DNA of 64,000 bases, from NCBI GenBank assembly GCA_020912385.1, contig CP087209.1, positions 2,790,001 through 2,854,000 of the forward strand. Reading direction: 5' to 3'. Positions 1 to 64,000 of the stretch are shown piece by piece. The notes under the pieces were generated by a model that was not told where the DNA came from, searched no databases, and saw only the letters and a program-made list of their open reading frames with translations. Each line of letters opens with the position of its first letter. Position 1 is the stretch's first letter. The DNA is from Neofusicoccum parvum (lineage: Eukaryota > Ascomycota > Dothideomycetes > Botryosphaeriales > Botryosphaeriaceae). Made by a program: the position numbers and the translations under genes.

Positions 1-1
1 C

Positions 2-748
2 GAGAAGTCCGAGATTTTGATGCGACTTGAAGATATTCGCCAATCCGGGATATCATTTGCCCCTGAGATGGATGCCGATTCTAGCTCAAGCGCTGCCGCA
101 ACTCCCGCTGCAGGCCCGCCACCGAGTATAGGTGGCAGCACTCGTGCCGGGTGGGTCCACTATGCAAGGCCGTATGCTGATGATTCGGCGTTTGAGCTCA
201 TCCTGGAAGTGGCTGGCGAAGCAGCTCGGATCGATGTCCAGTCTATGCGCGCTACCTTCTACGGCGACACAAAGGCTCGCATATCCAGCCTATTCCAAGT
301 CATAGCCAGCAAAATGGGGCTTCCCGCAACTCAGCCCCTTGGGCTCATGATGCTACATACGGGCGGTGGTGTGGCAGCCCAGCCAGCAAGCCCTGCGAAC
401 TCTGGTGTGAGCGGCGACAGGGTCAAAATCGCCATCGGTCCTGAAGCCTTCATCGATCTCGATGGCACCCCTGTATCTATCGACAAACGAGATCGTGAAT
501 CTGGACAGTGGGGAGATCCAACTTCGAGCCTACTCTTACGGTTAAGAAAACCAAAGACGGACAATAAGAACGTCGTATTCGATGACACGGCCACGGAATG
601 GGTCATTTCTAGAGGTCACTGGAGACTGCGAGTTCAGCCTGCTCGCTATGACGGAGAGCCACGCGTCGAAGTCGTTATGCATGCCGTCAAGCTCGAGGCT
701 TACACCGGAGAAAGAGCTAGAAACGAGCGCAGGGGGTTTCTCGCGTAG
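2..748 (+). CDS. hypothetical protein, 5'-truncated by window edge
   Basis: The reading frame is open from base 2 (GAG AAG TCC GAG ATT TTG ATG) to a TAG at 746-748, so the ATG at 20 is probably internal and the true start lies outside the window. About 248 residues are visible. A Ser/Ala/Pro/Gly-rich linker sits at roughly residues 25-50, followed by a mixed alpha/beta-looking region. That region has conserved-looking stretches such as WVHYARPYADDSAFELILEV and VIEWVISRGHWRLRV-like strands near the C-terminus. I see no signal peptide, membrane segment or family motif that I recognise. It is read as one terminal exon. Confidence 0.55.
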   Translation, partial: EKSEILMRLEDIRQSGISFAPEMDADSSSSAAATPAAGPPPSIGGSTRAGWVHYARPYADDSAFELILEVAGEAARIDVQSMRATFYGDTKARISSLFQVIASKMGLPATQPLGLMMLHTGGGVAAQPASPANSGVSGDRVKIAIGPEAFIDLDGTPVSIDKRDRESGQWGDPTSSLLLRLRKPKTDNKNVVFDDTATEWVISRGHWRLRVQPARYDGEPRVEVVMHAVKLEAYTGERARNERRGFLA

Positions 749-1545
749 ATATTTTCTACTAGTGAGAGCGGTGCAGGTGTGTTTTGTTTCTTTTCCAACC
801 ACATCATGTCGCGATATCTTGTGTTTGTTTCCAGCCTTAGGCTTTTTTCTCTTTGTCCTTCCAGCATCGATGAGGAGTTGAAGATACCTGTTCACAAGCA
901 CTTGGACTGTGGATATTGCATTGTTGGCGGCTTTTGTCTTGAACATACAATTTCTTTGTGTTTCTGCATCGCCTCGAGACATCCTCTTTTCCAGTTTGTC
1001 TCTTGTGGATCATCCACTTGCATTGGTTGAACAGTGTTCCTATGGCTGCTAAAATCAAGGTCGTCTGTCCTGCAATCGCTAAACTACAAAGCAGTCAAAG
1101 TAGTCAAATCAGTCAATTCGTTCGAATTGCTGAACAGTCTCAGCATCTGCGCCAGTGTATCGCTCTGCTGTGAAACTGGCAGAACCAAACGCGGTAACGA
1201 AGCGAGCGTGCTCAACCGGTTGAACCAAATTTTGTCTCCGCGCATGTCTCTGGGCTTATTCGTCCGTGCTCGGAGCCACCATCACCGGAGTCGTTATCCG
1301 TGGGGTCGCCGCAGCGCTGTCTGAAGAATATAAGATCACTCCGGCCGCCATGTCAGCGCCTTCAGCGACAAGTTGACTACTTCCACTTCACATGATATCA
1401 CACAAATCTACACCGAAAAATGCGAGTAAAAAAGTGTCCCGGACTCCTTTCGGACGATCAAGGCTGTGCAAACCCCGGTTTTTCCTTCACACCGTAAGGT
1501 AAATTTCAAGCCTGCATGCATGTGCATTCACGTACTCGTTAGCTC

Positions 1546-1582
<37 letters not shown>

Positions 1583-1879
1583 AAACGCAAGACGACGGCG
1601 CTTCCTCGCGCTCTATACCTACTTTTCCTTTGCGCCGTGCATCCCCTTCTTGCGTCCACACTTCCGCGCTCCCACCCACCCGCGAACTATTACGTGCGAG
1701 AATCTTTCGCATTCCCCGTCTGCGACCGAACAACGCGCAAACAACTACTTTCCCTCTACAGTTCCTCGAGCATAAGAGAGCCTTCGGTCTTCGCTCTCCA
1801 TTCCAACGGGCTCTTCGAGAACCAGAAGTGCTCCCTTCAACGACTCCGAAAGTACTCCACTACCCGCCCTTGATTTGGG
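749..1879. other. intergenic, no convincing gene
   Basis: Short overlapping ORFs on both strands lack family motifs. The stretch is notable only for the homopolymer C run listed separately and a CT-rich region after it. Confidence 0.5.
1548..1581. repeat. homopolymeric C tract, 34 nt
   Basis: Thirty-four consecutive C residues on the + strand, counted directly. They are flanked by AGCTCGG and GAAACG. Such a tract is prone to slippage and to sequencing or assembly length error. Confidence 0.9.
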
Positions 1880-2569
1880 ATGCACCGAGCAAGCTATGTT
1901 GTCGAGGAAATAATTCCAGAATTTTTCGATGCTAGCTATGACAGTCCCGTATATACCTTCGCCGCCTTAGCCAACTGGGTGCAAGGAGACGTATATACCC
2001 TCCACGCGCATGACCCTTTACCCATTAGTAGGGCCGACACAGAGACATCAGTTGATTTCATTGTCGACTCGATGAAATATATATAGACAATTTCCAGCGG
2101 AGCCTATCAGAGAATTTCAGACACTATCACCCGGAGATCAAGGACGCCTTCTTCAAAAATGTGCAAGTGGTGCCGAAAACACGCTTTGGCCCATCGTCCT
2201 GCAATTCGACTTCGAGGACACCTTTGAGTGTTGGAGACGGACTATGGATCTCGAAAGATCTGTAACCCTGAGCCTTGGATAATTTACAACACTCGCGGTC
2301 CGGAGCGGCGGCGAACTTTGGACAGCAATCACGCCATTCGCAGGAAGAGAATGGGTCCTTTCATCGAACATTCGCATTGTTAAAGCAACTCTATTTTTGG
2401 ACAATTCGGCTCCTCTGCACAAAGAACCACCCCTGGAGACTATCACTTCGAGCTTCATGTCTGCATCGTTCATTATTTGATAAAGAACAATGTTGAGAGG
2501 AATGGTCTTGGCTTCGACCGGGGATCATATAAATGGCTGCCACTGACCGTCTCTAATCATCCTCCCTAA
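1880..2569 (+). pseudogene. possible decayed gene with frame changes
   Basis: An ATG at 1880 opens a protein-like frame (MHRASYVVEEIIPEFFDASY...) that stops at 2084-2086 within an ATATAT run. The frame then continues one step over, from about 2076 (RQFPAEPIREFQTLSPGDQG...), reads through to a TAA at 2280-2282, resumes in the same frame (FTTLAVRSGGELWTAITPF...), and shifts again near the TTTTT at 2395. It finishes in the original frame (DYHFELHVCIVHYLIKNN...) with TAA at 2567-2569. Two shifts plus one in-frame stop suggest a relic. An intron-based reading is possible (GT at about 2262 to AG at about 2326) but gives a less protein-like C-terminus. No family is recognised. Confidence 0.35.
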
Positions 2570-2782
2570 ACTCCTTCAGAATTAATGACCAAACCCTACA
2601 AAAAACAGCCTACCCAATCGTTTCCTTTGCTCCTCATCCCCGAACGTATTCGCGACGCTCTCGGAATCGCGCCGCGCGTCCACGACTCTCATTGACCCTT
2701 GAGCATCCCATTCCGTTTTTCTCAGCAGGTAGTTCGCTCACCTGGTATATCTTTACGCGGTAATTTCTGGAAAAGACTCATT

Positions 2783-4789
2783 ATGGAAAGCTCCGACGTG
2801 CGCTTCCACCATAACACAATCCCGACTGAGCATGCCGACGCGATAGTTGCATGGCTGCGAGGCACCGCCTGGGTTTACAAAAGAAGATGTGTAGACCCGA
2901 GAAACGCGGACTTCGGAGTTGTTGCTACATGGTGGGAGTTGAATGACCCAGTGCGACAGAACTACGCTAACCACACAACACAGCGCCTTAGCAACATAGA
3001 GGGAGAGAGGAGGAGCGCGGAGTTCCTGGACACGATCCGAAAGTACTTCAAACCAACGAACAACGCGTTCGATGAAAAGTATACGGAGCTCCGCGCAGAT
3101 ATACTCATCAAAGAGCCCCAAGGCGTGCCAGCGTGGTTCGCCCGCCTCCTCCTAAGCCAAAACATCTTCGAGGACGATGTCAAGAACGAATGCATTAACT
3201 TCTTGAAGTTATGCTTCGACGTCGCCAACGCCCTTGATGGGTTTCCTCGCAAGTATGGAGATGCGCTTTCTGCTCTCGCCATGGAAATTATTCAATTCCA
3301 GCGCCGACGCTCTTTTTTTGCCGCGCTCAAAGAGAACCTCCTCCAGCAACCACTCGTTCTACAACCCTTCAAGCTCGGGAGCCTCCCAGAAGAGTTCGAA
3401 GTGAAGGTTTGCGAGCAGTTGCTCTTAGGCAAGGCCAGGAAGGTCTACATCGGCGATCTTCCCTGCGGCTCGGAGCTCTCTTCTTCTCCTCTAGCCAGCC
3501 GCACACAATATAGCCTCCCCGGCTGGGGAGATGAGGCATATGAGACGACCTACTCCGCCTCCCAGGATCGCGAGAGGCATGTGTCGGCCGGCCTAGCTGC
3601 CCAGGTTCTTTTAGTCAACAAACGTTTCAGGAGGGCTGGCGTGAGGGTGCTGTACGGCTCGAACCACTTCAAGTTCGTCGGCAGCCCGAACGCAACGCTG
3701 GCCTTCTTGCACGACCGCTGCCAGAACGAAGGCTTCCAGCATCCCCTCCAGCTCATCAAAACGGTTTCCCAATTGTATAACATGGAAACGCTCGTTGGCG
3801 CCGAGGGGGTCTTCACTCCGCGCACGAGGATCGGCCACTTCCGCCGTGTGATGTCGATCCTGCACCACCAGATGACTGGTCTTCGACGCTGCACTCTCGT
3901 CATCTCTTCGCACTGGTGGGCCCTCTCTGGCTGGGAGGATGGTGCCGAGGCTGTGTTCTCGCAACAGGGCCTGTGCCAAACGGACAGGGAGCAGGTGGCT
4001 GAGCAGAACGCCGCACCATACCGCACCCCCCGGAATTTCCTGCAGAACTTCGCGCGTCTTTCATCTGGCGCAAAGAAGGACAAGCGGTGGGTAGGTCAGG
4101 ACGTTGGCGTCAAGGCAGCCCTCCGCATACAAGGTGCAGGACAAGCACCGGAGAGGATGGGGCTTGTGGAAGAGCTGAACAGCATCATCGCACGGAATAC
4201 ACAAGAAAGAGTGTACGACGCTGAGGATCGAGGCTGCACCTGCAACTCGTTGGAAGACCTGTCGATTCAAGACGACGCTTCACAACCAGGACAGCCATCG
4301 AAACCGCGCTCGCTATACGACTCTTGCATGTGGAAGGCGAAGGATGATTATCACTCTTCCGCACCTGGAGATATCATCATCTCGGCAAATGAGACCTCCA
4401 AACCGGAGAAACCCCCCAAGAAACTTCCCAGCACGCTTGACATAGAAGCACGCAGGGCAGAGCTGCACCATCCCGCACCTACAGACAGAGTCCGGGTCCG
4501 GTGGATGCCGAGGGACAAGCCCGAGGCCAACCAGATCCGCACAGTGGTGCTTGAGGAGTTGAGGACCAACTTCGAGGGAACACAGCACTGGGTCCAAACC
4601 GAAGAGATCCACTTCGACAAAGCATTCGACTGCTGGGTCTCTTTCGGTGACGGCAATGTTGATTGGGGCAAAGTCCGAGAGGCAAGCCAGCGTCTCTCCA
4701 AGATTCAAGCGGCCAGGAAGACGAAAAAGCAGAGGCAGCGGAAAAACCAAAGGCAAAAAAAGATGGAGAGCGGCAACGCCGAGGTGTGA
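2783..4789 (+). CDS. F-box-like domain hypothetical protein with basic C-terminus
   Basis: Single-exon protein of 668 residues; ATG at 2783 is the first Met of the frame (the frame is open upstream, but only from a TTG). Around residues 210-300 the run 'LPEEFEVKVCEQLLLGKARKV ... LLVNKRFRRAGVRVLYGSNHFKF' has the look of the large fungal families in which a degenerate F-box precedes an 'xLYGxNxF' motif (DUF7730-like); this is by pattern memory. The middle has Trp-rich segments (ISSHWWALSGWED). The last 35 residues are Lys/Arg/Gln-rich, possibly a coiled coil or nuclear signal. It is expected to be an adaptor or substrate-recognition type protein, but no enzymatic motif is seen. Confidence 0.75.
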   Translation: MESSDVRFHHNTIPTEHADAIVAWLRGTAWVYKRRCVDPRNADFGVVATWWELNDPVRQNYANHTTQRLSNIEGERRSAEFLDTIRKYFKPTNNAFDEKYTELRADILIKEPQGVPAWFARLLLSQNIFEDDVKNECINFLKLCFDVANALDGFPRKYGDALSALAMEIIQFQRRRSFFAALKENLLQQPLVLQPFKLGSLPEEFEVKVCEQLLLGKARKVYIGDLPCGSELSSSPLASRTQYSLPGWGDEAYETTYSASQDRERHVSAGLAAQVLLVNKRFRRAGVRVLYGSNHFKFVGSPNATLAFLHDRCQNEGFQHPLQLIKTVSQLYNMETLVGAEGVFTPRTRIGHFRRVMSILHHQMTGLRRCTLVISSHWWALSGWEDGAEAVFSQQGLCQTDREQVAEQNAAPYRTPRNFLQNFARLSSGAKKDKRWVGQDVGVKAALRIQGAGQAPERMGLVEELNSIIARNTQERVYDAEDRGCTCNSLEDLSIQDDASQPGQPSKPRSLYDSCMWKAKDDYHSSAPGDIIISANETSKPEKPPKKLPSTLDIEARRAELHHPAPTDRVRVRWMPRDKPEANQIRTVVLEELRTNFEGTQHWVQTEEIHFDKAFDCWVSFGDGNVDWGKVREASQRLSKIQAARKTKKQRQRKNQRQKKMESGNAEV

Positions 4790-5252
4790 TGCACTTTGTC
4801 ATCATTCGACTTTCTTGCAGGATTTATAGCAAGCCGCTGGCGGCTGCTATATGCCGGGGGTTTAGTCGTGGTATTGTGTGGGTAGAAGCTGTGCGTAGGA
4901 TTCCTATACGACAAGAAATTAAACACATCAGCTCCATGCAGAGCGTAGTAGTTCCGTGAGAAAAAAAAAAAAAAGCCGAATGTGAGAGTGAGACCGCACC
5001 ATAAGCCATGAAAAGGTGCATCGCACACCGCGACCATTAACTAATCTAGCAGTTGGATTTATAATGCCAACCACGTGTGCTCACAAAGCTGCGGACCGGC
5101 GGGGCAGCTGATGTGAGACGGAGCACACGGAAAGCAGCAAAGCGTCAACCACCGAAGCGACGTAGATTAGCGTCAATACAGATAAATAGATCAGTGACCT
5201 CGTGGAATTCCTTCATAGTCATCCGGACCAGCGCCCACCCTCTCCAGTGAAC
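4790..5252. other. intergenic
   Basis: 3' flank of the F-box-like gene and promoter of the metallo-beta-lactamase gene. It holds a 14-15 nt A run near 4961-4974 and nothing else recognisable. Confidence 0.5.
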
Positions 5253-6408
5253 ATGTCGGCATCCGAGTCAATGCAAAAGCTACCCGAACCCCGTTCGCGG
5301 GATGCATTCGTCTCCATCCGCCCATTCAGCACTGGCTTGCTGACAGCACCCCTGGGTATTCTCGTCGACGGCCTCACCGGCGAACAGGAAAGCACATCGT
5401 GGCGCTTCTTCCTCGAGCACGCCGGGACTGGCACGAAATTCTGGTTCGACATGGGCCTTGGTCCTGTAAGTCGCCCGCTCCTGCTCCCACACCCTGTCGT
5501 ACCCGCTTCTTCGCCTCGTCCATCTATCCACCCAACGCGCTACTTCCTGCACCATCACACATCTAAGTAACACCTCCACCCACCACAGGACCTCGCCGAC
5601 TACCCGCCCCAAGTTCAGTCCTTCATGCACCCCCTCTTCTCCACGCGCCCCGCCCCCAACACCCCGGCCGACGACCACGCCGCCCTCTCCATCGCTCCCT
5701 CCGCCGTCACCTACGTCATCGCCAGCCACGCGCAGTGAGTCCCCGCCCCGCCCCGCCCCCCCTCCAACCCCACCCCACTCACCCGCCCGCCCACCGCACA
5801 GCTGGGACCACATGATCCCGCTCGGCCCCTACTTCGACGGCGCGACGACGACGCTCGTGTGCGGGCCGGGCACGCTCGCCATGACCGGCGCGCGCGGCAC
5901 GCACCCCACCACGCCGTCCTCGCTCTACGACGGCCGCGTCTGGGACCCGGCCGCCGCCGACGTGCCCGTGCGCGAGGTCGACGACCTGATCGCGGCCCGC
6001 GGCGGCGAAGCCCGCTGGCAGCCGCTGGCCGCCTTCGACCGCGCCTACGACTTCTTCGGCGACGGCAGCTTCTGGCTGCTCGACGCCCCCGGCCACCTGC
6101 CCGGCAACCTGGCGGCGCTGGCGCGCGTGCGGGCGAGGGCGGATGGTGCCGGAGAAGGCGGCGACGCGGATTACAGGTGGGTGCTGCTGGGTGGGGATTG
6201 CGCGCACTGCAGGCATCTGGTCGAGCATCCGGACGCGCCGTTCGGGACGGTGGATGTGGGGGGCGGCGGGGGCGGCGAGACGATCCATGAGGATCCGGTG
6301 AGGGCGAGGGAGACTATTAGGAAGATTGCGGAACTGAGGGAGGTGGATGGGAGGGTGAGGGTTTGGTTGGGCCATTCGGTGGAGTTGGAGGGGGTGGAGG
6401 AGTTGTGA
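5253..6408 (+). CDS. metallo-beta-lactamase-fold hydrolase
   Basis: Three exons, 5253-5465, 5589-5734 and 5802-6408, give 321 residues with all phases consistent. Introns are GTAAGT...CACAG and GTGAGT...CACAG. The second splice creates the zinc-binding motif S-H-A-H-W-D-H (HxHxDH), the signature of the superfamily. Downstream are 'LDAPGHLPGNL' (the GHxxG histidine) and 'LLGGDCAHCRHL' (the D/C...H region). The overall layout resembles N-acyl-homoserine-lactonase-like and other fungal MBL hydrolases. The substrate cannot be told from sequence. There is no signal peptide, so it is likely cytosolic. The start at 5253 is the first ATG of the frame. The third exon is markedly GC-rich. Confidence 0.85.
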
Positions 6409-6617
6409 GATTTTGTGAGGAAAGTTGCGTCTTTCTGGTAGATTTTGTAAGATTGTAGACGACATATGACTGTGTTTGAAGTCATAATGTCAAACTAGAC
6501 ACATCCACACTCACACTGTAGAGTAATGACACTGAGCAATTTCGTGAAAAAGAAAAAGAGAAAGAAGAAAAGCAGACGGAATCCTGCTGACACAGCGGAA
6601 AGGTGTAAAAAGAAATT

Positions 6618-6824
6618 CGACCGGTACGGGAGTCTAGAGTGATGTTAGCACACTGGACGACATCATGAATGGAACGTGTAGAACTTACCGAACCCGCAAC
6701 CTTACCCTTACCACAGCACGAAGCCGAATCTAATCTATAGCATGAGCATACTGGGAAGGGCGACCAGTTGCTTGATACTAATGAAATTAGGAGGGGTACG
6801 CTCTGCCAATTGCGCTAACCGGCC
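6618..6824 (-). tRNA. tRNA-Arg (CCU) with anticodon-loop intron and T-loop GT-AG intron
   Basis: On the minus strand, exons 6824-6788, 6708-6689 and 6633-6618 join into a 73-nt cloverleaf. The acceptor stem is GGCCGGT/ACCGGTC (one G-U), the anticodon stem TACCC/GGGTA and the T stem GCGGG/CCCGT; the D stem GCGC/GAGC has one mismatch. The anticodon loop C-T-CCT-A-A gives CCU, Arg. Intron 1 (6787-6709, 79 nt) lies at the canonical place after position 37, and G at its -3 position can pair with C32. Intron 2 (6688-6634, 55 nt) begins GTAAGT, contains GCTAAC 15-20 nt before its end and ends TAG. It separates TTCG from ACT of the T-loop and interrupts the B box. A T run (6611-6607) follows as Pol III terminator. 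The discriminator base is G. Confidence 0.85.
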
Positions 6825-6969
6825 AGTTTGATGAAGGAGGAGGCGGCTTTTCGGGCAGATGTACGCAGAATTGTGTTGAGCCGGTGTTTGACCTGGCAAA
6901 CACAAAGTGCACATGAACACTCATGGCTTCAAGGAGCAAGGGCTAAACCCCCCAAAAAGAAAAACCAAC

Positions 6970-7175
6970 TGACCGATGCGGGACTCTACGTCTTTGTTGG
7001 CAACAAACTCCCTGCAAAGCCCAAACTTGAGGACTCACCGAGCCCGCAACCTCGCCTTGTGCAGTAGTTCCAGTTCCAGGACATCAGGGTATGCTACTTG
7101 AAGCAGGCGAATCCGCGCCCGAGCCTGTTGTGAGACTATAGAAGAGGCGTGCGCTGCCAATTGCGCCAATCGGCC
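6970..7175 (-). tRNA. tRNA-Arg (UCU) with anticodon-loop intron and T-loop GT-AG intron
   Basis: Paralogue of the tRNA gene 145 bp downstream. On the minus strand, exons 7175-7139, 7058-7039 and 6985-6970 join into 73 nt. The acceptor stem is GGCCGAT/ATCGGTC, D stem GCGC/GCGC, anticodon stem CGCCT/AGGCG and T stem GCGGG/CCCGC. The only non-Watson-Crick pair among these is G2-T71. The anticodon loop C-T-TCT-A-A gives UCU, Arg. Intron 1 (7138-7059, 80 nt) sits after position 37. Intron 2 (7038-6986, 53 nt) runs GTGAGT...GCCAAC...GTAG and splits the T-loop at the same point (57/58) as its neighbour, although the intron sequences are not alike. Two T runs (6964-6960, 6958-6954) follow. The A box TGGCGCAATTGG is intact. 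Confidence 0.85.
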
Positions 7176-7591
7176 GTCTTTGGGTATCAAGGATGCCGGT
7201 CTTTGAAGCCTATGTATCAGAGTTGAGCAGAAGATAACACAACTCAAGTCCAGGAACGCATGAATGAATATGATTGTACCGAAATGAGTGTCACTGTACG
7301 AAAAATGTGTGATGCAGGCAAATTTGGTGACGAAGGAGCTGGGCGGGGTGCAAGAAAATGTTCGAAGACAATCCGCCACTCGAGAATGTTCGGTGTGTAC
7401 AATTTCCCATATTCCTTCCATACTGAGACCCGAGTTTTCAATTTCGGAATGAATAAGAAACAGAAGAAACAAGCCAAAGGTATCCCATCAAGAGTGATTA
7501 AAAAAGCAGGTCATTACTCATCAATCCAATCGAATCCAAGCCCTACCCTCCACGCTGTTGTTTGTGAAGGGCAGACGGACCCGTGCCGCAC
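7176..7591. other. intergenic
   Basis: Between the tRNA pair and the 3' end of the sulfotransferase-like gene. I see no gene; the short ORFs on both strands look random. Confidence 0.5.
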
Positions 7592-9429
7592 CTACACCCT
7601 CATGGCGAACTGCTTGAGGTATTCGTAGTCGGCAACGTTCGCGTCGACGGTGTCCTTGATGACCTTTGCGCCCTCCTCGCCGAACTTCTTGACCCACTCG
7701 GCATAGAGCTCGTCATCGGGTTTCGGGATCTTCTTCTTTTCGATCAGCGATGTCAATATGTCTGTTCAAAGAGAATGGAGGAGGATAATAATAAATCAAG
7801 CCGTTCCTTCCCAGCTCAAACCGCAGCCGCAAAAAGCAGTCCCCTCGTCGCCGACATTACTCTTTCATTCGCATCCTCGAATCCACGCAAACACTCGTGA
7901 TGATCGAACTGATAGATGGAAGATAGGTGTACGGAAGACAGAGGAGAAGGATTTTCGCGACCGAGAGGTCTGGTCGGGAAGAAACAGCATGTCAACTCAC
8001 CTGGGCGCGGGGCTTCAGATCCCTCGAGTCGATGGCATCCTCGTGGAATCCCTTCCACTTCTCGAACTTCTCCTTCGCGATGCGATGGTCCTCCTCGTTG
8101 TCCCAGTTGAGCATCTCCGGGCTGTACTCGATGCCGACGCTCTTGCAGTAGGTCGAGATGATGCCGGCCGGGTCGTCCAGCAGGTCGTCGGCGTCGATGA
8201 CGCAGATCTCGACGGGCTCGGCGCCGTAGGGCGGAGTGACATGGGTGCCGTTGGCCTCGCCGTTCGGCTCGTTCTCCTGGCCGGCGACCTTGGGGCCGAC
8301 GAGGCCGATGCTCTTCAGGTAGTCGAAGGTGCGGCGCAGCTCGTCGTAGCCGGCCTCGGACGGCATGAAGTTGTAGAAGCCGGTGACGTCGTCGAGCGGC
8401 GGCACGGTGCAGCGGAAGTAGGAGGGGATGCTGTTGCGCGGGTGGCGGATCAAGAAGGTCCAGTGGAACTTGCTGAGCAGCTCCGTCGGCACCACGGTCG
8501 GGTTGCCCGCCTCGACAACGGTGGGGTAGGGATACGGAGGCACGGTGGCCTCGTGCATCTCGACCTTGGCCTCATGGCTCACCCCATTCGGCGCGGCGGC
8601 GGTGTCGCCGTTGGGGACAGCGGTGGTGCCGTGGGCGCTGTCCACGCGGGCGTGGGCGTTGGTTTTGGCGAGGTCGGTGCCCACGCCGCGCTTGTACTGG
8701 ACGAGGGATGACGCAATCGACGCCGGCTTGTGCTCCGGCGGCACCAGGTAGTGCGTGATGTCCTTGATGAAGAGCCTCTTGCCCTGTTGCCCGGTAAGTA
8801 CATGTCGAGACCTCGCAATCGCGAGGCTGCGGGCTCCCGCGCTGGCCGCCGGGCCGAAAAAGGAAATGTGCAGGTCGGGGGTTTTTCGTCTGCGCAGGTT
8901 GAGCTGCGGACCTTCGCGAGGCTGTAGCGAGTAGTATCATGACCGAGCACCGTTGAGGCACAGAGAGCACAGAACGCCATGTGTGTGAGGTCGGGGGTTT
9001 TGGAAAAGTAGTTTTATTTTTTCTTTTTTCCCGTGATCTTCTGGGAACGCAACGGATGACGCAGACAAAGGAGAAGGGGCGCAAGGCCGAGGGCACGGCG
9101 TCTTGCTGCTGGGGGGAAGGGATCCAACCTCAGTGTTCTCACGGTCTATTCGGTCGAAGATGGTCCTGTAGGTGCTCTCCTCGAAGCCGCTCTCCGCTCG
9201 CGCTTTCTCGTCGGCCTCGTAGCGCTCACTAAGCCTTTCGGGGCCAAAGTAGAAGGCGTCTCCGAAGGGCTCGTGGACGCACTGCAGCGTGTCCCGGCAC
9301 GTCATAAAGACCTGCGGTGGAACAGGGCGTCAGTGAAGGGCAGGGCATCCGGCGGGGGGGACTAACGCGCTCAAAGGCGGTCGAGCAGGCCCGCGGGTGG
9401 GTTGCGGTGAAGATTGGCTTCTTCGACAT
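7592..9429 (-). CDS. sulfotransferase-like P-loop protein
   Basis: Four exons: 9429-9367, 9311-9129, 8783-8001 and 7735-7592 (390 residues if the last acceptor is right). The N-terminus MSKKPIFTATHPRACSTAFERVF carries the fungal sulfotransferase-type 5'-phosphosulfate loop. 'FLIRHPRNSIPSYFRC' at the middle matches the 3'-phosphate-binding RxxxxxxxS motif. 'ICVIDADDLLDDPAGIISTYC' and 'WKGFHEDAID' are typical of the C-terminal half. It would transfer sulfate from PAPS to an unknown acceptor, if active. Intron 2 is long (345 nt). The last intron has a clear GTGAGT donor; the acceptor at 7736 (AAAAG) was chosen because it keeps phase and gives '...LKPRAQKKIPKPDDELY'. The nearby CAG at about 7752 would bring a stop. 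It is cytosolic, with no signal peptide. Confidence 0.8.
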
Positions 9430-9494
9430 GGCGCAGGTACGTTGGGAGTGCTGGCTGGGGAGCGCCGACTGTGAGCGTGGCGGCGGCGGCGCAG

Positions 9495-9501
9495 TTTATA
9501 T
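9495..9501 (-). promoter_or_regulatory. TATA-like box of sulfotransferase-like gene
   Basis: ATATAAA on the minus strand about 66 nt upstream of the ATG at 9429. Position and sequence only. Confidence 0.35.
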
Positions 9502-12192
9502 CTGGATGCGGGCTGGGATGCAGCCGGCGGAGCGGGCAAATAAGGGGAGCACCCGAGTAACTTTCAACGAATCGAGGCACCAATACACGGCAGTCGTAAG
9601 GGGCGCAAGCGGCGCAGGCAAAACAGTGGATATGCGGATTGCGCTAGGTGCTAGCTCTCCGGTCGGCAAGGCACAAGGCAGGCCACGGCGGCAGGCGCCT
9701 GCCGTTCCATGTCTTTATACCCCGCCGCGCCTGCGCTGCCTGCGGCGGCCGCCTGGAGTCGAGGGGTGGCGCGGCAGGGCTGGCATCGCCAGATAAGCGC
9801 GCTGCGAGCACATGCCAGGCGCTGGTGGAGAGCTGTGGCTGTCCTGCGCTCTTGGGCATTGCGTGATTGATGGGATCGCGGGTGATCTCACAGCGCGCGC
9901 TGGTGGTGCCCCAGGCCCGCGGCGGCGTGCGAAGGCCAGCCCGCCGCCGGACCGCCCAGCGCGCGCTGGGGCCCACGTCATTGGCGCCGCGCAGCCCGGC
10001 CGCCCCACGCCCAGCCCACCACGCCGACGCAGATGCTGCAGGTCACCACCATCAGCCGTTCGTCTCCGCTGATACGCCCACCTGCGCCGGGACCTGCTCC
10101 TCTCCACTTATCGCGCGCCCATCCATCCCCGTTCCGTCCCTCGCCTGCCCTGCCCTGCCGCGCCCCTGTGACCGGCTGCGCTGGTGGGCTGCGCGGACAG
10201 CACCGGCCGCAGCGCTTGGGAACCGTCCGCCAGGCCGCCAGCTCGCAGCCCTTCCCGCCGTGCACCACTTCGGCCACTCGGAGCGTGGCCATTCACACGC
10301 CTGGCCGACGATCAACCTTCTTGCATGGCCGCGCGCGCTGCCTGACTGCGTCAGAACCCCTCCGTACCCGCCGGGAGAGGGTCCCGCTCTCAACGAAAGC
10401 ATGCACAACGCCGAGACGGTGCGACCGAGAGATAAACTGGCATGAACGAGGATAAGCTGCGCGCCCTGGCACCGGCGCTCCCGCTGTGGCCGCTCCCCCG
10501 GACGTGCACCCGGCAAAACCCCAGACTTGACGGCGCGGAAAACTCTGACAGTGGGTTTTCCCAGAAACAGCCCAGCCCGGCGGCGAATCCGTCCCTTTTA
10601 CGAGAAAGAATACAGCTGCGCCTGCGCAGCCGTGGCGTTGGCAGGGTGGAGAGCGTGTCTGAGCATCCTCCTGTCCCGCCTAAACCGACCCAGCCGCGGA
10701 AAAATACCGAATAAAAGCGCACTGCTGATTGGCGCTGCTGATTCTTGGTTGCATGGGGCCAAAAAGCAAAACACCATGGCAGCGCTGCAAACGGGCCAGT
10801 CACTCGGCCACTGCAGTAGGGCGCCTGAGGATCTCCAGATGCGGGTACATCCGGAGGGGTCTGCTGTCTGACGATTGATGCCCCGCACGCTTTGTTTCGG
10901 CAGGTCGTACGAGACATCTTCATAACCGACAACATGGGCCCTGAACTCATACGGAACTCCAGAATCCTGTTGCATCGGAACAAGGCAATGGAAGCCGAAA
11001 TGGACGGACTGAGATCAGCGCAATTCTCCACCGACACCTTTCATTGTGACGTCTCGAACCCTTTTCTGATTCTTAGGCCCACGCGACTACGTGTGCGGAT
11101 TCCCACGAGGGTCTCGACCAGGCAATCATTGGATACGCCGGTGAACTGTCGAATGGACTGCACACTCCCTCGAGTCGGCCTTCGGCAGACTTTCCATTTG
11201 TACGCTACCGTGGTGTCTTCCCCTTTCCTTCCTGGATTCGGAACTCCGGTCCTAGGGTCCTCGTCGCCTTCGCTTTTGGTTGGCAATGTGGGGTTGAGTT
11301 GCCAGCGTCGCCCTCTCGCTCCCGTGAGCATTGACCGCAGGTTGCTGATCTTTCTCTCAATGCCTCACTGTGAAGCTCTGCTCTTCTTCGATGAGTCTTT
11401 TCTCCTTGTCATTTCTCCCATCTCTTGCTTGATATCTGCGGGAAACCCTTCCAAAACCAGACCAAACCCCTCTGCTTGGCACGGGACGAAAGGCAAAAAT
11501 CTTGCTGCTTCAGATGGAGCCTGAATACTTGGCTGCACTGAAACCAAAACAACCCACAGTGTGGGCCAGTGCAGAAAGAAGAGTTTGCGGCGTCGGATAC
11601 ACAAAGAGACTCGTCTTATGCTCTTTCAAGGAGTGGTGCCATGGTGGCGCTGGTCATGCGTGTGGTCATCCGAGGCTATCGTTTTCTGAATATTCCTTCG
11701 GTCTTTGGACAAGTGCCAAAATCAAGGCACGGATGCTTACTTACTGGCAACGGCAGGTCAGAGAGAATGATGGTGGGAGGTAACACGTTGTTTTCCTACA
11801 AGATGTCCTTGGCCAGTGGTCCACAGTCTGGTAATATATCCGGCCCGAGCAGTGGAGCGGAAATGCCGCCGCTAATGTCGGAACGAATTCCTCTAGCCCT
11901 ACCCGGCGGCACTCAGGTCAACCGTGCCGACGACCTGCGCGATGATAACAGTGCCGTACGTTGGTGTTGCCTTGGTCCTTCGGCATCTCTACAGCTGCAA
12001 ACCCTAATTCGAACTTTTTCGTACTAAATACAACCACTCTCGAGACCTCTTGTTCTCAAAAGGTTCCTCACGAAGGCGACTGAGGGCTGAATAGTCAGCA
12101 GAATCGGAGAGGTGGCATTCTTGTCTACAGATGACTTGAGGACTCAAACAAGAACTTTACTCCCTCACTCATCTAGGACGTCAATATAGTGA
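9502..12192. other. long intergenic region, no supported gene
   Basis: About 2.7 kb. The part from 9640 to 10440 is very GC-rich, so long ORFs occur on both strands, but they are Arg/Pro/Ala-rich and mutually antisense with no motif. The part from 10900 to 12050 has ORFs without recognisable domains. A lineage-specific gene cannot be excluded. Confidence 0.45.
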
Positions 12193-13607
12193 TCAACATC
12201 CTTTCTGGACCAAGAATGCGGCAGTATCATGAGCTCCGACCGTCACCGTGACTCCATTCTCTGTACAGCCCAGGGTCTCTCCTGTCCAGACGTTGATGAC
12301 TTGGTATGTTCCGTCTTCATCCAACTCAGGTACCTCGGCCCAGCTCGCTGTCTTCTCTACCGCTGTTTCGTCCGTGTTTAGCACAAGCACAAGTGTGCCA
12401 TTCGTGCTCTCTCCAGCCCAGTACTCGGCCGGCCTCTCCGGATCGAAGGTCCAGTCCGGGTTTGTCCCCCATTTATATGGCGTGGCCGGTGCCCCAAACA
12501 CCGGGTCCTGGTGGAAGGCAAGGAGGTACTCGTTCAGCATAACCTCAACGTTCTCCTCGCTCAGCGTGTCTAAGGCCGTTCCGATCAGCAACGGACTCTT
12601 CATCGCCGCCCATAGCGAAAAATGCGAGCGCGCCTCCGCGAGCGTGAGGTTCCCGTTCCCGACTTCCAGCATGTCGGCGTCCCCATGACCCCAAAAGTCG
12701 ACGTTGTTGAGGTAGAATGAATTTTCGTTCAGGATCTCCAGGATCCGGGGCCATTTGTCTGTGATGTCGCCGGACATGCGCCACGAGCTTCCGGTCTCGT
12801 TGCCCCACGACTGCACGTCGGCTTGGCCCCAGTCGCAGAGGCTGTAGAGGATGGTGCGGTTCTGGGCAGCAAGCGCGTCGCGCATGCGGCGGTAGCGCTC
12901 TGCCGTACGGGATGTGCTCCAGTCGTAGTCGTCAGCGCAGAGACCGGTGGTGTTGGTGCCTGCGCCCAGGTCAGTATGTGGCACATTTGGAAATTTGGGC
13001 CGGCTTACATGTGCCATTGACGTAGATGTTGACGTTTGTGGAATCGGGTACGCAGAAATTGCACTCGTCCGTCCAGTTGCTGGGAACGCCGCAGTTATCG
13101 TACTTCAGGTCTGGAAGAGCATAGCGTTAGCAGACTGCCGGTTCTGCTCGTACCGCACAACCACGTACAGTCAATCCCCCATTCCGCCCACGTCGCAGCA
13201 TCGATTTCCTCGTACCCCAGACTCGCGGGATACCCGGCACACGTCGTCGCTCCGGCACTGCTGTAGATGCCGATCTTCAGGCCGAGGTCGTGGATCTCGG
13301 CGGCGGTGCCGTTGATGCCGTCGGGAAACTTGGTGTAGTCGGGGATTATGCGGCCGGTGGTGTTGTCGCGGCCGGACTTGACGGACCAGCAGTCGTCGAT
13401 GTTGACGTACTCGTAGCCGGCATCCTTGAAGCCGAGCTCGACGAACTTGTTGGCGGCGGTCAGGAAGTTGGCCTCGCTGATGTTACACGCAAACTCGTTC
13501 CACGAATTCCAGCCCAGTGCGGGGAGGCGGCCAACACCGTCGGGGAGGACGAGCGCGGCTGCTATGGGGATGGAGGTAAGAGACAGTAAGAGCTTCGGGG
13601 CCATCAT
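12193..13607 (-). CDS. secreted alpha-galactosidase, GH27
   Basis: Three exons, 13607-13169, 13110-13009 and 12959-12193, give 435 residues. An N-terminal signal peptide ([20 protein letters not shown]) is followed by '[14 protein letters not shown]', '[10 protein letters not shown]' and '[19 protein letters not shown]', hallmarks of glycoside hydrolase family 27. The first splice builds D-Y-L-K-Y-D-N-C, which contains the nucleophile Asp. 'SSWRMSGDI' carries the expected acid/base Asp. '[15 protein letters not shown]' is the conserved metal-free loop; it has Gly-Asp-Ala-Asp where many relatives have Asn-Asp-Pro/Ala-Asp. A C-terminal beta domain ends '...AAFLVQKGC'. It releases terminal alpha-galactose from melibiose/raffinose-type sugars or galactomannan, outside the cell. 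Several N-glycosylation sequons are present. Confidence 0.93.
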
Positions 13608-13666
13608 GACGCCCTGCAAGAAATGACACCGGATTCGCTCTGAAAACCGGCACACCAGACTCCGCT

Positions 13667-13672
13667 CTTATA
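13667..13672 (-). promoter_or_regulatory. TATA-like element upstream of GH27 gene
   Basis: TATAAG on the minus strand, about 60 nt before the ATG at 13607. Confidence 0.3.
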
Positions 13673-15914
13673 CCAAAAGCCGTGCCGTGATGCTTTATTG
13701 AGGCCTACACATCTGTACCCGGACGGTGGCATTGCGCAAGCCATCTCTCCCCGCTTCAATGTAAGAGGCAACAGTGCAATTTACTGGTAAATCTCCTGAT
13801 TGGCGGTCAAACCGGCCGTTGCATCCGGTTCCTGGAAACCGTTCAAAAGGTCATCAGTTCTGGCTGTTCGGAGCTGGAAGATCGGCGCGGGAGAGAGGGG
13901 TCATGCCAGCCCTTGCTGCTAAAGATACGGAGCGCTCTGCGCCGAGACAATTTTTTTCTCCGCTGCAGATACGGGCGGTTTATGACGCACACAAGACATA
14001 GCTGCTTACATGGATGTCAGGATGAAGCAGGCATTGCCAGGCTCGTTTGCGGCGATTACAGTGGATTCCAGACATGCGTCACGTGAGGGCTGAAGCTGCT
14101 CGGAAATACGCCGGCGCGGTCGCACGCTCCTCGCTTCTCTTCAGATTTCTTTCCTTCTCGCCCACGCCGACTCTCCACCTCGACACAAACGTCCACGCCT
14201 GCCTTCGTCACCACCCTGGCCGACGCGCAGATGTAGCGCGCCCGCCTTGTTCTGGCAAGCTCATGCTTCTCCTTGCTCACTGACAAACAGGCAGCGTCTT
14301 CGACCGCTTGATTGCACTCGGTACGTTACAGAGCCTTTCTCATCATCGCACCCATCCTTTCATGATGATCCAAATCCAATGCATAGTTCAACCGACGGTC
14401 TACTAGCCAACTGAAGAACAACCTTACCATCTTTCACCCCTATCTGATCCTGTTCACCTCTCCATGACTTCGCAGCATCGTTCTGAGGCACTGCGCTGAC
14501 TGTTAGAAGGGATTGTAGGTTTGACGGATGCCTGTATCGATGCGATCGTTGGACGAGTCCGCTGAAGACACGTATTGGAGTTTATTTTACATGGATGGTC
14601 TAGGATGGTCACTATGCGGCTGTGGGTATGGTATGGGCGCTATGAATAAACTTCTGTCGATTAAGAGGAATCAAGTGAGCTGGTCCCCGGGGTCTCATGA
14701 GATCCCAACGCGTTTGATTCTTAGAAAATTTACGTTGGGAGAAATCCAGCGACTATGGACTTTTCGTTTGAATGGATCGATCTTCCAAGCACATTTCAAA
14801 GATCGCGCAGCGCATCGATGATTTCCACCTCGGCTCGCCGGTTATAATTCCAACATTACCAAACGACCGGCCTGCTGATATAGTCCAGAGTTGACCGTGG
14901 TCTGCTGTCCTCACTCACTTCGATTGCTCAATTTCTCTTGCTTTATTCTGTGCCTTACGCTCTGAGAGAAGGCTTTCTAAACGCCGGTCTCTTCTAATGC
15001 ATACAATCACGAGCTACATTAATGGCCGCAGGCGCTACCCAGTATGACACAGGCATCTATGGAGAGTGCTGGCGAGATTGAAGCGCAGAGTACGCATGGT
15101 CGCATGCTAAGCGACCAGTCTTATGGAGCCTTCATTCTGCACCCCATCGACCTGGGTCGAAAGAGGCGCTCCTCCGGCGTCCGCATGCAACGGCACACAT
15201 CTATGTGAGGCATGTTCATCATTGTAGAGCCTGAGTGGTCGGTGGGCGGTTGACACCCTCGCTACGATATCATCGCGCCATGACATCTTGTAAAACATGG
15301 ATTATCGCATTCACGTAGTGCTGCCTGTCCGGCTGCCACGGCGCCGTGCCCGCCGCTTCTGCTGTTGCCCGCCGCCTCTGCAGTCAGCCGCTTGTCCGCC
15401 CCCACCTGCTGTCAGCAGCTTGCCCGCCGCCTCCGCTGTCAGTAGCGTGCCTGGCGACATGGCGCGTTTCTCAGCCCTGTTCTTTGGCTGCAGGTTGGGC
15501 ACTTGTCAGAGTTCCCGGTCAACGTGCTCCTCGACATCCGCGCGCCCATTGGCCCGCGCAAGCCACTGGACCTCCAGTGTGTTCAAAGATCATTGGATCA
15601 GAGAGTCTTGGCGTATGCTAAAACCTGAGGTGCGACCGCGTGCTGAGCAAGCCTCGTCTCCCCGTTTGCGCTGAGCCTCGCCTACTTTTCCGCGGTAAGA
15701 CGGGCATATCGGGGACAACTTCGTGCTTTGCATCGTATATGATTGCAGGCCCGCCCACCCCTTTGAATGAGACCAGCTACAATCCTGCAGCTCCCTACTC
15801 GACATTACTCTCTCATTGTTTTACTCTTTGCTCCAGTGCTATGCGGCGCAGAATTGATCAATAATCTTTTATTCAAATAGCTTCTTCCACCAACCGCGCA
15901 AGACTTAGTTCACC
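13673..15914. other. intergenic, no supported gene
   Basis: About 2.2 kb of mixed composition with only short ORFs. It contains the degenerate GC-rich tandem repeat at 15366-15447. Confidence 0.45.
15366..15447. repeat. degenerate 27-28 bp tandem repeat, 3 copies
   Basis: Units beginning TGCCCGCCGCCTC, TGTCCGCCCCCAC and TGCCCGCCGCCTC start at 15366, 15393 and 15421; each ends in a CTG(C)AGTCAG- or CTGTCAG-like block. A partial copy precedes at about 15347. Confidence 0.6.
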
Positions 15915-16576
15915 ATGGCCACCTTGTCGGCCGAGGCAACGATCTCCCTTATCACTCTTGTATTTCTGACCGCGCAAATATTTGGGCATATCATTCACAT
16001 CATCATCATCCGCTATGGCAAAACACACTTTCATCGAGGTTAGTCGGGATGTGCCCACCCGTCCCCCAATACCATATTCATTTCTACGATCAGATCTGGG
16101 CAATTTGAGGTTCCTCATGCAGCCAATCCACCAGAGCAATGAGTGGATGGTCTTACCATTTCATACTGCACACTCCAATGTCAGACCAGGTACTGTGCAA
16201 TGCTGCAAACTCTTTTCTTTCTCTGTTTTGTGGAGGTTTATTTTGACGACACTAGCCGGTATGCTTTCAACCACTTGGAAATACCTACAGCGATGTGCCC
16301 AGGGGCCTCAAGCAACACTCAACTGGACGTTCAACCACATCTCGCAGCGCCTCGTCTCCCTTTGGTGTGAACAGCCCGTGTTCTTTGGGAACAGTCGAGC
16401 GTCCGAACCGGAGGTCAGTACTACGCCGCAGCACCTGCGTGCAATGGCAGAGGGAGAGCTTCATGGATGACTGGATGTTTTACGTGGCATCGGTGTTGCG
16501 AGCGGCCATTCGGGTTGGGAAACAAGGATTCGATTGGGGCTTTCATAAAACATGGTACGGTTCACTCGGTATTTGA
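15915..16576 (+). CDS. candidate small single-pass membrane protein
   Basis: ATG at 15915 lies in a good context (CACCATGG) and encodes a strongly hydrophobic N-terminus, ISLITLVFLTAQIFGHIIHIIII, a probable membrane segment. A phase-consistent three-exon model is 15915-16038, 16110-16189 and 16256-16576 (174 residues). Its introns are GTTAGT...TTTGAG (71 nt) and GTACTG...CACTAG (66 nt). The last exon gives a Ser/Arg-rich stretch (STGRSTTSRSASSPFG) and a C-terminal WMFYVASVLRAAIRVG-like helix, ending at TGA 16574-16576. No family is recognised, and the first acceptor (GAG) is weak. It could be a real lineage-specific gene or chance. Confidence 0.35.
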
Positions 16577-16695
16577 CGGCTTTACGAACATAGCCTCGGC
16601 ACTGTTGTTTTTAGGTCCTTTCAGCGCACATTATGGAATACTCTTTATACGAACTGTTCTTATCGTAAATGTTTTCCACAGGCGTGACCAACGTC

Positions 16696-17232
16696 TCAGA
16701 GTCTGACCGGCAGCGGCACGCCATCCCTCCGCGGAATCATCTCATAAGCCGTGACAACAAACGCCACACCGCTCATCAAAACTCTCCCCAGGTTGAACTT
16801 CCACAGCTCTCTGATCCGCCAGTTCGCCTCCCTCCCATCATCATCCTTCCCCTCCCCGTTATCCGCAATCACCACCATGGCCCTGTTCCTCGGCAAGATC
16901 GGCACCTGCAGCGCGAGCGTCCCCAACACCGCACCCAGAGCAACAATGTGACTCCGCCGCGACGACGGCAGCGGGGCGCTGTAGACCAGGTACGCGAGGC
17001 TGGCGACGGCACTCAGCAGGACGGGCGGGACGAAGCGGTTGGCGCGCAGGATCATGTTCTTGAAGAAGGACAGCTTGGCGTGGGTGGAGAGCGGCGCGTC
17101 GACGAGGGACGGCATGACGGAGATGGACGAGTAGGCGGCGCCGCCGAAGAAGAAGCCGAGCGACAGCGTCGAGAAGAGCTGGGCCAGGCGGTAGGGCGCG
17201 AGCCCGAGGACGTGCGGGCTGGCGGCGGTCAT
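16696..17232 (-). CDS. DUF1772 (anthrone-oxygenase-like) membrane protein
   Basis: Single exon, 178 residues, ATG at 17232 (MTAASPHVLGLAPYRLAQLF). Four hydrophobic segments are visible: LFSTLSLGFFFGGAAYSSISV, PPVLLSAVASLAYLVY, IVALGAVLGTLALQVPI and VLMSGVAFVVTAYEM. 'ILPRNRAMVVIADNG' with a following acidic loop and 'LWKFNLGRVLMSG' is the common layout of fungal DUF1772 proteins. The family includes anthrone oxygenases of polyketide pathways, but many members are unlinked to any cluster. No polyketide synthase is present here, so catalytic activity is not implied. The frame extends upstream of 17232 without ATG support; that extension is Pro/Arg-rich and unlikely to be coding. Confidence 0.8.
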   Translation of the reverse strand: MTAASPHVLGLAPYRLAQLFSTLSLGFFFGGAAYSSISVMPSLVDAPLSTHAKLSFFKNMILRANRFVPPVLLSAVASLAYLVYSAPLPSSRRSHIVALGAVLGTLALQVPILPRNRAMVVIADNGEGKDDDGREANWRIRELWKFNLGRVLMSGVAFVVTAYEMIPRRDGVPLPVRL

Positions 17233-17850
17233 GGTGGCTGAGGACGGCGGCGGGGCGCGCGGACGACGCGCGAAGCAGTGGGCCCCGGGAGCGGCATGGT
17301 TAAAGTAGCGGATCGGGGCGGCGCAGGAGCGGCAGACGTCATGCGGGGGAGCAGGGAGCAGCGGGAGCGCAGAGGACGGGGACGCAGTGTGGGACGACAG
17401 GCGGCGGGAGATCGGCGCAGGGGCCTGCCGATCCCGAGGCGACTGGCGCGCACGCCATTTCGCTGCGTTCTTTCGACTTGCAACCCGACCTCCACTTGCT
17501 TCGAGAACCACTGCCGTTCCTGCGCCTCAGGGGCCGCTCGTTGCCTGAATTCGTTACGCCTGTTTTCAATGTCGTAAGCGTCCGAGCCGCCCACCCCTCT
17601 CTGTTCCCTGCACCGCCCGCGACGACGTCCGCCCGTCCTCGAGGCCTGTGGCACGCCTTTCTCAGCATTGACGCTGCTGTGACGTGTCGAAGCGCCCGTG
17701 GGCGCGCCAATGGCTGGAGCGGCGGCCATGGCACACTCAGAACAACGTGCTGCCGTCCTGAACGTCCCTGGAAACAGCGAGCTCGCGGTTGACAATGCAA
17801 TGAGCGCGGACGATTCAATTTCAATTTGACAGCACTGGCCTGAACGGAAT

Positions 17851-18190
17851 CCGTCGCGCCCAGCGTCTTCCTCGCAATAAATTTCTCTTCGGCAGGAAAC
17901 ACTTCCTGAATGAGAAAGTGTCGGTGTTCGGGGGTTGCTGTTTGCAGATTCCGACCAGCGAATGCACCCGTACATTCCGAGGACAAAGGAATGCCGGTCT
18001 TGGCCAAGATAAATACTCTCGCTACCGACAGTCTATCGTCATACAGACCGAGCAGAACATAGTCCAACCAGTTTGCGAAGTCGTCGAACATGGATTGCTG
18101 CGGCAGATTCCACGCCACGGCGGTCTCGGAGCTGTCACTTGCGGCCATGTCTATGTGGACTTCCCCGAATTCTCTGGGGCAGACGCCCAT
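17851..18190 (-). other. possible coding segment, unrecognised
   Basis: A minus-strand frame from ATG 18190 reads plausibly for about 110 residues (e.g. MFDDFANWLDYVLLGLYDD). It stays open upstream to about 18340 and then degenerates into Arg-rich sequence downstream of about 17850. A TATA-like TATATAAAAA stretch lies upstream near 18463-18475. It may be an exon of an unpredicted gene or a remnant. No family is recognised. Confidence 0.22.
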
Positions 18191-18545
18191 GGTGCGCTCT
18201 AAGGCCCTTCTTTTCGTAGTGACAATCTCCTGCCTACTAAAGATTTCGCCCTCTTCCGCTATTTCGAGACGGCTAGACTTCGATTTTCCGGCTACGATGC
18301 CTGCGCAATGGAGCCTGACTTTCCCGGAAGATTACTGAGATACATCGGGCATCCCTGGAGACCATTGGGTCAACAGACTCTCAGATAATAGACGATGCTG
18401 ATGAATGATAGCACCTCAGAACGAATCGCCGAAGAGCTGGATTCATCTGGCAAAGTCCCTGTTTTTATATATGAACATGCCATCGATACATGACTGGTTC
18501 GAGCAATAGCGCTCTTACAACGAGTCGCAACATCGGCTCCTGCTC

Positions 18546-18570
18546 TGACTCAATGAGTCTCGTTGAGTCA
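18546..18570. promoter_or_regulatory. inverted pair of Gcn4/Cpc1-type sites
   Basis: TGACTCA (18546-18552) and TGAGTCA (18564-18570) form a near-perfect inverted repeat with a third TGAGTC between them. The heptamer is the general amino-acid-control (bZIP) consensus. The nearest + strand start is the SRA-domain gene at 19105, about 535 bp away, so the target is uncertain. Confidence 0.3.
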
Positions 18571-19104
18571 GGATGGCTTCGAAATCGGTTCGGTGAGTTT
18601 CTCAAGGTCGGTCTCGTGACACGAGGAAGCATGCTAAGCCATTTGAATGCCAGCAGAGCGGATGATGAAATAGCGCGGAAGGCCTCTTCCAAGAGCGAGG
18701 TAAGAGACATAACACTCGAGACTGCAGGAACGAGAAGCCATACGGAAGATGCTCCGCAGAACACATGGTTCGTTATTGGTGCAATGCGTGAGGAATCCAG
18801 GCCGTACAAAGCCAAGCCACCCTCCGCACCTTAGCGTTCAGTCTGTGTTTTACATCTGGTCACTGCAATTGCTGCCAGCCAAAGCGCTACGGCGTTCGTG
18901 GTCATCCGAAAGCGCTACCAAGACGCACCCACCACCCAATTCGGCAGTGACAAAGGACTTGGCAGCAAGACGTCACTCGACTCACACGCCTATCGGACTG
19001 TGCAAGCACAATGACACCCCTGGGTGGACGTTCTCCAACCTTCCGTCTCCGCATCTCGAGCCGCGCAGCCGTCGATTGCGCGGCGTGGAGAACGTTTTCC
19101 AGCC

Positions 19105-21780
19105 ATGCCGTTAAACCTCTCCAAGGAATATCTCCGCCAGCGCGCATCATGGATCCGGGACGAGCTCGATCCACGCATCGCCCGAGACGGCCCCGACTGC
19201 ATGCAGCCAGACGATGTTCTCGCTTTGCATGAACTCTTCGTCGGCCTCCAGCGGGCAGACCTCTCCATATCGATCATCCGGTACTCGCGCATCCACGTCG
19301 CTGTGCTTGAGGTCTCAGGGAAAGCAACGCGCTGGCCGAAGAGACTGGCGGAAGAGTGCGACAAAATCATCGAGATATGGACCAAAAAGTACGGGAAGCT
19401 CGGGGACATCAGGCCCAGGCTGTTCAAGCCGGATGGGAGGCTTTACGGCGTCTGCACTGGCGTTGAGCTGACTCGTGATGTGGGTGCTCGATCGTGGAGC
19501 TGCTAAGAGTGTTGCAGTGATGCTGACCATGAGGACAGTCTCTCGTGAAGTTCTGGGCAGACCAAGATCCTCGATATATGAGTCAGGACAGAGCCATGAA
19601 ACACGGCGCCCTCGGTTTCAACCCTGGAGAGTGAGTCTTGGTCCTATATCATCCGAGGTTGCCGCGTCGAATGGAAGGTTGACAATTGGGAAATCACAGT
19701 TGGTGGATCAATGGCATATTTGCTTTCCACGCCGGTGTCATCGACCTCAATTGCACGGGGGGCGGAATCTGCGCAGATAAGAAGGGCGCCTATGCCGTCG
19801 TCATGAAGGGAGCCGATGAGATCTATACAGAGTCCCCGGACAAGTTCAGGTACCGCTGCAAGTCGAACGATCCGGGCCGGTTCCGGATGACCTCCGCCGA
19901 CTTCAGATCCAGGTATCCCATCCGAGTTCTCAGGTCCCACACTCTCAATTCTCTGTGGTCGCCGAGGAGTGGCGTCAGATACGAGGGCCTGTAAGCCATG
20001 TCACACTTCCAGGTCATTGCATGTATCTTTACTCACATATGACAGTCACAAAATCACTGGATGGACCTTGAGACCTGCAGATCCCGCTGAGAATGATGGC
20101 TCTACGCTTCTCTGGGAAGTTGAATTCGAACGTGACTACACGCTCGAGAACGAACACTCGCGAATTTCAGCCCAGAAGCATCCCTTGGCTGAGGAAACAG
20201 ATGACTACATGGAATACAAGCGGCACAGAAAGGAGATGCTCCACAGAGTCCGCGAGGAGCTCACTCAGGGCATCCCGTCCGCCATTCCCACCACACCCCC
20301 CGCCATCAGCGTCCCTGAAAGACCAAAAGTCACCATACAGTCGCCCCCAATGTCCCCAAAGACCGAGCTACCGTTCTCTGTGGGAGATTACTGCCTGATG
20401 CGTGAGCCAGTATTGCCCGGGTCACCAGAGAGCCCACCATTGACGCGCACATCCTTCTTCCCACCCCAGCCATCACCGCGCGTTCAGACCGGCCCTGTCA
20501 CCAAATCAGATCGTCAAGCGCCTCCTCAACCACGCAGTCTCACCGTCCCCCAAAATCTACGCAAGTCCCTGTCCCCCATCAATGCCGATGTCAGGGGAAA
20601 GAGCGTTTCCAGGAAACCTGACAATCCGTCGTCGTGCCCCACTACCGCCGACAAAGACCGCAGCAAGAGCGCCAAAGACACCTCATTCGCTAATAACGGC
20701 AAAGAAGCTAAGAGCAGTCTCGCCAAATCCTTCACTCGCATCTTCTCCGACGGCGCACTCGACATCGCAGACATCCCCGAATCACCTTTCGGCTCCACCT
20801 TCGACGACGATGACACGAACCACAACGAATTCACCTCCTATCCCTTCGACATGACACCTCTTCCATCCCATCCCATCGACACCTTCTCTCACCCCATCCT
20901 CCGCCAAATCAAATGGGGCAGCGCCCCGCGCGACCTCGCCGCCAACCCACCGACCCCCAAATCCGTCTCGCGGCGGCGCCGCGACCGCGCCGTCTACGAG
21001 GCCTTCTCACGCCAGGGGCGGCCGCCGGACCCAAGGCTCCTGCTGGCGGCCATCGACGACATCGCGGACGACGTGGCGGAGCCCGAGTACCCGGACATGG
21101 TGCTGGAGGAGCCGACGGTGCGCGAGAGCCACTCGGGCTACGCCGGGTTCCGGGCGGGCAGCGGCGAGAGCGGCAGGGAGACGCGGGCGGCCGATCAGCG
21201 GTCGGACGACTACATGCGGCGCATCCCGCCCGGCGGGATCGACCTGGCCAGGTTCACGGCGCAGCAGGAGGCAGCGTGCGGCGGGGGAGCGGGGCGCAAC
21301 GACGGCAGGTTCGACGACAGCGACGGGGCCGGCGGCCACGTGGGCAGGATGCTGCGCGAGCTGTCGGCCGCGTCGAGCCCCGGTGGCGGCGCTGCCGCTG
21401 CCGCGGACGCGGGGATGGCTGAGAGGCGGAAGCACAGCGGCAGGCTGGCGAGCGTGGGCGGCGAGAAGGGGGCGCGGAGGAGCAGCCTGAGCGCGTTCGA
21501 CACCAGGATGCCGGGCCCGTCGGCGGTGATGGAGGATGGGGTCGCGAGGTTCGCGCCCGCGAAGGGCGGTGTGAGGAGGCCGACCATCGTGAGGTTTTCG
21601 GGCATGTTCAAGAGGCAGAGCTTGGAGGAAACGGTGGACGAGGTGTTTGACGAGGGGGCGGCGGCGGAAGAGGAGGAGAAGAAGAATAATAGGAAGAAGA
21701 AGGAGAAGGAAAATGATGGGGGCTCGGGGTCGGTGGAGCAGTTGTTGGAGAAGAGCTTTGCTTCAACGCCGAACTGGTGA
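19105..21780 (+). CDS. SRA/YDG-domain protein with long disordered tail
   Basis: Four exons, 19105-19479, 19539-19630, 19700-19990 and 20046-21780, total 830 residues; every junction is GT-AG and in phase. Residues about 160-280 read 'GFNPGDWWINGIFAFHAGVI ... KGAYAVVMKGADEIYTE ... VLRSHTLNSLWSPRSGVRYEGLHKITGW'. This fits the SRA (SET and RING associated)/YDG fold that flips modified cytosines out of DNA; the 'SPRSGVRYEGL' block corresponds to the YDG motif. The N-terminal 150 residues are helical. The last 540 residues are low-complexity, Pro/Ser-rich, then acidic and Lys/Glu-rich. No RING, SET or nuclease motif is visible. It is expected to be nuclear, binding DNA, with a role in methylated-DNA reading inferred from the family only. 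Confidence 0.82.
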
Positions 21781-22243
21781 GTTGGGTCGATGGGTTGACG
21801 GGGGTTGGGCATCGCGTCATTCACTGCATCGATTGGTCCAAAAGCTGGTACCTGTGCTTCAGCGAGTTTAAGTATTGATCTGCCTGCTACATTGTATTCA
21901 TAAGTGTATCAAGTGCTTGCTGTTCATAATCCTCAAGCAAAGCAACAATCCCTCTTCAGTATGTCCTTAGCAGTCAACAGTATAGAACGCTACATGAATA
22001 AGCTCCTGATGATTTTCTTCGCAGCAAAAATATGGCTTGAAAGAAATTTCTAGTCATTGCAATCAGCCTTGAGGTCGTTAACATATAAACACTCTTCTAA
22101 TCGTACACGGCATACCGGCCTGTAGCTGTCTGAGCTCTTGCTGGACATCCACGACTCATCCCTATCCTTGACCGTCCCATCTAAGGAACAGCCTGAAGCG
22201 GTCTGGAGGCAGATGCTCAGCAATCATCAGTAAGTCTTGAGGA
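21781..22243. other. intergenic
   Basis: 3' flank of the SRA gene; AT-rich; nothing recognised. Confidence 0.5.
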
Positions 22244-22528
22244 TCATGATGAGGATGCACACCTTGGAAGACGGGGCCACGTCGAAAGATGAGACCGTGC
22301 GCCCTTGAACAAGACGCCGCCACACCCGGTCCCTGGACGTTGTGTACTATGAGGATCGTAATACAGATTGGTTGGTGGTGTATACCTCCGCGGTGACAGT
22401 GTTGCATCTTTCAGGTCTTGCAGCATTGAACACGTCATTTTGTAACAGGCCGACAGCTTACTGTTGCGGAGGAGAGCAGGAAGGAGCAGAAGTGAAAAGC
22501 TAAAGCTCCGCGGACAAGCACTTAGCAT
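22244..22528 (-). CDS. candidate small secreted protein
   Basis: ATG at 22528 starts MLSACPRSFSFSLLLLPALL, a signal-peptide-like N-terminus, in an open frame of 94 residues. A possible 45-nt GTAAGC...CAAG intron (in phase) would remove an internal segment. The mature part has a few Cys and a 'YYDPHSTQRPGTGCGGVLF' stretch. There is no homology that I recognise. It could be an effector-like gene or chance. Confidence 0.22.
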   Translation of the reverse strand: MLSACPRSFSFSLLLLPALLRNSKLSACYKMTCSMLQDLKDATLSPRRYTPPTNLYYDPHSTQRPGTGCGGVLFKGARSHLSTWPRLPRCASSS

Positions 22529-23161
22529 CTCCTCCCTGTATGAAGCCAGTTCAATGCAAAGGACATGGATTTCGTGGGATTTTCTTTTTGACCAAGAGCC
22601 GCGGGCATGAGGATTGAGCCCGGCAGCATGTACGGTGAAGGTCCTGGGATCACCGACGCAATCACTGGGCTGCGTCAGCAGTTGAACCGACGATACTAGG
22701 GCATCTGCTTTTCAGTTCATATGGCACAGGTTTGGGAGGCGTTGGGAGGCATTGCCGTTTGGTTATTGTAATTGATGGTTTGGGATAGGAACAACCCGCT
22801 AACGGTAAGATAGGAAACTACAACATGGGCATAAAGATGTTCACCAACAATGCCGTCAGATACAAGCCCTTGATCAGACGCAGTATCTGCTCTTGCCCAA
22901 CTCATTTCTTCAAGTGACTAGCGCAAAGACTTCTTCCATGCCAACCAACAGGACTGGTTGCAGACTACAATGAATGTACCGACAGATAAATTACGAGTTC
23001 GCCGCTGAACAAGTTCCGGCGCGCCCGTACTCAAAGATCGTCGAAGGTTGTTCTTGTCTCTTACACCAAGAGTGCATCCAGCTCAAGGTCTGCAGATTGG
23101 TGCTGCAGATCGAGCGAGGCATGAGACGGATCAGCGATCCAGATGTGATTACGGAGGGCAA
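22529..23161. other. intergenic
   Basis: No gene seen. One tRNA-like B-box match (near 22614) did not fold. Confidence 0.5.
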
Positions 23162-24761
23162 CTAGGCAGAAGGATCGCTTCGAGGAATCCGTGGCACGTC
23201 AAAGATGAAGGAATCACCAAGGGAGAGTGAACCTGGGAAGGGCTTCATGACCTGCAATAGCTGGAGGCGAGGAAACTTTTTCCGGAGCCTGGCATCGTAA
23301 GTATCAAGCGAGTAGTTCGTCTTCTGGCCTCTGATTTGATTCAGACAGAGTCTGCTAAGGTTCGGGAAGATGGTCTCAGTAGTCCAGTCGATGTCGAGGA
23401 CTGTAAAGTCCCCCAGAATTTGGCACGCTTCCAATGTCGGGCAGCTCTCTCCAAAGATGGAAACGGCGGCTGTTGTCAACGTACCAGCCTCGGGGGTAAA
23501 GAACAGGCCAATTTCCTGCAGATGACGGAGAGAGGATGCCGCCTGTCTCAGATGAGACGCAGTAAAGTCTTCAGCGACTACGCCGGGCTGGATCTCCAAG
23601 CGAAGATTTCGAAGGTTCCTACAATGTTGGGCAAAGTCCGCAAAGGCTTCTCCAGAGAGAGTCACGGGGATTTGGCTTCCTGGATTTCCTTCACCTGGCC
23701 GGCGGCTACGACTGAGTTTGAAAACTTCAAGCTCGGGGCTCCCTGATAGGCATCCAAGGATCGGATCTAGAGGCTCTGGTAAGACAGATGCACAACGAAC
23801 CAACCCAACCTTAAGAATCTTCAACCTGGGTAGTGAAGCGCTGATGATGTGAAGCGAGCGGTAATCAGCTCTGATGTCAAGCAACTCGAGTGTTCGAAAA
23901 GTATCAGAGCTCGTGAAACTCTTTGGTGTATGCAGCTGCAACTGCGGAGTTTGGATCTTCCGGACCACGGACTTTTCAGCCAGGTAGGTAACAACATCCT
24001 CGGGGAGAGGATGCTGGGTGATGGAATCCATCAGACGGATCCGGATGTCTGAAAGCGTAGGGTGCCTCGAGATGAACCCAAGAAGCCGATCCGAGTTGAG
24101 ATGATGTGAGGGTCCAACAAAGTAGAAGGCCTCGAGATGTTGGCACCGTGTCTGTAGCTTGCTATCAGCGTAAATGGAGAAAAGACAGTCCAGAGGGTTC
24201 CCGGGTACATTTCTGATTGAGAGCCCGATGGACCCAGAAAGTGGAGCAGACAATGTAGACGCCGCGCATCCCAAAAGTTGCTGAAAAGAATGGCACACTT
24301 ACTGTTATCGCATCCAGAGCATACTCGGTAGCGCGCTCTCGGCATCGAGGCGAGCAATGCACTGTGACGCCGCGAAGCAGAGGTGGCAACACAGGATAGA
24401 TGTGCTGGAGAGTCGCGTCGTAGTAAAACGATAACTCAACCTCCTTCAAGCGGGGCAGAAGTAGTCCGGAGAGACAAGCTGTCGCTGCAGGCAGCTTTGG
24501 GTCCAGAATGATTTTCAACTTCCTGACTTTCCCAGCGTAGTACTGCCGGCGGTCGGGGTGGACGCGCTCGAGAGGCTCGAGGGTGTGCAACTCGGCCCAA
24601 ACAATCTCGGTCACTTCGTCTGCCCAGAGCTTATTCACCAAGATGAGTCTCGGGAGCCAATGCACGCGTTGGCCATGGATAACCTGGCGTCCAGGTTGAC
24701 GATGGAGGATGTTAGCAACGACATGAGCGATCCCGAGAGCTCTTGAGGAGGCAGACTCCAT
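23162..24761 (-). CDS. F-box / leucine-rich-repeat-like protein
   Basis: Two exons, 24761-24303 and 24151-23162 (intron GTAAGT...CTACAG), give 482 residues. The N-terminus, RQVIHGQRVHWLPRLILVNKLWADEVTEIVWAEL, has the spacing of fungal F-box-like domains (a hydrophobic patch, then 'xVNKxWxxxxxxxxW'). The remainder is a series of Leu-rich beta/alpha units ('LPRLKEVELSFYY', 'LRNLRLEIQPG', 'LSRLCLNQI', 'FPRLQLLQVM'), as in LRR substrate-recognition subunits. It is probably an SCF ubiquitin-ligase adaptor with unknown target. ATG 24761 is preferred because the longer upstream frame has no ATG near the F-box. It is cytosolic or nuclear. Confidence 0.75.
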
Positions 24762-27700
24762 GACGGCGAGAGAACAATCAGGGGGCGAGATGGGGAGGTG
24801 AGGTCCACATGTCGTGGGGTGTGCGCGGTGGGTGCGGCGCAGAAGACGAAGTTCGAAGAAGTTTTGTCGAGCCGAGGCCGGGGCTGCGGCTGCGGCGATG
24901 ATGTCGGCAAAGCTGCTTAGTAACAGATGACTAATGAGCCTCCCCACCGCGATGGACTCAACCGGCGCATCATCTAACTAATTCATAAGAGTTTGCCTAA
25001 GCGACTATAAGCAATGCCGCCGCTAATTTACTAACGAGTTCGCCTAGCGGCAGCAATAGACCTTAAAGTGCGGCCCAGCTCCTTCCTAATCCATCACTCC
25101 CATCTGAGCCAGATGCTTCCCTCTCTCTCGCAGCTCCGTGTGTATTTAAAAGTCCTGCTTAGAGAGGAAGACAGTATCAGCAGGCCATTAATCTCCTACT
25201 TAGCTTCTTTCTGGAATGATTTCATTGCCTGCTTTCGACTGAGCCTGAGTTCTTTTTTCCTTTCTCATCTACAGCGGCCTTCTGTTGAAGGTGCAATTGT
25301 AAATAGCACGAGTAGATGCATGACTTGAATTACTCCCACTTCTCCTGACGTACATGAAGAGCCGTGATTAATACACTATCACCCTTGCTTGACATCAACG
25401 TCGTTAGTCTAAAAGTTGTCGTTGACGCTCGCGTGGCTTTCCTACGATTATATAATAAGCCTCGGTTGCTTGGAGAACAGTCTGTGGCTGAAATGAGTTC
25501 AGTCAAAGGCGTGTATATGGCGGATGCCAGTGTATTTTGACGCCTTCGCCTTGCTCTCGCCGACAGCAAGATCTCTAACTCTTAATGACAACGCTAGCTA
25601 CGGTATGCTGCTCCAGTCATTCCTGCCCGCTCTTAACACCCTATCTTACTGCCCACACAATCACATAGAGCAAGCCTACCCACAGACACAAGCATCAACA
25701 ACCCTCAAGCACAAACACGTCAAGCAATAAACTCTGGACAATACCTGAAACAGCATCGCTTGTCAACGCACATACTGCCTGGCGCTCGCAGTGGCAACCT
25801 TTTCCGGCATCGAGAGCGGAGTGCGCTCCGAACTCTCGCACCGCCCATCTCCGGTGCCCGTCTTCCTACGCGGCCTTGCGTCACATCCCCAGGATACCCC
25901 TCCAAGTGGTAGTATGCCTGGGTATCCCTCTTCAGACCGGCTTCCGGCGCTGCTGGTATGCCGTTCAGGGCCGGCTATCGGGGGGGCTCCCAGTTCCGGG
26001 TCTCCGTTTATTCGGATTGGAGAGACAATCTTTGGTGGCGGTCTGCAGATTGAGATACCGAATCCGAAAAGAGGGAGAGAGCACTGGAGCAGTATAGCCC
26101 CGAAAGGCCATCAAAGCAACGGTCCTATTTCTCCAATCATGCCCAATCATGCCCAATCATCTCGTAGAATGGTCTGTTCCGTCACCAAATACTTAGTTCC
26201 TCTTACACCCCAGCCAAAGCATCCAGGCCTTGAGTCAAGAACAGCGATGGGTGTTTCAGTAGCAAACAAACACAGAAATCTAGAGCGCCGCGTCCTGCAG
26301 CCACCCGGTTTCTCAAACGCCGAGTCTCTCTCGTAACGCCACCTCGTACCCAAGACATCAAGTACCGAAGGTGTGGAAAATCGCCGAATCCACGTGCTCT
26401 TGGAGGCGTTGTTGTCATGTAACGCCAGATCCCTTGAAAAGAGCCGAACGAGTACGAAGCGGGCAGCTGGCACCGCCGATCTGGCCGAATAAGCTTACAT
26501 AGGCACCCGGTGGGATCCGACCGTGACCGAACTTGTAGAAGGTTACGGATACCGGGGCGGACCGTTTCACCGGTGGGAGGCCCTGCGGTCCGAACGCGGC
26601 AGCAGTGCACGCGACAGGTGGTGTAAAGACGTTGCAATGCGATAAGTACGGTGTCTCCAATCGTGCGCGTGTGCGCGCTTCCTGGGGATCTGGCGAGAGA
26701 CACGCGAGACGACGGGTTCAGGATCTGAGCACCTACTTTGCGTCGGTTTATGCCTCAGCGATAGACAGAAAAGGGGCTGCCCGGTGGCGAGCCGCCGACG
26801 TCAGGAGACCAAGTTCGGGGCTCCTCCCTTGATTGAGAGGTCATGCTCTACGTGTTTTCCTGCTGGTATCTTAAGATCTCACATAATTCTAGTAGCAGAT
26901 GGTGTTGAGCGGAACGTTCCGTACGTCTGAAAATGGATGTGATGAATTTCCAAGGCTTTACTATGAATAGCCAATAGGGTCCGTCCTGTTAGCGTTCAGC
27001 CCTAGGATCTCTGTTCGGGAAAAATTCCAGCGGGCGAAGTTCGGTGGGGGTTGAATGCTGTTGGCTCTTGACGCGTCATACGGCCTAAATGGTGAATCCG
27101 ACGTCTGTGTTGCATCCATGGGCATCTCCGGGCGGACCGAGGACAGTGAGTGGCCAAACGGAAGCCCAGGGATTGATCATCATCATGATTCATTGATCGT
27201 GGCAGGGCGCTGGTTGTATGAGGATTTACATCTCGCCCGTATACATCGGGTTTTCTGTGGAGGTGTTTCTGGGAACAGAACAGCGCTCAAGGGTGGCCGG
27301 TCGAAGGGGCGGGTCTGAGCGAGCAGGCTGGCGTTCCAGATCGTCTCACACTGGCAGACCCTTATCGGTGGGCACCAAACGTGCCTCAACAGCTGCAGTA
27401 ACTTTACGCGTGTTGCAGAGATAGCCGCGGGGGTCTGATGCCCTCTTGGATTGCAGCCCATGCGAGGAAGCTCGCTCCCGAACAGTGCATAGCCCACTTG
27501 ATCTTCAGCGTCTGAAGAAAAACACGTGCGGACCGACAGGCGAAGTTCATGCCGCATGAAGCAGCTATCTCCACACAGAGGATCCACGATTCTCAGCGGT
27601 AGGCGGCCAGACCACCGCGGCTGGCGGTACGGGCGATGCGATCCTCGAGAAGGGCGTTCCGGCGATGATCTCTCGATGGTCATGGGAATTATGCGCACGT

Positions 27701-28747
27701 AAGGAGAACAGCGAGCCGACGGAAGTGGTGCAGGGTGGAGGAGAAGGGGTAAAAAAATGAGGATTCAAGGACGCTCAGGCCTCATTTTGATACCAGCAAC
27801 CTGGAAGTCTGCAGAAATCAGCCCAGAGATCTCGAATAGGATCAGTAACCTCTCGAGCTCCATGGGGCACAGCACGGCGCGGGTGACCGAGGGCTGTGCC
27901 GTACAGCTGGCAGGGGCCCCTGCACGGCGGAAGGAGCGTCCGGAGAGAGAGGCGCGGCAAGACTCTACGTAAGCAGCTCACACGGCAAGTCCGTGCTCCT
28001 GGTTGTGGGCTGATGCGGATGGAGGGCACCCGGGCGGCGAGTAAGGTTCGGACCGTCACCAACGGCGTGAGCAAAAAGACCCGCGCTGCGCCGCTCAACG
28101 GCCGGCTAGAGCAGTAGCGGCAGGGGTCGGTATATGTGAGCGCCGGGACGGGTGCCGATAGGATGCGGCGCATGCTCGGCAGCGGAGCAGGTGGGCTGCA
28201 AGAAGGGCGAATGCTGCTCGGGAGCAGCAGAGAGACGGGTGGCTCTGGACGCGTGCCGGGCTGCAGCGGACGCAGACGGACGGGACAAATGAGGCCGAGC
28301 ACGGGTCGGGGCTGGTCCTGGAGGCGTCGTGACGTCTCGGAGTGAGGCCGAGAGGCTCGGGGGGAGCTGGGCAAAGCCGACACCGAGCGTCAGACGGTGT
28401 GATACGAGTAAGCACCTCCACCTGCTGGGAAGGTGAGACAGCATGCAGGTACCGGACGGGTCGGTGGAGCGCGAGGCCACAGGGCGAGGGGCCCCAGGTG
28501 GTGGAGAGCGACGGGCTGCACGGCCAGCGCACGCGCCCGCGCAATTCCCGCCGGGCCAACTGCGGCACCTCGCCGCTCGCCGCTCGCTGCTCGCTGCTGC
28601 TGCACGCCGCACCCGGTCACGTGCTGGTCCGAAACTCCATTGCCTGCCCAAGAGCCTATGTACAATCTAGAGGAAGTGGTATCGCGTGCAGGGAAGACAG
28701 CCGCGGCCGATCGCGGGAAAAAGAAAAACGAATCGCGGCGCGGGTGC
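24762..28747. other. 4 kb gene-poor region
   Basis: No supported gene. The part 24960-25760 is AT- and pyrimidine-rich. 26130-26160 holds a 10-bp triplication. 27700-28740 is increasingly GC-rich with antisense overlapping ORFs lacking motifs. I found no transposase, reverse transcriptase or terminal repeats. Confidence 0.45.
26133..26160. repeat. 10-bp tandem repeat (CCAATCATGC), about 3 copies
   Basis: Three successive CCAATCAT blocks at a 10-bp period. Each contains CCAAT. Confidence 0.7.
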
Positions 28748-30484
28748 TCATGCGGGCGTGGGCGCCGACAGGACGTGGGTTGGGCGGAGCAGTGGCGGCG
28801 TACCGCTCTGCTGGGAAGCCTTAACCTCACCCGCTCCGTTCACCACCGCCGCCGTCTTTGCCTTCGCCGCCGCGGCGCTTCCTATCAACGCCTCCACCGC
28901 GCTCACTGCCAGGGCCGTCGTGAGCGCCCGGTTGCCCAGCTTCATCTGCGTCTTGCCGTACTGGCACAGCCACCCGATCTCGAACGACCCGTCCTCCTGC
29001 TGCATGGTCAGCAGCCGCTGCAGGTCCAGCTCGTTGCGGATGCCCATGTAGTGGCAGGCCAGCACGCGCATGGCCAGCCCCATCGAGTCCGCCGCGCTGT
29101 TGATGCGCTCGCTCAGCCGCTCGCGCAGCAGCGCCGCCGTGTTGCGGAAGATGTCCGAGTTGGCGTTCTCCACCAGCAGCCGCGCGAAGAAGTACAGGTA
29201 GACGTCCGGCGAGTGGTAGTAGCGCGTGCCGTTCAGGTAGCCGCGGAAGAAGAGCACGTCCTGGATCCAGTCCTTCGTCGGCTGGAGCCCGGGCTCGCTG
29301 CCGCGCCCGAATGTGTAGTACAGCCGCACGACGTTGATGCACACCGTGGGGTCGGTCCGGTCGCGCGACTTGTCGAAGTACACCTGTTTACCACATGCTT
29401 AGCATTCTGTCGCGCCAAGCCGCCGTCCGCCGCCGTCAGCCGCACCTTGACGATTCCGTCTGCTGTCGTCTGCTCGGGCGAGATCATCTCGTTCATGACC
29501 GAATGCGCCACCGTCGTGTCGAGCGGCAGGAGCTTGAACGCGTACGATGTCGTGTCGACATCGTCGGGGTACGTCTTGGTCGTTCCAAATGGGCTTGCTG
29601 TTCTCCGAGTTAGTCTCTGGTGCTTGACTGCGGCAGGCGCGTCGACTGACTAGTAAAGTAGTTCCAGGTGCGGTCGAAGTACTTAAGCTCCAGGAGATCC
29701 CTGCACATGCATTGTCAGCTCCGCTGCGCCGAGCAGCCGGGGTGTCACTGGGCGCTCACATGTCGCCCATCAGCTCGTAGGTGAGGAGCTGTGAAAAGTT
29801 GTCAGGAACCACAGCTCCACTGTCCGTCTCCGAGTGGAGCTTCTTTGCTTGCCTCAGCAGCCAGTCCCTACCTCTCCGTGCCGGATCTTCCAAGACGTTC
29901 AGGAGCTTCCTCCGCACATTTGCGGCATCGTCGAAAATTATGGCCTCCCGGAAACCGAGGGATTGTGCGGCAATGACATTGTCCGACTTGTCGTCAACGA
30001 AAACCGCCTCGTTGGCGGCCGTTTCGGTCGCCTTCAGCACGTGGCGGTAGAAACGCAGCTCCGGCTTGCACATGCCAGCCTCGCACGAGGTGAAGACGCG
30101 GTCGAAGATGTCCCAGTCAAACGCCTTGTTCCTGAGGATCTCCCAGTCCGGCGCCGAAATGTTGGACATGGCGTAGACCCGCAGGTCTGGGTGTGCCGCT
30201 CTGAGCTCCCTGATGGCGGCTACCACACCGTCGTTCTGGGCCTGCGAGTCCCGTGCCAGCTGGAAGGCACTCGTGACGTCAGTCGCGGAGACGCCACCCT
30301 GGGTTGCCAGCTGCGCGAAGCACTCGTCCTGTCCGATCCGGCCGCAGTTGTATTCGTACCAGGTAGGCGAGTTGCGGAACTCCTTCAAGAGCTTCGGGTT
30401 GATGGACAGCGTTGTGGGTGGGACCCAGCTGCAGAGGACATCGCCAATGTCGAAGATGATGGTCTTCACGGGAGCTTCGGCCAT
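28748..30484 (-). CDS. HAD-like / class II-type terpene cyclase (drimane synthase type)
   Basis: Four exons, 30484-29760, 29700-29651, 29597-29446 and 29383-28748, give 520 residues with consistent phases. Residues 1-240 form a haloacid-dehalogenase domain: 'TIIFDIGDVLCSW' (motif I; nucleophile Asp, Gly at +2), 'YAMSNISA' (motif II Ser), 'CKPELRFY' (motif III Lys) and 'VFVDDKSDN' (motif IV). Residues 255 onward form a helical domain with 'TYPDDVDTTSYAF', a DxDTT motif like the DxDD acid of class II terpene cyclases, and 'MQQEDGSFEIGWLCQYGKT'. This two-domain layout is that of AstC-type fungal enzymes and bacterial drimenol synthases, which cyclise farnesyl diphosphate to a drimane. It is divergent from the class I terpene synthase at 32042. 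Product and phosphatase activity are inference. Confidence 0.85.
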
Positions 30485-30637
30485 GTTGTCGGGAGGATTG
30501 GGAAGGAGGGATGCAGACGGCTTGCGTAACAGCGCAATAGCGGGAACTAAGAACAAAACGCTGCGGGGATGTCCTAGAGCCGTCAACGATGCCTGGCCTC
30601 GGTCTGAAAGCCCCGCGACGCCTCGCCAAATCGGCGA

Positions 30638-30643
30638 TTTATA
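30638..30643 (-). promoter_or_regulatory. TATA-like box of HAD-terpene cyclase gene
   Basis: TATAAA on the minus strand about 155 nt before the ATG at 30484, in the shared divergent promoter. Confidence 0.35.
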
Positions 30644-32041
30644 TTCACGCATGCCAGGAGAGCAGGGGATCGACTACCCCGGCCTTAGCTGGCCAGTGTA
30701 ATTACTATCTCGCGTGCAATGGCGTCAGCTTGTCGGCGGCAGGTCCCGTTGAACAGGCGCACTACACGCTACTGAGCCGGGGCCTCGGGATCTTTGCTAC
30801 CCATCATGCTGGACGAGAAGGGGCTGCTGATTCAGGCACTCGCTTTGGGCGCTGAGTACCGCCGGCCGTCGAGGATTCCATGCATGGAAACCGACGGGCC
30901 TGACGCCCCGCTCCCACGCCGCTTGGCACCACGCACTGGACTCTTCTTTAACCGACCCACTTTCAGAAATGGGGTGAGGCGCTCTGTCATCCGCCTGCGT
31001 CCAGTTCTCTCTAGCCGGGTTGCGCGGGCGGTGAGCATTCTGCCTGCCAATCGAACCACCCGGGACTGGAGAACGACAGCTGCAAGTCCCACTAGTGTGC
31101 ATCGCGCCGCTCTGGACTACCCGCCAAGCTTCGGTGCCCCCCGGCTGGAGGCAACGCGCTGCCATACGTCGTACGGGGATACGGCGACTTCGACCACCCT
31201 CACCATCCCCCTTCAGAATGGCGCCTCATGTACGCGCGGGATGGACGGCTGCGCCAAGTTGTCGAGCGGCCGGACACGCCTCTGGACGTCCTTTATCTCA
31301 GCGGTGTAATCTGCCGAATGCGGCATTCATCTACACCGAGGCTCATGCAGCTATACGCGGCACTTCCACGCCCGCTTCTGATCCACGAAGCAGCCGGCCC
31401 TCCAAATAGGAGAGGCTGCCCAGCCCCCACATTGACCTCAGGCTCACCGCACACGACGTCTGAAGAAAGTCGCGGTACCAAAGCTTGGCCTGCGTCTAAC
31501 GGTCCTTATCGGCGCGCTACCGTGGCCCCCCTCTTGCGGCGCGGGCCTTGGTTGACGGCGTGCCGTTGCCCTGTCGAGCCGGACAGTACGGTGCAGAATG
31601 GGCGCGCGCTGCGGCCCCAGCTTCGCATCTGCCGGGGCAAGCGAGCCGCGCGCCTACTCGCGAGTAAGTGGACAGCGCCTCGGATGGACCGATGACAAGG
31701 TAACGGAAGCCACCCCGTTCAGGGGTCTAGACCAGGTCGGCGGGTGGCGGCGGGCAGCGGCACGGACCTGACCTCATTATTCCCCGTTGTGCAAGGACGC
31801 CGACAACACGACCACGACCACGAATGCACGCGTCGGGCGCTAGACACCACATGCAGCACTGATTCAAGCCGGTTTCGCACCTGATATATCTCGCTGCGCC
31901 CCACAGATGCAGTAGTCCAAGCGCCAGTATTATCGTTCGACGCGTCTTCTCCTCCAGTCTTTCTTCTCTCAGCAAGCTTGCCCGACTCTGCCGTGCCGCA
32001 CTATTCCATCCACTGCCCATCGTCACCTTGCAGTCCCAGCC
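30644..32041. other. shared divergent promoter region of two terpene genes
   Basis: About 1.4 kb between the start regions of the two divergent terpene genes. No convincing gene; ORFs are short and unfamiliar. It is GC-rich with many CGG/CCG triplets, so I did not nominate a specific Zn2Cys6 site. Confidence 0.5.
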
Positions 32042-33556
32042 ATGGCCGGCCAGAACCTTCAATTGGACAAGATCGCGGCGCCCGAGAACGTCGCGGACGT
32101 GATTCCGGTCGTCTTCTCGTGGAATTACATCCCGCGGCTGCCGTCTTTCATCGTCGCGCACGACTGGTCCTTCGAGCTGCCCATTGACGCCAACCGCGAG
32201 GCTGTCGACCCGTCTTTCCGCAACTCGTTTCCCATCTACCCAAAGGCCGCCGGCCTGCCCTTCCACACGGGCTTGACCTGCCCTCGCCACAATCGCTTCT
32301 GGCGCCCCGCATTGCGCTACGCTGCGGAGCTATGCGAGCTGCTCGCCGCTGACCAGAGCTACAACAATGCAAACCTCACGCGGGGCGGCACCCTCGCCAG
32401 CATCGGGCAGCGGGAGCTGAAGAAGCCCGAGGGCGAGCGATTCGTCACTTTTGCCATCAACCTATTCCCGCACGCGGACGAGGAGCGCATGCAGCTGATT
32501 GCCACGGGCATCATGTTCGTTGTGACCTTTGACGGTATTTCTTCCCTTCCATCCACCTCAATGAATCGCCGAAGTTCTTCAAAAGATCCCCGGCAGACGA
32601 GAGATCTGCACGGTTATTCCGCGCACCCCCGTATTAATCTTTTCGCACGATGCGTGCTAATTGCAGCTGCTGGCAGATTCGTGGGAAGAAGCTCCGGGCG
32701 AAGCGGTAAGCCCCACCTCACCATACCCCATCCCCCCCATCCCGGCACCCCTCACCACGTCACACGAACGCCGGCACCCGACCCCGCGCCGCGGCGACCT
32801 TCCACCACATTTCCCTCCCCCCTCCGAGAAAAAATGACAATCTCGTATGCTAACCGAATCGCGCGCGCCACACAGCTCAAACGCGTGCAAGACGACTTCG
32901 TGGCGCGCATGCGCGGCCAAAAGACGGCCGCCGACACCGACGGCACGCCGCTGCAAGCGCGCATCAACGAGATCGTGCGGCGGTGCGGCGAGTGCGACGC
33001 GCGCACGGGGACGGACGGCGGGCAGGACTTCATCAACTCGATGCTGGAGTGGGTGATGCACAGCCAGCCGACGGCGGGCGGCTTCAAGACGCCGCGCGAG
33101 TACCTGGACTACCGGTGGATGGACGCGGCCAACGGGTGGCTGGTGGCGTCGTGCAAGTTCAGCATCGCGTCGCCCGTCTCGCTCGACGACCCGCTCGTCG
33201 CGCGCATCACGCGCCTCGCCGGCGACCACGTGTCCATCGTCAACGACCTCGGGTCGTTCGACAAGGAGCTGCGCGCCTTCGAGTCCGGCAAGACCGTCGT
33301 CCTCATCAACCTGGTCCAGGTGATGCGCGAGAGCTGCGGCCTGGGCATCGACGACGCCAAGGCCGCCGCCTTCGCCCTGCAGCTGCTGAACGAGCAGGAC
33401 ATCCTGGCCGAGCTGGAGGCCCTGAAGGCCGGCGGGAAGCTGACCACCGAGCACTGGCGGTACGTGGACACGCTGCTCGCCCTGATTGCGGGCAATACCT
33501 TCTACACCATGACGACGTCCAGATACGGCGGCGAGGTGGCGAGGATTAAGGAGTAA
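32042..33556 (+). CDS. class I terpene synthase
   Basis: Three exons, 32042-32534, 32677-32705 and 32876-33556, give 400 residues. The 29-nt middle exon completes 'FVVTFDDSWEEAPGEA': the DDxxE first metal-binding motif straddles the splice junction. 'HVSIVNDLGSFDKELRAF' is the NSE/DTE second metal motif (N-D-L-G-S-F-D-K-E). 'RWMDAANGWLVASCKFSI' precedes it as in fungal sesquiterpene synthases. It would ionise a prenyl diphosphate (probably farnesyl) with Mg2+; the product is unknown. The splice of exon 1 to 2 was set by motif and phase; the alternative CAG at 32666 fails the motif. It is cytosolic. Head-to-head placement with the HAD-terpene cyclase suggests co-regulation. Confidence 0.87.
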   Translation: MAGQNLQLDKIAAPENVADVIPVVFSWNYIPRLPSFIVAHDWSFELPIDANREAVDPSFRNSFPIYPKAAGLPFHTGLTCPRHNRFWRPALRYAAELCELLAADQSYNNANLTRGGTLASIGQRELKKPEGERFVTFAINLFPHADEERMQLIATGIMFVVTFDGISSLPSTSMNRRSSSKDPRQTRDLHGYSAHPRINLFARCVLIAAAGRFVGRSSGRSGKPHLTIPHPPHPGTPHHVTRTPAPDPAPRRPSTTFPSPLREKMTISYANRIARATQLKRVQDDFVARMRGQKTAADTDGTPLQARINEIVRRCGECDARTGTDGGQDFINSMLEWVMHSQPTAGGFKTPREYLDYRWMDAANGWLVASCKFSIASPVSLDDPLVARITRLAGDHVSIVNDLGSFDKELRAFESGKTVVLINLVQVMRESCGLGIDDAKAAAFALQLLNEQDILAELEALKAGGKLTTEHWRYVDTLLALIAGNTFYTMTTSRYGGEVARIKE

Positions 33557-34110
33557 CGCCTTAATGTTGATTCTGCATGGTTGAATGGTGCTTCTACGGT
33601 TCGCAAGGAATACCACTACTGCAATATACCCAGAGTTTGAGAGAGCGATGACTTTCTGCTTGGCGTTCCAAGGTTTTCCTCCATGTGTCTTAAGTCGAGG
33701 AAAGAAATTAGATACAAGAAACGAATAATACCTTTTTTTCGCCTGACATTTTCTTGCATTGAGAAAGAACAAGTCCCTGCCACCCTATTCGCCGTATCCA
33801 AGCAAATCCAAAGGGAAATCAGACGAGGCCGAACGGACTTTTCCTTCCTACTCCCCCCAAGTAAGCCTCCAACCAAAACACCGCAGTGCCGTCGCTACGG
33901 GAAGAAACGAAGAAGGTAAAAAAATGAATGAGGGGTGATATTCGAGACTGCCTCGTCTCATTTTCTACTCTTTCGATAAATTTTGAAGCAGATGTAGCAA
34001 GTTAGTTGTGATAGGAAATTTCCGTCAACGCAGTTTGGGCTCCAAAACTGGCCAGAAGTAAATATTACAGTCGTGCAAACAAAACCAGAGATACATGTCG
34101 AATCGATACT
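33557..34110. other. intergenic between convergent genes
   Basis: 3' flanks of the terpene synthase and the transcription-factor gene; AT-rich; no gene. Confidence 0.5.
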
Positions 34111-36247
34111 TCAGAAATATCCAACTTCGCCGGGGAAGCTGCCCCAGAAATCCTGCGTGGCGTTCATAAACATTGAGTCCAGATCGGCGTCGGAGATGTT
34201 GATATCCAAGTTGGCCCAGTCGCCAGTGAGGAAGGCGTCATCCGTCATGATCTGGTCCATGGAGGTCACAGCTCCAGATTGGTCGGCTCTGGCAGGAATG
34301 CTGGCATCGGGGGGCTGTGGAGGAGTCAGAGATCTGGAAAGCAGTTGGGGCATCCGCAATGGGGTTGGAACACACATTTGAACTCGGTACTGTCTGCGTA
34401 CTACCCTCTTCATCTGCCTGGACCGGAGACGGCTGGAGGGCGCCGTAATCAATCAAAGCGCTACGGATGGTTCGCTGTTCCGCGTCGGGAATGCTGCTGC
34501 CGCCTTCGATGCGTACTCTCCGGTAGCAAGCTTGCATGCGCTTGATGGTCTCGAACTAGTTACTTGTTAGTTCTAGTTTCATATTGATACAAAGGAAACT
34601 GCGTACCCATTGCTGAGCCATTGGCCATTGCTCCTTCATGTCCTTCAAGAACGTGCATCCGCGAACGACCTGTTCTTTACTTTTGGCCATGGGCATGATT
34701 CCATCTACTTCGTCAAAGTGAAAGCTGTTGCGGTAGACGATTACACCAACGGCAGTGTAGATAGTGAATCCGATCCAAGGCACAAGTCCACGGACAAAAT
34801 AGAAGCCAAAAGACTGAATCTTGTCCACCATATCGCATACTGCAGTTGCCACTTCGAAAAGCTCTCTTCTTGAGGACTTGCGCCACTCAACCCAATCCGG
34901 GCTCTCCATTGCTCGTGAGTCCACACTATTGTTCTGGGGATCCAGGCCAGAACCGAGAACAGGTAGGTATGCTCGATGCAAGAACATCAAACTCATGAAG
35001 TGAATGCAGTGCATGTAAATGAAGCCTTGGCCCTGCTCAAGCGCATTGTGAGCCTCCAGGGTCCAGATACTGTATTGTAAGCGGATTGGGAGGGAGTGCG
35101 ACCATGCCTGGAGGGAAGATGACAGCTGCTGAAATCTGGAAGATGGGTCCCACGGTAGCTCTTCATTCATGATGTTTGAGCAGGCCCACGATGCCACCGC
35201 TCCCCATACATCAGCAATTCGTAAGCTATATCCAATGATGCCAAGATTTCCCAGAGGCAAAATGTGTGGGAACGGACTGAGTGATCCGTCGAGTCGCTGG
35301 GATCGAACAGCTTCTCCAAAAATGTACATGTCGGTCTCACACGGCAGCTGGATCCGCATGTCTGCTGCGGACAGAGAGCGCTTTCGGCCTTTTCCGCCGC
35401 TGAGCAGGCTGTCCATCAGAAAGCAGGTCCAGGCGGTGCGGCGGCGTTCCTCGGCCGCAATGAAGTCCTGAGCGCTCGGCATCCCGTTGGGTGCGATCGG
35501 CGTCTCTTCACAAAGATTGAGGATCTGGACCATGCGGATAGCCATGCCCAGGTAGAACCAGGCCCTCCTGCCGTTTCCGGCTCCCCAATCGTGGCCGGTC
35601 AGCATCAGCAGCGCCTGGATGCGGGACAGGCTTGGCGTCTCCAGCTCGACCTGCAGGATCTGGCGGGCATGGCCGGCGAAGGCGTTGCTGGCCTCAGTCG
35701 GGGTGGCATACGGGCCTGGGGCATGCCGGCTGAATCTGCGCAGGACGGTGAGGAGGATGGCGAGTGTAGCAGGCACGTGAACCTACCTTACCGCAAGCGC
35801 CAAAATGGCCCACACCACCCACGGGTCAAGGGTCTTGTCGTTGACACGGGCCAGAAAGGTCGGAGTGTGGTGGAAGCACCACTTGTACGAGCAGCGCAGG
35901 TAGCTGTTCTTGATCTCGTCCGTCATCAACTGGAAGCCGTCGACGTCGGCCAGAGCGGTGTCGAGGCCCTGCGGGAACAGGGCGCGGACGGCGTGGGAGC
36001 CGTCGTTGGAGTAGCTGCGCTGCTGGTCCCGGGCCGGCGAGCCGTTCTCGTGGACGGCCTGCTGCGAAAAGTCGGACGTCTGGCGGCGGCGCTTCGACTG
36101 CCGGTGGATGGCAGAGGTGCCGGGCGGCGGGAAGCGGCATTGGTCAGCGCGGCCGGCGGCCTGACAGCGGTCACACGGGGGCTTGTCGCGATGGATGCAT
36201 TTCTGCTTGGCATTGCGACACGACACGCAGGCAATGGGATTCCGCAT
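34111..36247 (-). CDS. Zn2Cys6 fungal-specific transcription factor
   Basis: Four exons, 36247-35787, 35735-34607, 34555-34391 and 34314-34111 (652 residues). The N-terminus IACVSCRNAKQKCIHRDKPPCDRCQAAGRADQC has the CX2CX6CX6CX2CX8C-type binuclear cluster, then a basic linker. The middle homology region carries 'GHDWGAGNGRRAWFYLGMAIRMVQILNL' and 'RRRTAWTCFLMDSLLSG', as in fungal_trans domains. The C-terminus is acidic and aromatic (WANLDINISDADLDSMF), fitting an activation domain. The last intron (GTACCG...CCACAG) is chosen by phase and a CTGAC branch site and is less sure. It lies next to the terpene genes and is a candidate pathway regulator. Confidence 0.88.
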
Positions 36248-36582
36248 GGAGGAGAAGGTGGTTGTGGGTTGCCGGTGGTGATGCTAAAGAAAGCTCCCGC
36301 CCCGCGATGCCCCGGTATTTCCCCGACCGGCACGCCTGGCCCGCCGAAGTCGTGGCCGCCCGCCTTATCAGCACCCACGCACTTATCATCCCCCGCCGCC
36401 CCCCGTGCAGTCCGCTGTCTGATTCTGTCGCTCCCAGTTGCACCGCTATGTTCGCCAGACTCCCGTGCTGCCCGTGATCTCGCTTCTGGAACGCCAATGC
36501 CGTGAGAACATCATCGCTACCTCCCCGCCATGCCGGCATGCCTCCAACCAGGACGAACGCCATCCCAAACCCAGCCCCAAAT

Positions 36583-38626
36583 CTACCTGCTCCGAGGGGA
36601 CGGCGGAGATCCTGGAGGAGACAGTGCACCCGTGGCGCGGATGTCCGTCCTCGTGCCCTGGCGCAGAGTGTGCCACTGCTCGTGATCGTCTGCCGCCCCT
36701 ATGCTGTCCCGCTCAATATCCGTCGTTCTCACCGCGTACGACCGTTGCACGTACACCTGAACCGGTGCTTCGCCCGGGTTCTCCTCACTGTGTCTCTCTG
36801 AGAGTGGCGCCAGCTCGATACCCTGCTCCTCATCTCGGGGCATGATGTTCTCTTGAGAGTTGTTGTCAGCCATGGAGAATCCCGTCACATTTGTGTCTAC
36901 TCCGTAAGCCGCACTGTCTGATCTGGAGCCTTTTTTGGTGCCGCAGCTGTTGTCCGACTTACTGCCGGTACTCTTACTGCCGAACACACGCTTTCCACCC
37001 CGCCGTTTGGTTGGCGTATGCGCCGGCGAGTCCGACGGCCTCGACACTTCTTGAACCGACGTGCTGCCTGTCCAGAAGTTGCGCGTCAAAATCGGACGCA
37101 GGATCGGTGCATTGATTGCTAGGATGCCGATGATGGTCTCGCGAACACCCCACCCTAAGACAGAAATGTCAGTATTGTGTATGTGATTGTTGTAGGTTGG
37201 AAACCAACGGTTGATCGTTATGCTTGATGGGGCAGACCCAAGCGTGACGGCAGCGCGGATAATGGCTGCAGTAATGACGAACAGGCCAGAACTAAGTAGC
37301 AAAGCGATGAGTATCTTCTTGAACAGCGGGACCTTGAGTTGCTTGAGCATTGGCAGTGGAATACAGAGGATGGCAGCATCTGTAAGGACATCTGTGCCGG
37401 GTCAGCAACAACTGTGATCTTTTAAGGGCAAGTAGAACTTACTGAGTACTGCAGTAACAAGGAAATTCTGCTTCTTGAGTGTACACTCCTTCTGAGGGAG
37501 AGGCCTGACTTGCCAATTATGGTCGTATCTGGTAGTCAATGAATTTTAGTGGGTACTCTCTGGTTCCAAGGCTAGGGGTCTGCATACGGATGGCAGCCAA
37601 GTGATATTGTCAGTACCACCGCCATATACGACAGAGCGGTAAACCATGCGAGGTATCTGAGGGCCTTGTGTTGCCAAAGCCCAAAAGTCAAGCGTTTGCT
37701 ATATCTCGTTAGAAGCTACGGGTGATTTTATGGTCCAGAATGCGCTCACTAGAAGAAAAGCATAGTAGCCTGCAAGATGTGTTAGTAGTCGGGACCAAAG
37801 GCTAGACCAAATCTGATGTGGGCAGAGACAGCACATCTTTGACTGACAACACCGTCCAAATCTCGTTCCAGCGTGACTAGTATAAAGCCAGGATCTATAC
37901 GAACGCAGGCAAGATGAGGTCTAGCAAACGTCATACGCCTATACGGAGCGCTTACGTATACTGTTGCACAACATAATCCTGCCCAAAAATCTCGAGAGCC
38001 ATTCATCCACTTGCCATGTTGCTTTGGAACCCAGATTTGGACGTGCAGTCTTCAAGAGGTGCGCTATCCCTGCCTCGATCTATCAATGCCATATAACTTA
38101 CTTTCATACACCATATCAGAGCCGTGTAGGAATACCATGCGGCAAGTTGCATCTTCGACCCGTATCTCAACCGGTCAATCTCCGAGTCCGTCAATCCGTT
38201 GATGGAGCTTGGGGGAACATCCACATTCGTTCCGTCCCGATCTGAACCAACAAGTTAATGGCTTGCTTCATGCATCGATTGACGTGCGAATGTTCCGTGG
38301 TAGTAACGTGGTAACTGCGGAGAGGCGTAGGAGGGGTGGTGGCGCATGGAATCGGCGCGAACTCACAACATATATCCACCAACGCGGCATCCATGGTATA
38401 CATGGCGAGTGTCTGCATATGTTAGATGACACAAGAAGTTTTCTCGACAGTGGCTTACCATTATTGTTACGTAGTCGTCACCCTCAAATCCCCTAAAACC
38501 AACCATTCTGATCCTTACGCCGAACCGCACGAAGATCACTGTAACTCCAATACCGAACCACGCCCATACTTCCGCCATGTAAGTGGAGTCACGTTTCAAC
38601 AAGCTGTCCAAGTTCTCAGAGGCCAT
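36583..38626 (-). CDS. PTH11-like integral membrane (rhodopsin-domain) protein
   Basis: Eight small exons (38626-38459, 38412-38367, 38241-38102, 37769-37750, 37698-37588, 37528-37443, 37391-37209, 37154-36583) join in phase into 441 residues. 'VIFVRFGVRIRMVGFRGFEGDDYVTIM' and 'MQLAAWYSYTALIWCMKATMLFFYKRLTFGLW' are characteristic of the PTH11-like / fungal rhodopsin-domain family. So are 'CHPYDHNWQVRPLPQKECTLKKQNFLVTAVLNVLTDAAILCIPLPMLKQL' and 'SSITINRWGVRETIIGILAINAPIL'. Seven hydrophobic helices are expected. A 150-residue Ser-rich cytosolic tail follows. No CFEM domain is present. It probably acts as a plasma-membrane sensor; the ligand is unknown. Intron 3 is unusually long (332 nt). Confidence 0.87.
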
Positions 38627-40657
38627 AGCCGTCCCGCGCGTGCCGCCGTTGCGGCGGCTAATCTGGGTCTGGAGCAGCTGAAAGGTAAAGTAGGGAAGCA
38701 ATCTGGTATTGGCGCATTCGCTTGCCCTGAAGGCGTCGTGGCAAACAGAACAAATACGACGGCGGCGAAGCGAGTGCCGGCTTTGGCAGCACGGTTAGGT
38801 GAAAGAGTGGCTGCGGAGGAAAATTCGGATACATTCCAGGGGAGGAAGGCTTAGGGTTTTGATTTCATCATTGTGGCAGACCGGCTCACGGGACGCTACG
38901 CAAGCAGGAACAAGGAAGCTGCAGAGTTCTTTTCTTGAAGGACTAATGATCAACGGCGGGACTAGCGGGAAACGGGACCGCCAAAGTATGGAGAAGATGC
39001 GAGTCAAGTGGTAGGCGGAGACATAGGTGCGAGATGGCCGCTTCTCCGGATTCGCGTGGCAGGCTGACGCCTCTCGACCGCGGAAGCTTGCATCGATCGA
39101 TCGTATTTGAGGGGTCGCCAAGGATGCCGCTCGACGCCGGGCCAGCGTACGGGTTGCGGAGGTCTACGATTGGCGACACCGAGGCCGACGTGGTGAAATG
39201 GGATGACAAGCGCCCGATTGAGAGTTCCACGGGCCGAATTGCGCTGCAACGCGCGCGAAAAGCGACAGGGCTACAAAAGCGACAGCATTAGGATCGGCCC
39301 TCGTGACGGCGCCAAAAGGCTGTTGAGCAGGGCTGCCGTGGCTTGTCGGGGCGGCAGAGAGATGGGGTCCCCAATGGAGGCTCGGATGGCGGCAGGATTT
39401 AGGTGCAGGCGATCGCCCTCCTCTCCGCCGGCTCGGCGGAATCGATCTCAACATGCGGGCGTCGCAAACTCTCAACGGCAGCAGACAGGTCCAGACAGCA
39501 GCCACTCTCGCGTCCGGCACGCGAGAAGGATGCAGCCGGCTCAGCCTCAACTCGATAAGCTGTATCTCGGCACTTTGGAGCGCGGGTAAGCAAGGCCGGC
39601 AGCCGCTCCTGCGCAGTTGGCGCAGAGTTGTCCGACAGGTAAGCTCAAGCGTGTACCTTGTCCTCTCCAAGCCGCGCCGAGCGAGAGCAAGAGTCATGTT
39701 GCCGTGATACGTCACCCCTCCGCTTATTTCGGGTTCAACCCGACGTCTGTCTGCTCTTCACAACGCTGGTTGTGTCTCTTGCGGCAGAGGTGTGTTCGCG
39801 GCAGACACAGATATCGGACGAATGAGACGAGGCGCCGGTAGGTCCGAGCCCACGGTCTTGCAAAATTCGAGAAGGTTGGCTCACCTTGCGCAGCTGCGAG
39901 GACAGTGGCACGATTGATGCTTTCAACGGCGGCTGGTCCGACGCTGGATTCCTCTTCGACGTGGCGTAATGCACTGGCATCAGTATGTACAGTGACATCA
40001 GGCTGTCATGCGTGCGGCTAGAAAACCGCAACAGCGCCGCGCAAATCTGAGGGCGGCCGCTTCAACACAGCCTGCGCCCAGGAGACAGGCTTGAGAAAGA
40101 ACAAGGCGACGCAATCGGCACTCAGCAACGTGGAAAGCCCGAGAAGAGACTGTTGGGACCTGGCACCGGAGAGAGCGATGTCAGAGACCGACGGATCCGA
40201 GAGCCGCCCTGCTGGACCCGGACGAGTCCTACTTCCAGCTGAGACAGCGAGAGGTGAGGGCGGTGGGGCCCGCATGCGAAAGAGAGAAAGAAGCTGGGGA
40301 ATAGCAGGGCGGAGACGGTACAGCAGTGGCAGTGGCAGTGGCAGGCGGCAGCCTGAGTTGTGGGGCTGACAAAGCGGCTCTCGCGCGGGCTGCGGGTGGC
40401 GGGCCGGGAGCAGCTGGACCCGTCCCGACCGATCTCCTGCGGCCTGCCACTGCCAAACCGCCAATCACCCCTCGTCTGATACGGCCGCCAACCTCGTGGA
40501 ATTAATTCCGCGCGCCTGCGTCCCAAGCAGCTTACGATATCTCGCCCTTCGCTGTGCTGCACCCCGTCCGGCATTGCGCGCCTCAAAACCAGCTGTCTCG
40601 CGATGCCGCCATTCAGGAGCAAGCAGAGGCGCCTGTCGTCCGACCCACCCACTCCAT
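38627..40657. other. intergenic, no supported gene
   Basis: 2 kb between divergent genes. ORFs on both strands are short and Arg-rich; no motif. It includes a (CAGTGG)3 hexamer repeat. Confidence 0.45.
40324..40341. repeat. (CAGTGG)3 hexanucleotide repeat
   Basis: Three perfect copies, read directly, in a GC-rich promoter region. Confidence 0.7.
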
Positions 40658-41669
40658 ATGAAGTCGCCGAGCCCGCTGTTCCTCATGACCTCTGTTCTCG
40701 CCGCCATCCGTCGCGCAGTACTGCCAGGCGCAGCAGCCACTGAAGTCCAGCAGCAGCCCTTCCACTTCCAAGCCAACCAGACCAGCGCCAGCATGTCCCG
40801 CGCTCCTGTCGTCTGCATCTCCCACGGTGGCGGGCCCATGCCCATCCTCGGCGATCCCGAGCATGACAAGATCGTCAAGTCTCTGCGGGAACGGGTGCCT
40901 GATATTCTCAAGCTGGGCACCCCCGAACAGCCCCGCGCCATCGTCCTCGTCACCGCTCACTGGTCGGAGCGCAATCCCACCATCTCCAACGCCCAAAAGC
41001 ACTCTCTCCTCTACGACTACTACGGCTTCCCTCCCGAGAGCTACAAGTTGAAGTACGATGCGCCGGGCGCGCCAGACGTCGCCAACGAGGTCGCCGAGGC
41101 CCTCAAAGCGGAGGGCTTGAAACCAGAGTTTGACGAGGATAGAGGTAGGCTCGCAGCACCTGGTGCCGGTCAGGTTCGAAGGCTGACAATCCACAGGCTG
41201 GGACCACGGCGTCTTCGTCCCCATGCTCCTGATAAACCCGAAAGCCGACGTGCCAATCGTCCAAATGTCCGTGCTGCGCTCCGAGAACCCCGCCGACCAC
41301 TACCGTATGGGCCGCGCGCTTTCCAAGCTCCGCGACTCGAACGTTGCAATCCTCGGTTCCGGGTTCCCGTCCATCCACAACCTGCGCGCGATGTTCTCGG
41401 GCATGACCCATGATCCGTCTTTCAAGAGTCGAAACAGCGCATGGAGCAGGGCGGTCAACGAGGCGGTGAAGGAGGAGAAGGTTGAGGAGAGGCAGAAGAA
41501 GCTCGAGGAGTGGAGGAAATTTCCTGGAGCATATGATATGCACCCGAGAGGAGGAGCGGAGCATTTCTTGCCTTTGATTGTCTGCGCTGGAGCGGCCGGA
41601 GAAGGGCAGGGGAAAACCTACTCAGACAAGTTCATGGGTCTGGACATGTATTCCTACTATTGGAAATGA
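40658..41669 (+). CDS. LigB-type extradiol (class III) ring-cleavage dioxygenase
   Basis: Two exons, 40658-41144 and 41197-41669 (319 residues), with intron GTAGGC...CCACAG. 'PVVCISHGGGPMPILGD', 'AIVLVTAHWSERNPTISNAQKHSLLYDYYGFP', 'DRGWDHGVFVPMLLINP' and 'AILGSGFPSIHNLRAM' are the signature blocks of the DODA/LigB family. His in SHGG and in TAHW, and His of WDHG, are the expected metal and catalytic residues. It cleaves a catechol-type ring next to a hydroxyl, using Fe(II) or Zn(II). The physiological substrate is unknown (DOPA-like catechols in relatives). The first 45 residues may be a mitochondrial presequence; an alternative start is the Met before SRAPVV at about 40793. It is tail to tail with an ABM monooxygenase. 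Confidence 0.9.
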
Positions 41670-41945
41670 GTGAGCATAGGTACGGCGCATTGGGTCATGC
41701 ATTGGTAGAATTCGGGTCTGCTTCCGTAGTGCAGCTACAATGCATCAGCATGTGAAAGGGAACCACTTGGAATATCGAACAACAATCATAATTGGCAAGG
41801 TCTCGTATGGCGGATGGCTTTGCATTTTCTCCTCTATATGTGAGATCTTCCTACAAGCACAACGACTACCTTTCAAACGGAGCAATTGCTTATCTGGCAA
41901 CCCGACAACGTCAGCAGGATTCTACACGAGTCTTTGACATGAGCC

Positions 41946-42395
41946 TCACATCTTCACACTCGGCGCAGCCCTGTCCTCAAAGCCGGCGACCGGCTGCGAC
42001 ACATACAGCTTCATGTCCACCGAATCGCCAAACTGGGCGGCCATCTCCTGGAACTTGGGATCTTTGCCGTGCGCATCAATGGAGGCTTTATCCTTGTAGC
42101 TGTTGTCGTCGGGTGAGCTTCTAGTTGTGGATATGCCAAAAAAAAAAAAAAATCCAGAGGACGTACGTCTCAATCATGGTGAACACGGGGGCTTCCTTGC
42201 CCAGCGACTTGTGCAGGCGGTAGCGAAGGGTTCCGGGCTCATTCGCCTGGACGTAGGCAGCGTGGCTGGCCAGGAGCTGCTCGATCTGGCGATGATAGTG
42301 AGCGACGGCGGCCAGTCACGCAGAACGGAGCTTACCTTGTCGGCGTCGGCGCCGGGCTTGGGCGTGATGATGGCGGTGACAACGATTTCAGACAT
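41946..42395 (-). CDS. ABM (antibiotic biosynthesis monooxygenase) domain protein
   Basis: Three exons, 42395-42336, 42285-42167 and 42099-41946, give 110 residues, the usual size of a one-domain ABM protein. 'MSEIVVTAIITPKPGADADK' (first strand), 'IEQLLASHAAYVQANEPGTLRYRLHKSL' (helix and second strand) and 'VFTMIETYKDKASIDAHGKDPKFQEM' (conserved E and H region) define the dimeric alpha+beta fold. Relatives oxidise small aromatic substrates without cofactor, but many have unknown function. Intron 2 carries an A run of 15 on the + strand. The neighbouring LigB dioxygenase ends 277 bp away, a pairing that hints at aromatic metabolism. Confidence 0.85.
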
Positions 42396-43143
42396 TTTGT
42401 GGCTCAACAAGCTGGATTTGGGCAACTGGAGGGAGCAGGATAACTCAAAAAGGTGCAGGACGAAGCCGTTAAAGCTCAAGGCGACGATGAGTGAACAGCT
42501 CGTTCGACCTCGGGCGGGGTGCGCTCAGCCTGACAAATCGCCGAGGCTCGAAGCCAAAACACAACCTTCTCCCAACACCAGCCTCCGCAACGCCCAGGTG
42601 AGGATGTCTGGATGTTTTCCATGCTCCTCGGCCAATGCTGTTCCTACAGCCGCGCCAACTACCTCCGCGCTTACCACGCCCCCGGACAGGCATCGTGCTG
42701 CACCGCTGCACCGCTGCACCGCTACACCGCGTTCCTCTGCACCGCGTTCCTCTGCGCCAACATGGCGGTCCCACCAAGCTTTGTTTCAGCGCTCGGATGC
42801 CCGTTTATCTGCTTATCAGAGCATCGCACCGCGTCACCGGTGCCGGTACCTGAGCAGGCCGTGGTGCATTACGTCAACGACGGGTGCTGCAGCAGGCCCT
42901 CCGCCCGCTTATCTGCAGGCCCCTGCGCAACGCGACTCAGCCGTCCGTTTCTCGAAGTCTTCTGCTGCCAGTGTCCCGTTCGCGGCACGCGCAGCCCGGC
43001 GGCGCTCCCCGAAGGATTCGCATCCGAAGTAGCAATTGAGGGTCGTGCCGCGTGGAGGCTAAAAGCGAGCCTCCCGCTCGCCGTCCGCGGCCTTTTCCCA
43101 TCTCTCCGTCCCGCGAGCTCTGCCTCCTCGAATCCGCGCAAGG
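42396..43143. other. divergent promoter region (ABM monooxygenase / amidase)
   Basis: GC-rich; contains the tandem repeats at 42697-42758; no gene. Confidence 0.5.
42697..42758. repeat. nested tandem repeats: 8-bp x4 then 15-bp x2
   Basis: GCTGCACC three times and GCTACACC once (42697-42728), directly followed by GCGTTCCTCTGCACC and GCGTTCCTCTGCGCC (42729-42758). Confidence 0.8.
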
Positions 43144-45274
43144 ATGCACGTCCCGGCCCCTTCTCTGAGGCATGGCCTCCTGTGCGGCCTCTTCGCGCTC
43201 GGGGCTCTGGCCGGCAGCTCGAACGACTCCATTGGCGTTCTTTCGGTGGACCCGCTGAAGATCCCGTATCCCTACGAGTTCCCGCCGTTGCAGAGCGCCA
43301 ATTCGAGCTCCCTGTTCCCCATGCCGTTGTGCGGGGGCGTCGTCATCGAAGAGGCCACCATTGACCAGCTGCAGCATGCCATGACCCAGGGCAAGCTCAC
43401 GGCCGTGAAGCTGGTGCACTGCTACTGGAAGCGCGCCATGCAGGTCGACGAGTATATCAAGTGCGTACGCAGAAATATAGCTCCCATTGCATCTCGGGTC
43501 CTATGATAAGCTTATTTCCCTCCACGGCTCTTCCATTCGTCCAATGCATCCCCCTTACCCTTGTTCCTCCTGCGTCCTTCTGCCACGGCAACGCCAAGGT
43601 TTGAGTCATTTCACACAACTTCATTCTGACGAGACTTGCAGCTCCGTCATTGAGATCAACCCGGATTTCTTGGACATCGCCGCTGCGTTGGACGCGGAGA
43701 GGGCGGCCGGAAAGGTCCGCGGCCCGCTGCATGGCATTCCCTTCCTGGTCAAGGACAACATTGCGTCGAAAGACAAGATGGAGACCACCGCCGGGTCGTG
43801 GGCCCTGCTCGGCTCCGTCGTCCCGCGGGATGCTTTCGTGGTTGCTCGTCTGAGAGAAGCTGGTGCTGTGTTGTTCGGCAAGGCCACCCTGAGCGAGTGG
43901 GCGGACATGCGGAGTGAGCTTTTCCGCACCAACTTACCGAGAAGCTCACTGACGAGAGTCTTGTCAGGCAATAACTACAGCGAAGGGTACTCTGCAAGGG
44001 GAGACCAGGCACGCAGCCCTTATAATCTTACTGTCAATCCGGGCGGAAGCAGTTCTGGCAGTGCAGCTGCTGTTGCCGCCAACGTCGTGCCTTTTGCGCT
44101 CGGAACCGAGACAGATGGAAGTGGTGAGCTCTCAACAATGAATTCCCCGGTGGTGCATTCGTGACTGAACCACTTCAAGTCATCAACCCCGCAGAGCGCA
44201 ACGCCCTCGTTGGATTCAAGCCTACCGTGGGTCTGACTTCGAGAGCTGGGTAAGTGATTCGGGGAGTGTCCGTCAGTCTATGCTCACATGTGTAGCGTCG
44301 TTCCGGAATGCGAGCACCAGGACACAGTAGGTACCTTTGGTAAGACAGTGAGAGACGCCGTCTACGCACTCGACGCCATCTACGGCGTCGACGCAAGAGA
44401 CAACTACACCATCGCACAGGAAGGCCAAACACCAGCCGGAGGCTACGCCCAATTCCTCACGAACCGCACCGCCCTCCAAAACGCCACCTTCGGCCTCCCC
44501 TGGGCAAGTTTCTGGCAGTACGCCCCCTCCGACCAGGTGGCCACGCTCCTCTCCGTCCTTGACATCATCCGCGCCGCCGGCGCCACCATCATCAACGGCA
44601 CCGAGCTCCCCAACTACGAAACCATCGTGTCCCCGTCCGGCTGGGACTGGGACTACGGCAGCACGCGCGGCCGGCCCAACGAATCCGAGTACACGGTCGT
44701 GAAGGTCGACTTCTACAACAACATCCGCAGCTACCTGTCGGAGCTGCAGAACACGCCGATCCGCAGCCTGGAGGACATCGTGGCGTACAACTACGCCAAC
44801 GACGGCACCGAAGGCGGCAACGCGTGGCCGCTCGGCATCCCGGCCTTCTACAGCGGCCAGGACGGCTTCCTCGCCTCGCTCGCGACCAAGGGCGAGCGCG
44901 ACGCGACCTACTGGCAGGCGCTGGCCTTCTGCCAGCGCTCGACGCGCGAGGACGGCATCGACGCCGCGCTCGCCGGCGGCCGCCTCGACGCCCTGCTCGT
45001 GCCCCCGGACGTCGGCCAGACCTACCAGATCGCCGCCCAGGCCGGCTACCCGATGATCACCCTGCCCGCCGGCGTCGACGCCGCCGCCTCCGGCATGCCG
45101 TTCGGCCTCGCGCTCATGGCGTCGGCCTGGCAGGAGCCCGCGCTCGTGCGCTGGGGCAGCGCCATCGAGGACGCCCAGTGGGCCGCCGGGACCCCGAACA
45201 AGCGCACCCGCCCGAAATGGCTGTCGTATGCGGAGAAGAATGTGCCGGTGCTTTCAGGTGGGGGTTGCTGCTGA
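43144..45274 (+). CDS. secreted amidase, amidase-signature family
   Basis: Five exons, 43144-43460, 43642-43913, 43968-44123, 44180-44249 and 44296-45274, total 597 residues in phase. A signal peptide (LLCGLFALGALAGS) opens the protein. 'GPLHGIPFLVKDNIASKDKMETTAGSWALLGS' holds the catalytic Lys; '[38 protein letters not shown]' holds the cis-Ser and nucleophile Ser of the Ser-cisSer-Lys triad. Hydrolysis of an amide bond is expected; the substrate is unknown. 'LVGFKPTVGLTSRAGVVPECEHQDTVG' is the following conserved loop. Several N-glycosylation sites agree with secretion. It ends with GGGCC. Its neighbours on the right are also secreted. Confidence 0.92.
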
Positions 45275-46132
45275 TTTTTTTTTTTTTGTGTGTGACGAGA
45301 GCTTTTTTGGTTGACTTTTTTGGTGTGGCTTTTTTTGGCTGTTTAGGTTGATCGGATTCCGGAACCTCGTGTTGGTTGGTTCGGCTGCCTGTCGCTTTGG
45401 TTGTGCCCAGTGCGCAGTGTTGGGAGATGCTCTTTTCTGGTTCAGGGTCTGTTGGAGGACGCAAGGATGGTGGAGAGGGGTGGTGAAGAAGGATCAGGAG
45501 AAGGGCGGTGCTAGGAGGTCTAACTTACTGCCAATTATTTCACGCTCTCTGGACCCGATGGGGGAAAGTTGCAGCTTGTTGAGCATTGTGGCCAGTAGTT
45601 GCGTCTGGTGAGTGCACAATGCCAAGTAAGTAAGCTGTCTGTATGTGTAGTTGAAGCATTCATCCGGATGATTTTGGCAATTAAATTGAAGAATTTCTGC
45701 ATCCGGACGAGTGCTTCAAATACTAATGAGCGAATCGAAGCCGCTCATCTCTTTTGCAACCCACTTTAGTAGATACCGATTGCACAGGTCCGTAATGCCA
45801 TTCCAAGACATTGCATGAAGGAACAGGATATCGCGAAAACATGCGAGTTTAAGATGGTGTGTGTACTATAGACAACGAGTGCTAAGGTACATTGCTTCTC
45901 ACTGTTCAGTGCCTGGTCAGTGAATGAGATGGCATGGGCAACAATGTGCTGCGAAAAGGAAGAAGTAAAAGCTGCCTGAACCGGAAGCCCGAACTGAGAA
46001 AGAAAAGGAATAGCTGTCTGCGTAACCCTCGACATCCCACTTGAACTGAATCTCTTTCATCTCATAATCCAGAAACGATCCTTGCGGTCCACGCAGCGGC
46101 CCAGTATACTTCGTCCAATCGTGAGGGTCAAC
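45275..46132. other. intergenic between convergent genes
   Basis: T-rich 3' flank of the amidase gene (poly-T at 45275-45286, motif at 45297-45337); no gene. Confidence 0.5.
45297..45337. repeat. T-rich 40-bp motif, copy 1
   Basis: The core TTTTTGGTTGA, T-run, GTGTGGC, T-run recurs at 46911-46950 with only a few differences. Confidence 0.55.
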
Positions 46133-46715
46133 TTAGGACAACTGTTTCCGCGAGATCCACCATTTCGCATACTGCTTGGCAACCTCATCCGGATAGAAGT
46201 AGTCGTCGAGTATAGGGCATGCCTCAATGGTGAGCGTCTGATGTGTCGATTCGGCGACACACTGCTGACAACCGTGGCTACCGGACTGGGCCTTGGGAAC
46301 GCATGTGGGAGGCTTTTCGGTACCGACCCCGTACTTCAAGCTTTCGTGCGGCGAGCCCTTATTCAAGGGGCCCCCGGCGACGTCGACCAGTTCGGGGAAC
46401 TTGAATGCCGGGAGGAAGTAGCTCTTGTCGTCTGCGCCGTCTTCGAGGCAAGACTCCTGGTAGACCTTGACATAAGGAGGCACGATCTGCTCCCTCTGCA
46501 TGCAACGGGGCTTCTCCGGGATAACAGTCTTGATCCATGCGGTGTTATCGGTTTGCAGAATTTCCCAGCCGTCGGCTCTAGTATTGATCAACTTTCATCC
46601 TCTGAATTCGACTAAAGCGAGCAACTTTGACTTACGACTTCTCCATAGTGGCCTCCCAGCCCTGGGAAGCAAGGGCACCAGTAATGCCAAGGAAGATGAG
46701 AATGGGAGACAGCAT
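46133..46715 (-). CDS. small secreted cysteine-containing protein
   Basis: Two exons, 46715-46636 and 46577-46133 (intron GTAAGT...TACTAG), give 174 residues. The signal peptide is MLSPILIFLGITGALASQG. The mature protein has six Cys (around 'KPRCMQ', 'ESCLED', 'PTCVPK', 'HGCQQCVA', 'EACPIL'), allowing three disulfides. It also has aromatic strands ('GWEILQTDNTAWIKTVIPE', 'YVKVYQESC', 'YFYPDEVAKQYAKWWISRKQLS'). No family is recognised. Size, secretion and even Cys number fit an effector-like or surface protein; that role is inference. A TATATAAA element sits about 95 nt upstream. Confidence 0.7.
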
Positions 46716-46810
46716 CTTCGATGAGGGGGATGTAGAGGAAGACACTGATATTGAAAGAGATCTTGTAGAGGAAGAAGGTGCTGTGAGTTTTTTACCTGCC
46801 CTTTCGACTC

Positions 46811-46818
46811 TTTATATA
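46811..46818 (-). promoter_or_regulatory. TATA box of small secreted protein gene
   Basis: TATATAAA on the minus strand 96-103 nt before the ATG at 46715. Confidence 0.5.
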
Positions 46819-47718
46819 CCTCATAACCAAGCACATATTCCACTAGTTCTATGACCTCCCCCCAGTAGGACCCATATTTAAAATCAATAAAAGGTAATGC
46901 CGTACCAGTTGAGCGTCTTTTTGGTTGAATTTTTTAGTGTGGCCTTTTTTCATCGTCATCATGGTTGCATGCAGGCTAGGTCAAGTCATGGTCGGCTACT
47001 GCTAGGAGCCTAGGATTGCCTGTAATCTAGTCAAGACAAGGCATTTGAGCTCCCAACCGTTAGTAAAGGAAAAACCCGCAAATTAAATTATTGGAATCTT
47101 AGGCGGTGTCCTGGGAAGGTCTGTATGAGGTCAGACTGAAAGCCAAGGATACCCTAAAAGGGCCAGGGTAGGCTGGGCTACGGGCTACAAAGCAAGCGAC
47201 GTGCCACCCTATTGCCAAGAAGAGTGTGTATAAAATAGGGTGGCTTTGTGATCATCGTCGTGCGGGGCAAGACGGCGGGCACTTCTTTTCTTTCGGGCAC
47301 GTGCTCCGCTGCTGTCTGGCTGAATCTACTTTTCAGCACACGTGCAGGTGTGATCGTGGTCCTGACAATCCGCCGAGCAATATGGTCCGCTTCTGTGTGA
47401 ATTCGTTGTTTAGCGCAGAAATCTCAGTGGATGGTATCCTCCGCAATGAACGAGGAATAGCTCAGACTGAATCACTAAGAAGTACCTGGACCATCGACCG
47501 GGCTACACATCATTTTTGGGCCATTAAAGAAATATCGCAAAGCCCCTGATGAAGAACCGCATGTGGAGACATTATGAAAAGGACGCCTATCTTTTTTCTG
47601 GCGCAATGACAAGAGTATCTTATTTTCATATGCAATGAGAACAGCGTCAAATGTATGTCTAATGCAAGCAGAAAGAGAAAGAGACACCCGATGGAAAAGA
47701 TACCTCTTCTTGAGACAC
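46819..47718. other. intergenic
   Basis: No supported gene; holds copy 2 of the T-rich motif (46911-46950). Confidence 0.5.
46911..46950. repeat. T-rich 40-bp motif, copy 2
   Basis: Diverged direct repeat of 45297-45337, about 1.6 kb away, on the far side of the small secreted protein gene. Confidence 0.55.
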
Positions 47719-48827
47719 TCACAGCGAAAATCTTCCAAAAAACTCCATAATCAATGGCGTAGCATCAAAGCACGTCTGGCGACCATCGTCTGCATTCGGA
47801 TAGCTGTCAGGCCAGGTGTGTTTCAGATTAGAAGCGTTGTAGTGCTGTACGACACCGTCCCCCCAGCTATGCTTCCACGCCTCGGGATAATCAGTCCCTG
47901 CGCACACATTCGTTGTCTTGTTCTTTTCGGGATCGAAGCCGTCACGGGTAGCCCAGTCGTTCATGTACTCGGGAATGTTGGCTGTCTGACCACGTTGCGA
48001 GGTGCCGTTGTAGCCAATCTGGCCGTCGACGAAGCCGTGGAACTCTAGGATGGGAATAGGCAGGCGGCCGGGACTGCATGCGGGCAGTTCACCTTCAGCA
48101 GCGCCAAGCACACCCGTGTATATGGCAGGACTGACGGGAGCGAAGGCAGCGATTTGGAGGGAGGTGCAGGGGTCGCAGGCGAGCAGTGTGGTAAATCCGG
48201 CGCCGTTGGACTTGCCTGTGGCGTAGACGCGGGTCGGGTCGATGCAGTAGGTTGACGTAAGGTTGGTAATGAGCTCCGAAGTGAACTGGATGTCATTGTT
48301 TACCGAGACGTTGGCAGAGATGTCTCCAAGCCATTGATGCGTGCCGGCGGCCGTCTGAGGGTTGGGTCAACAGATGACGTAAGACGCGAGGAAGATGGCA
48401 ACAATTTCACGTGAGAATCCCCACAAGTAGCAGCTGTGAAACAGACAGGGGCGAGACTCACAGGCACACCTTGCGGATAGACGGCAATGGCGTTGGGATT
48501 GTTCGACTTGTTTGAGAACTGCGAGAGCTCCTCCTGGAACTTCATGTCCTTGCCACGGCCATGGTAAGAGAGGATCAGCGGGACCGGGACGGAAGCATCG
48601 TAGCTGTCGGGCAAGTGGATGCGATAATGCCTCTCGACGCCTTCGATTTCAATGGTCGTGTTTTTCGACACGCCCAGCTCAATGCCGTCTGGGAGCTCGT
48701 TGCCGCATCCGACTGGAAGGGTGGCTGACGGCGCAGGGGTTCCTGCAGCAGGCGTTGCAGATGCAGTGCCAAGAGAGAGGGCGATGGCAAGGAGTGCTGG
48801 GAACATGGTGCCACGCTGCATGGTCAT
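47719..48827 (-). CDS. feruloyl-esterase-like secreted hydrolase (CE1 / PHB-depolymerase type)
   Basis: Two exons, 48827-48462 and 48354-47719 (intron GTGAGT...CCTCAG, 107 nt), give 333 residues. A signal peptide (MFPALLAIALSLGTASA) precedes 'GIELGVSKNTTIEIEGVERHYRIHLPDSYD' and 'VPLILSYHGRGKD', the oxyanion-side strand. 'DPTRVYATGKSNGAGFT' is the G-x-S-x-G nucleophile elbow. 'IPILEFHGFVDGQIGY' supplies the Asp region, and 'KHTWPDSYPNADDGRQTCFDAT' supplies the catalytic His. This is the layout of fungal feruloyl esterases and related polysaccharide-acting esterases. It acts outside the cell on plant cell-wall esters, by family analogy. The exact substrate is not shown. Confidence 0.87.
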
Positions 48828-49832
48828 CAGGCCAAGGAGGAGGACGGGGAAGACGCAAACGCGAACGGCATGGCTGCGACCACAGGTACGGACTGCCAGA
48901 CCTTAAATCCACACCGGGAAGGGCAGTCAGCATCGGGAGCCACTCACGCTTCGGTGCATGGCCGAAGCAGCGGGGACAGTCTCTGATGTCACCGGCGTTG
49001 GGTTGAACGCATGGCTGCGGCTGAGGCGGCGGGCGTATTTTTAGCTGCAAGCCGTCCGTCAGCGTGCCCACCGTGACCTGCGGGCTGCATCGCTCAGCAG
49101 CACCAGCATGTACCAAGAGCGCATCGTGCCAAGCGCATCAGCATGTCGCACCGGCCACCAGCACCCAGCGCAGCACATGGGCGCCCGAGGTCCAAGGCGG
49201 CAGCGTGGTGTTCGCTCGAACAGGCTGGCCGCGCGACCGGGAGGGCTCGATTGAGCAAGGATGGCCGGGCGTGCGGGACCGTCGATTTTGGCTCCAGTTT
49301 AAGCTTGCGGGCTTGGGGGCCGTTTCGTGCGGGCCTTAGCGCTCTGCTAAAAGCTGACGGCCGGGGCGTTGCTCGATGCGAAGGGATGATCGTTTCCCAA
49401 TGGCCGGCGTGCTGGACGGCGGAGCGATGCAGAGTGGGCGCGAGGGTGTGAGGGTGTGCTGGGCAGCGCACGCCTTGGGCGGGCGTGGCGGGGAGCCTGC
49501 AGACCCTGCCCCCGCGCCGCCAATCGCGCCGCCGCTGGCCAGCCTGTTCCCTGCCGCCGCTGCTGCTCAAACCACCTCTCTCGCTGCGCTCCTCAGCCCG
49601 CGGTCCGACGAGCTGCAGTGGGGGCCGAGTATAATATTCCTTCGAATCCTTCCCGCGTTGTTCCTGCTCGACGCACCATGAGCCTCACCGGCCGCCCCGA
49701 CGCCAACAAGTGCGAAAACAGCCAGCAGCAGCTCGGTATCAAGCAACTCGCTCGCCGTCCGCCGCCATAGAACCGCCGCCGTCTTCCTCTCCCGCCCTGT
49801 GACCCACACCACCGTCTGCCGTGACTCTGACC
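48828..49832. other. divergent promoter region
   Basis: GC-rich 1 kb between the esterase and surface-protein genes; antisense Arg-rich ORFs only. Confidence 0.5.
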
Positions 49833-50926
49833 ATGCGGACAGCGCGTCGCCCATGGCTCGGTGCGACTCTGGCTTCCTGGTGCCTGCACTCTGCAGTATT
49901 CGCCTCGGCCCAAGGAACCAGCAACAAGGACGATAGCCGCAACTGTTACTTCCCCGATGGAGTCGAATCGAGCGGCAGCCCCTGTTCCCCGGACCAGGCC
50001 GTGTCGCCCTGTTGTGGGCCAGGCTTCATCTGTCTTTCCAATGGTCTGTGCCAGCCAGGCCCCGACACCCGCCGCACTTACCAGTATACCATTTACCGCT
50101 CGTCCTGCACCGACCGGACGTGGAACTCCACCGACTGCCCCAAAGTCTGCCTCGGGCGTAAGTACTCACTAAACGATTGAATCTGCACCGTAGTAGTCAG
50201 ATCATATTCCCAATACGGTACGAACATATGACTGACCATCACCCAAAAACAGCCGACGACAATCTCGATTCCGGTCAGGGCCTGGCGACATGCGGGACTG
50301 GTGGCTCCTACTGCTGCGGTCGAGGCTACGACTGTTGCAGCAACGGCACTGATATCTTCAACTACGGGACGGCAGAGATTGTGACTACTATTCCCTACAG
50401 CTCTTCTTCGTCTACTTCAGCACCCGCATCATCCAGCGCTAGCGCCACTTCATCAGCGTCCTCGTCTTCCTCTTCATCGTCAAGCAACGCCATTGCCATC
50501 GGTGTAGGTGTCGGCGTCGGCGTTGGTGGATTCGCTTTTCTCCTCGCCAGCATAATAGCCTTCCTCCTCTTCCGCCGCCGGAAGAAAGCAAGACAAACGA
50601 CGAAGCCGCAAAACGACCCCTCAACCCACGGCGATGAAGCTAACCTACCACGCGGTTCCGAGCTGCCGGCGCAAGAGATGAAGGTCGGAGCAAACAGCGT
50701 GGCGTCGCCACCACCGACGTATCGATCCGACTCGTACGCTCAAAGTCCGGCGGTGAGTAGTCCCGGTAATGGCGGCGGCATGGTGCCAGGAGCACCTTTG
50801 AATCCTGCCGAGTTCCCTACTGGGCCTGAGCGGGAGAGATTTGAGATGGAGGGCCAGCACGGCCGAGGGTCCTGGAAGGGAGCGGCAGTTCGGAGCGATG
50901 GGCAGAGGCATGAGATGGAAGGGTAG
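49833..50926 (+). CDS. single-pass cysteine-rich surface protein
   Basis: Two exons, 49833-50157 and 50253-50926, give 332 residues. A signal peptide (ending ...HSAVFASAQG) is followed by a Cys-rich ectodomain ('CYFPDGVESSGSPCSPDQAVSPCCGPGFICLSNGLCQPG', 'CGTGGSYCCGRGYDCCSNGTDIF'). Next come a Ser/Thr/Ala-rich stalk of about 50 residues, a glycine-rich transmembrane helix (AIGVGVGVGVGGFAFLLASIIAFLLF), an RRRKK stop-transfer signal and a Pro/Ser-rich cytosolic tail with a PPPTY motif. The architecture is common for fungal wall-integrity sensors and mucin-like receptors, but no WSC domain is clear. The ligand is unknown. Confidence 0.83.
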
Positions 50927-51843
50927 AGAGAATTTTCAAGAGGGGATATTGGTGGGAAAGGATGAGAGAGGGATGATGAGCAAGTGCGAATACCCATATA
51001 ATTATACTGCATGTACAGTATACGTTAGCCGCGCCATCACGGCGCTTGTAATACAGTATCAAAGATAACGACATCAAATTTAACTAGCGTACGAGAATGA
51101 AACGGCGTAAATGTAGCTTCAATGACTTCGTTTTTCCGAATTTTCTTGTGGAAAGGGAATTTGGAAAACTTACGCTATTGCAGTAGAAATTCTCGATCAG
51201 ACAAGCTGGCAGAATTTTCCAGATATAACGTCATAGTAGTGTTTATAAGCAGAGGAATCGAGCGTGATTCTTCACAAAGTTGAAGGTCGTCGTGAGAGTT
51301 CGGGGTAACTGACGCAGAGACGGCTAGTGCAGTAACGTGTCGATGTTTGCAACCCTTTCTCTTAATCGTAGCCAACGCTTGCTCCTTAAGGAACACCCTC
51401 TGGTCGGAGAGCTGCCTTTGATTCTGAAGCGAGGACTTCAGTGTTCTTCGCATTTTTGCCCCGATGGATGACGTCGTTTGCTCAGTTCTTTTGCAGTCAT
51501 AGGAGTGTTTTTTTTTCTTCTTTCGTACATAATTAGACCGAAGTTAGGATTGCCGCTCTTAGCTCTCCCGAGTAACACCAGGTCGTGTGAGCAATGTACG
51601 GCCGTCCACCATCTTGTTCTCTGGTCTTAGTATCTCCCCCTACTTCTTCCCGTTGTAACCATATCTCGTCTCTCAACGATCATAAAGCAACTGTTTGAAA
51701 GACGTCATTGTACACATGTAGAAAGCTCCTCTTAGCAAAGCGACCGCTCAGTAGCGAGGAACTCCGTACGCTCTCCCGTTTCCACTCCGCCGGCTTGCAC
51801 TAGAAGCTCTTTCTTTGGTCCCGACGTAAGAGGTTCTGGCCGC
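50927..51843. other. intergenic
   Basis: AT-rich 3' flanks of convergent genes; no gene. Confidence 0.5.
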
Positions 51844-53056
51844 TCATTTCTTGGCGATACGCTCCTCGTACGCAACCCAGGCCTCCTTCCTATAGCGCTC
51901 CGCCTCCTCAGCCCTGTCATTCGCCTCGATGATGCCGCGGCCGACGATGATGACGTCAGAGCCCTGCTCGAAAATTATCTGGCGAGGACTGGTGTACTGC
52001 TGTCCCTTGCCGTCGCCCATCTTGCCCTCCTGGCCCTTGGGCGGGATCTTGACGCCGGGGGTCATGGTGAGGAAGTTGTCGCCGGGTGCGGAGTTGAGCG
52101 AGCGCTGAGCGATGAAGCCCATGACGAAGTCCTTGTGTTCGCGTGCGACCTCAACACACTTCTCCGTGTACGCACCCGTCAGGAGGTTACCGGCAGAGCT
52201 CATCTCGGCAAGCAGAAGCAGAGCACGCAGGAAGGGGGTGCTGCCCAGCCTCTCGAGGATTTCGTGCGCGTCGTCGTGGTGGCCCTCATCCTCGATGATG
52301 GGGGTGGGCTGGGGACTGATGCTCTGCGAGATGGTGGTCGAAATCGAGACGACGCTGTGCTTGCGGTCGTCGTTGGGGTTGCCGTGCTCGTCGACATCGA
52401 GGTGGCTGGGATCGCCGTGGTTCGCGGAAGAGGCGTGGTCCGACGGCTCGGCGCTGATCTCAGTCTGCACGGACTGGTTGAAGGTGGCGATGGCGGTGGA
52501 AGAGGCTTCCTTGAGGGAGGAGACAATGGCCGGGCCGGGGAAGATGTGGGCGTTGGTGATCTCTGCCCAGCGAGCGATGGCGAGCGGGCCACCGGTGTAC
52601 TGCTTCTGAACCGTCTCTGCAGCACGGAGCATGGGAAGTCAGCGAAAGAGGAGCAATGTGCGGGAGTTTAAGGTCTGAAGAACGGCGTGGTGCACCGAGA
52701 AGGGTGCACGAAGCTCTCCAGCGGGTCAATGGCGCGCGTTTACCTCCAATGTCGCCAAACTTCCTGTCCTCGAACACGAGGAACTTCTTGCGCTTGGCAA
52801 TGTCACGCAGCTGCTTGACGGTGCGATCGTTGAAATCGCTGATGATGTCGGCGTGGGTCTTGAGCAGGCATATCGAGTCGCCGACCTCCTCGGCGAGCGA
52901 GAGCAGGGCCTGGGTGGTGGTCACGTCGGCGGACAGGCACAGGTTGGTGCGCTTGATGGCGATGAGGCGCAGCAGGTAGGCCGTCAGGTGCGAGGTCTCG
53001 GGCAGCAGGGCGCGCTCGATGTAGGACTGCGTCCAGGTGGGGTGGTGTTGGGCCAT
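51844..53056 (-). CDS. pyrG: orotidine 5'-phosphate decarboxylase
   Basis: Two exons, 53056-52744 and 52616-51844 (127-nt intron), give 361 residues. It performs the last step of de novo UMP synthesis, OMP to UMP plus CO2, in the cytosol. 'NLCLSADVTTTQALLSLAEEVGDSICLLKTHADIISDF' and '[23 protein letters not shown]' hold the Asp/Lys catalytic tetrad; the splice falls inside 'DIG|E'. 'ARWAEITNAHIFPGPAIVSSL', 'TPGVKIPPKGQEGKMGDGKGQQY' and 'VIIVGRGIIEAND' bind ribose phosphate. A Ser/His/Asp-rich insert of about 70 residues after SLKEASS is typical of filamentous ascomycete enzymes and absent from yeast URA3. The ATG at 53056 matches family N-termini. Confidence 0.97.
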
Positions 53057-53900
53057 GGCGGGCGCTGCGGGCGGCGGGCGGCGAGGAGGGGAGGAGGAGG
53101 AGGAGGTGGTGGTGGTGGAGCTGGCGGGGCAAGGCAGGGCGGGCTGAGGCGTCACTTGGGAGCGAGGGCGCGGAAGCGGGCGGCTTGACTGTTTGCAGCG
53201 GGGTCCGTTGGTATATGAGCGATCAGGGTCCGTCGTCCAGCACTGGCGGCTGGGATTGCAGGTAGTCGGGGTCGGCGAGGTGGTACAGGCGCATTGGGGT
53301 ATCTGCGCGCTGTGCCTCTCGAGAAATTCATGCTGCGGATGTTTAGTGGCTGCGGCCGCAGGGATGGCGCCCCACGGCCGGCGGCCTGCACGGGCGCCGT
53401 TTGGCGATCCATCCACCGCGCGCAGAGAAGTCGGTGTCGGCCAGCCTGCCAACACCCGCGCGCCAGGCGTGCTCCAGCCTGGCCGGCTCCAGGCTCGCGC
53501 CTCCGGGGGCTGTGGGCAGCGCGCAGCCGCTCGCCTCGTGCGCGCCGGCCAGGCATGTGCCGCCGCGCTCGCCGCGCTCGCCCCGCGCCTGTGCGCTGCC
53601 CACTCGTCTGTGTCCTCAGCCCTCCCTCGCGCGGCGTCGGCCAGGCCTTGCAAATTAGGAGAGAGTGAGGCTGGCCGCGTCCGATCACTCCAAAAACGCC
53701 CATGTTGCGGCCATCGCGCCCCACTAACGGCTCCGGATGGGCTGATTCTCCAACGCGCCTCGGCCGGTCCGACGCGTTGCTGCCTCCTATCGCGCCCGGA
53801 TGCGTGCGGCGTGCTATATTCAGCCCGCGCCCGAGTCCATTACTTAGCTAGCTGCTGGCTGCCAGCTGCGCTCCAACACCTGCCTTCTCCACTGACAAAT
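53057..53900. other. pyrG upstream region
   Basis: GC-rich; long antisense ORFs are Arg/Ala-rich artefacts; no gene. Confidence 0.5.
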
Positions 53901-54713
53901 TCACCCCTCCCGCGACGGCCTGCGCAGCTTGGCGTCCTCCGCCTCCGTCTCGAGCCACCTGCCGCGACACTCGTCCGGCTCCCACATCATCACCACGCCC
54001 TCCGGCCCGTCGCAGATGCCGCTGCGCGCCACGATGCGGACGCCCGATTCCGCGTACAGGGCGCGGCCCATGGCACTGGCTTCCAGCGTCGCAGGGACCT
54101 GCTCCTCGCCCGCCCTGCTCTTCCCCCAGGCCACCAGGCTGCTCCCGATGCCCTGGCGCCGCTGCTGGGCCGACACGCCAAGCATGGCAAGGTGCCAGCT
54201 CCCTGTCTCCCGGTCCAGCGCGCGCCAGAATCCCTCGTAGGCTGTTGATTCGTGAAAGATCTGCACTCTGTCCCACGCCGTGGCCCGGTCGAGGAACCTC
54301 TGATAGTAGTACCAGCCATGCAGGCGCAGCAGCACCCGCTCCACCTCTGCGATGCGTGCGTTGCGTCGGCGGCGGCACTTTCCGGACGGCGGGCAGCCTC
54401 TCGGTTGGGGTAGATTACTGTGGGCAGGACAATCTGCCTCCCATTTCTTCGCCGCCTCATCGCCGCCGTTCCTGGCCCCGAAGGCAAACCCGGCCACTTC
54501 CGCGTCGCTCGCCTCGGTTTCGGCGATGATGCCGCGCGTCCCTGGCTCGACGAGCCGCTGTCGCACGCGCAGGCCCATGTAGCGGCGGAGGTCGTCGGGA
54601 TGCTCGTTGCGGCGCGGGTAGAGCCAGCTCCACAGCTTGTCCGGCCCGAAACAGCTGACGGCCAGGTCGGTAACCCGGGGCACGTCGTCCTGAATCATGT
54701 CCCAGTAGCGCAT
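53901..54713 (-). CDS. GNAT-family N-acetyltransferase
   Basis: Single exon, 270 residues from ATG 54713 (MRYWDMIQDDVPRVTDLAVSCF), the start that gives a GNAT-like N-terminus. 'WHLAMLGVSAQQRRQGIGSSLVAWG' is motif A, binding acetyl-CoA through Q-x-x-x-G-I-G. 'VPATLEASAMGRALYAESGVRIV' is motif B. A middle segment with CRRRRNARIAEVERVLLRLHGWYYYQRFLD is typical of fungal GNATs. The acceptor is unknown. The frame is open 140 codons further upstream, but the sequence there lacks domain features. It is cytosolic or nuclear. Confidence 0.85.
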   Translation of the reverse strand: MRYWDMIQDDVPRVTDLAVSCFGPDKLWSWLYPRRNEHPDDLRRYMGLRVRQRLVEPGTRGIIAETEASDAEVAGFAFGARNGGDEAAKKWEADCPAHSNLPQPRGCPPSGKCRRRRNARIAEVERVLLRLHGWYYYQRFLDRATAWDRVQIFHESTAYEGFWRALDRETGSWHLAMLGVSAQQRRQGIGSSLVAWGKSRAGEEQVPATLEASAMGRALYAESGVRIVARSGICDGPEGVVMMWEPDECRGRWLETEAEDAKLRRPSREG

Positions 54714-55449
54714 ACTTTGTGATCTGCGGCAGCCTGGAGTGGGCTCCTTGACAGAGTTTGGGCAGGGCAAGGGCGTGGTGGTTCCTGGTTCCTGAGTCGT
54801 GTAGTGCACTGAACCGTCGTTTGAGGAAGCGATTGTCGCGAATGTCTCCGCAGAGGGCGCGCCTGGGACGTCCCGGCACGCGCTGAAGCCAAGGCGGCTC
54901 GGTCCGTGACGTCTGCTGCGAGCTCCTAAACGCCTTGCGGGGGGAAACCAAGATAACGGGCCCGTCGCGGTGGCAAATCCGCCGTCCGGCTTGATGCAGC
55001 TCCGAAGTGGGTCGGGATGCGGAAAACCGAGTCTACAAGACGAGCTTTTGATCGTGAAATGCCTCGTTCCGCGTGCGGTCCGAAGTCCGTCGTAGCCACG
55101 GCAGAGTGTCACAGCAGATATACAGAAGAAAGGCGATTCAAGCAATGAGATGTGATAATCGTCGGGACGGCCGGCAACGCCCGGTCAAATGATTCAAGCT
55201 CTCGTGTGGTCTTGCCAATCTGAGAAGTTGCCGTATGGACTTTTAATAAACAAAAGCTTCTCCGGCCTGTACCGTGAGTGTCTGCTTTTGGCTGTCGTGC
55301 GGACGCATGTGCGGCTCCGCGCTGTCCGAACGAGATCGAAGACTTCGGATGGATGAATGGGGAAAGAAGAGATAGAACAAGAACTCATAAAGTAAACCCC
55401 AGACCCGGTGACCCCGGATGCACGTGACTTCCCAAGACCCGTCCCAAGT
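54714..55449. other. intergenic
   Basis: Promoter of the GNAT gene and 3' flank of the next; no gene. Confidence 0.5.
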
Positions 55450-56078
55450 TCAAACCTCATACTCGTCTGCTCCGTTGAAACATCACATCAGCGCTCAGCA
55501 CATACCAGAGGAGGCCAAAATGGAAGCCAAGCACTCACCATCCTCAGTCTCTTCGTCATCCTCGTCCCGATTCTCCTTCTTCACCCTCACCGCCACCCGG
55601 TCCTCACCAACCGTAATGCTCGTTGCAGAAGCTGTCTTGCTCTTCTTGGTGGATGGACTCTCCGCGGCATCTGCCTCTGCCTCGTCGTCGAAGAAGCTGG
55701 TCTCCATGACCGCAGCAGGACGCTTCCTGGTGGCGGTACGAGGAGTCTTCTTCGGGGTGTTGGGAGCACTGTTGCCATTGGCGATGCCGCCAGGGACGCG
55801 GGCGTCGAGTTTCTTCCTGATGGCGCGCATGGCATTGGATGCTGAGCCCGGGTTCGTCATTCCGGCTAACCGCGCCATAACGCTGTAATCGATCTGCAAC
55901 AGTCAGTGTTGTTTTGGTCTTCCAGGTATCCGGAAACCGAAAGGTGAGGAGTTGTGTACTGAAGCTTTGGGTGAGGATGCGGTATCGAGCAGAGTGGGTG
56001 GCAGACCTCGGGCGGCGTCTTCATCGCCTGGAAGGCGCAGGCCATGAGTTGCACCTCGCGCTCAGAGAAGCCACTCAT
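55450..56078 (-). CDS. small nuclear-type protein with Myb/HTH-like N-terminus
   Basis: Three exons, 56078-56007, 55893-55539 and a short 55466-55450 (147 residues). 'MSGFSEREVQLMACAFQAMKTPPEIDYSVMARLAGMTNPGSASNAMRAIRKKL' looks like the short helical DNA-binding-type domain found in many ascomycete hypotheticals. It is followed by a basic, Pro/Thr-rich linker (KKTPRTATRKRPA) and an acidic tail (EDDEETEDG). The third exon is tentative; it follows a GTGAGT donor and GAGCAG acceptor and ends DEYEV. Without that splice the frame reads on to a stop at 55495. The first donor is GTCTGC (weak). Function is unknown. Confidence 0.65.
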
Positions 56079-57078
56079 GGTTGGTGTTGTGTATCGTGTA
56101 GTGGAACAATGGAGAGTATTGCTGTTGAAGCGTGAAGCGGAAAGGTGAAGATGCGAGGGTGTTGTAGGTGTCGGGTGGTGAGTGTGGTCGGAGGGACAAC
56201 CGGTATTGATCGGTGTGTTGCGGAGGGAAGGTGGAGGAGCAACGTGGAGTAGCTCATAGACATGCAGCCGCGCTCTTAACAAGAAAAAAGTTCTGCAGTC
56301 CGTGAGCCTTGGTCCGTGTGACTCAAAGTGTTTCATCCAATTTACCCCGCATGATGAGTTGATGCTGTCGTGTGGCCATTGGCATAGCTTGTACGTTGAT
56401 ACAGAAGCAGCTTCGTTTTTGCACTGCAACTCTGTATCTCTCTCCAGCGTCATACGGACCGACACATCTCGCTTACGGAAAAGTGCGTAGAGGCTATCAT
56501 TCGCCATGCACAAGTATCCGAGCAGCCCCACGTTTTGAAATCCTCGACGGTTATTGCATACCAAATGTTCTGATGAGACTCGAGCTACCCGTGCGACTTC
56601 GCTTTGTTCTTCCACAGAAGTTTTGATGCACAATTGCAGCGACGGACAGTGACAGCAAACAAAAGATTTTGCATCTTCATCTACCTAAACCACCAATCAC
56701 TTCCTTCGTACGTATGTATGCTCTCATCGTCAACTTTTTCCTTTGAAACCGAATCTCCAAGCGTGAGGAGAGACCGTCTCCCATAACATCATTGGTCTCG
56801 GGGGGAATATTAGGAGAGACGTCCGTGAACATGTCTGAGAAAATGAAAGGAAGCGAAAACATAAAGAGGTAACAGTAGAGGAAAAGAACTTGGGGGTATG
56901 TAGAAAAACAACAGACATGAAGACAAAAACCAGCAGGATGACCAGGTGATGAATATGAGGGTTCCTGTAGCGACTCCGGATCCATCCGTATGCTCTTCGG
57001 CCATGGCATCAATCACATTCCCAGATCTCCTGTGCTCATCTTTCTCCTCTCCGGTAACGCCCAAATAACTTAGCCACT
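56079..57078. other. intergenic
   Basis: 1 kb; no supported gene. Confidence 0.5.
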
Positions 57079-59482
57079 TCACCTGAACTTCGCAGTGCAT
57101 CTGCCCATGACCTCACCCTGACAGACCAGCTCAGCGTTGAACTCACTGCCATCCAGCGTCAGGTAGATGTCGAAGTACACGCGGTAGAAGGTGCCTTGGG
57201 GCGTGTCCATCCGCTCAAAGTCCTTCTCAAGGTTTTTGCGCGATAAGTCCGAGGTCAGCGTGACAACCTCCTTGATGCCTGTTGAGACCAGATGTCAGTC
57301 CTCAATCACTATCAGACGAAAGTTTTGGATTAGACTTACGAGGATCCTTAGTGTATTCCGGGCAGACGTCGTCATCGCAAGCGTAGAGGATATCCTCATA
57401 CATAAGGGTCGCTCCAGGAGCCACCTGACGGAAGAAAGAGACCTTCACAGGCTCGCCAATCTTCACACGCTGGCCCTTTTGCACAAAAATCTGGCGAGTA
57501 AACTTGCAGCGATCCTTACCGTCAAGAGACGGCACACGATATTGCTCTGGGTGATGGCCTTCTTTGAATGGTTGAAGCGTTGCCATGAGGTAATGTCTTC
57601 GGGCAACACGGTGAGTGATGATGCGCTCGGTGATTCCAGCCGTGACTGCGCCCTTGACGATTGCAGCGACTGAGTCCATTGGACGAACCACCTTGGACTG
57701 GAACTGGGGTGGCACGTGAAGCTTGATCTGTTGGAACAAGTACTCCGATGCGCCGAACCCACCAACGACTAGCACGTTCTGCAGAATGAACGTTAGCATT
57801 GATGAATGATCGAGGTGATCTGGACCCGACACGTACCTGAAGGTTTCTGTTCTGGGCTTGAATCGCAATAATCTGGTTGCGAACAAGTTCCAAAATCCGA
57901 TTGACAACGGGCTCGAAGCACTGTAGGATCTCCTCGTTGGTGAAGGTCATGTACCCTTCTTCAATTCCCGCCTCGGGAAACTCGGCCTCAATACCAACGT
58001 CGACAGCCCACTTCTGACCATTGTTCCTGAAGTCCGCCTTGATTCTGTTCTCGAAGTCCATGATGCACTTGGCGTACACCTTGCCAGCCGTCTTTGAACC
58101 GTCCGGAAGCTTCATCTTCCGGATCTTGGCGCGCAGGATGTTGCTGAAGTTACGGTTCAATGCCGTGGAACCGCACGAATCGCCAGAGCCTGCTGTACAC
58201 TCCGCAACAGAGAAAGGCTGCTCTTCTTCAACCTCATAGGCGATCAAATCGACTGTACCGCCACCGCAGTCGACAATCAAAACCGCATCGTGGACCTTCA
58301 GGTTCAACAGACCAGTCTTGGAGCAGAACATTGCCGCCGCCTCAGGCTCAGTAATGAGCGTCAGCCTGTTGTCGTTCTCGTCCCGGAGGAACCCAGCCTG
58401 GATAGCTGCAGCTCTGGTGGCAGCCTTGCCAGCATCGTTCCAAATGGCAGGAACGGTGAGATAGTACCGGATATTGCGCTCCTCACGATTGAAGACTTCA
58501 CCCAGAGTCTTCTGTAGCTGATTGCGCATTGCCTGACGCAAGTGGAAAAGATAATCGGCGGCGACATCGATCTCAGACTTTCCCGGCGGGAGCGGCGGCA
58601 AGTTGATGGGGTCGATGTAGGTATTACCAGAGAGCATTAGCTGAAGCTTGAACCACTCCACCTTCTGGACACCGGGCTTGGGATAGCCGGTGGGGGCCAA
58701 AGCGTCGGCAATGTCTGGCCCCCACCCTACGACCTTCTGGTACTGATCATAATATAACACGGTGGGAATCTAGGCAGCGGTCAGCCGTGCGCTGCTTGTA
58801 CGTAATGCGGGCAGATTTACCTTCTGCTTGGTCTGGTTTCCCGCGCCAGGCCACTCGGTGATGATATCTTCCTTCGCTTCGGTGTTGGTAGCGAATGCGA
58901 AAGCGACGCCGGAGAAGGTGGTGCCCTGCAATCGCGCTGTTAGTCATGCCGGTTTCGTGGCGTGCAGAGCGGGAGCGGACTTACGAAATCGATGCCGACA
59001 ATCAGCTGGGCCTTGCTTCGTCCTGCGCCCTCGACCTCGACGGCCTGGGGCCGCGAGTATGCCTGTGGGCCAGCTGGCGGCGGGTTCCCGTATCCACCGT
59101 AGTTGGGCTGCTGGGCCTGTGGAGGGTAGCCGGGCGGGCCGGCGGGCGGCGGCTGGCCGTACATTTGGCCCTGCGGCGGGTAGTGGCCTTGGGCGGTGTT
59201 GATGGGTGGGGGCGGCATCGGACTCGAGGTGCGCGGCGGGTGAGTGCCGGCAGCTAGGTGCTGGCCGGGCGGAGCGTAGGTGTACGAGGGCGGGCGGCCC
59301 AGCGGGTTGTTAGGGTTCATGGGGAGCGAGGTGTTGGACGAGCTGGCGTTGGAGGGCGGGGATAGCGAGCTGGTGCTGCCCGGAGGCGGGGTCGGCGTGG
59401 TGTTTTGGGCCGCAACGTTGTTGGAGGATCGCCGTCTCGAGCCGCTTACGAGGTTCTTGAAGCGAGCGTTCATGGACGACAT
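57079..59482 (-). CDS. Hsp70-like (actin-fold) ATPase with Pro-rich N-terminus
   Basis: Five exons, 59482-58985, 58925-58821, 58769-57837, 57778-57340 and 57278-57079, give 724 residues. The first 150 residues are Pro/Ser/Gln/Tyr-rich and disordered. The actin-type ATPase then starts: 'LIVGIDFGTTFSGVAFAF' (phosphate 1; split exactly by intron 1), 'YYLTVPAIWNDAGKAATRAAAIQAGF', 'LITEPEAAAMFC', 'VLIVDCGGGTVDLIAYEV' (phosphate 2) and 'NVLVVGGFGASEYLFQQI' (adenosine motif). It belongs to the fungal hsp70-family ATPases related to HSPA12, lacking a canonical substrate-binding domain. The client is unknown. ATG 59482 (MSSMNARF) is the first ATG; a second lies at 59473. Confidence 0.9.
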
Positions 59483-60534
59483 GAAGAGAGAGGAGGGGAG
59501 TCGGGCGAGGAGGGAGGGTGGGCGAGGAGGGAAAGAAAAGTGAGCGAGGGGCGGGCGCTGGGGCGGGCGTAAGCTGGCAGGCAGAGGTGGTGCTGGCTGC
59601 TGCTGCTGCTGCGGCTGAGTGATGTGCACAGTTAGCGGAAGTCAGCCTTGGGACATGGGTTCGCCGGCGGCAGTACGGGACTGGCTAAGCTGGCTGCGAG
59701 GGCGCGGCCAAGAGCGGGCCGGGTGGCACGCTGCGATGCTTTGTCTTTGGGCGGGCGGCGGCAATAAAGCAGCGTCTGCGGTGGCAGGTGGGCAGCGGGA
59801 CGGCGGGACAGCGGAGCAGCAGGCGCGAGAGCAGCGAGAGGGAGGTGGTGCAGACGGAGACCGGGCGAGGCTGTCCTCTTGAATCCTCAGCGCGAAGGTG
59901 AGCGATGCGGCGGTGTCAGCGCGCTGAGCCACGGCTCGCGCGCACGCTCGACATGGGCCGCCGGCGGTGATCGCTCTCACATGCTTGGCGCCGCTGGACA
60001 GCACAACTGCACCCATTGCTTCGCATTGCGCTCGCGAGCTGCTGCGCGCGCGGGCAGATTGCAGCGCCGGCGCCGCCTCGCGTTGCGCTCTACGTGCTCT
60101 GCATCGCGGCAGGCTGTGTTTGCTGGCTGCCCGGTCGGCGCCCAGGCTGGCGGCCACCAACAGGTGGGGCAGCCTTCGAGGGTCCGTTCGCAGAGCGCCA
60201 TCAACGTGCCGCAGCACGCGCCCTTGCTCGCTCTACAAGACCGCTCCGCTCCGTCACCACCGCCGCCGCCGCCGCCGCCGTCGCGTCGGCAGCCCGTGGC
60301 CCACCGCGCCCTTGGTGTTGCTTGTCACCCAGCGTTCTGACAAATCGCGCCATGCTCTATTCGCAAATCGCTTTGTCTTGTGCGGCCTGACCGCAGCACC
60401 CCTGCAGCAAGCCACCAACACCAGGAACCCATACGTCCATGTGCGCCATCCCAATTGCCCTGCCATGGGTATGCCCATCAATCCCGCCCACCTGCATGTA
60501 ACGCCAAACGCCAACCTCACCTTCCCGCACACTT
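59483..60534. other. promoter region of Hsp70-like gene
   Basis: GC-rich 1 kb; antisense overlapping ORFs without motifs; contains a CCG trinucleotide run. Confidence 0.5.
60261..60280. repeat. (CGC)n trinucleotide repeat
   Basis: 20 bp of perfect CGC/CCG repeat read directly. Confidence 0.8.
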
Positions 60535-62223
60535 TCAGAAGCACTCGGAATCCCGGAGCGGGTCCATCAGGTGCCTTTTCCCGTGGAAGGTGTCGTCTAA
60601 CACAGTGCTCTCCCCCGAATTCTCGTAGTCGTCGTAGGCCGTGGATTCCTCCAACGCCGGCACTGGGGTACGACCCGTCAAGATATTGTATAACGAGTCC
60701 TCGCTTTCATCAGCGCTGCCGGGAGTGGCGGGTCGACTACCCGAGCGATTGAACTTCAAAATCGCGTCTTTGCCATCCGGCCATACCGTCACAAAGCCAT
60801 GGAGGTCGCCAAGAACAACGGACGGCTTTCTGTCTGAATTGTCGTGCAGCCAGTGCGTCTCCAGTTTCCCAGTCGATCTTTCAAACGGCGCACTGACGAC
60901 TCTGGCGCCTGGTTGCTCTGCGTTCCACAGATAGATGAGGGCTTCGTCCTGCGCGCATTGGATGAGCAGTAGCGTTGGAATCTTGGGATGCCATTGAAGA
61001 CACTTGACAGGTGCGTGCTGGATGAGGACCGTCCGCGCTGCAAGCCTAGTCAAGTCCCATAGCCACACACACGTCGGCATTGAGTCGTCCCTGGTAGCTA
61101 TAAGGCTTCCAGCAGCGTTGAAGGCAACCGTGGAAATGCCTGATTTCGAGGTGGTCTCTGATAACCCTGCCGGTGCTACTGGGGGCGAGACTGGCTGTGG
61201 TACCAATGCATATTCGCGAGTCGCAGACAATTGTTCCTGCCAAACTTCGCCTGCCGAAAGTTGCACGACAGACGTGTGGTCTAGAAACACAGTCGGAGAA
61301 AACTAGTCAACGGTCAGTCGACGCAAAGCTTGTGGGGAACCAACAACTTACAGTCCTTGTGCTGAGCAGCGTTACCCTCCGGTCGTACGCGCCCACCGCG
61401 AGGTAGTCTCCCCGTGGACTCCACTCGATACTCTTGATTCCCAGTCCCCGAACACCTCCATCGTCATCACCGCAGTATGTCCTGTAAAGGTGTCCATCCG
61501 CCGTGTACACGAACAGTTTAAATCCTGTGCTTGCAGCATCCCAAACAACCAGCCATTTCCCGTCCGGACTCCACTTCACGCCTTGGGCATCACTACTTGG
61601 AAGCGTGATAGTCTTCAATAGGAAGTACGTGCCAGGCGCATGCAGAGTCAGGATATCCTGAGGTCCAGGCCTGGAAAGCAGCGCAAGAACGGCGTTACGC
61701 GGTCGGTATCCAAGACCTCTCGAGTCCTTGTAGTATTTCGGGTCCTTGATTTCAACGCTGCGGCCCGTCCTCAGACTCCAAGCAGTCACCCGGGCCCCAA
61801 AGTCGGAGAACACGAGTACCTCATCCAGAGAAGCACCAAACTCGGCATTCGATATCTTCCCCATCCCTCCGCTGCCATTGTCGATCACAGCTTTCCAGCG
61901 GGAGTCGGCGAGATCCCAGACACGGACATTGCTCTCATCGGCGAGCAGGAAGCGAAGGTTCTGGCGGCTGGCGAGAGGAGACCATCTTATCGCAGGTGGA
62001 TGCTTGGCGGTGTACTCGGTAGGTAAGGGTATGTTGCGGACAAGAGAAAGCGACGAAGCGACACGAATTTGCAAGCGATTGCCTGCCAGTGCTGCCACGA
62101 ATGCGCCATCGGGCGACGCAACCGGATGCAAGGACGCTAAGAGAACATAAGCATGTTTGTTTCAAGAGCGTGGAGTGTCAGGAAAGCACCTTTGGCCTGC
62201 TGCGACGCTTGCGGCGGGTCCAT
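60535..62223 (-). CDS. WD40-repeat protein, WRAP73/Wdr8 type
   Basis: Three exons, 62223-62190 (short, tentative), 62136-61352 and 61302-60535, give 528 residues. 'LHPVASPDGAFVAALAGNRLQIRVASSLSLVRNIPLP', 'AIRWSPLASRQNLRFLLADESNVRVWDLADSRWKAVI' and 'SNAEFGASLDEVLVFSDFGARVTAWSLRTGRSVEIKDPKY' match WRAP73 family blocks. So do 'VKWSPDGKWLVVWDAAS', 'GIKSIEWSPRGDYLAVGAYDRRVTLLS' and 'VAFNAAGSLIATRDDSMPTCVWLWDL'. The family works at spindle poles/centrosomes in microtubule anchoring. The first exon (MDPPQASQQAK) was chosen because a 53-nt GTGCTT...CTTAG intron keeps phase and its ATG sits in good context. Confidence 0.82.
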
Positions 62224-62886
62224 GTTGTGGTGTCGGCTGCGATTGTTTACGAGTTTCCGCTGTTGGCCCGGATGGCAACCAAACACGCCCGCCTGTGCGC
62301 TCAGCCCTGGGCGCGCGACCGCACGTGAGCGCGAAAGTCGTTGCCGCGCCTTCACCTCTTCTCTCCTCTGCACCGCCCCAGTCCTCGGAATCGTGAGGTC
62401 TTTCGCGCACAACATAACCACAGACTCATACATTTATCTTCTCTGTGCGCCCATGCTAGAAGATGATCCTGTTGCTGCACCCACAAACCCCCCCGAGGCC
62501 TTGTGGTCTGCAGGTGACGACACCAGCTGCGCTCGACGACCACCCTATTGCCCTCAACGAGCAAGCCTGCATGGAGACTTGAGGCATCCTTGCGGATGCA
62601 GAAGTGCTATAGGATCTGTGTCAGAGGAATTTGGACGAATGCCTCAAATTCCACCCTCTGGTTGCCTTGCATGCGAGATGCCTGAGGCAGTGTGCTCTTT
62701 CCCTGCTGCCCCCAACTTCTCACCGGCGGTCGTTAGTCCTCAAGCGGTTCTTGCATCACTCAGGCTGGCAAACAGAAATGCCTGTGCTTGGTACGTAGGC
62801 ACGGCGAACATGGAAGCGACACGCTGTCGCCTGCGGCCCAACGCTGCCAACTGAAGCCGAGAGCTGCGTTGAAGACGGGTGCGCTG
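62224..62886. other. intergenic
   Basis: No supported gene between the divergent WD40 and Thr-rich secreted protein genes. Confidence 0.5.
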
Positions 62887-63060
62887 CTGCTCGAAGGGAG
62901 AGGTGATCCTGCCGTCCGCGATCCAAGGCAGACGGGCTGATTTGCTGCTACTGCTCGAAGGGAGAGGTGACCCTGCCGTCTGCGTTCCAAGGCGGATGGG
63001 CTGAGCTGCTGCCACTGCTCGATGGGAGAGGCGACCCTGCTGTGTGCGGACGAGGGCCGC
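62887..63060. repeat. 64-bp tandem repeat, 3 copies
   Basis: The block CTGCTCGAWGGGAGAGGYGA recurs at 62887, 62951 and 63015, an exact 64-bp period. Copies 1 and 2 match closely throughout (CCTGCCGTC...CCAAGGC...ACGGGCTGA); copy 3 diverges after about 40 bp. Confidence 0.85.
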
Positions 63061-63220
63061 TGGGTTGTGCTGCCGGCGGTGACGTCGCTTCCTCATGAGG
63101 AAACAACCTCCTGCCGCCGCCACCCCAACGCTGCTCTTCAGCGCGAGCGCTGCTGCAAGAGGCGACGCACCTGCTGCCCAGCGTGCCCGCGCAATGCAGC
63201 TGCTCTGCTCGCCGAGCGCC

Positions 63221-63230
63221 CTATATAATC
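63221..63230 (+). promoter_or_regulatory. TATA box of Thr-rich secreted protein gene
   Basis: CTATATAATC about 185 nt upstream of ATG 63414, followed by a CT-rich leader typical of highly expressed fungal genes. Confidence 0.5.
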
Positions 63231-63413
63231 CCATCTCCGCCCGCTCTCAACTATCTTCTCTTCCTCACCATTCAATCTTACCATCAGCATTCCAAAGCTT
63301 GAGTCTCTCACTGCTCCCCGTTGCTTAAGTCGCTCTTCTGCATCTTGTACCACAGCAGCACTTGCTCCACTCTCATCTTCACTCAGAACTTACTTCTCAC
63401 TCTCATCTCCACC

Positions 63414-64000
63414 ATGCACTTCTCCACTGTCGCCATTCCGGCCCTCGCCGGTGTCGCTCTGGCCGCCCAGAAGCCAGCTGCCGGCACTCAGACCAGCCAG
63501 CCCAACTCTTGCAATGCTATCATTGGCGGCGGTCGCTTCCCCGACAAGACGCCTTTCGCCACGAAGGTCAACAATCCTACGACCACAACGAGGTTCTGGA
63601 CGACCACCACTTGCGTCACAACCCCTGAGGTCACAGTCACTACAGTGGTACCGTCTGCGTAAGTTTTCCGTCTTGGTCCCACATTCGCTGTGCTAACAAG
63701 TGTCAGACCCACCGCGACTGTGACCCCTGGCATCACGAAGTTCAAGGAAGGCACCCTGACGGTCACTAAGACTGTGCCCTATGGCACCAAGACGGTCACC
63801 TCAGACATCAAGGCGGCCCCCGTCACCCCGGTTGCCACCATGTCCGTGAACTTCGACGATCCTTCTGATAACCTGCCTCCTGTGGGAGCCGTCGTCCATG
63901 TCTTCTCACCCGTCGTTACAAGTGGTGCGACACGCCGCGTCCAGGTCCCAGGAATCTTCCGTCTTCCTGTTCAGCTCTGGAAGGCTGTGTCCGGTCTCTT
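63414..64000 (+). CDS. secreted Thr-rich protein, 3'-truncated by window edge
   Basis: Exon 1 63414-63658 and exon 2 from 63707 onward (intron GTAAGT...GCTAAC...CAG, 48 nt), open to the window end. ATG sits in CACCATGC. A short signal peptide (MHFSTVAIPALAGVALA) is followed by 'SCNAIIGGGRFPDKTPFATK', then Thr/Val-rich repeats (TTTTRFWTTTTCVTTPEVTVTTVV; LTVTKTVPYGTKTVTSD). Such Thr-rich segments are usual in O-glycosylated wall or surface proteins. The later part (VGAVVHVFSPVVTSGATRRVQVPG) is less biased. There is no recognised domain, and the end is missing. Confidence 0.7.

Follow-up and report, generated by a model that had tools for sequence, protein, structure and literature searches.

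Probable spliceosomal introns in nuclear tRNA genes of the fungus Neofusicoccum parvum

Introduction

Spliceosomal introns have reportedly been gained several times by fungal U6 snRNA genes, as Canzler is said to have described in 2016, and Rogers is said to have reported mRNA-type introns in fungal nuclear 18S rDNA in 1993. Ribosomal RNA is a Pol I transcript. According to an excerpt of PMC5832005, frequent interruption by introns is known among small structured RNAs only for U3 and U6. Nuclear tRNA introns are described as lying exclusively at position 37/38, unicellular algae excepted (excerpt of PMC3978253), and as being removed without the spliceosome (excerpt of PMC13149111). Introns in the D and T arms, sometimes accompanied by a canonical intron, occur in archaea, Cyanidioschyzon merolae and nucleomorphs; as far as the excerpts of PMC4090602 and PMC3978253 go, these introns are of the BHB/endonuclease type or, in a nucleomorph, very short and of unknown splicing. 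No report of spliceosomal introns in nuclear tRNA genes was found in searches of the open papers of PubMed Central.

The window analyzed here is a stretch of 64,000 nucleotides from the genome of the plant-associated fungus Neofusicoccum parvum (assembly GCA_020912385.1, contig CP087209.1, positions 2,790,001 to 2,854,000 of the forward strand). It contains two tRNA-Arg genes with an additional insert in the T loop. These inserts of nuclear tRNA genes are very probably spliceosomal introns of the U2 type (GU-AG), and the pair would be part of a genome-wide set. They resemble the introns of fungal U6 snRNA genes in being GT-AG introns in a short structured RNA of the Pol III class, but here they reside in tRNA genes, affect several isotypes and occupy six insertion sites within one genome, and the T-loop introns split and apparently in part replace the internal promoter. 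With the normal spliceosomal introns of fungal U3 snoRNA they share the setting of a small structured RNA, and with those of fungal 18S rDNA that of a non-coding structured RNA; the hosts differ, being a tRNA here. The three U6 matches and two U3 matches in this genome look intron-free, as the whole model is spanned within 99-107 nt and 221-223 nt, respectively. The archaeal, algal and nucleomorph introns occupy the same arms, also next to canonical introns, but the inserts described here differ from them in their GT-AG ends, branch motif, uniform length and lack of a strict BHB motif.

Structure of the two tRNA-Arg genes

Base-level reading, combined with ARAGORN after in-silico removal of introns, resolved both genes into three exons and two introns on the minus strand. 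The tRNA-Arg(UCU) gene occupies positions 6970..7175 of the window. Its exon 1 (tRNA positions 1-37; 7139..7175) carries TGGCGCAATTGG at tRNA positions 8-19 (7157..7168), which we take to be an uninterrupted A box. There follow an 80-nt intron at the canonical 37/38 site (7059..7138; TSEN type by position), exon 2 (38-57; 7039..7058), a 53-nt T-loop intron between positions 57 and 58 (6986..7038) with the motifs GTGAGT...TGCCAAC...GTAG, and exon 3 (58-73; 6970..6985). The branch-point A is predicted within TGCCAAC at 6997, 11 nt from the 3' end of the intron, and a sequence scan revealed a T-run resembling a Pol III terminator behind the gene (6960..6964).

The tRNA-Arg(CCU) gene (6618..6824) lies at a distance of 145 nt and is built in the same way. 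Exon 1 (6788..6824) contains the uninterrupted sequence TAGCGCAATTGG (6806..6817), likewise presumed to be the A box, and is followed by a canonical 37/38 intron of 79 nt (6709..6787; again TSEN type by position), exon 2 (6689..6708), a 57/58 intron of 55 nt (6634..6688) with the motifs GTAAGT...TGCTAAC...CTAG, and exon 3 (6618..6633). The predicted branch-point A of TGCTAAC is at 6645, again 11 nt from the 3' end of the intron, and a terminator-like T-run is located at 6607..6611.

The sequence-only reading that drew attention to this locus had claimed that 73-nt cloverleaves with UCU and CCU anticodons form only if two segments are removed from each gene. This was borne out base by base, and re-reading of the minus strand verified the coordinates and lengths that it gave for both introns of both genes. 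In the mature forms of 73 nt, the acceptor (7 bp), anticodon (5 bp) and T (5 bp) stems are full if G-U pairs are allowed, and the D stem of the CCU gene has a single mismatch, G.A at 12:23. ARAGORN called no tRNA on the 64-kb window, and the sole match above the cut-off in an Rfam scan of the window was a snoRNA elsewhere and not a tRNA. Removal of the T-loop intron alone was sufficient for ARAGORN to recognize both genes at full length, one as tRNA-Arg(tct) and the other as tRNA-Arg(cct), and to assign a 37/38 intron to each. The snoRNA match is to the H/ACA snoRNA snR36 (22972-23129, minus strand; 72.2 bits, E 1.9e-11).

As had also been noted, the two T-loop introns share their site and differ in their interiors (52% identity against a mean of 46 and a maximum of 58 for shuffles). 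This arrangement fits the proposal that the insertion preceded the duplication of the pair, but it could also have arisen by separate gains at a single favored position.

The pair is situated between protein genes, flanked by a plus-strand reading frame ending near 6408 and, on the other side, by a protein gene on the minus strand, the final coding piece of which reaches to about 7595. No TATA-like site was present within 60 bp upstream of either tRNA gene. The minus-strand neighbor (7595-9305) is a P-loop protein gene (Pfam PF19798, precomputed for relatives) with 98% identity to Neofusicoccum parvum UCRNP2, and its coding pieces are separated by gaps of 342 and 262 nt. A GH27 alpha-galactosidase gene (12193-13667, minus strand), whose nearest named relative is from Neofusicoccum ribis (92%), has one mapped intron of 58 nt. 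By these two protein matches, the genome would belong to the Botryosphaeriaceae (Dothideomycetes) and most likely to Neofusicoccum, in agreement with its source.

Search for further interrupted tRNA genes

The genome (44.0 Mb, 18 contigs) was searched with GGYTCRGTRWGT, a pattern in which the T loop runs into a 5' splice site. It yielded 59 hits compared with 93 for the reversed control pattern, so that most hits have to be attributed to chance. All 59 hits were read and filtered for a full T stem and a near-full acceptor stem across a GT...AG insert, which retained eight genes: the two window genes, a second Arg-CCU gene (L071), Ala-AGC L084, Ala-CGC L086 and the Pro-CGG genes L097, L121 and L122. 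If a full 7-bp acceptor stem was demanded, 12 of 64 sites with GGYTCR directly followed by GTRWGT passed the structural filter (including repeats from overlapping loci, and representing the eight distinct genes) versus none of 222 control GTRWGT sites without a preceding GGYTCR; with one acceptor mismatch allowed, two of the 222 control sites passed.

BLAST with an Ala-AGC gene whose sole intron is at 37/38 added three genes with the same exon sequence. L126 has a GC-AG intron and L128 a GT-AG intron in the T loop, while L127 has a GT-AG intron in the D loop and an uncut T loop. L084 combines both locations, and its D-loop intron entered the collection with its gene and not via its own splice site. 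A BLAST search with 23 strung-together tRNAs, for which 40 of 58 candidates were scored, led to six inspected places with pieces that did not fit a plain 37/38 intron. Clean GT-AG inserts were found at four of them, namely in the initiator tRNA-Met genes L141 and L142, in Ser-AGA L143 and in Ser-GCU L144. The other two, L145 (Thr-CGT) and L146 (Cys), are incomplete, decayed copies that lack a GT-AG insert, and they were excluded from the catalogue; they are located at C3:2801502 and C6:1444720, within about 130-140 bp of the intact Thr-CGT and Cys genes but on the opposite strand from these. Two Leu-CAG genes, L056 from the Rfam search and L147 from BLAST, both have an intron at 25/26.

The Rfam tRNA search of the genome scored 63 of 860 candidates and gave 49 hits, of which 46 were read and the other three are extra copies of Lys-CTT; as only this share was scored and the window genes were missed, the search is no census. 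BLAST with the two spliced window tRNAs matched only their own first exons. A pattern joining a 5' splice site to an internal B box returned eight hits (five known genes with T-loop introns and three chance matches), and a pattern for the D-loop intron at 19/20 returned four (L127 and three chance matches). No hits were obtained with the T-loop-intron pattern in collections of bacterial/archaeal and viral contigs, a result of little weight for a feature of fungi, and the motif-length spectrum of mRNA introns was uninformative in the window (13 matches compared with 10.2 in shuffles).

Overall, 18 spliceosome-type introns were catalogued in 17 tRNA genes for Arg, Ala, Pro, initiator Met, Leu and Ser. 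The earlier suggestion of T-loop introns of the spliceosome type is thus supported and extends beyond one locus to site 57/58 and five D-arm sites. Ten introns lie at 57/58, two at 19/20 (Ala-AGC), two after nucleotide 23 (initiator Met), two at 25/26 (Leu-CAG), one just before G18 (Ser-AGA L143) and one after nucleotide 11 (Ser-GCU L144).

Intron boundaries and splice signals

All 18 introns are 52-58 nt long (median 55). Their 5' ends are GT in 17 cases and GC in one (GTAAGT 11, other GT forms 6, GCAAGT 1), and their 3' ends are AG throughout (CAG 12, TAG 6). In 15 introns the branch motif reads CTAAC, and in the other three it reads CCAAC, TTAAC or CTGAT, with its A located 9-14 nt from the 3' end of the intron in the entire set. 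The ordinary 37/38 introns of the same genome contrast with this picture, since none of 26 is of the form GT...AG and three of 26 hold a CTRAY motif. For comparison, the single mapped mRNA intron, that of the alpha-galactosidase gene, is of a similar kind, with the form GTACGT...TGCTAAC...CAG and a length of 58 nt; the coding pieces of the P-loop gene are 342 and 262 nt apart. The one GC-AG intron among otherwise GT-AG tRNA introns, that of L126 (C14:523065-523183 plus the 3' part), reads GCAAGT...TTCTAAC...TAG.

The ends of ten introns could be fixed by comparison with an intact paralogue. Exact placement allowed one or two positions per insert (19 over the ten introns), and a GT/GC...AG placement was available in all ten. 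Seven of the ten genes tested in this way had been found by exon similarity alone, without selection for splice motifs. The initiator tRNA-Met reference consisted of 41 bases of the intact gene L018 preceded by one base from the intron-bearing copy, a base that has no influence on the placement. For the remaining eight introns (window pair, L071, three Pro-CGG and two Leu-CAG) the searches yielded no intact paralogue, so that their ends rest on structure and on the GT...AG that was sought.

These boundaries bear on the question of which enzyme would remove the inserts. As in archaea, Cyanidioschyzon and nucleomorphs, the tRNA splicing endonuclease could act on BHB-like motifs of ectopic introns, and the GT-AG ends would then be incidental. 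Archaeal non-canonical introns at 25/26 and 56/57, sometimes beside a canonical one, lie near the sites described here (excerpt of PMC4090602), and three of the 18 introns would permit a relaxed 4-bp helix close to their 3' end. The complete central 4-bp helix of a strict BHB motif, however, was present in none of the 18, as judged by a simple script that was run without a known BHB intron as positive control. The GT/GC...AG ends of every intron, the branch motifs at a narrow range of distances, in contrast to the canonical introns, and the uniform length also speak against endonuclease cleavage, which we regard as extremely improbable. Self-splicing group I or group II introns were rejected as an explanation because all known introns of these kinds are, to our knowledge, longer than 52-58 nt.

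Integrity of the spliced tRNAs

Once the GT-AG introns were removed, ARAGORN recognized a full-length tRNA in all 17 genes, with the expected anticodon in 14; in L084, L127 and L144 the program misplaces the 37/38 intron. The unspliced sequences gave a full-length call for three of 17 genes, all three with the wrong identity. In two families, the exons are conserved while the introns have diverged. Five Ala-AGC loci have the same exon sequence, with a D-loop intron in two, a T-loop intron in three and both in one. Among these genes, the T-loop introns agree in 58-62% of positions (shuffle maxima 58-60) and the two D-loop introns in 57% (shuffle maximum 60). Likewise, the exons of the initiator tRNA-Met genes L141 and L142, which are located on different contigs, are identical, and the intron interiors agree in 54% of positions compared with a mean of 50 and a maximum of 62 for shuffles. 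The introns of the Leu-CAG pair (73% identity), of the Pro-CGG genes (90% for L121/L122, 66% for L097/L121) and of the window CCU gene and L071 (64%) appear to be younger or more conserved than those of the initiator Met and Ala genes.

The exons that differ do so in a paired manner. Intact and intron-bearing initiator tRNA-Met genes have six differences, which together amount to double changes at three base pairs, of which two belong to the acceptor stem and one to the T stem; this covariation is small, derives from two sequences and is equaled by 65 of 500 shuffles. Among the trio of intron-bearing Arg genes, five pairs have changed on both sides and 98.4% of the cells are paired, and each of these values is reached by two of 500 shuffles, while the number of pair types is unexceptional (153 of 500 shuffles). 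The only unpaired cell of the trio is the G.A mismatch at 12:23 of the window CCU gene.

These observations are relevant to the possibility that the loci are tRNA pseudogenes with insertions that never mature into tRNA. A review of 2014 (excerpt of PMC4090602) states that insertions in the D or T arm of eukaryotic tRNA genes are commonly assumed to mark pseudogenes. Truly decayed partial copies do occur in this genome (L145 and L146), and the D-stem mismatch of the window CCU gene could be viewed in the same light. Furthermore, copies free of GT-AG introns, some with a 37/38 intron, exist for Arg-UCU, Ala-AGC, Ala-CGC, initiator Met, Ser-AGA and Ser-GCU. The sequence-only reading had named intact UCU and CCU genes elsewhere in the genome, combined with a lack of transcripts from this locus, as an argument for pseudogenes; one intron-free tRNA-Arg(UCU) was indeed found (L011, contig C8), but no intact CCU gene appeared among the top-scored candidates, and the only other CCU gene found, L071, also carries a T-loop intron. 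No intact Pro-CGG or Leu-CAG gene was found among these candidates either, and the intron is present in two of two Arg-CCU, three of three Pro-CGG and two of two Leu-CAG genes found, counts that are provisional and not a census. Other Arg, Pro and Leu tRNAs might read the respective codons by wobble. Against decay stand the identical exons of Ala-AGC and initiator Met paralogues with differing introns, the compensated stem changes, the retention of splice and branch motifs by all 18 introns and, with the reservation that such runs are also common by chance, the T-runs behind every gene. Retention of exons and splice signals alongside drifting introns is not what one expects of pseudogenes, and we consider it very unlikely that these genes are dead.

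Promoters and terminators

All ten introns at 57/58 split the B box of the Pol III promoter. A B-box matrix was built from 27 B boxes of the same genome and the introns were scored against shuffled sequences. Eight of the ten T-loop introns contain a B-box-like 11-mer at a shuffle p below 0.05. In seven of the ten, the 11-mer begins at +12 with GTTC at +13, a six-base spacer behind the 5' splice hexamer, and six of the ten read GTTCRANYC at +13; the element of L121, for example, is GTTCGATCC. None of the eight D-arm introns, whose genes keep their own B box, has such an element at p below 0.05, and T-loop introns (n=10) score higher than D-arm introns (n=8) with p 0.0015. As the T-loop introns may share descent, their internal B boxes need not reflect independent selection. 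The B box GGTTCAATTCC is additionally found 9-10 nt past the gene and before the T-run in four Ala-AGC genes with GT/GC-AG introns, including L128, and it is absent from the fifth Ala-AGC gene, which has a 37/38 intron only. The window CCU gene has a poor internal match, CGTTCCATTCA, at +13 of its T-loop intron (6666..6676; shuffle p 0.08), and no replacement B box was detected for the window UCU gene, either within its intron (shuffle p 0.36) or downstream.

Judged by intron position and the general A-box consensus, 15 of 17 genes have an unbroken A box, and the introns of Ser-AGA and Ser-GCU lie inside it. The latter gene (L144; C14:850470-850720) is cut within the A box by its intron after nucleotide 11, and the first bases of that intron, GTATGTGG, appear by eye to rebuild the A-box-like sequence TGGCGTATGTGG. 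All 17 genes are followed by a run of at least four T residues, located no more than about 34 nt beyond the 3' end of the gene.

The interrupted promoters leave some room for transcription by Pol II, in which case the loci would be part of longer spliced RNAs from which the tRNA is released or not. Spliceosomal removal would be compatible with this scenario and only the polymerase would differ. The split B boxes, particularly that of the window UCU gene with no replacement, and the two Ser introns inside the A box would agree with it. The T-runs close behind all 17 genes, the replacement B boxes in introns or downstream, the A boxes left whole in the other 15 genes and the position of the window pair between protein genes point away from Pol II, whose involvement we judge unlikely.

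Proposed maturation and implications

With spliceosomal introns in Pol III transcripts as the preferred explanation, the following course of maturation can be proposed. Pol III would transcribe the genes from A box and B box to the T-run, and the B box used in several genes with T-loop introns would be the replacement inside the intron or just downstream. The spliceosome would then recognize GUAAGU...CUAAC...YAG by intron definition and remove 52-58 nt, thereby joining positions 57 and 58 or the D-arm exons. Folding of the T arm or D arm would follow this removal, RNase P and tRNase Z would subsequently trim the ends, and TSEN and ligase would take out the ordinary 37/38 intron after the spliceosomal step. 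The anatomy of the genes fits this course; the polymerase, the splicing machinery, the sequence of events and the functionality of the tRNA products are inferred.

The spliceosome would then be a tRNA-maturation enzyme in this lineage, acting on the D arm and T loop of many nuclear tRNAs and serving initiator tRNA-Met as well as every Leu-CAG, Pro-CGG and Arg-CCU gene found. The B box of Pol III would have been relocated into the T-loop introns, and the codons CUG, CCG and AGG would be decoded with at least partial dependence on pre-mRNA splicing. This broader proposal appears likely, though we hold it less firmly than the nature of the introns themselves. Both window genes were missed by ARAGORN and Rfam, and the non-canonical-intron search of tRNAscan-SE 2.0 is intended for archaeal candidates (excerpt of PMC8450103); fungal tRNA sets may therefore be undercounted and some annotated 'pseudogenes' may be real. 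If the interpretation is correct, a second, spliceosomal class of nuclear tRNA introns exists, the spliceosome acts on pre-tRNAs, and translation capacity is coupled to mRNA splicing. The five Ala-AGC genes, which agree in their exons but not in the introns they contain, would then represent a clean natural experiment on intron gain.
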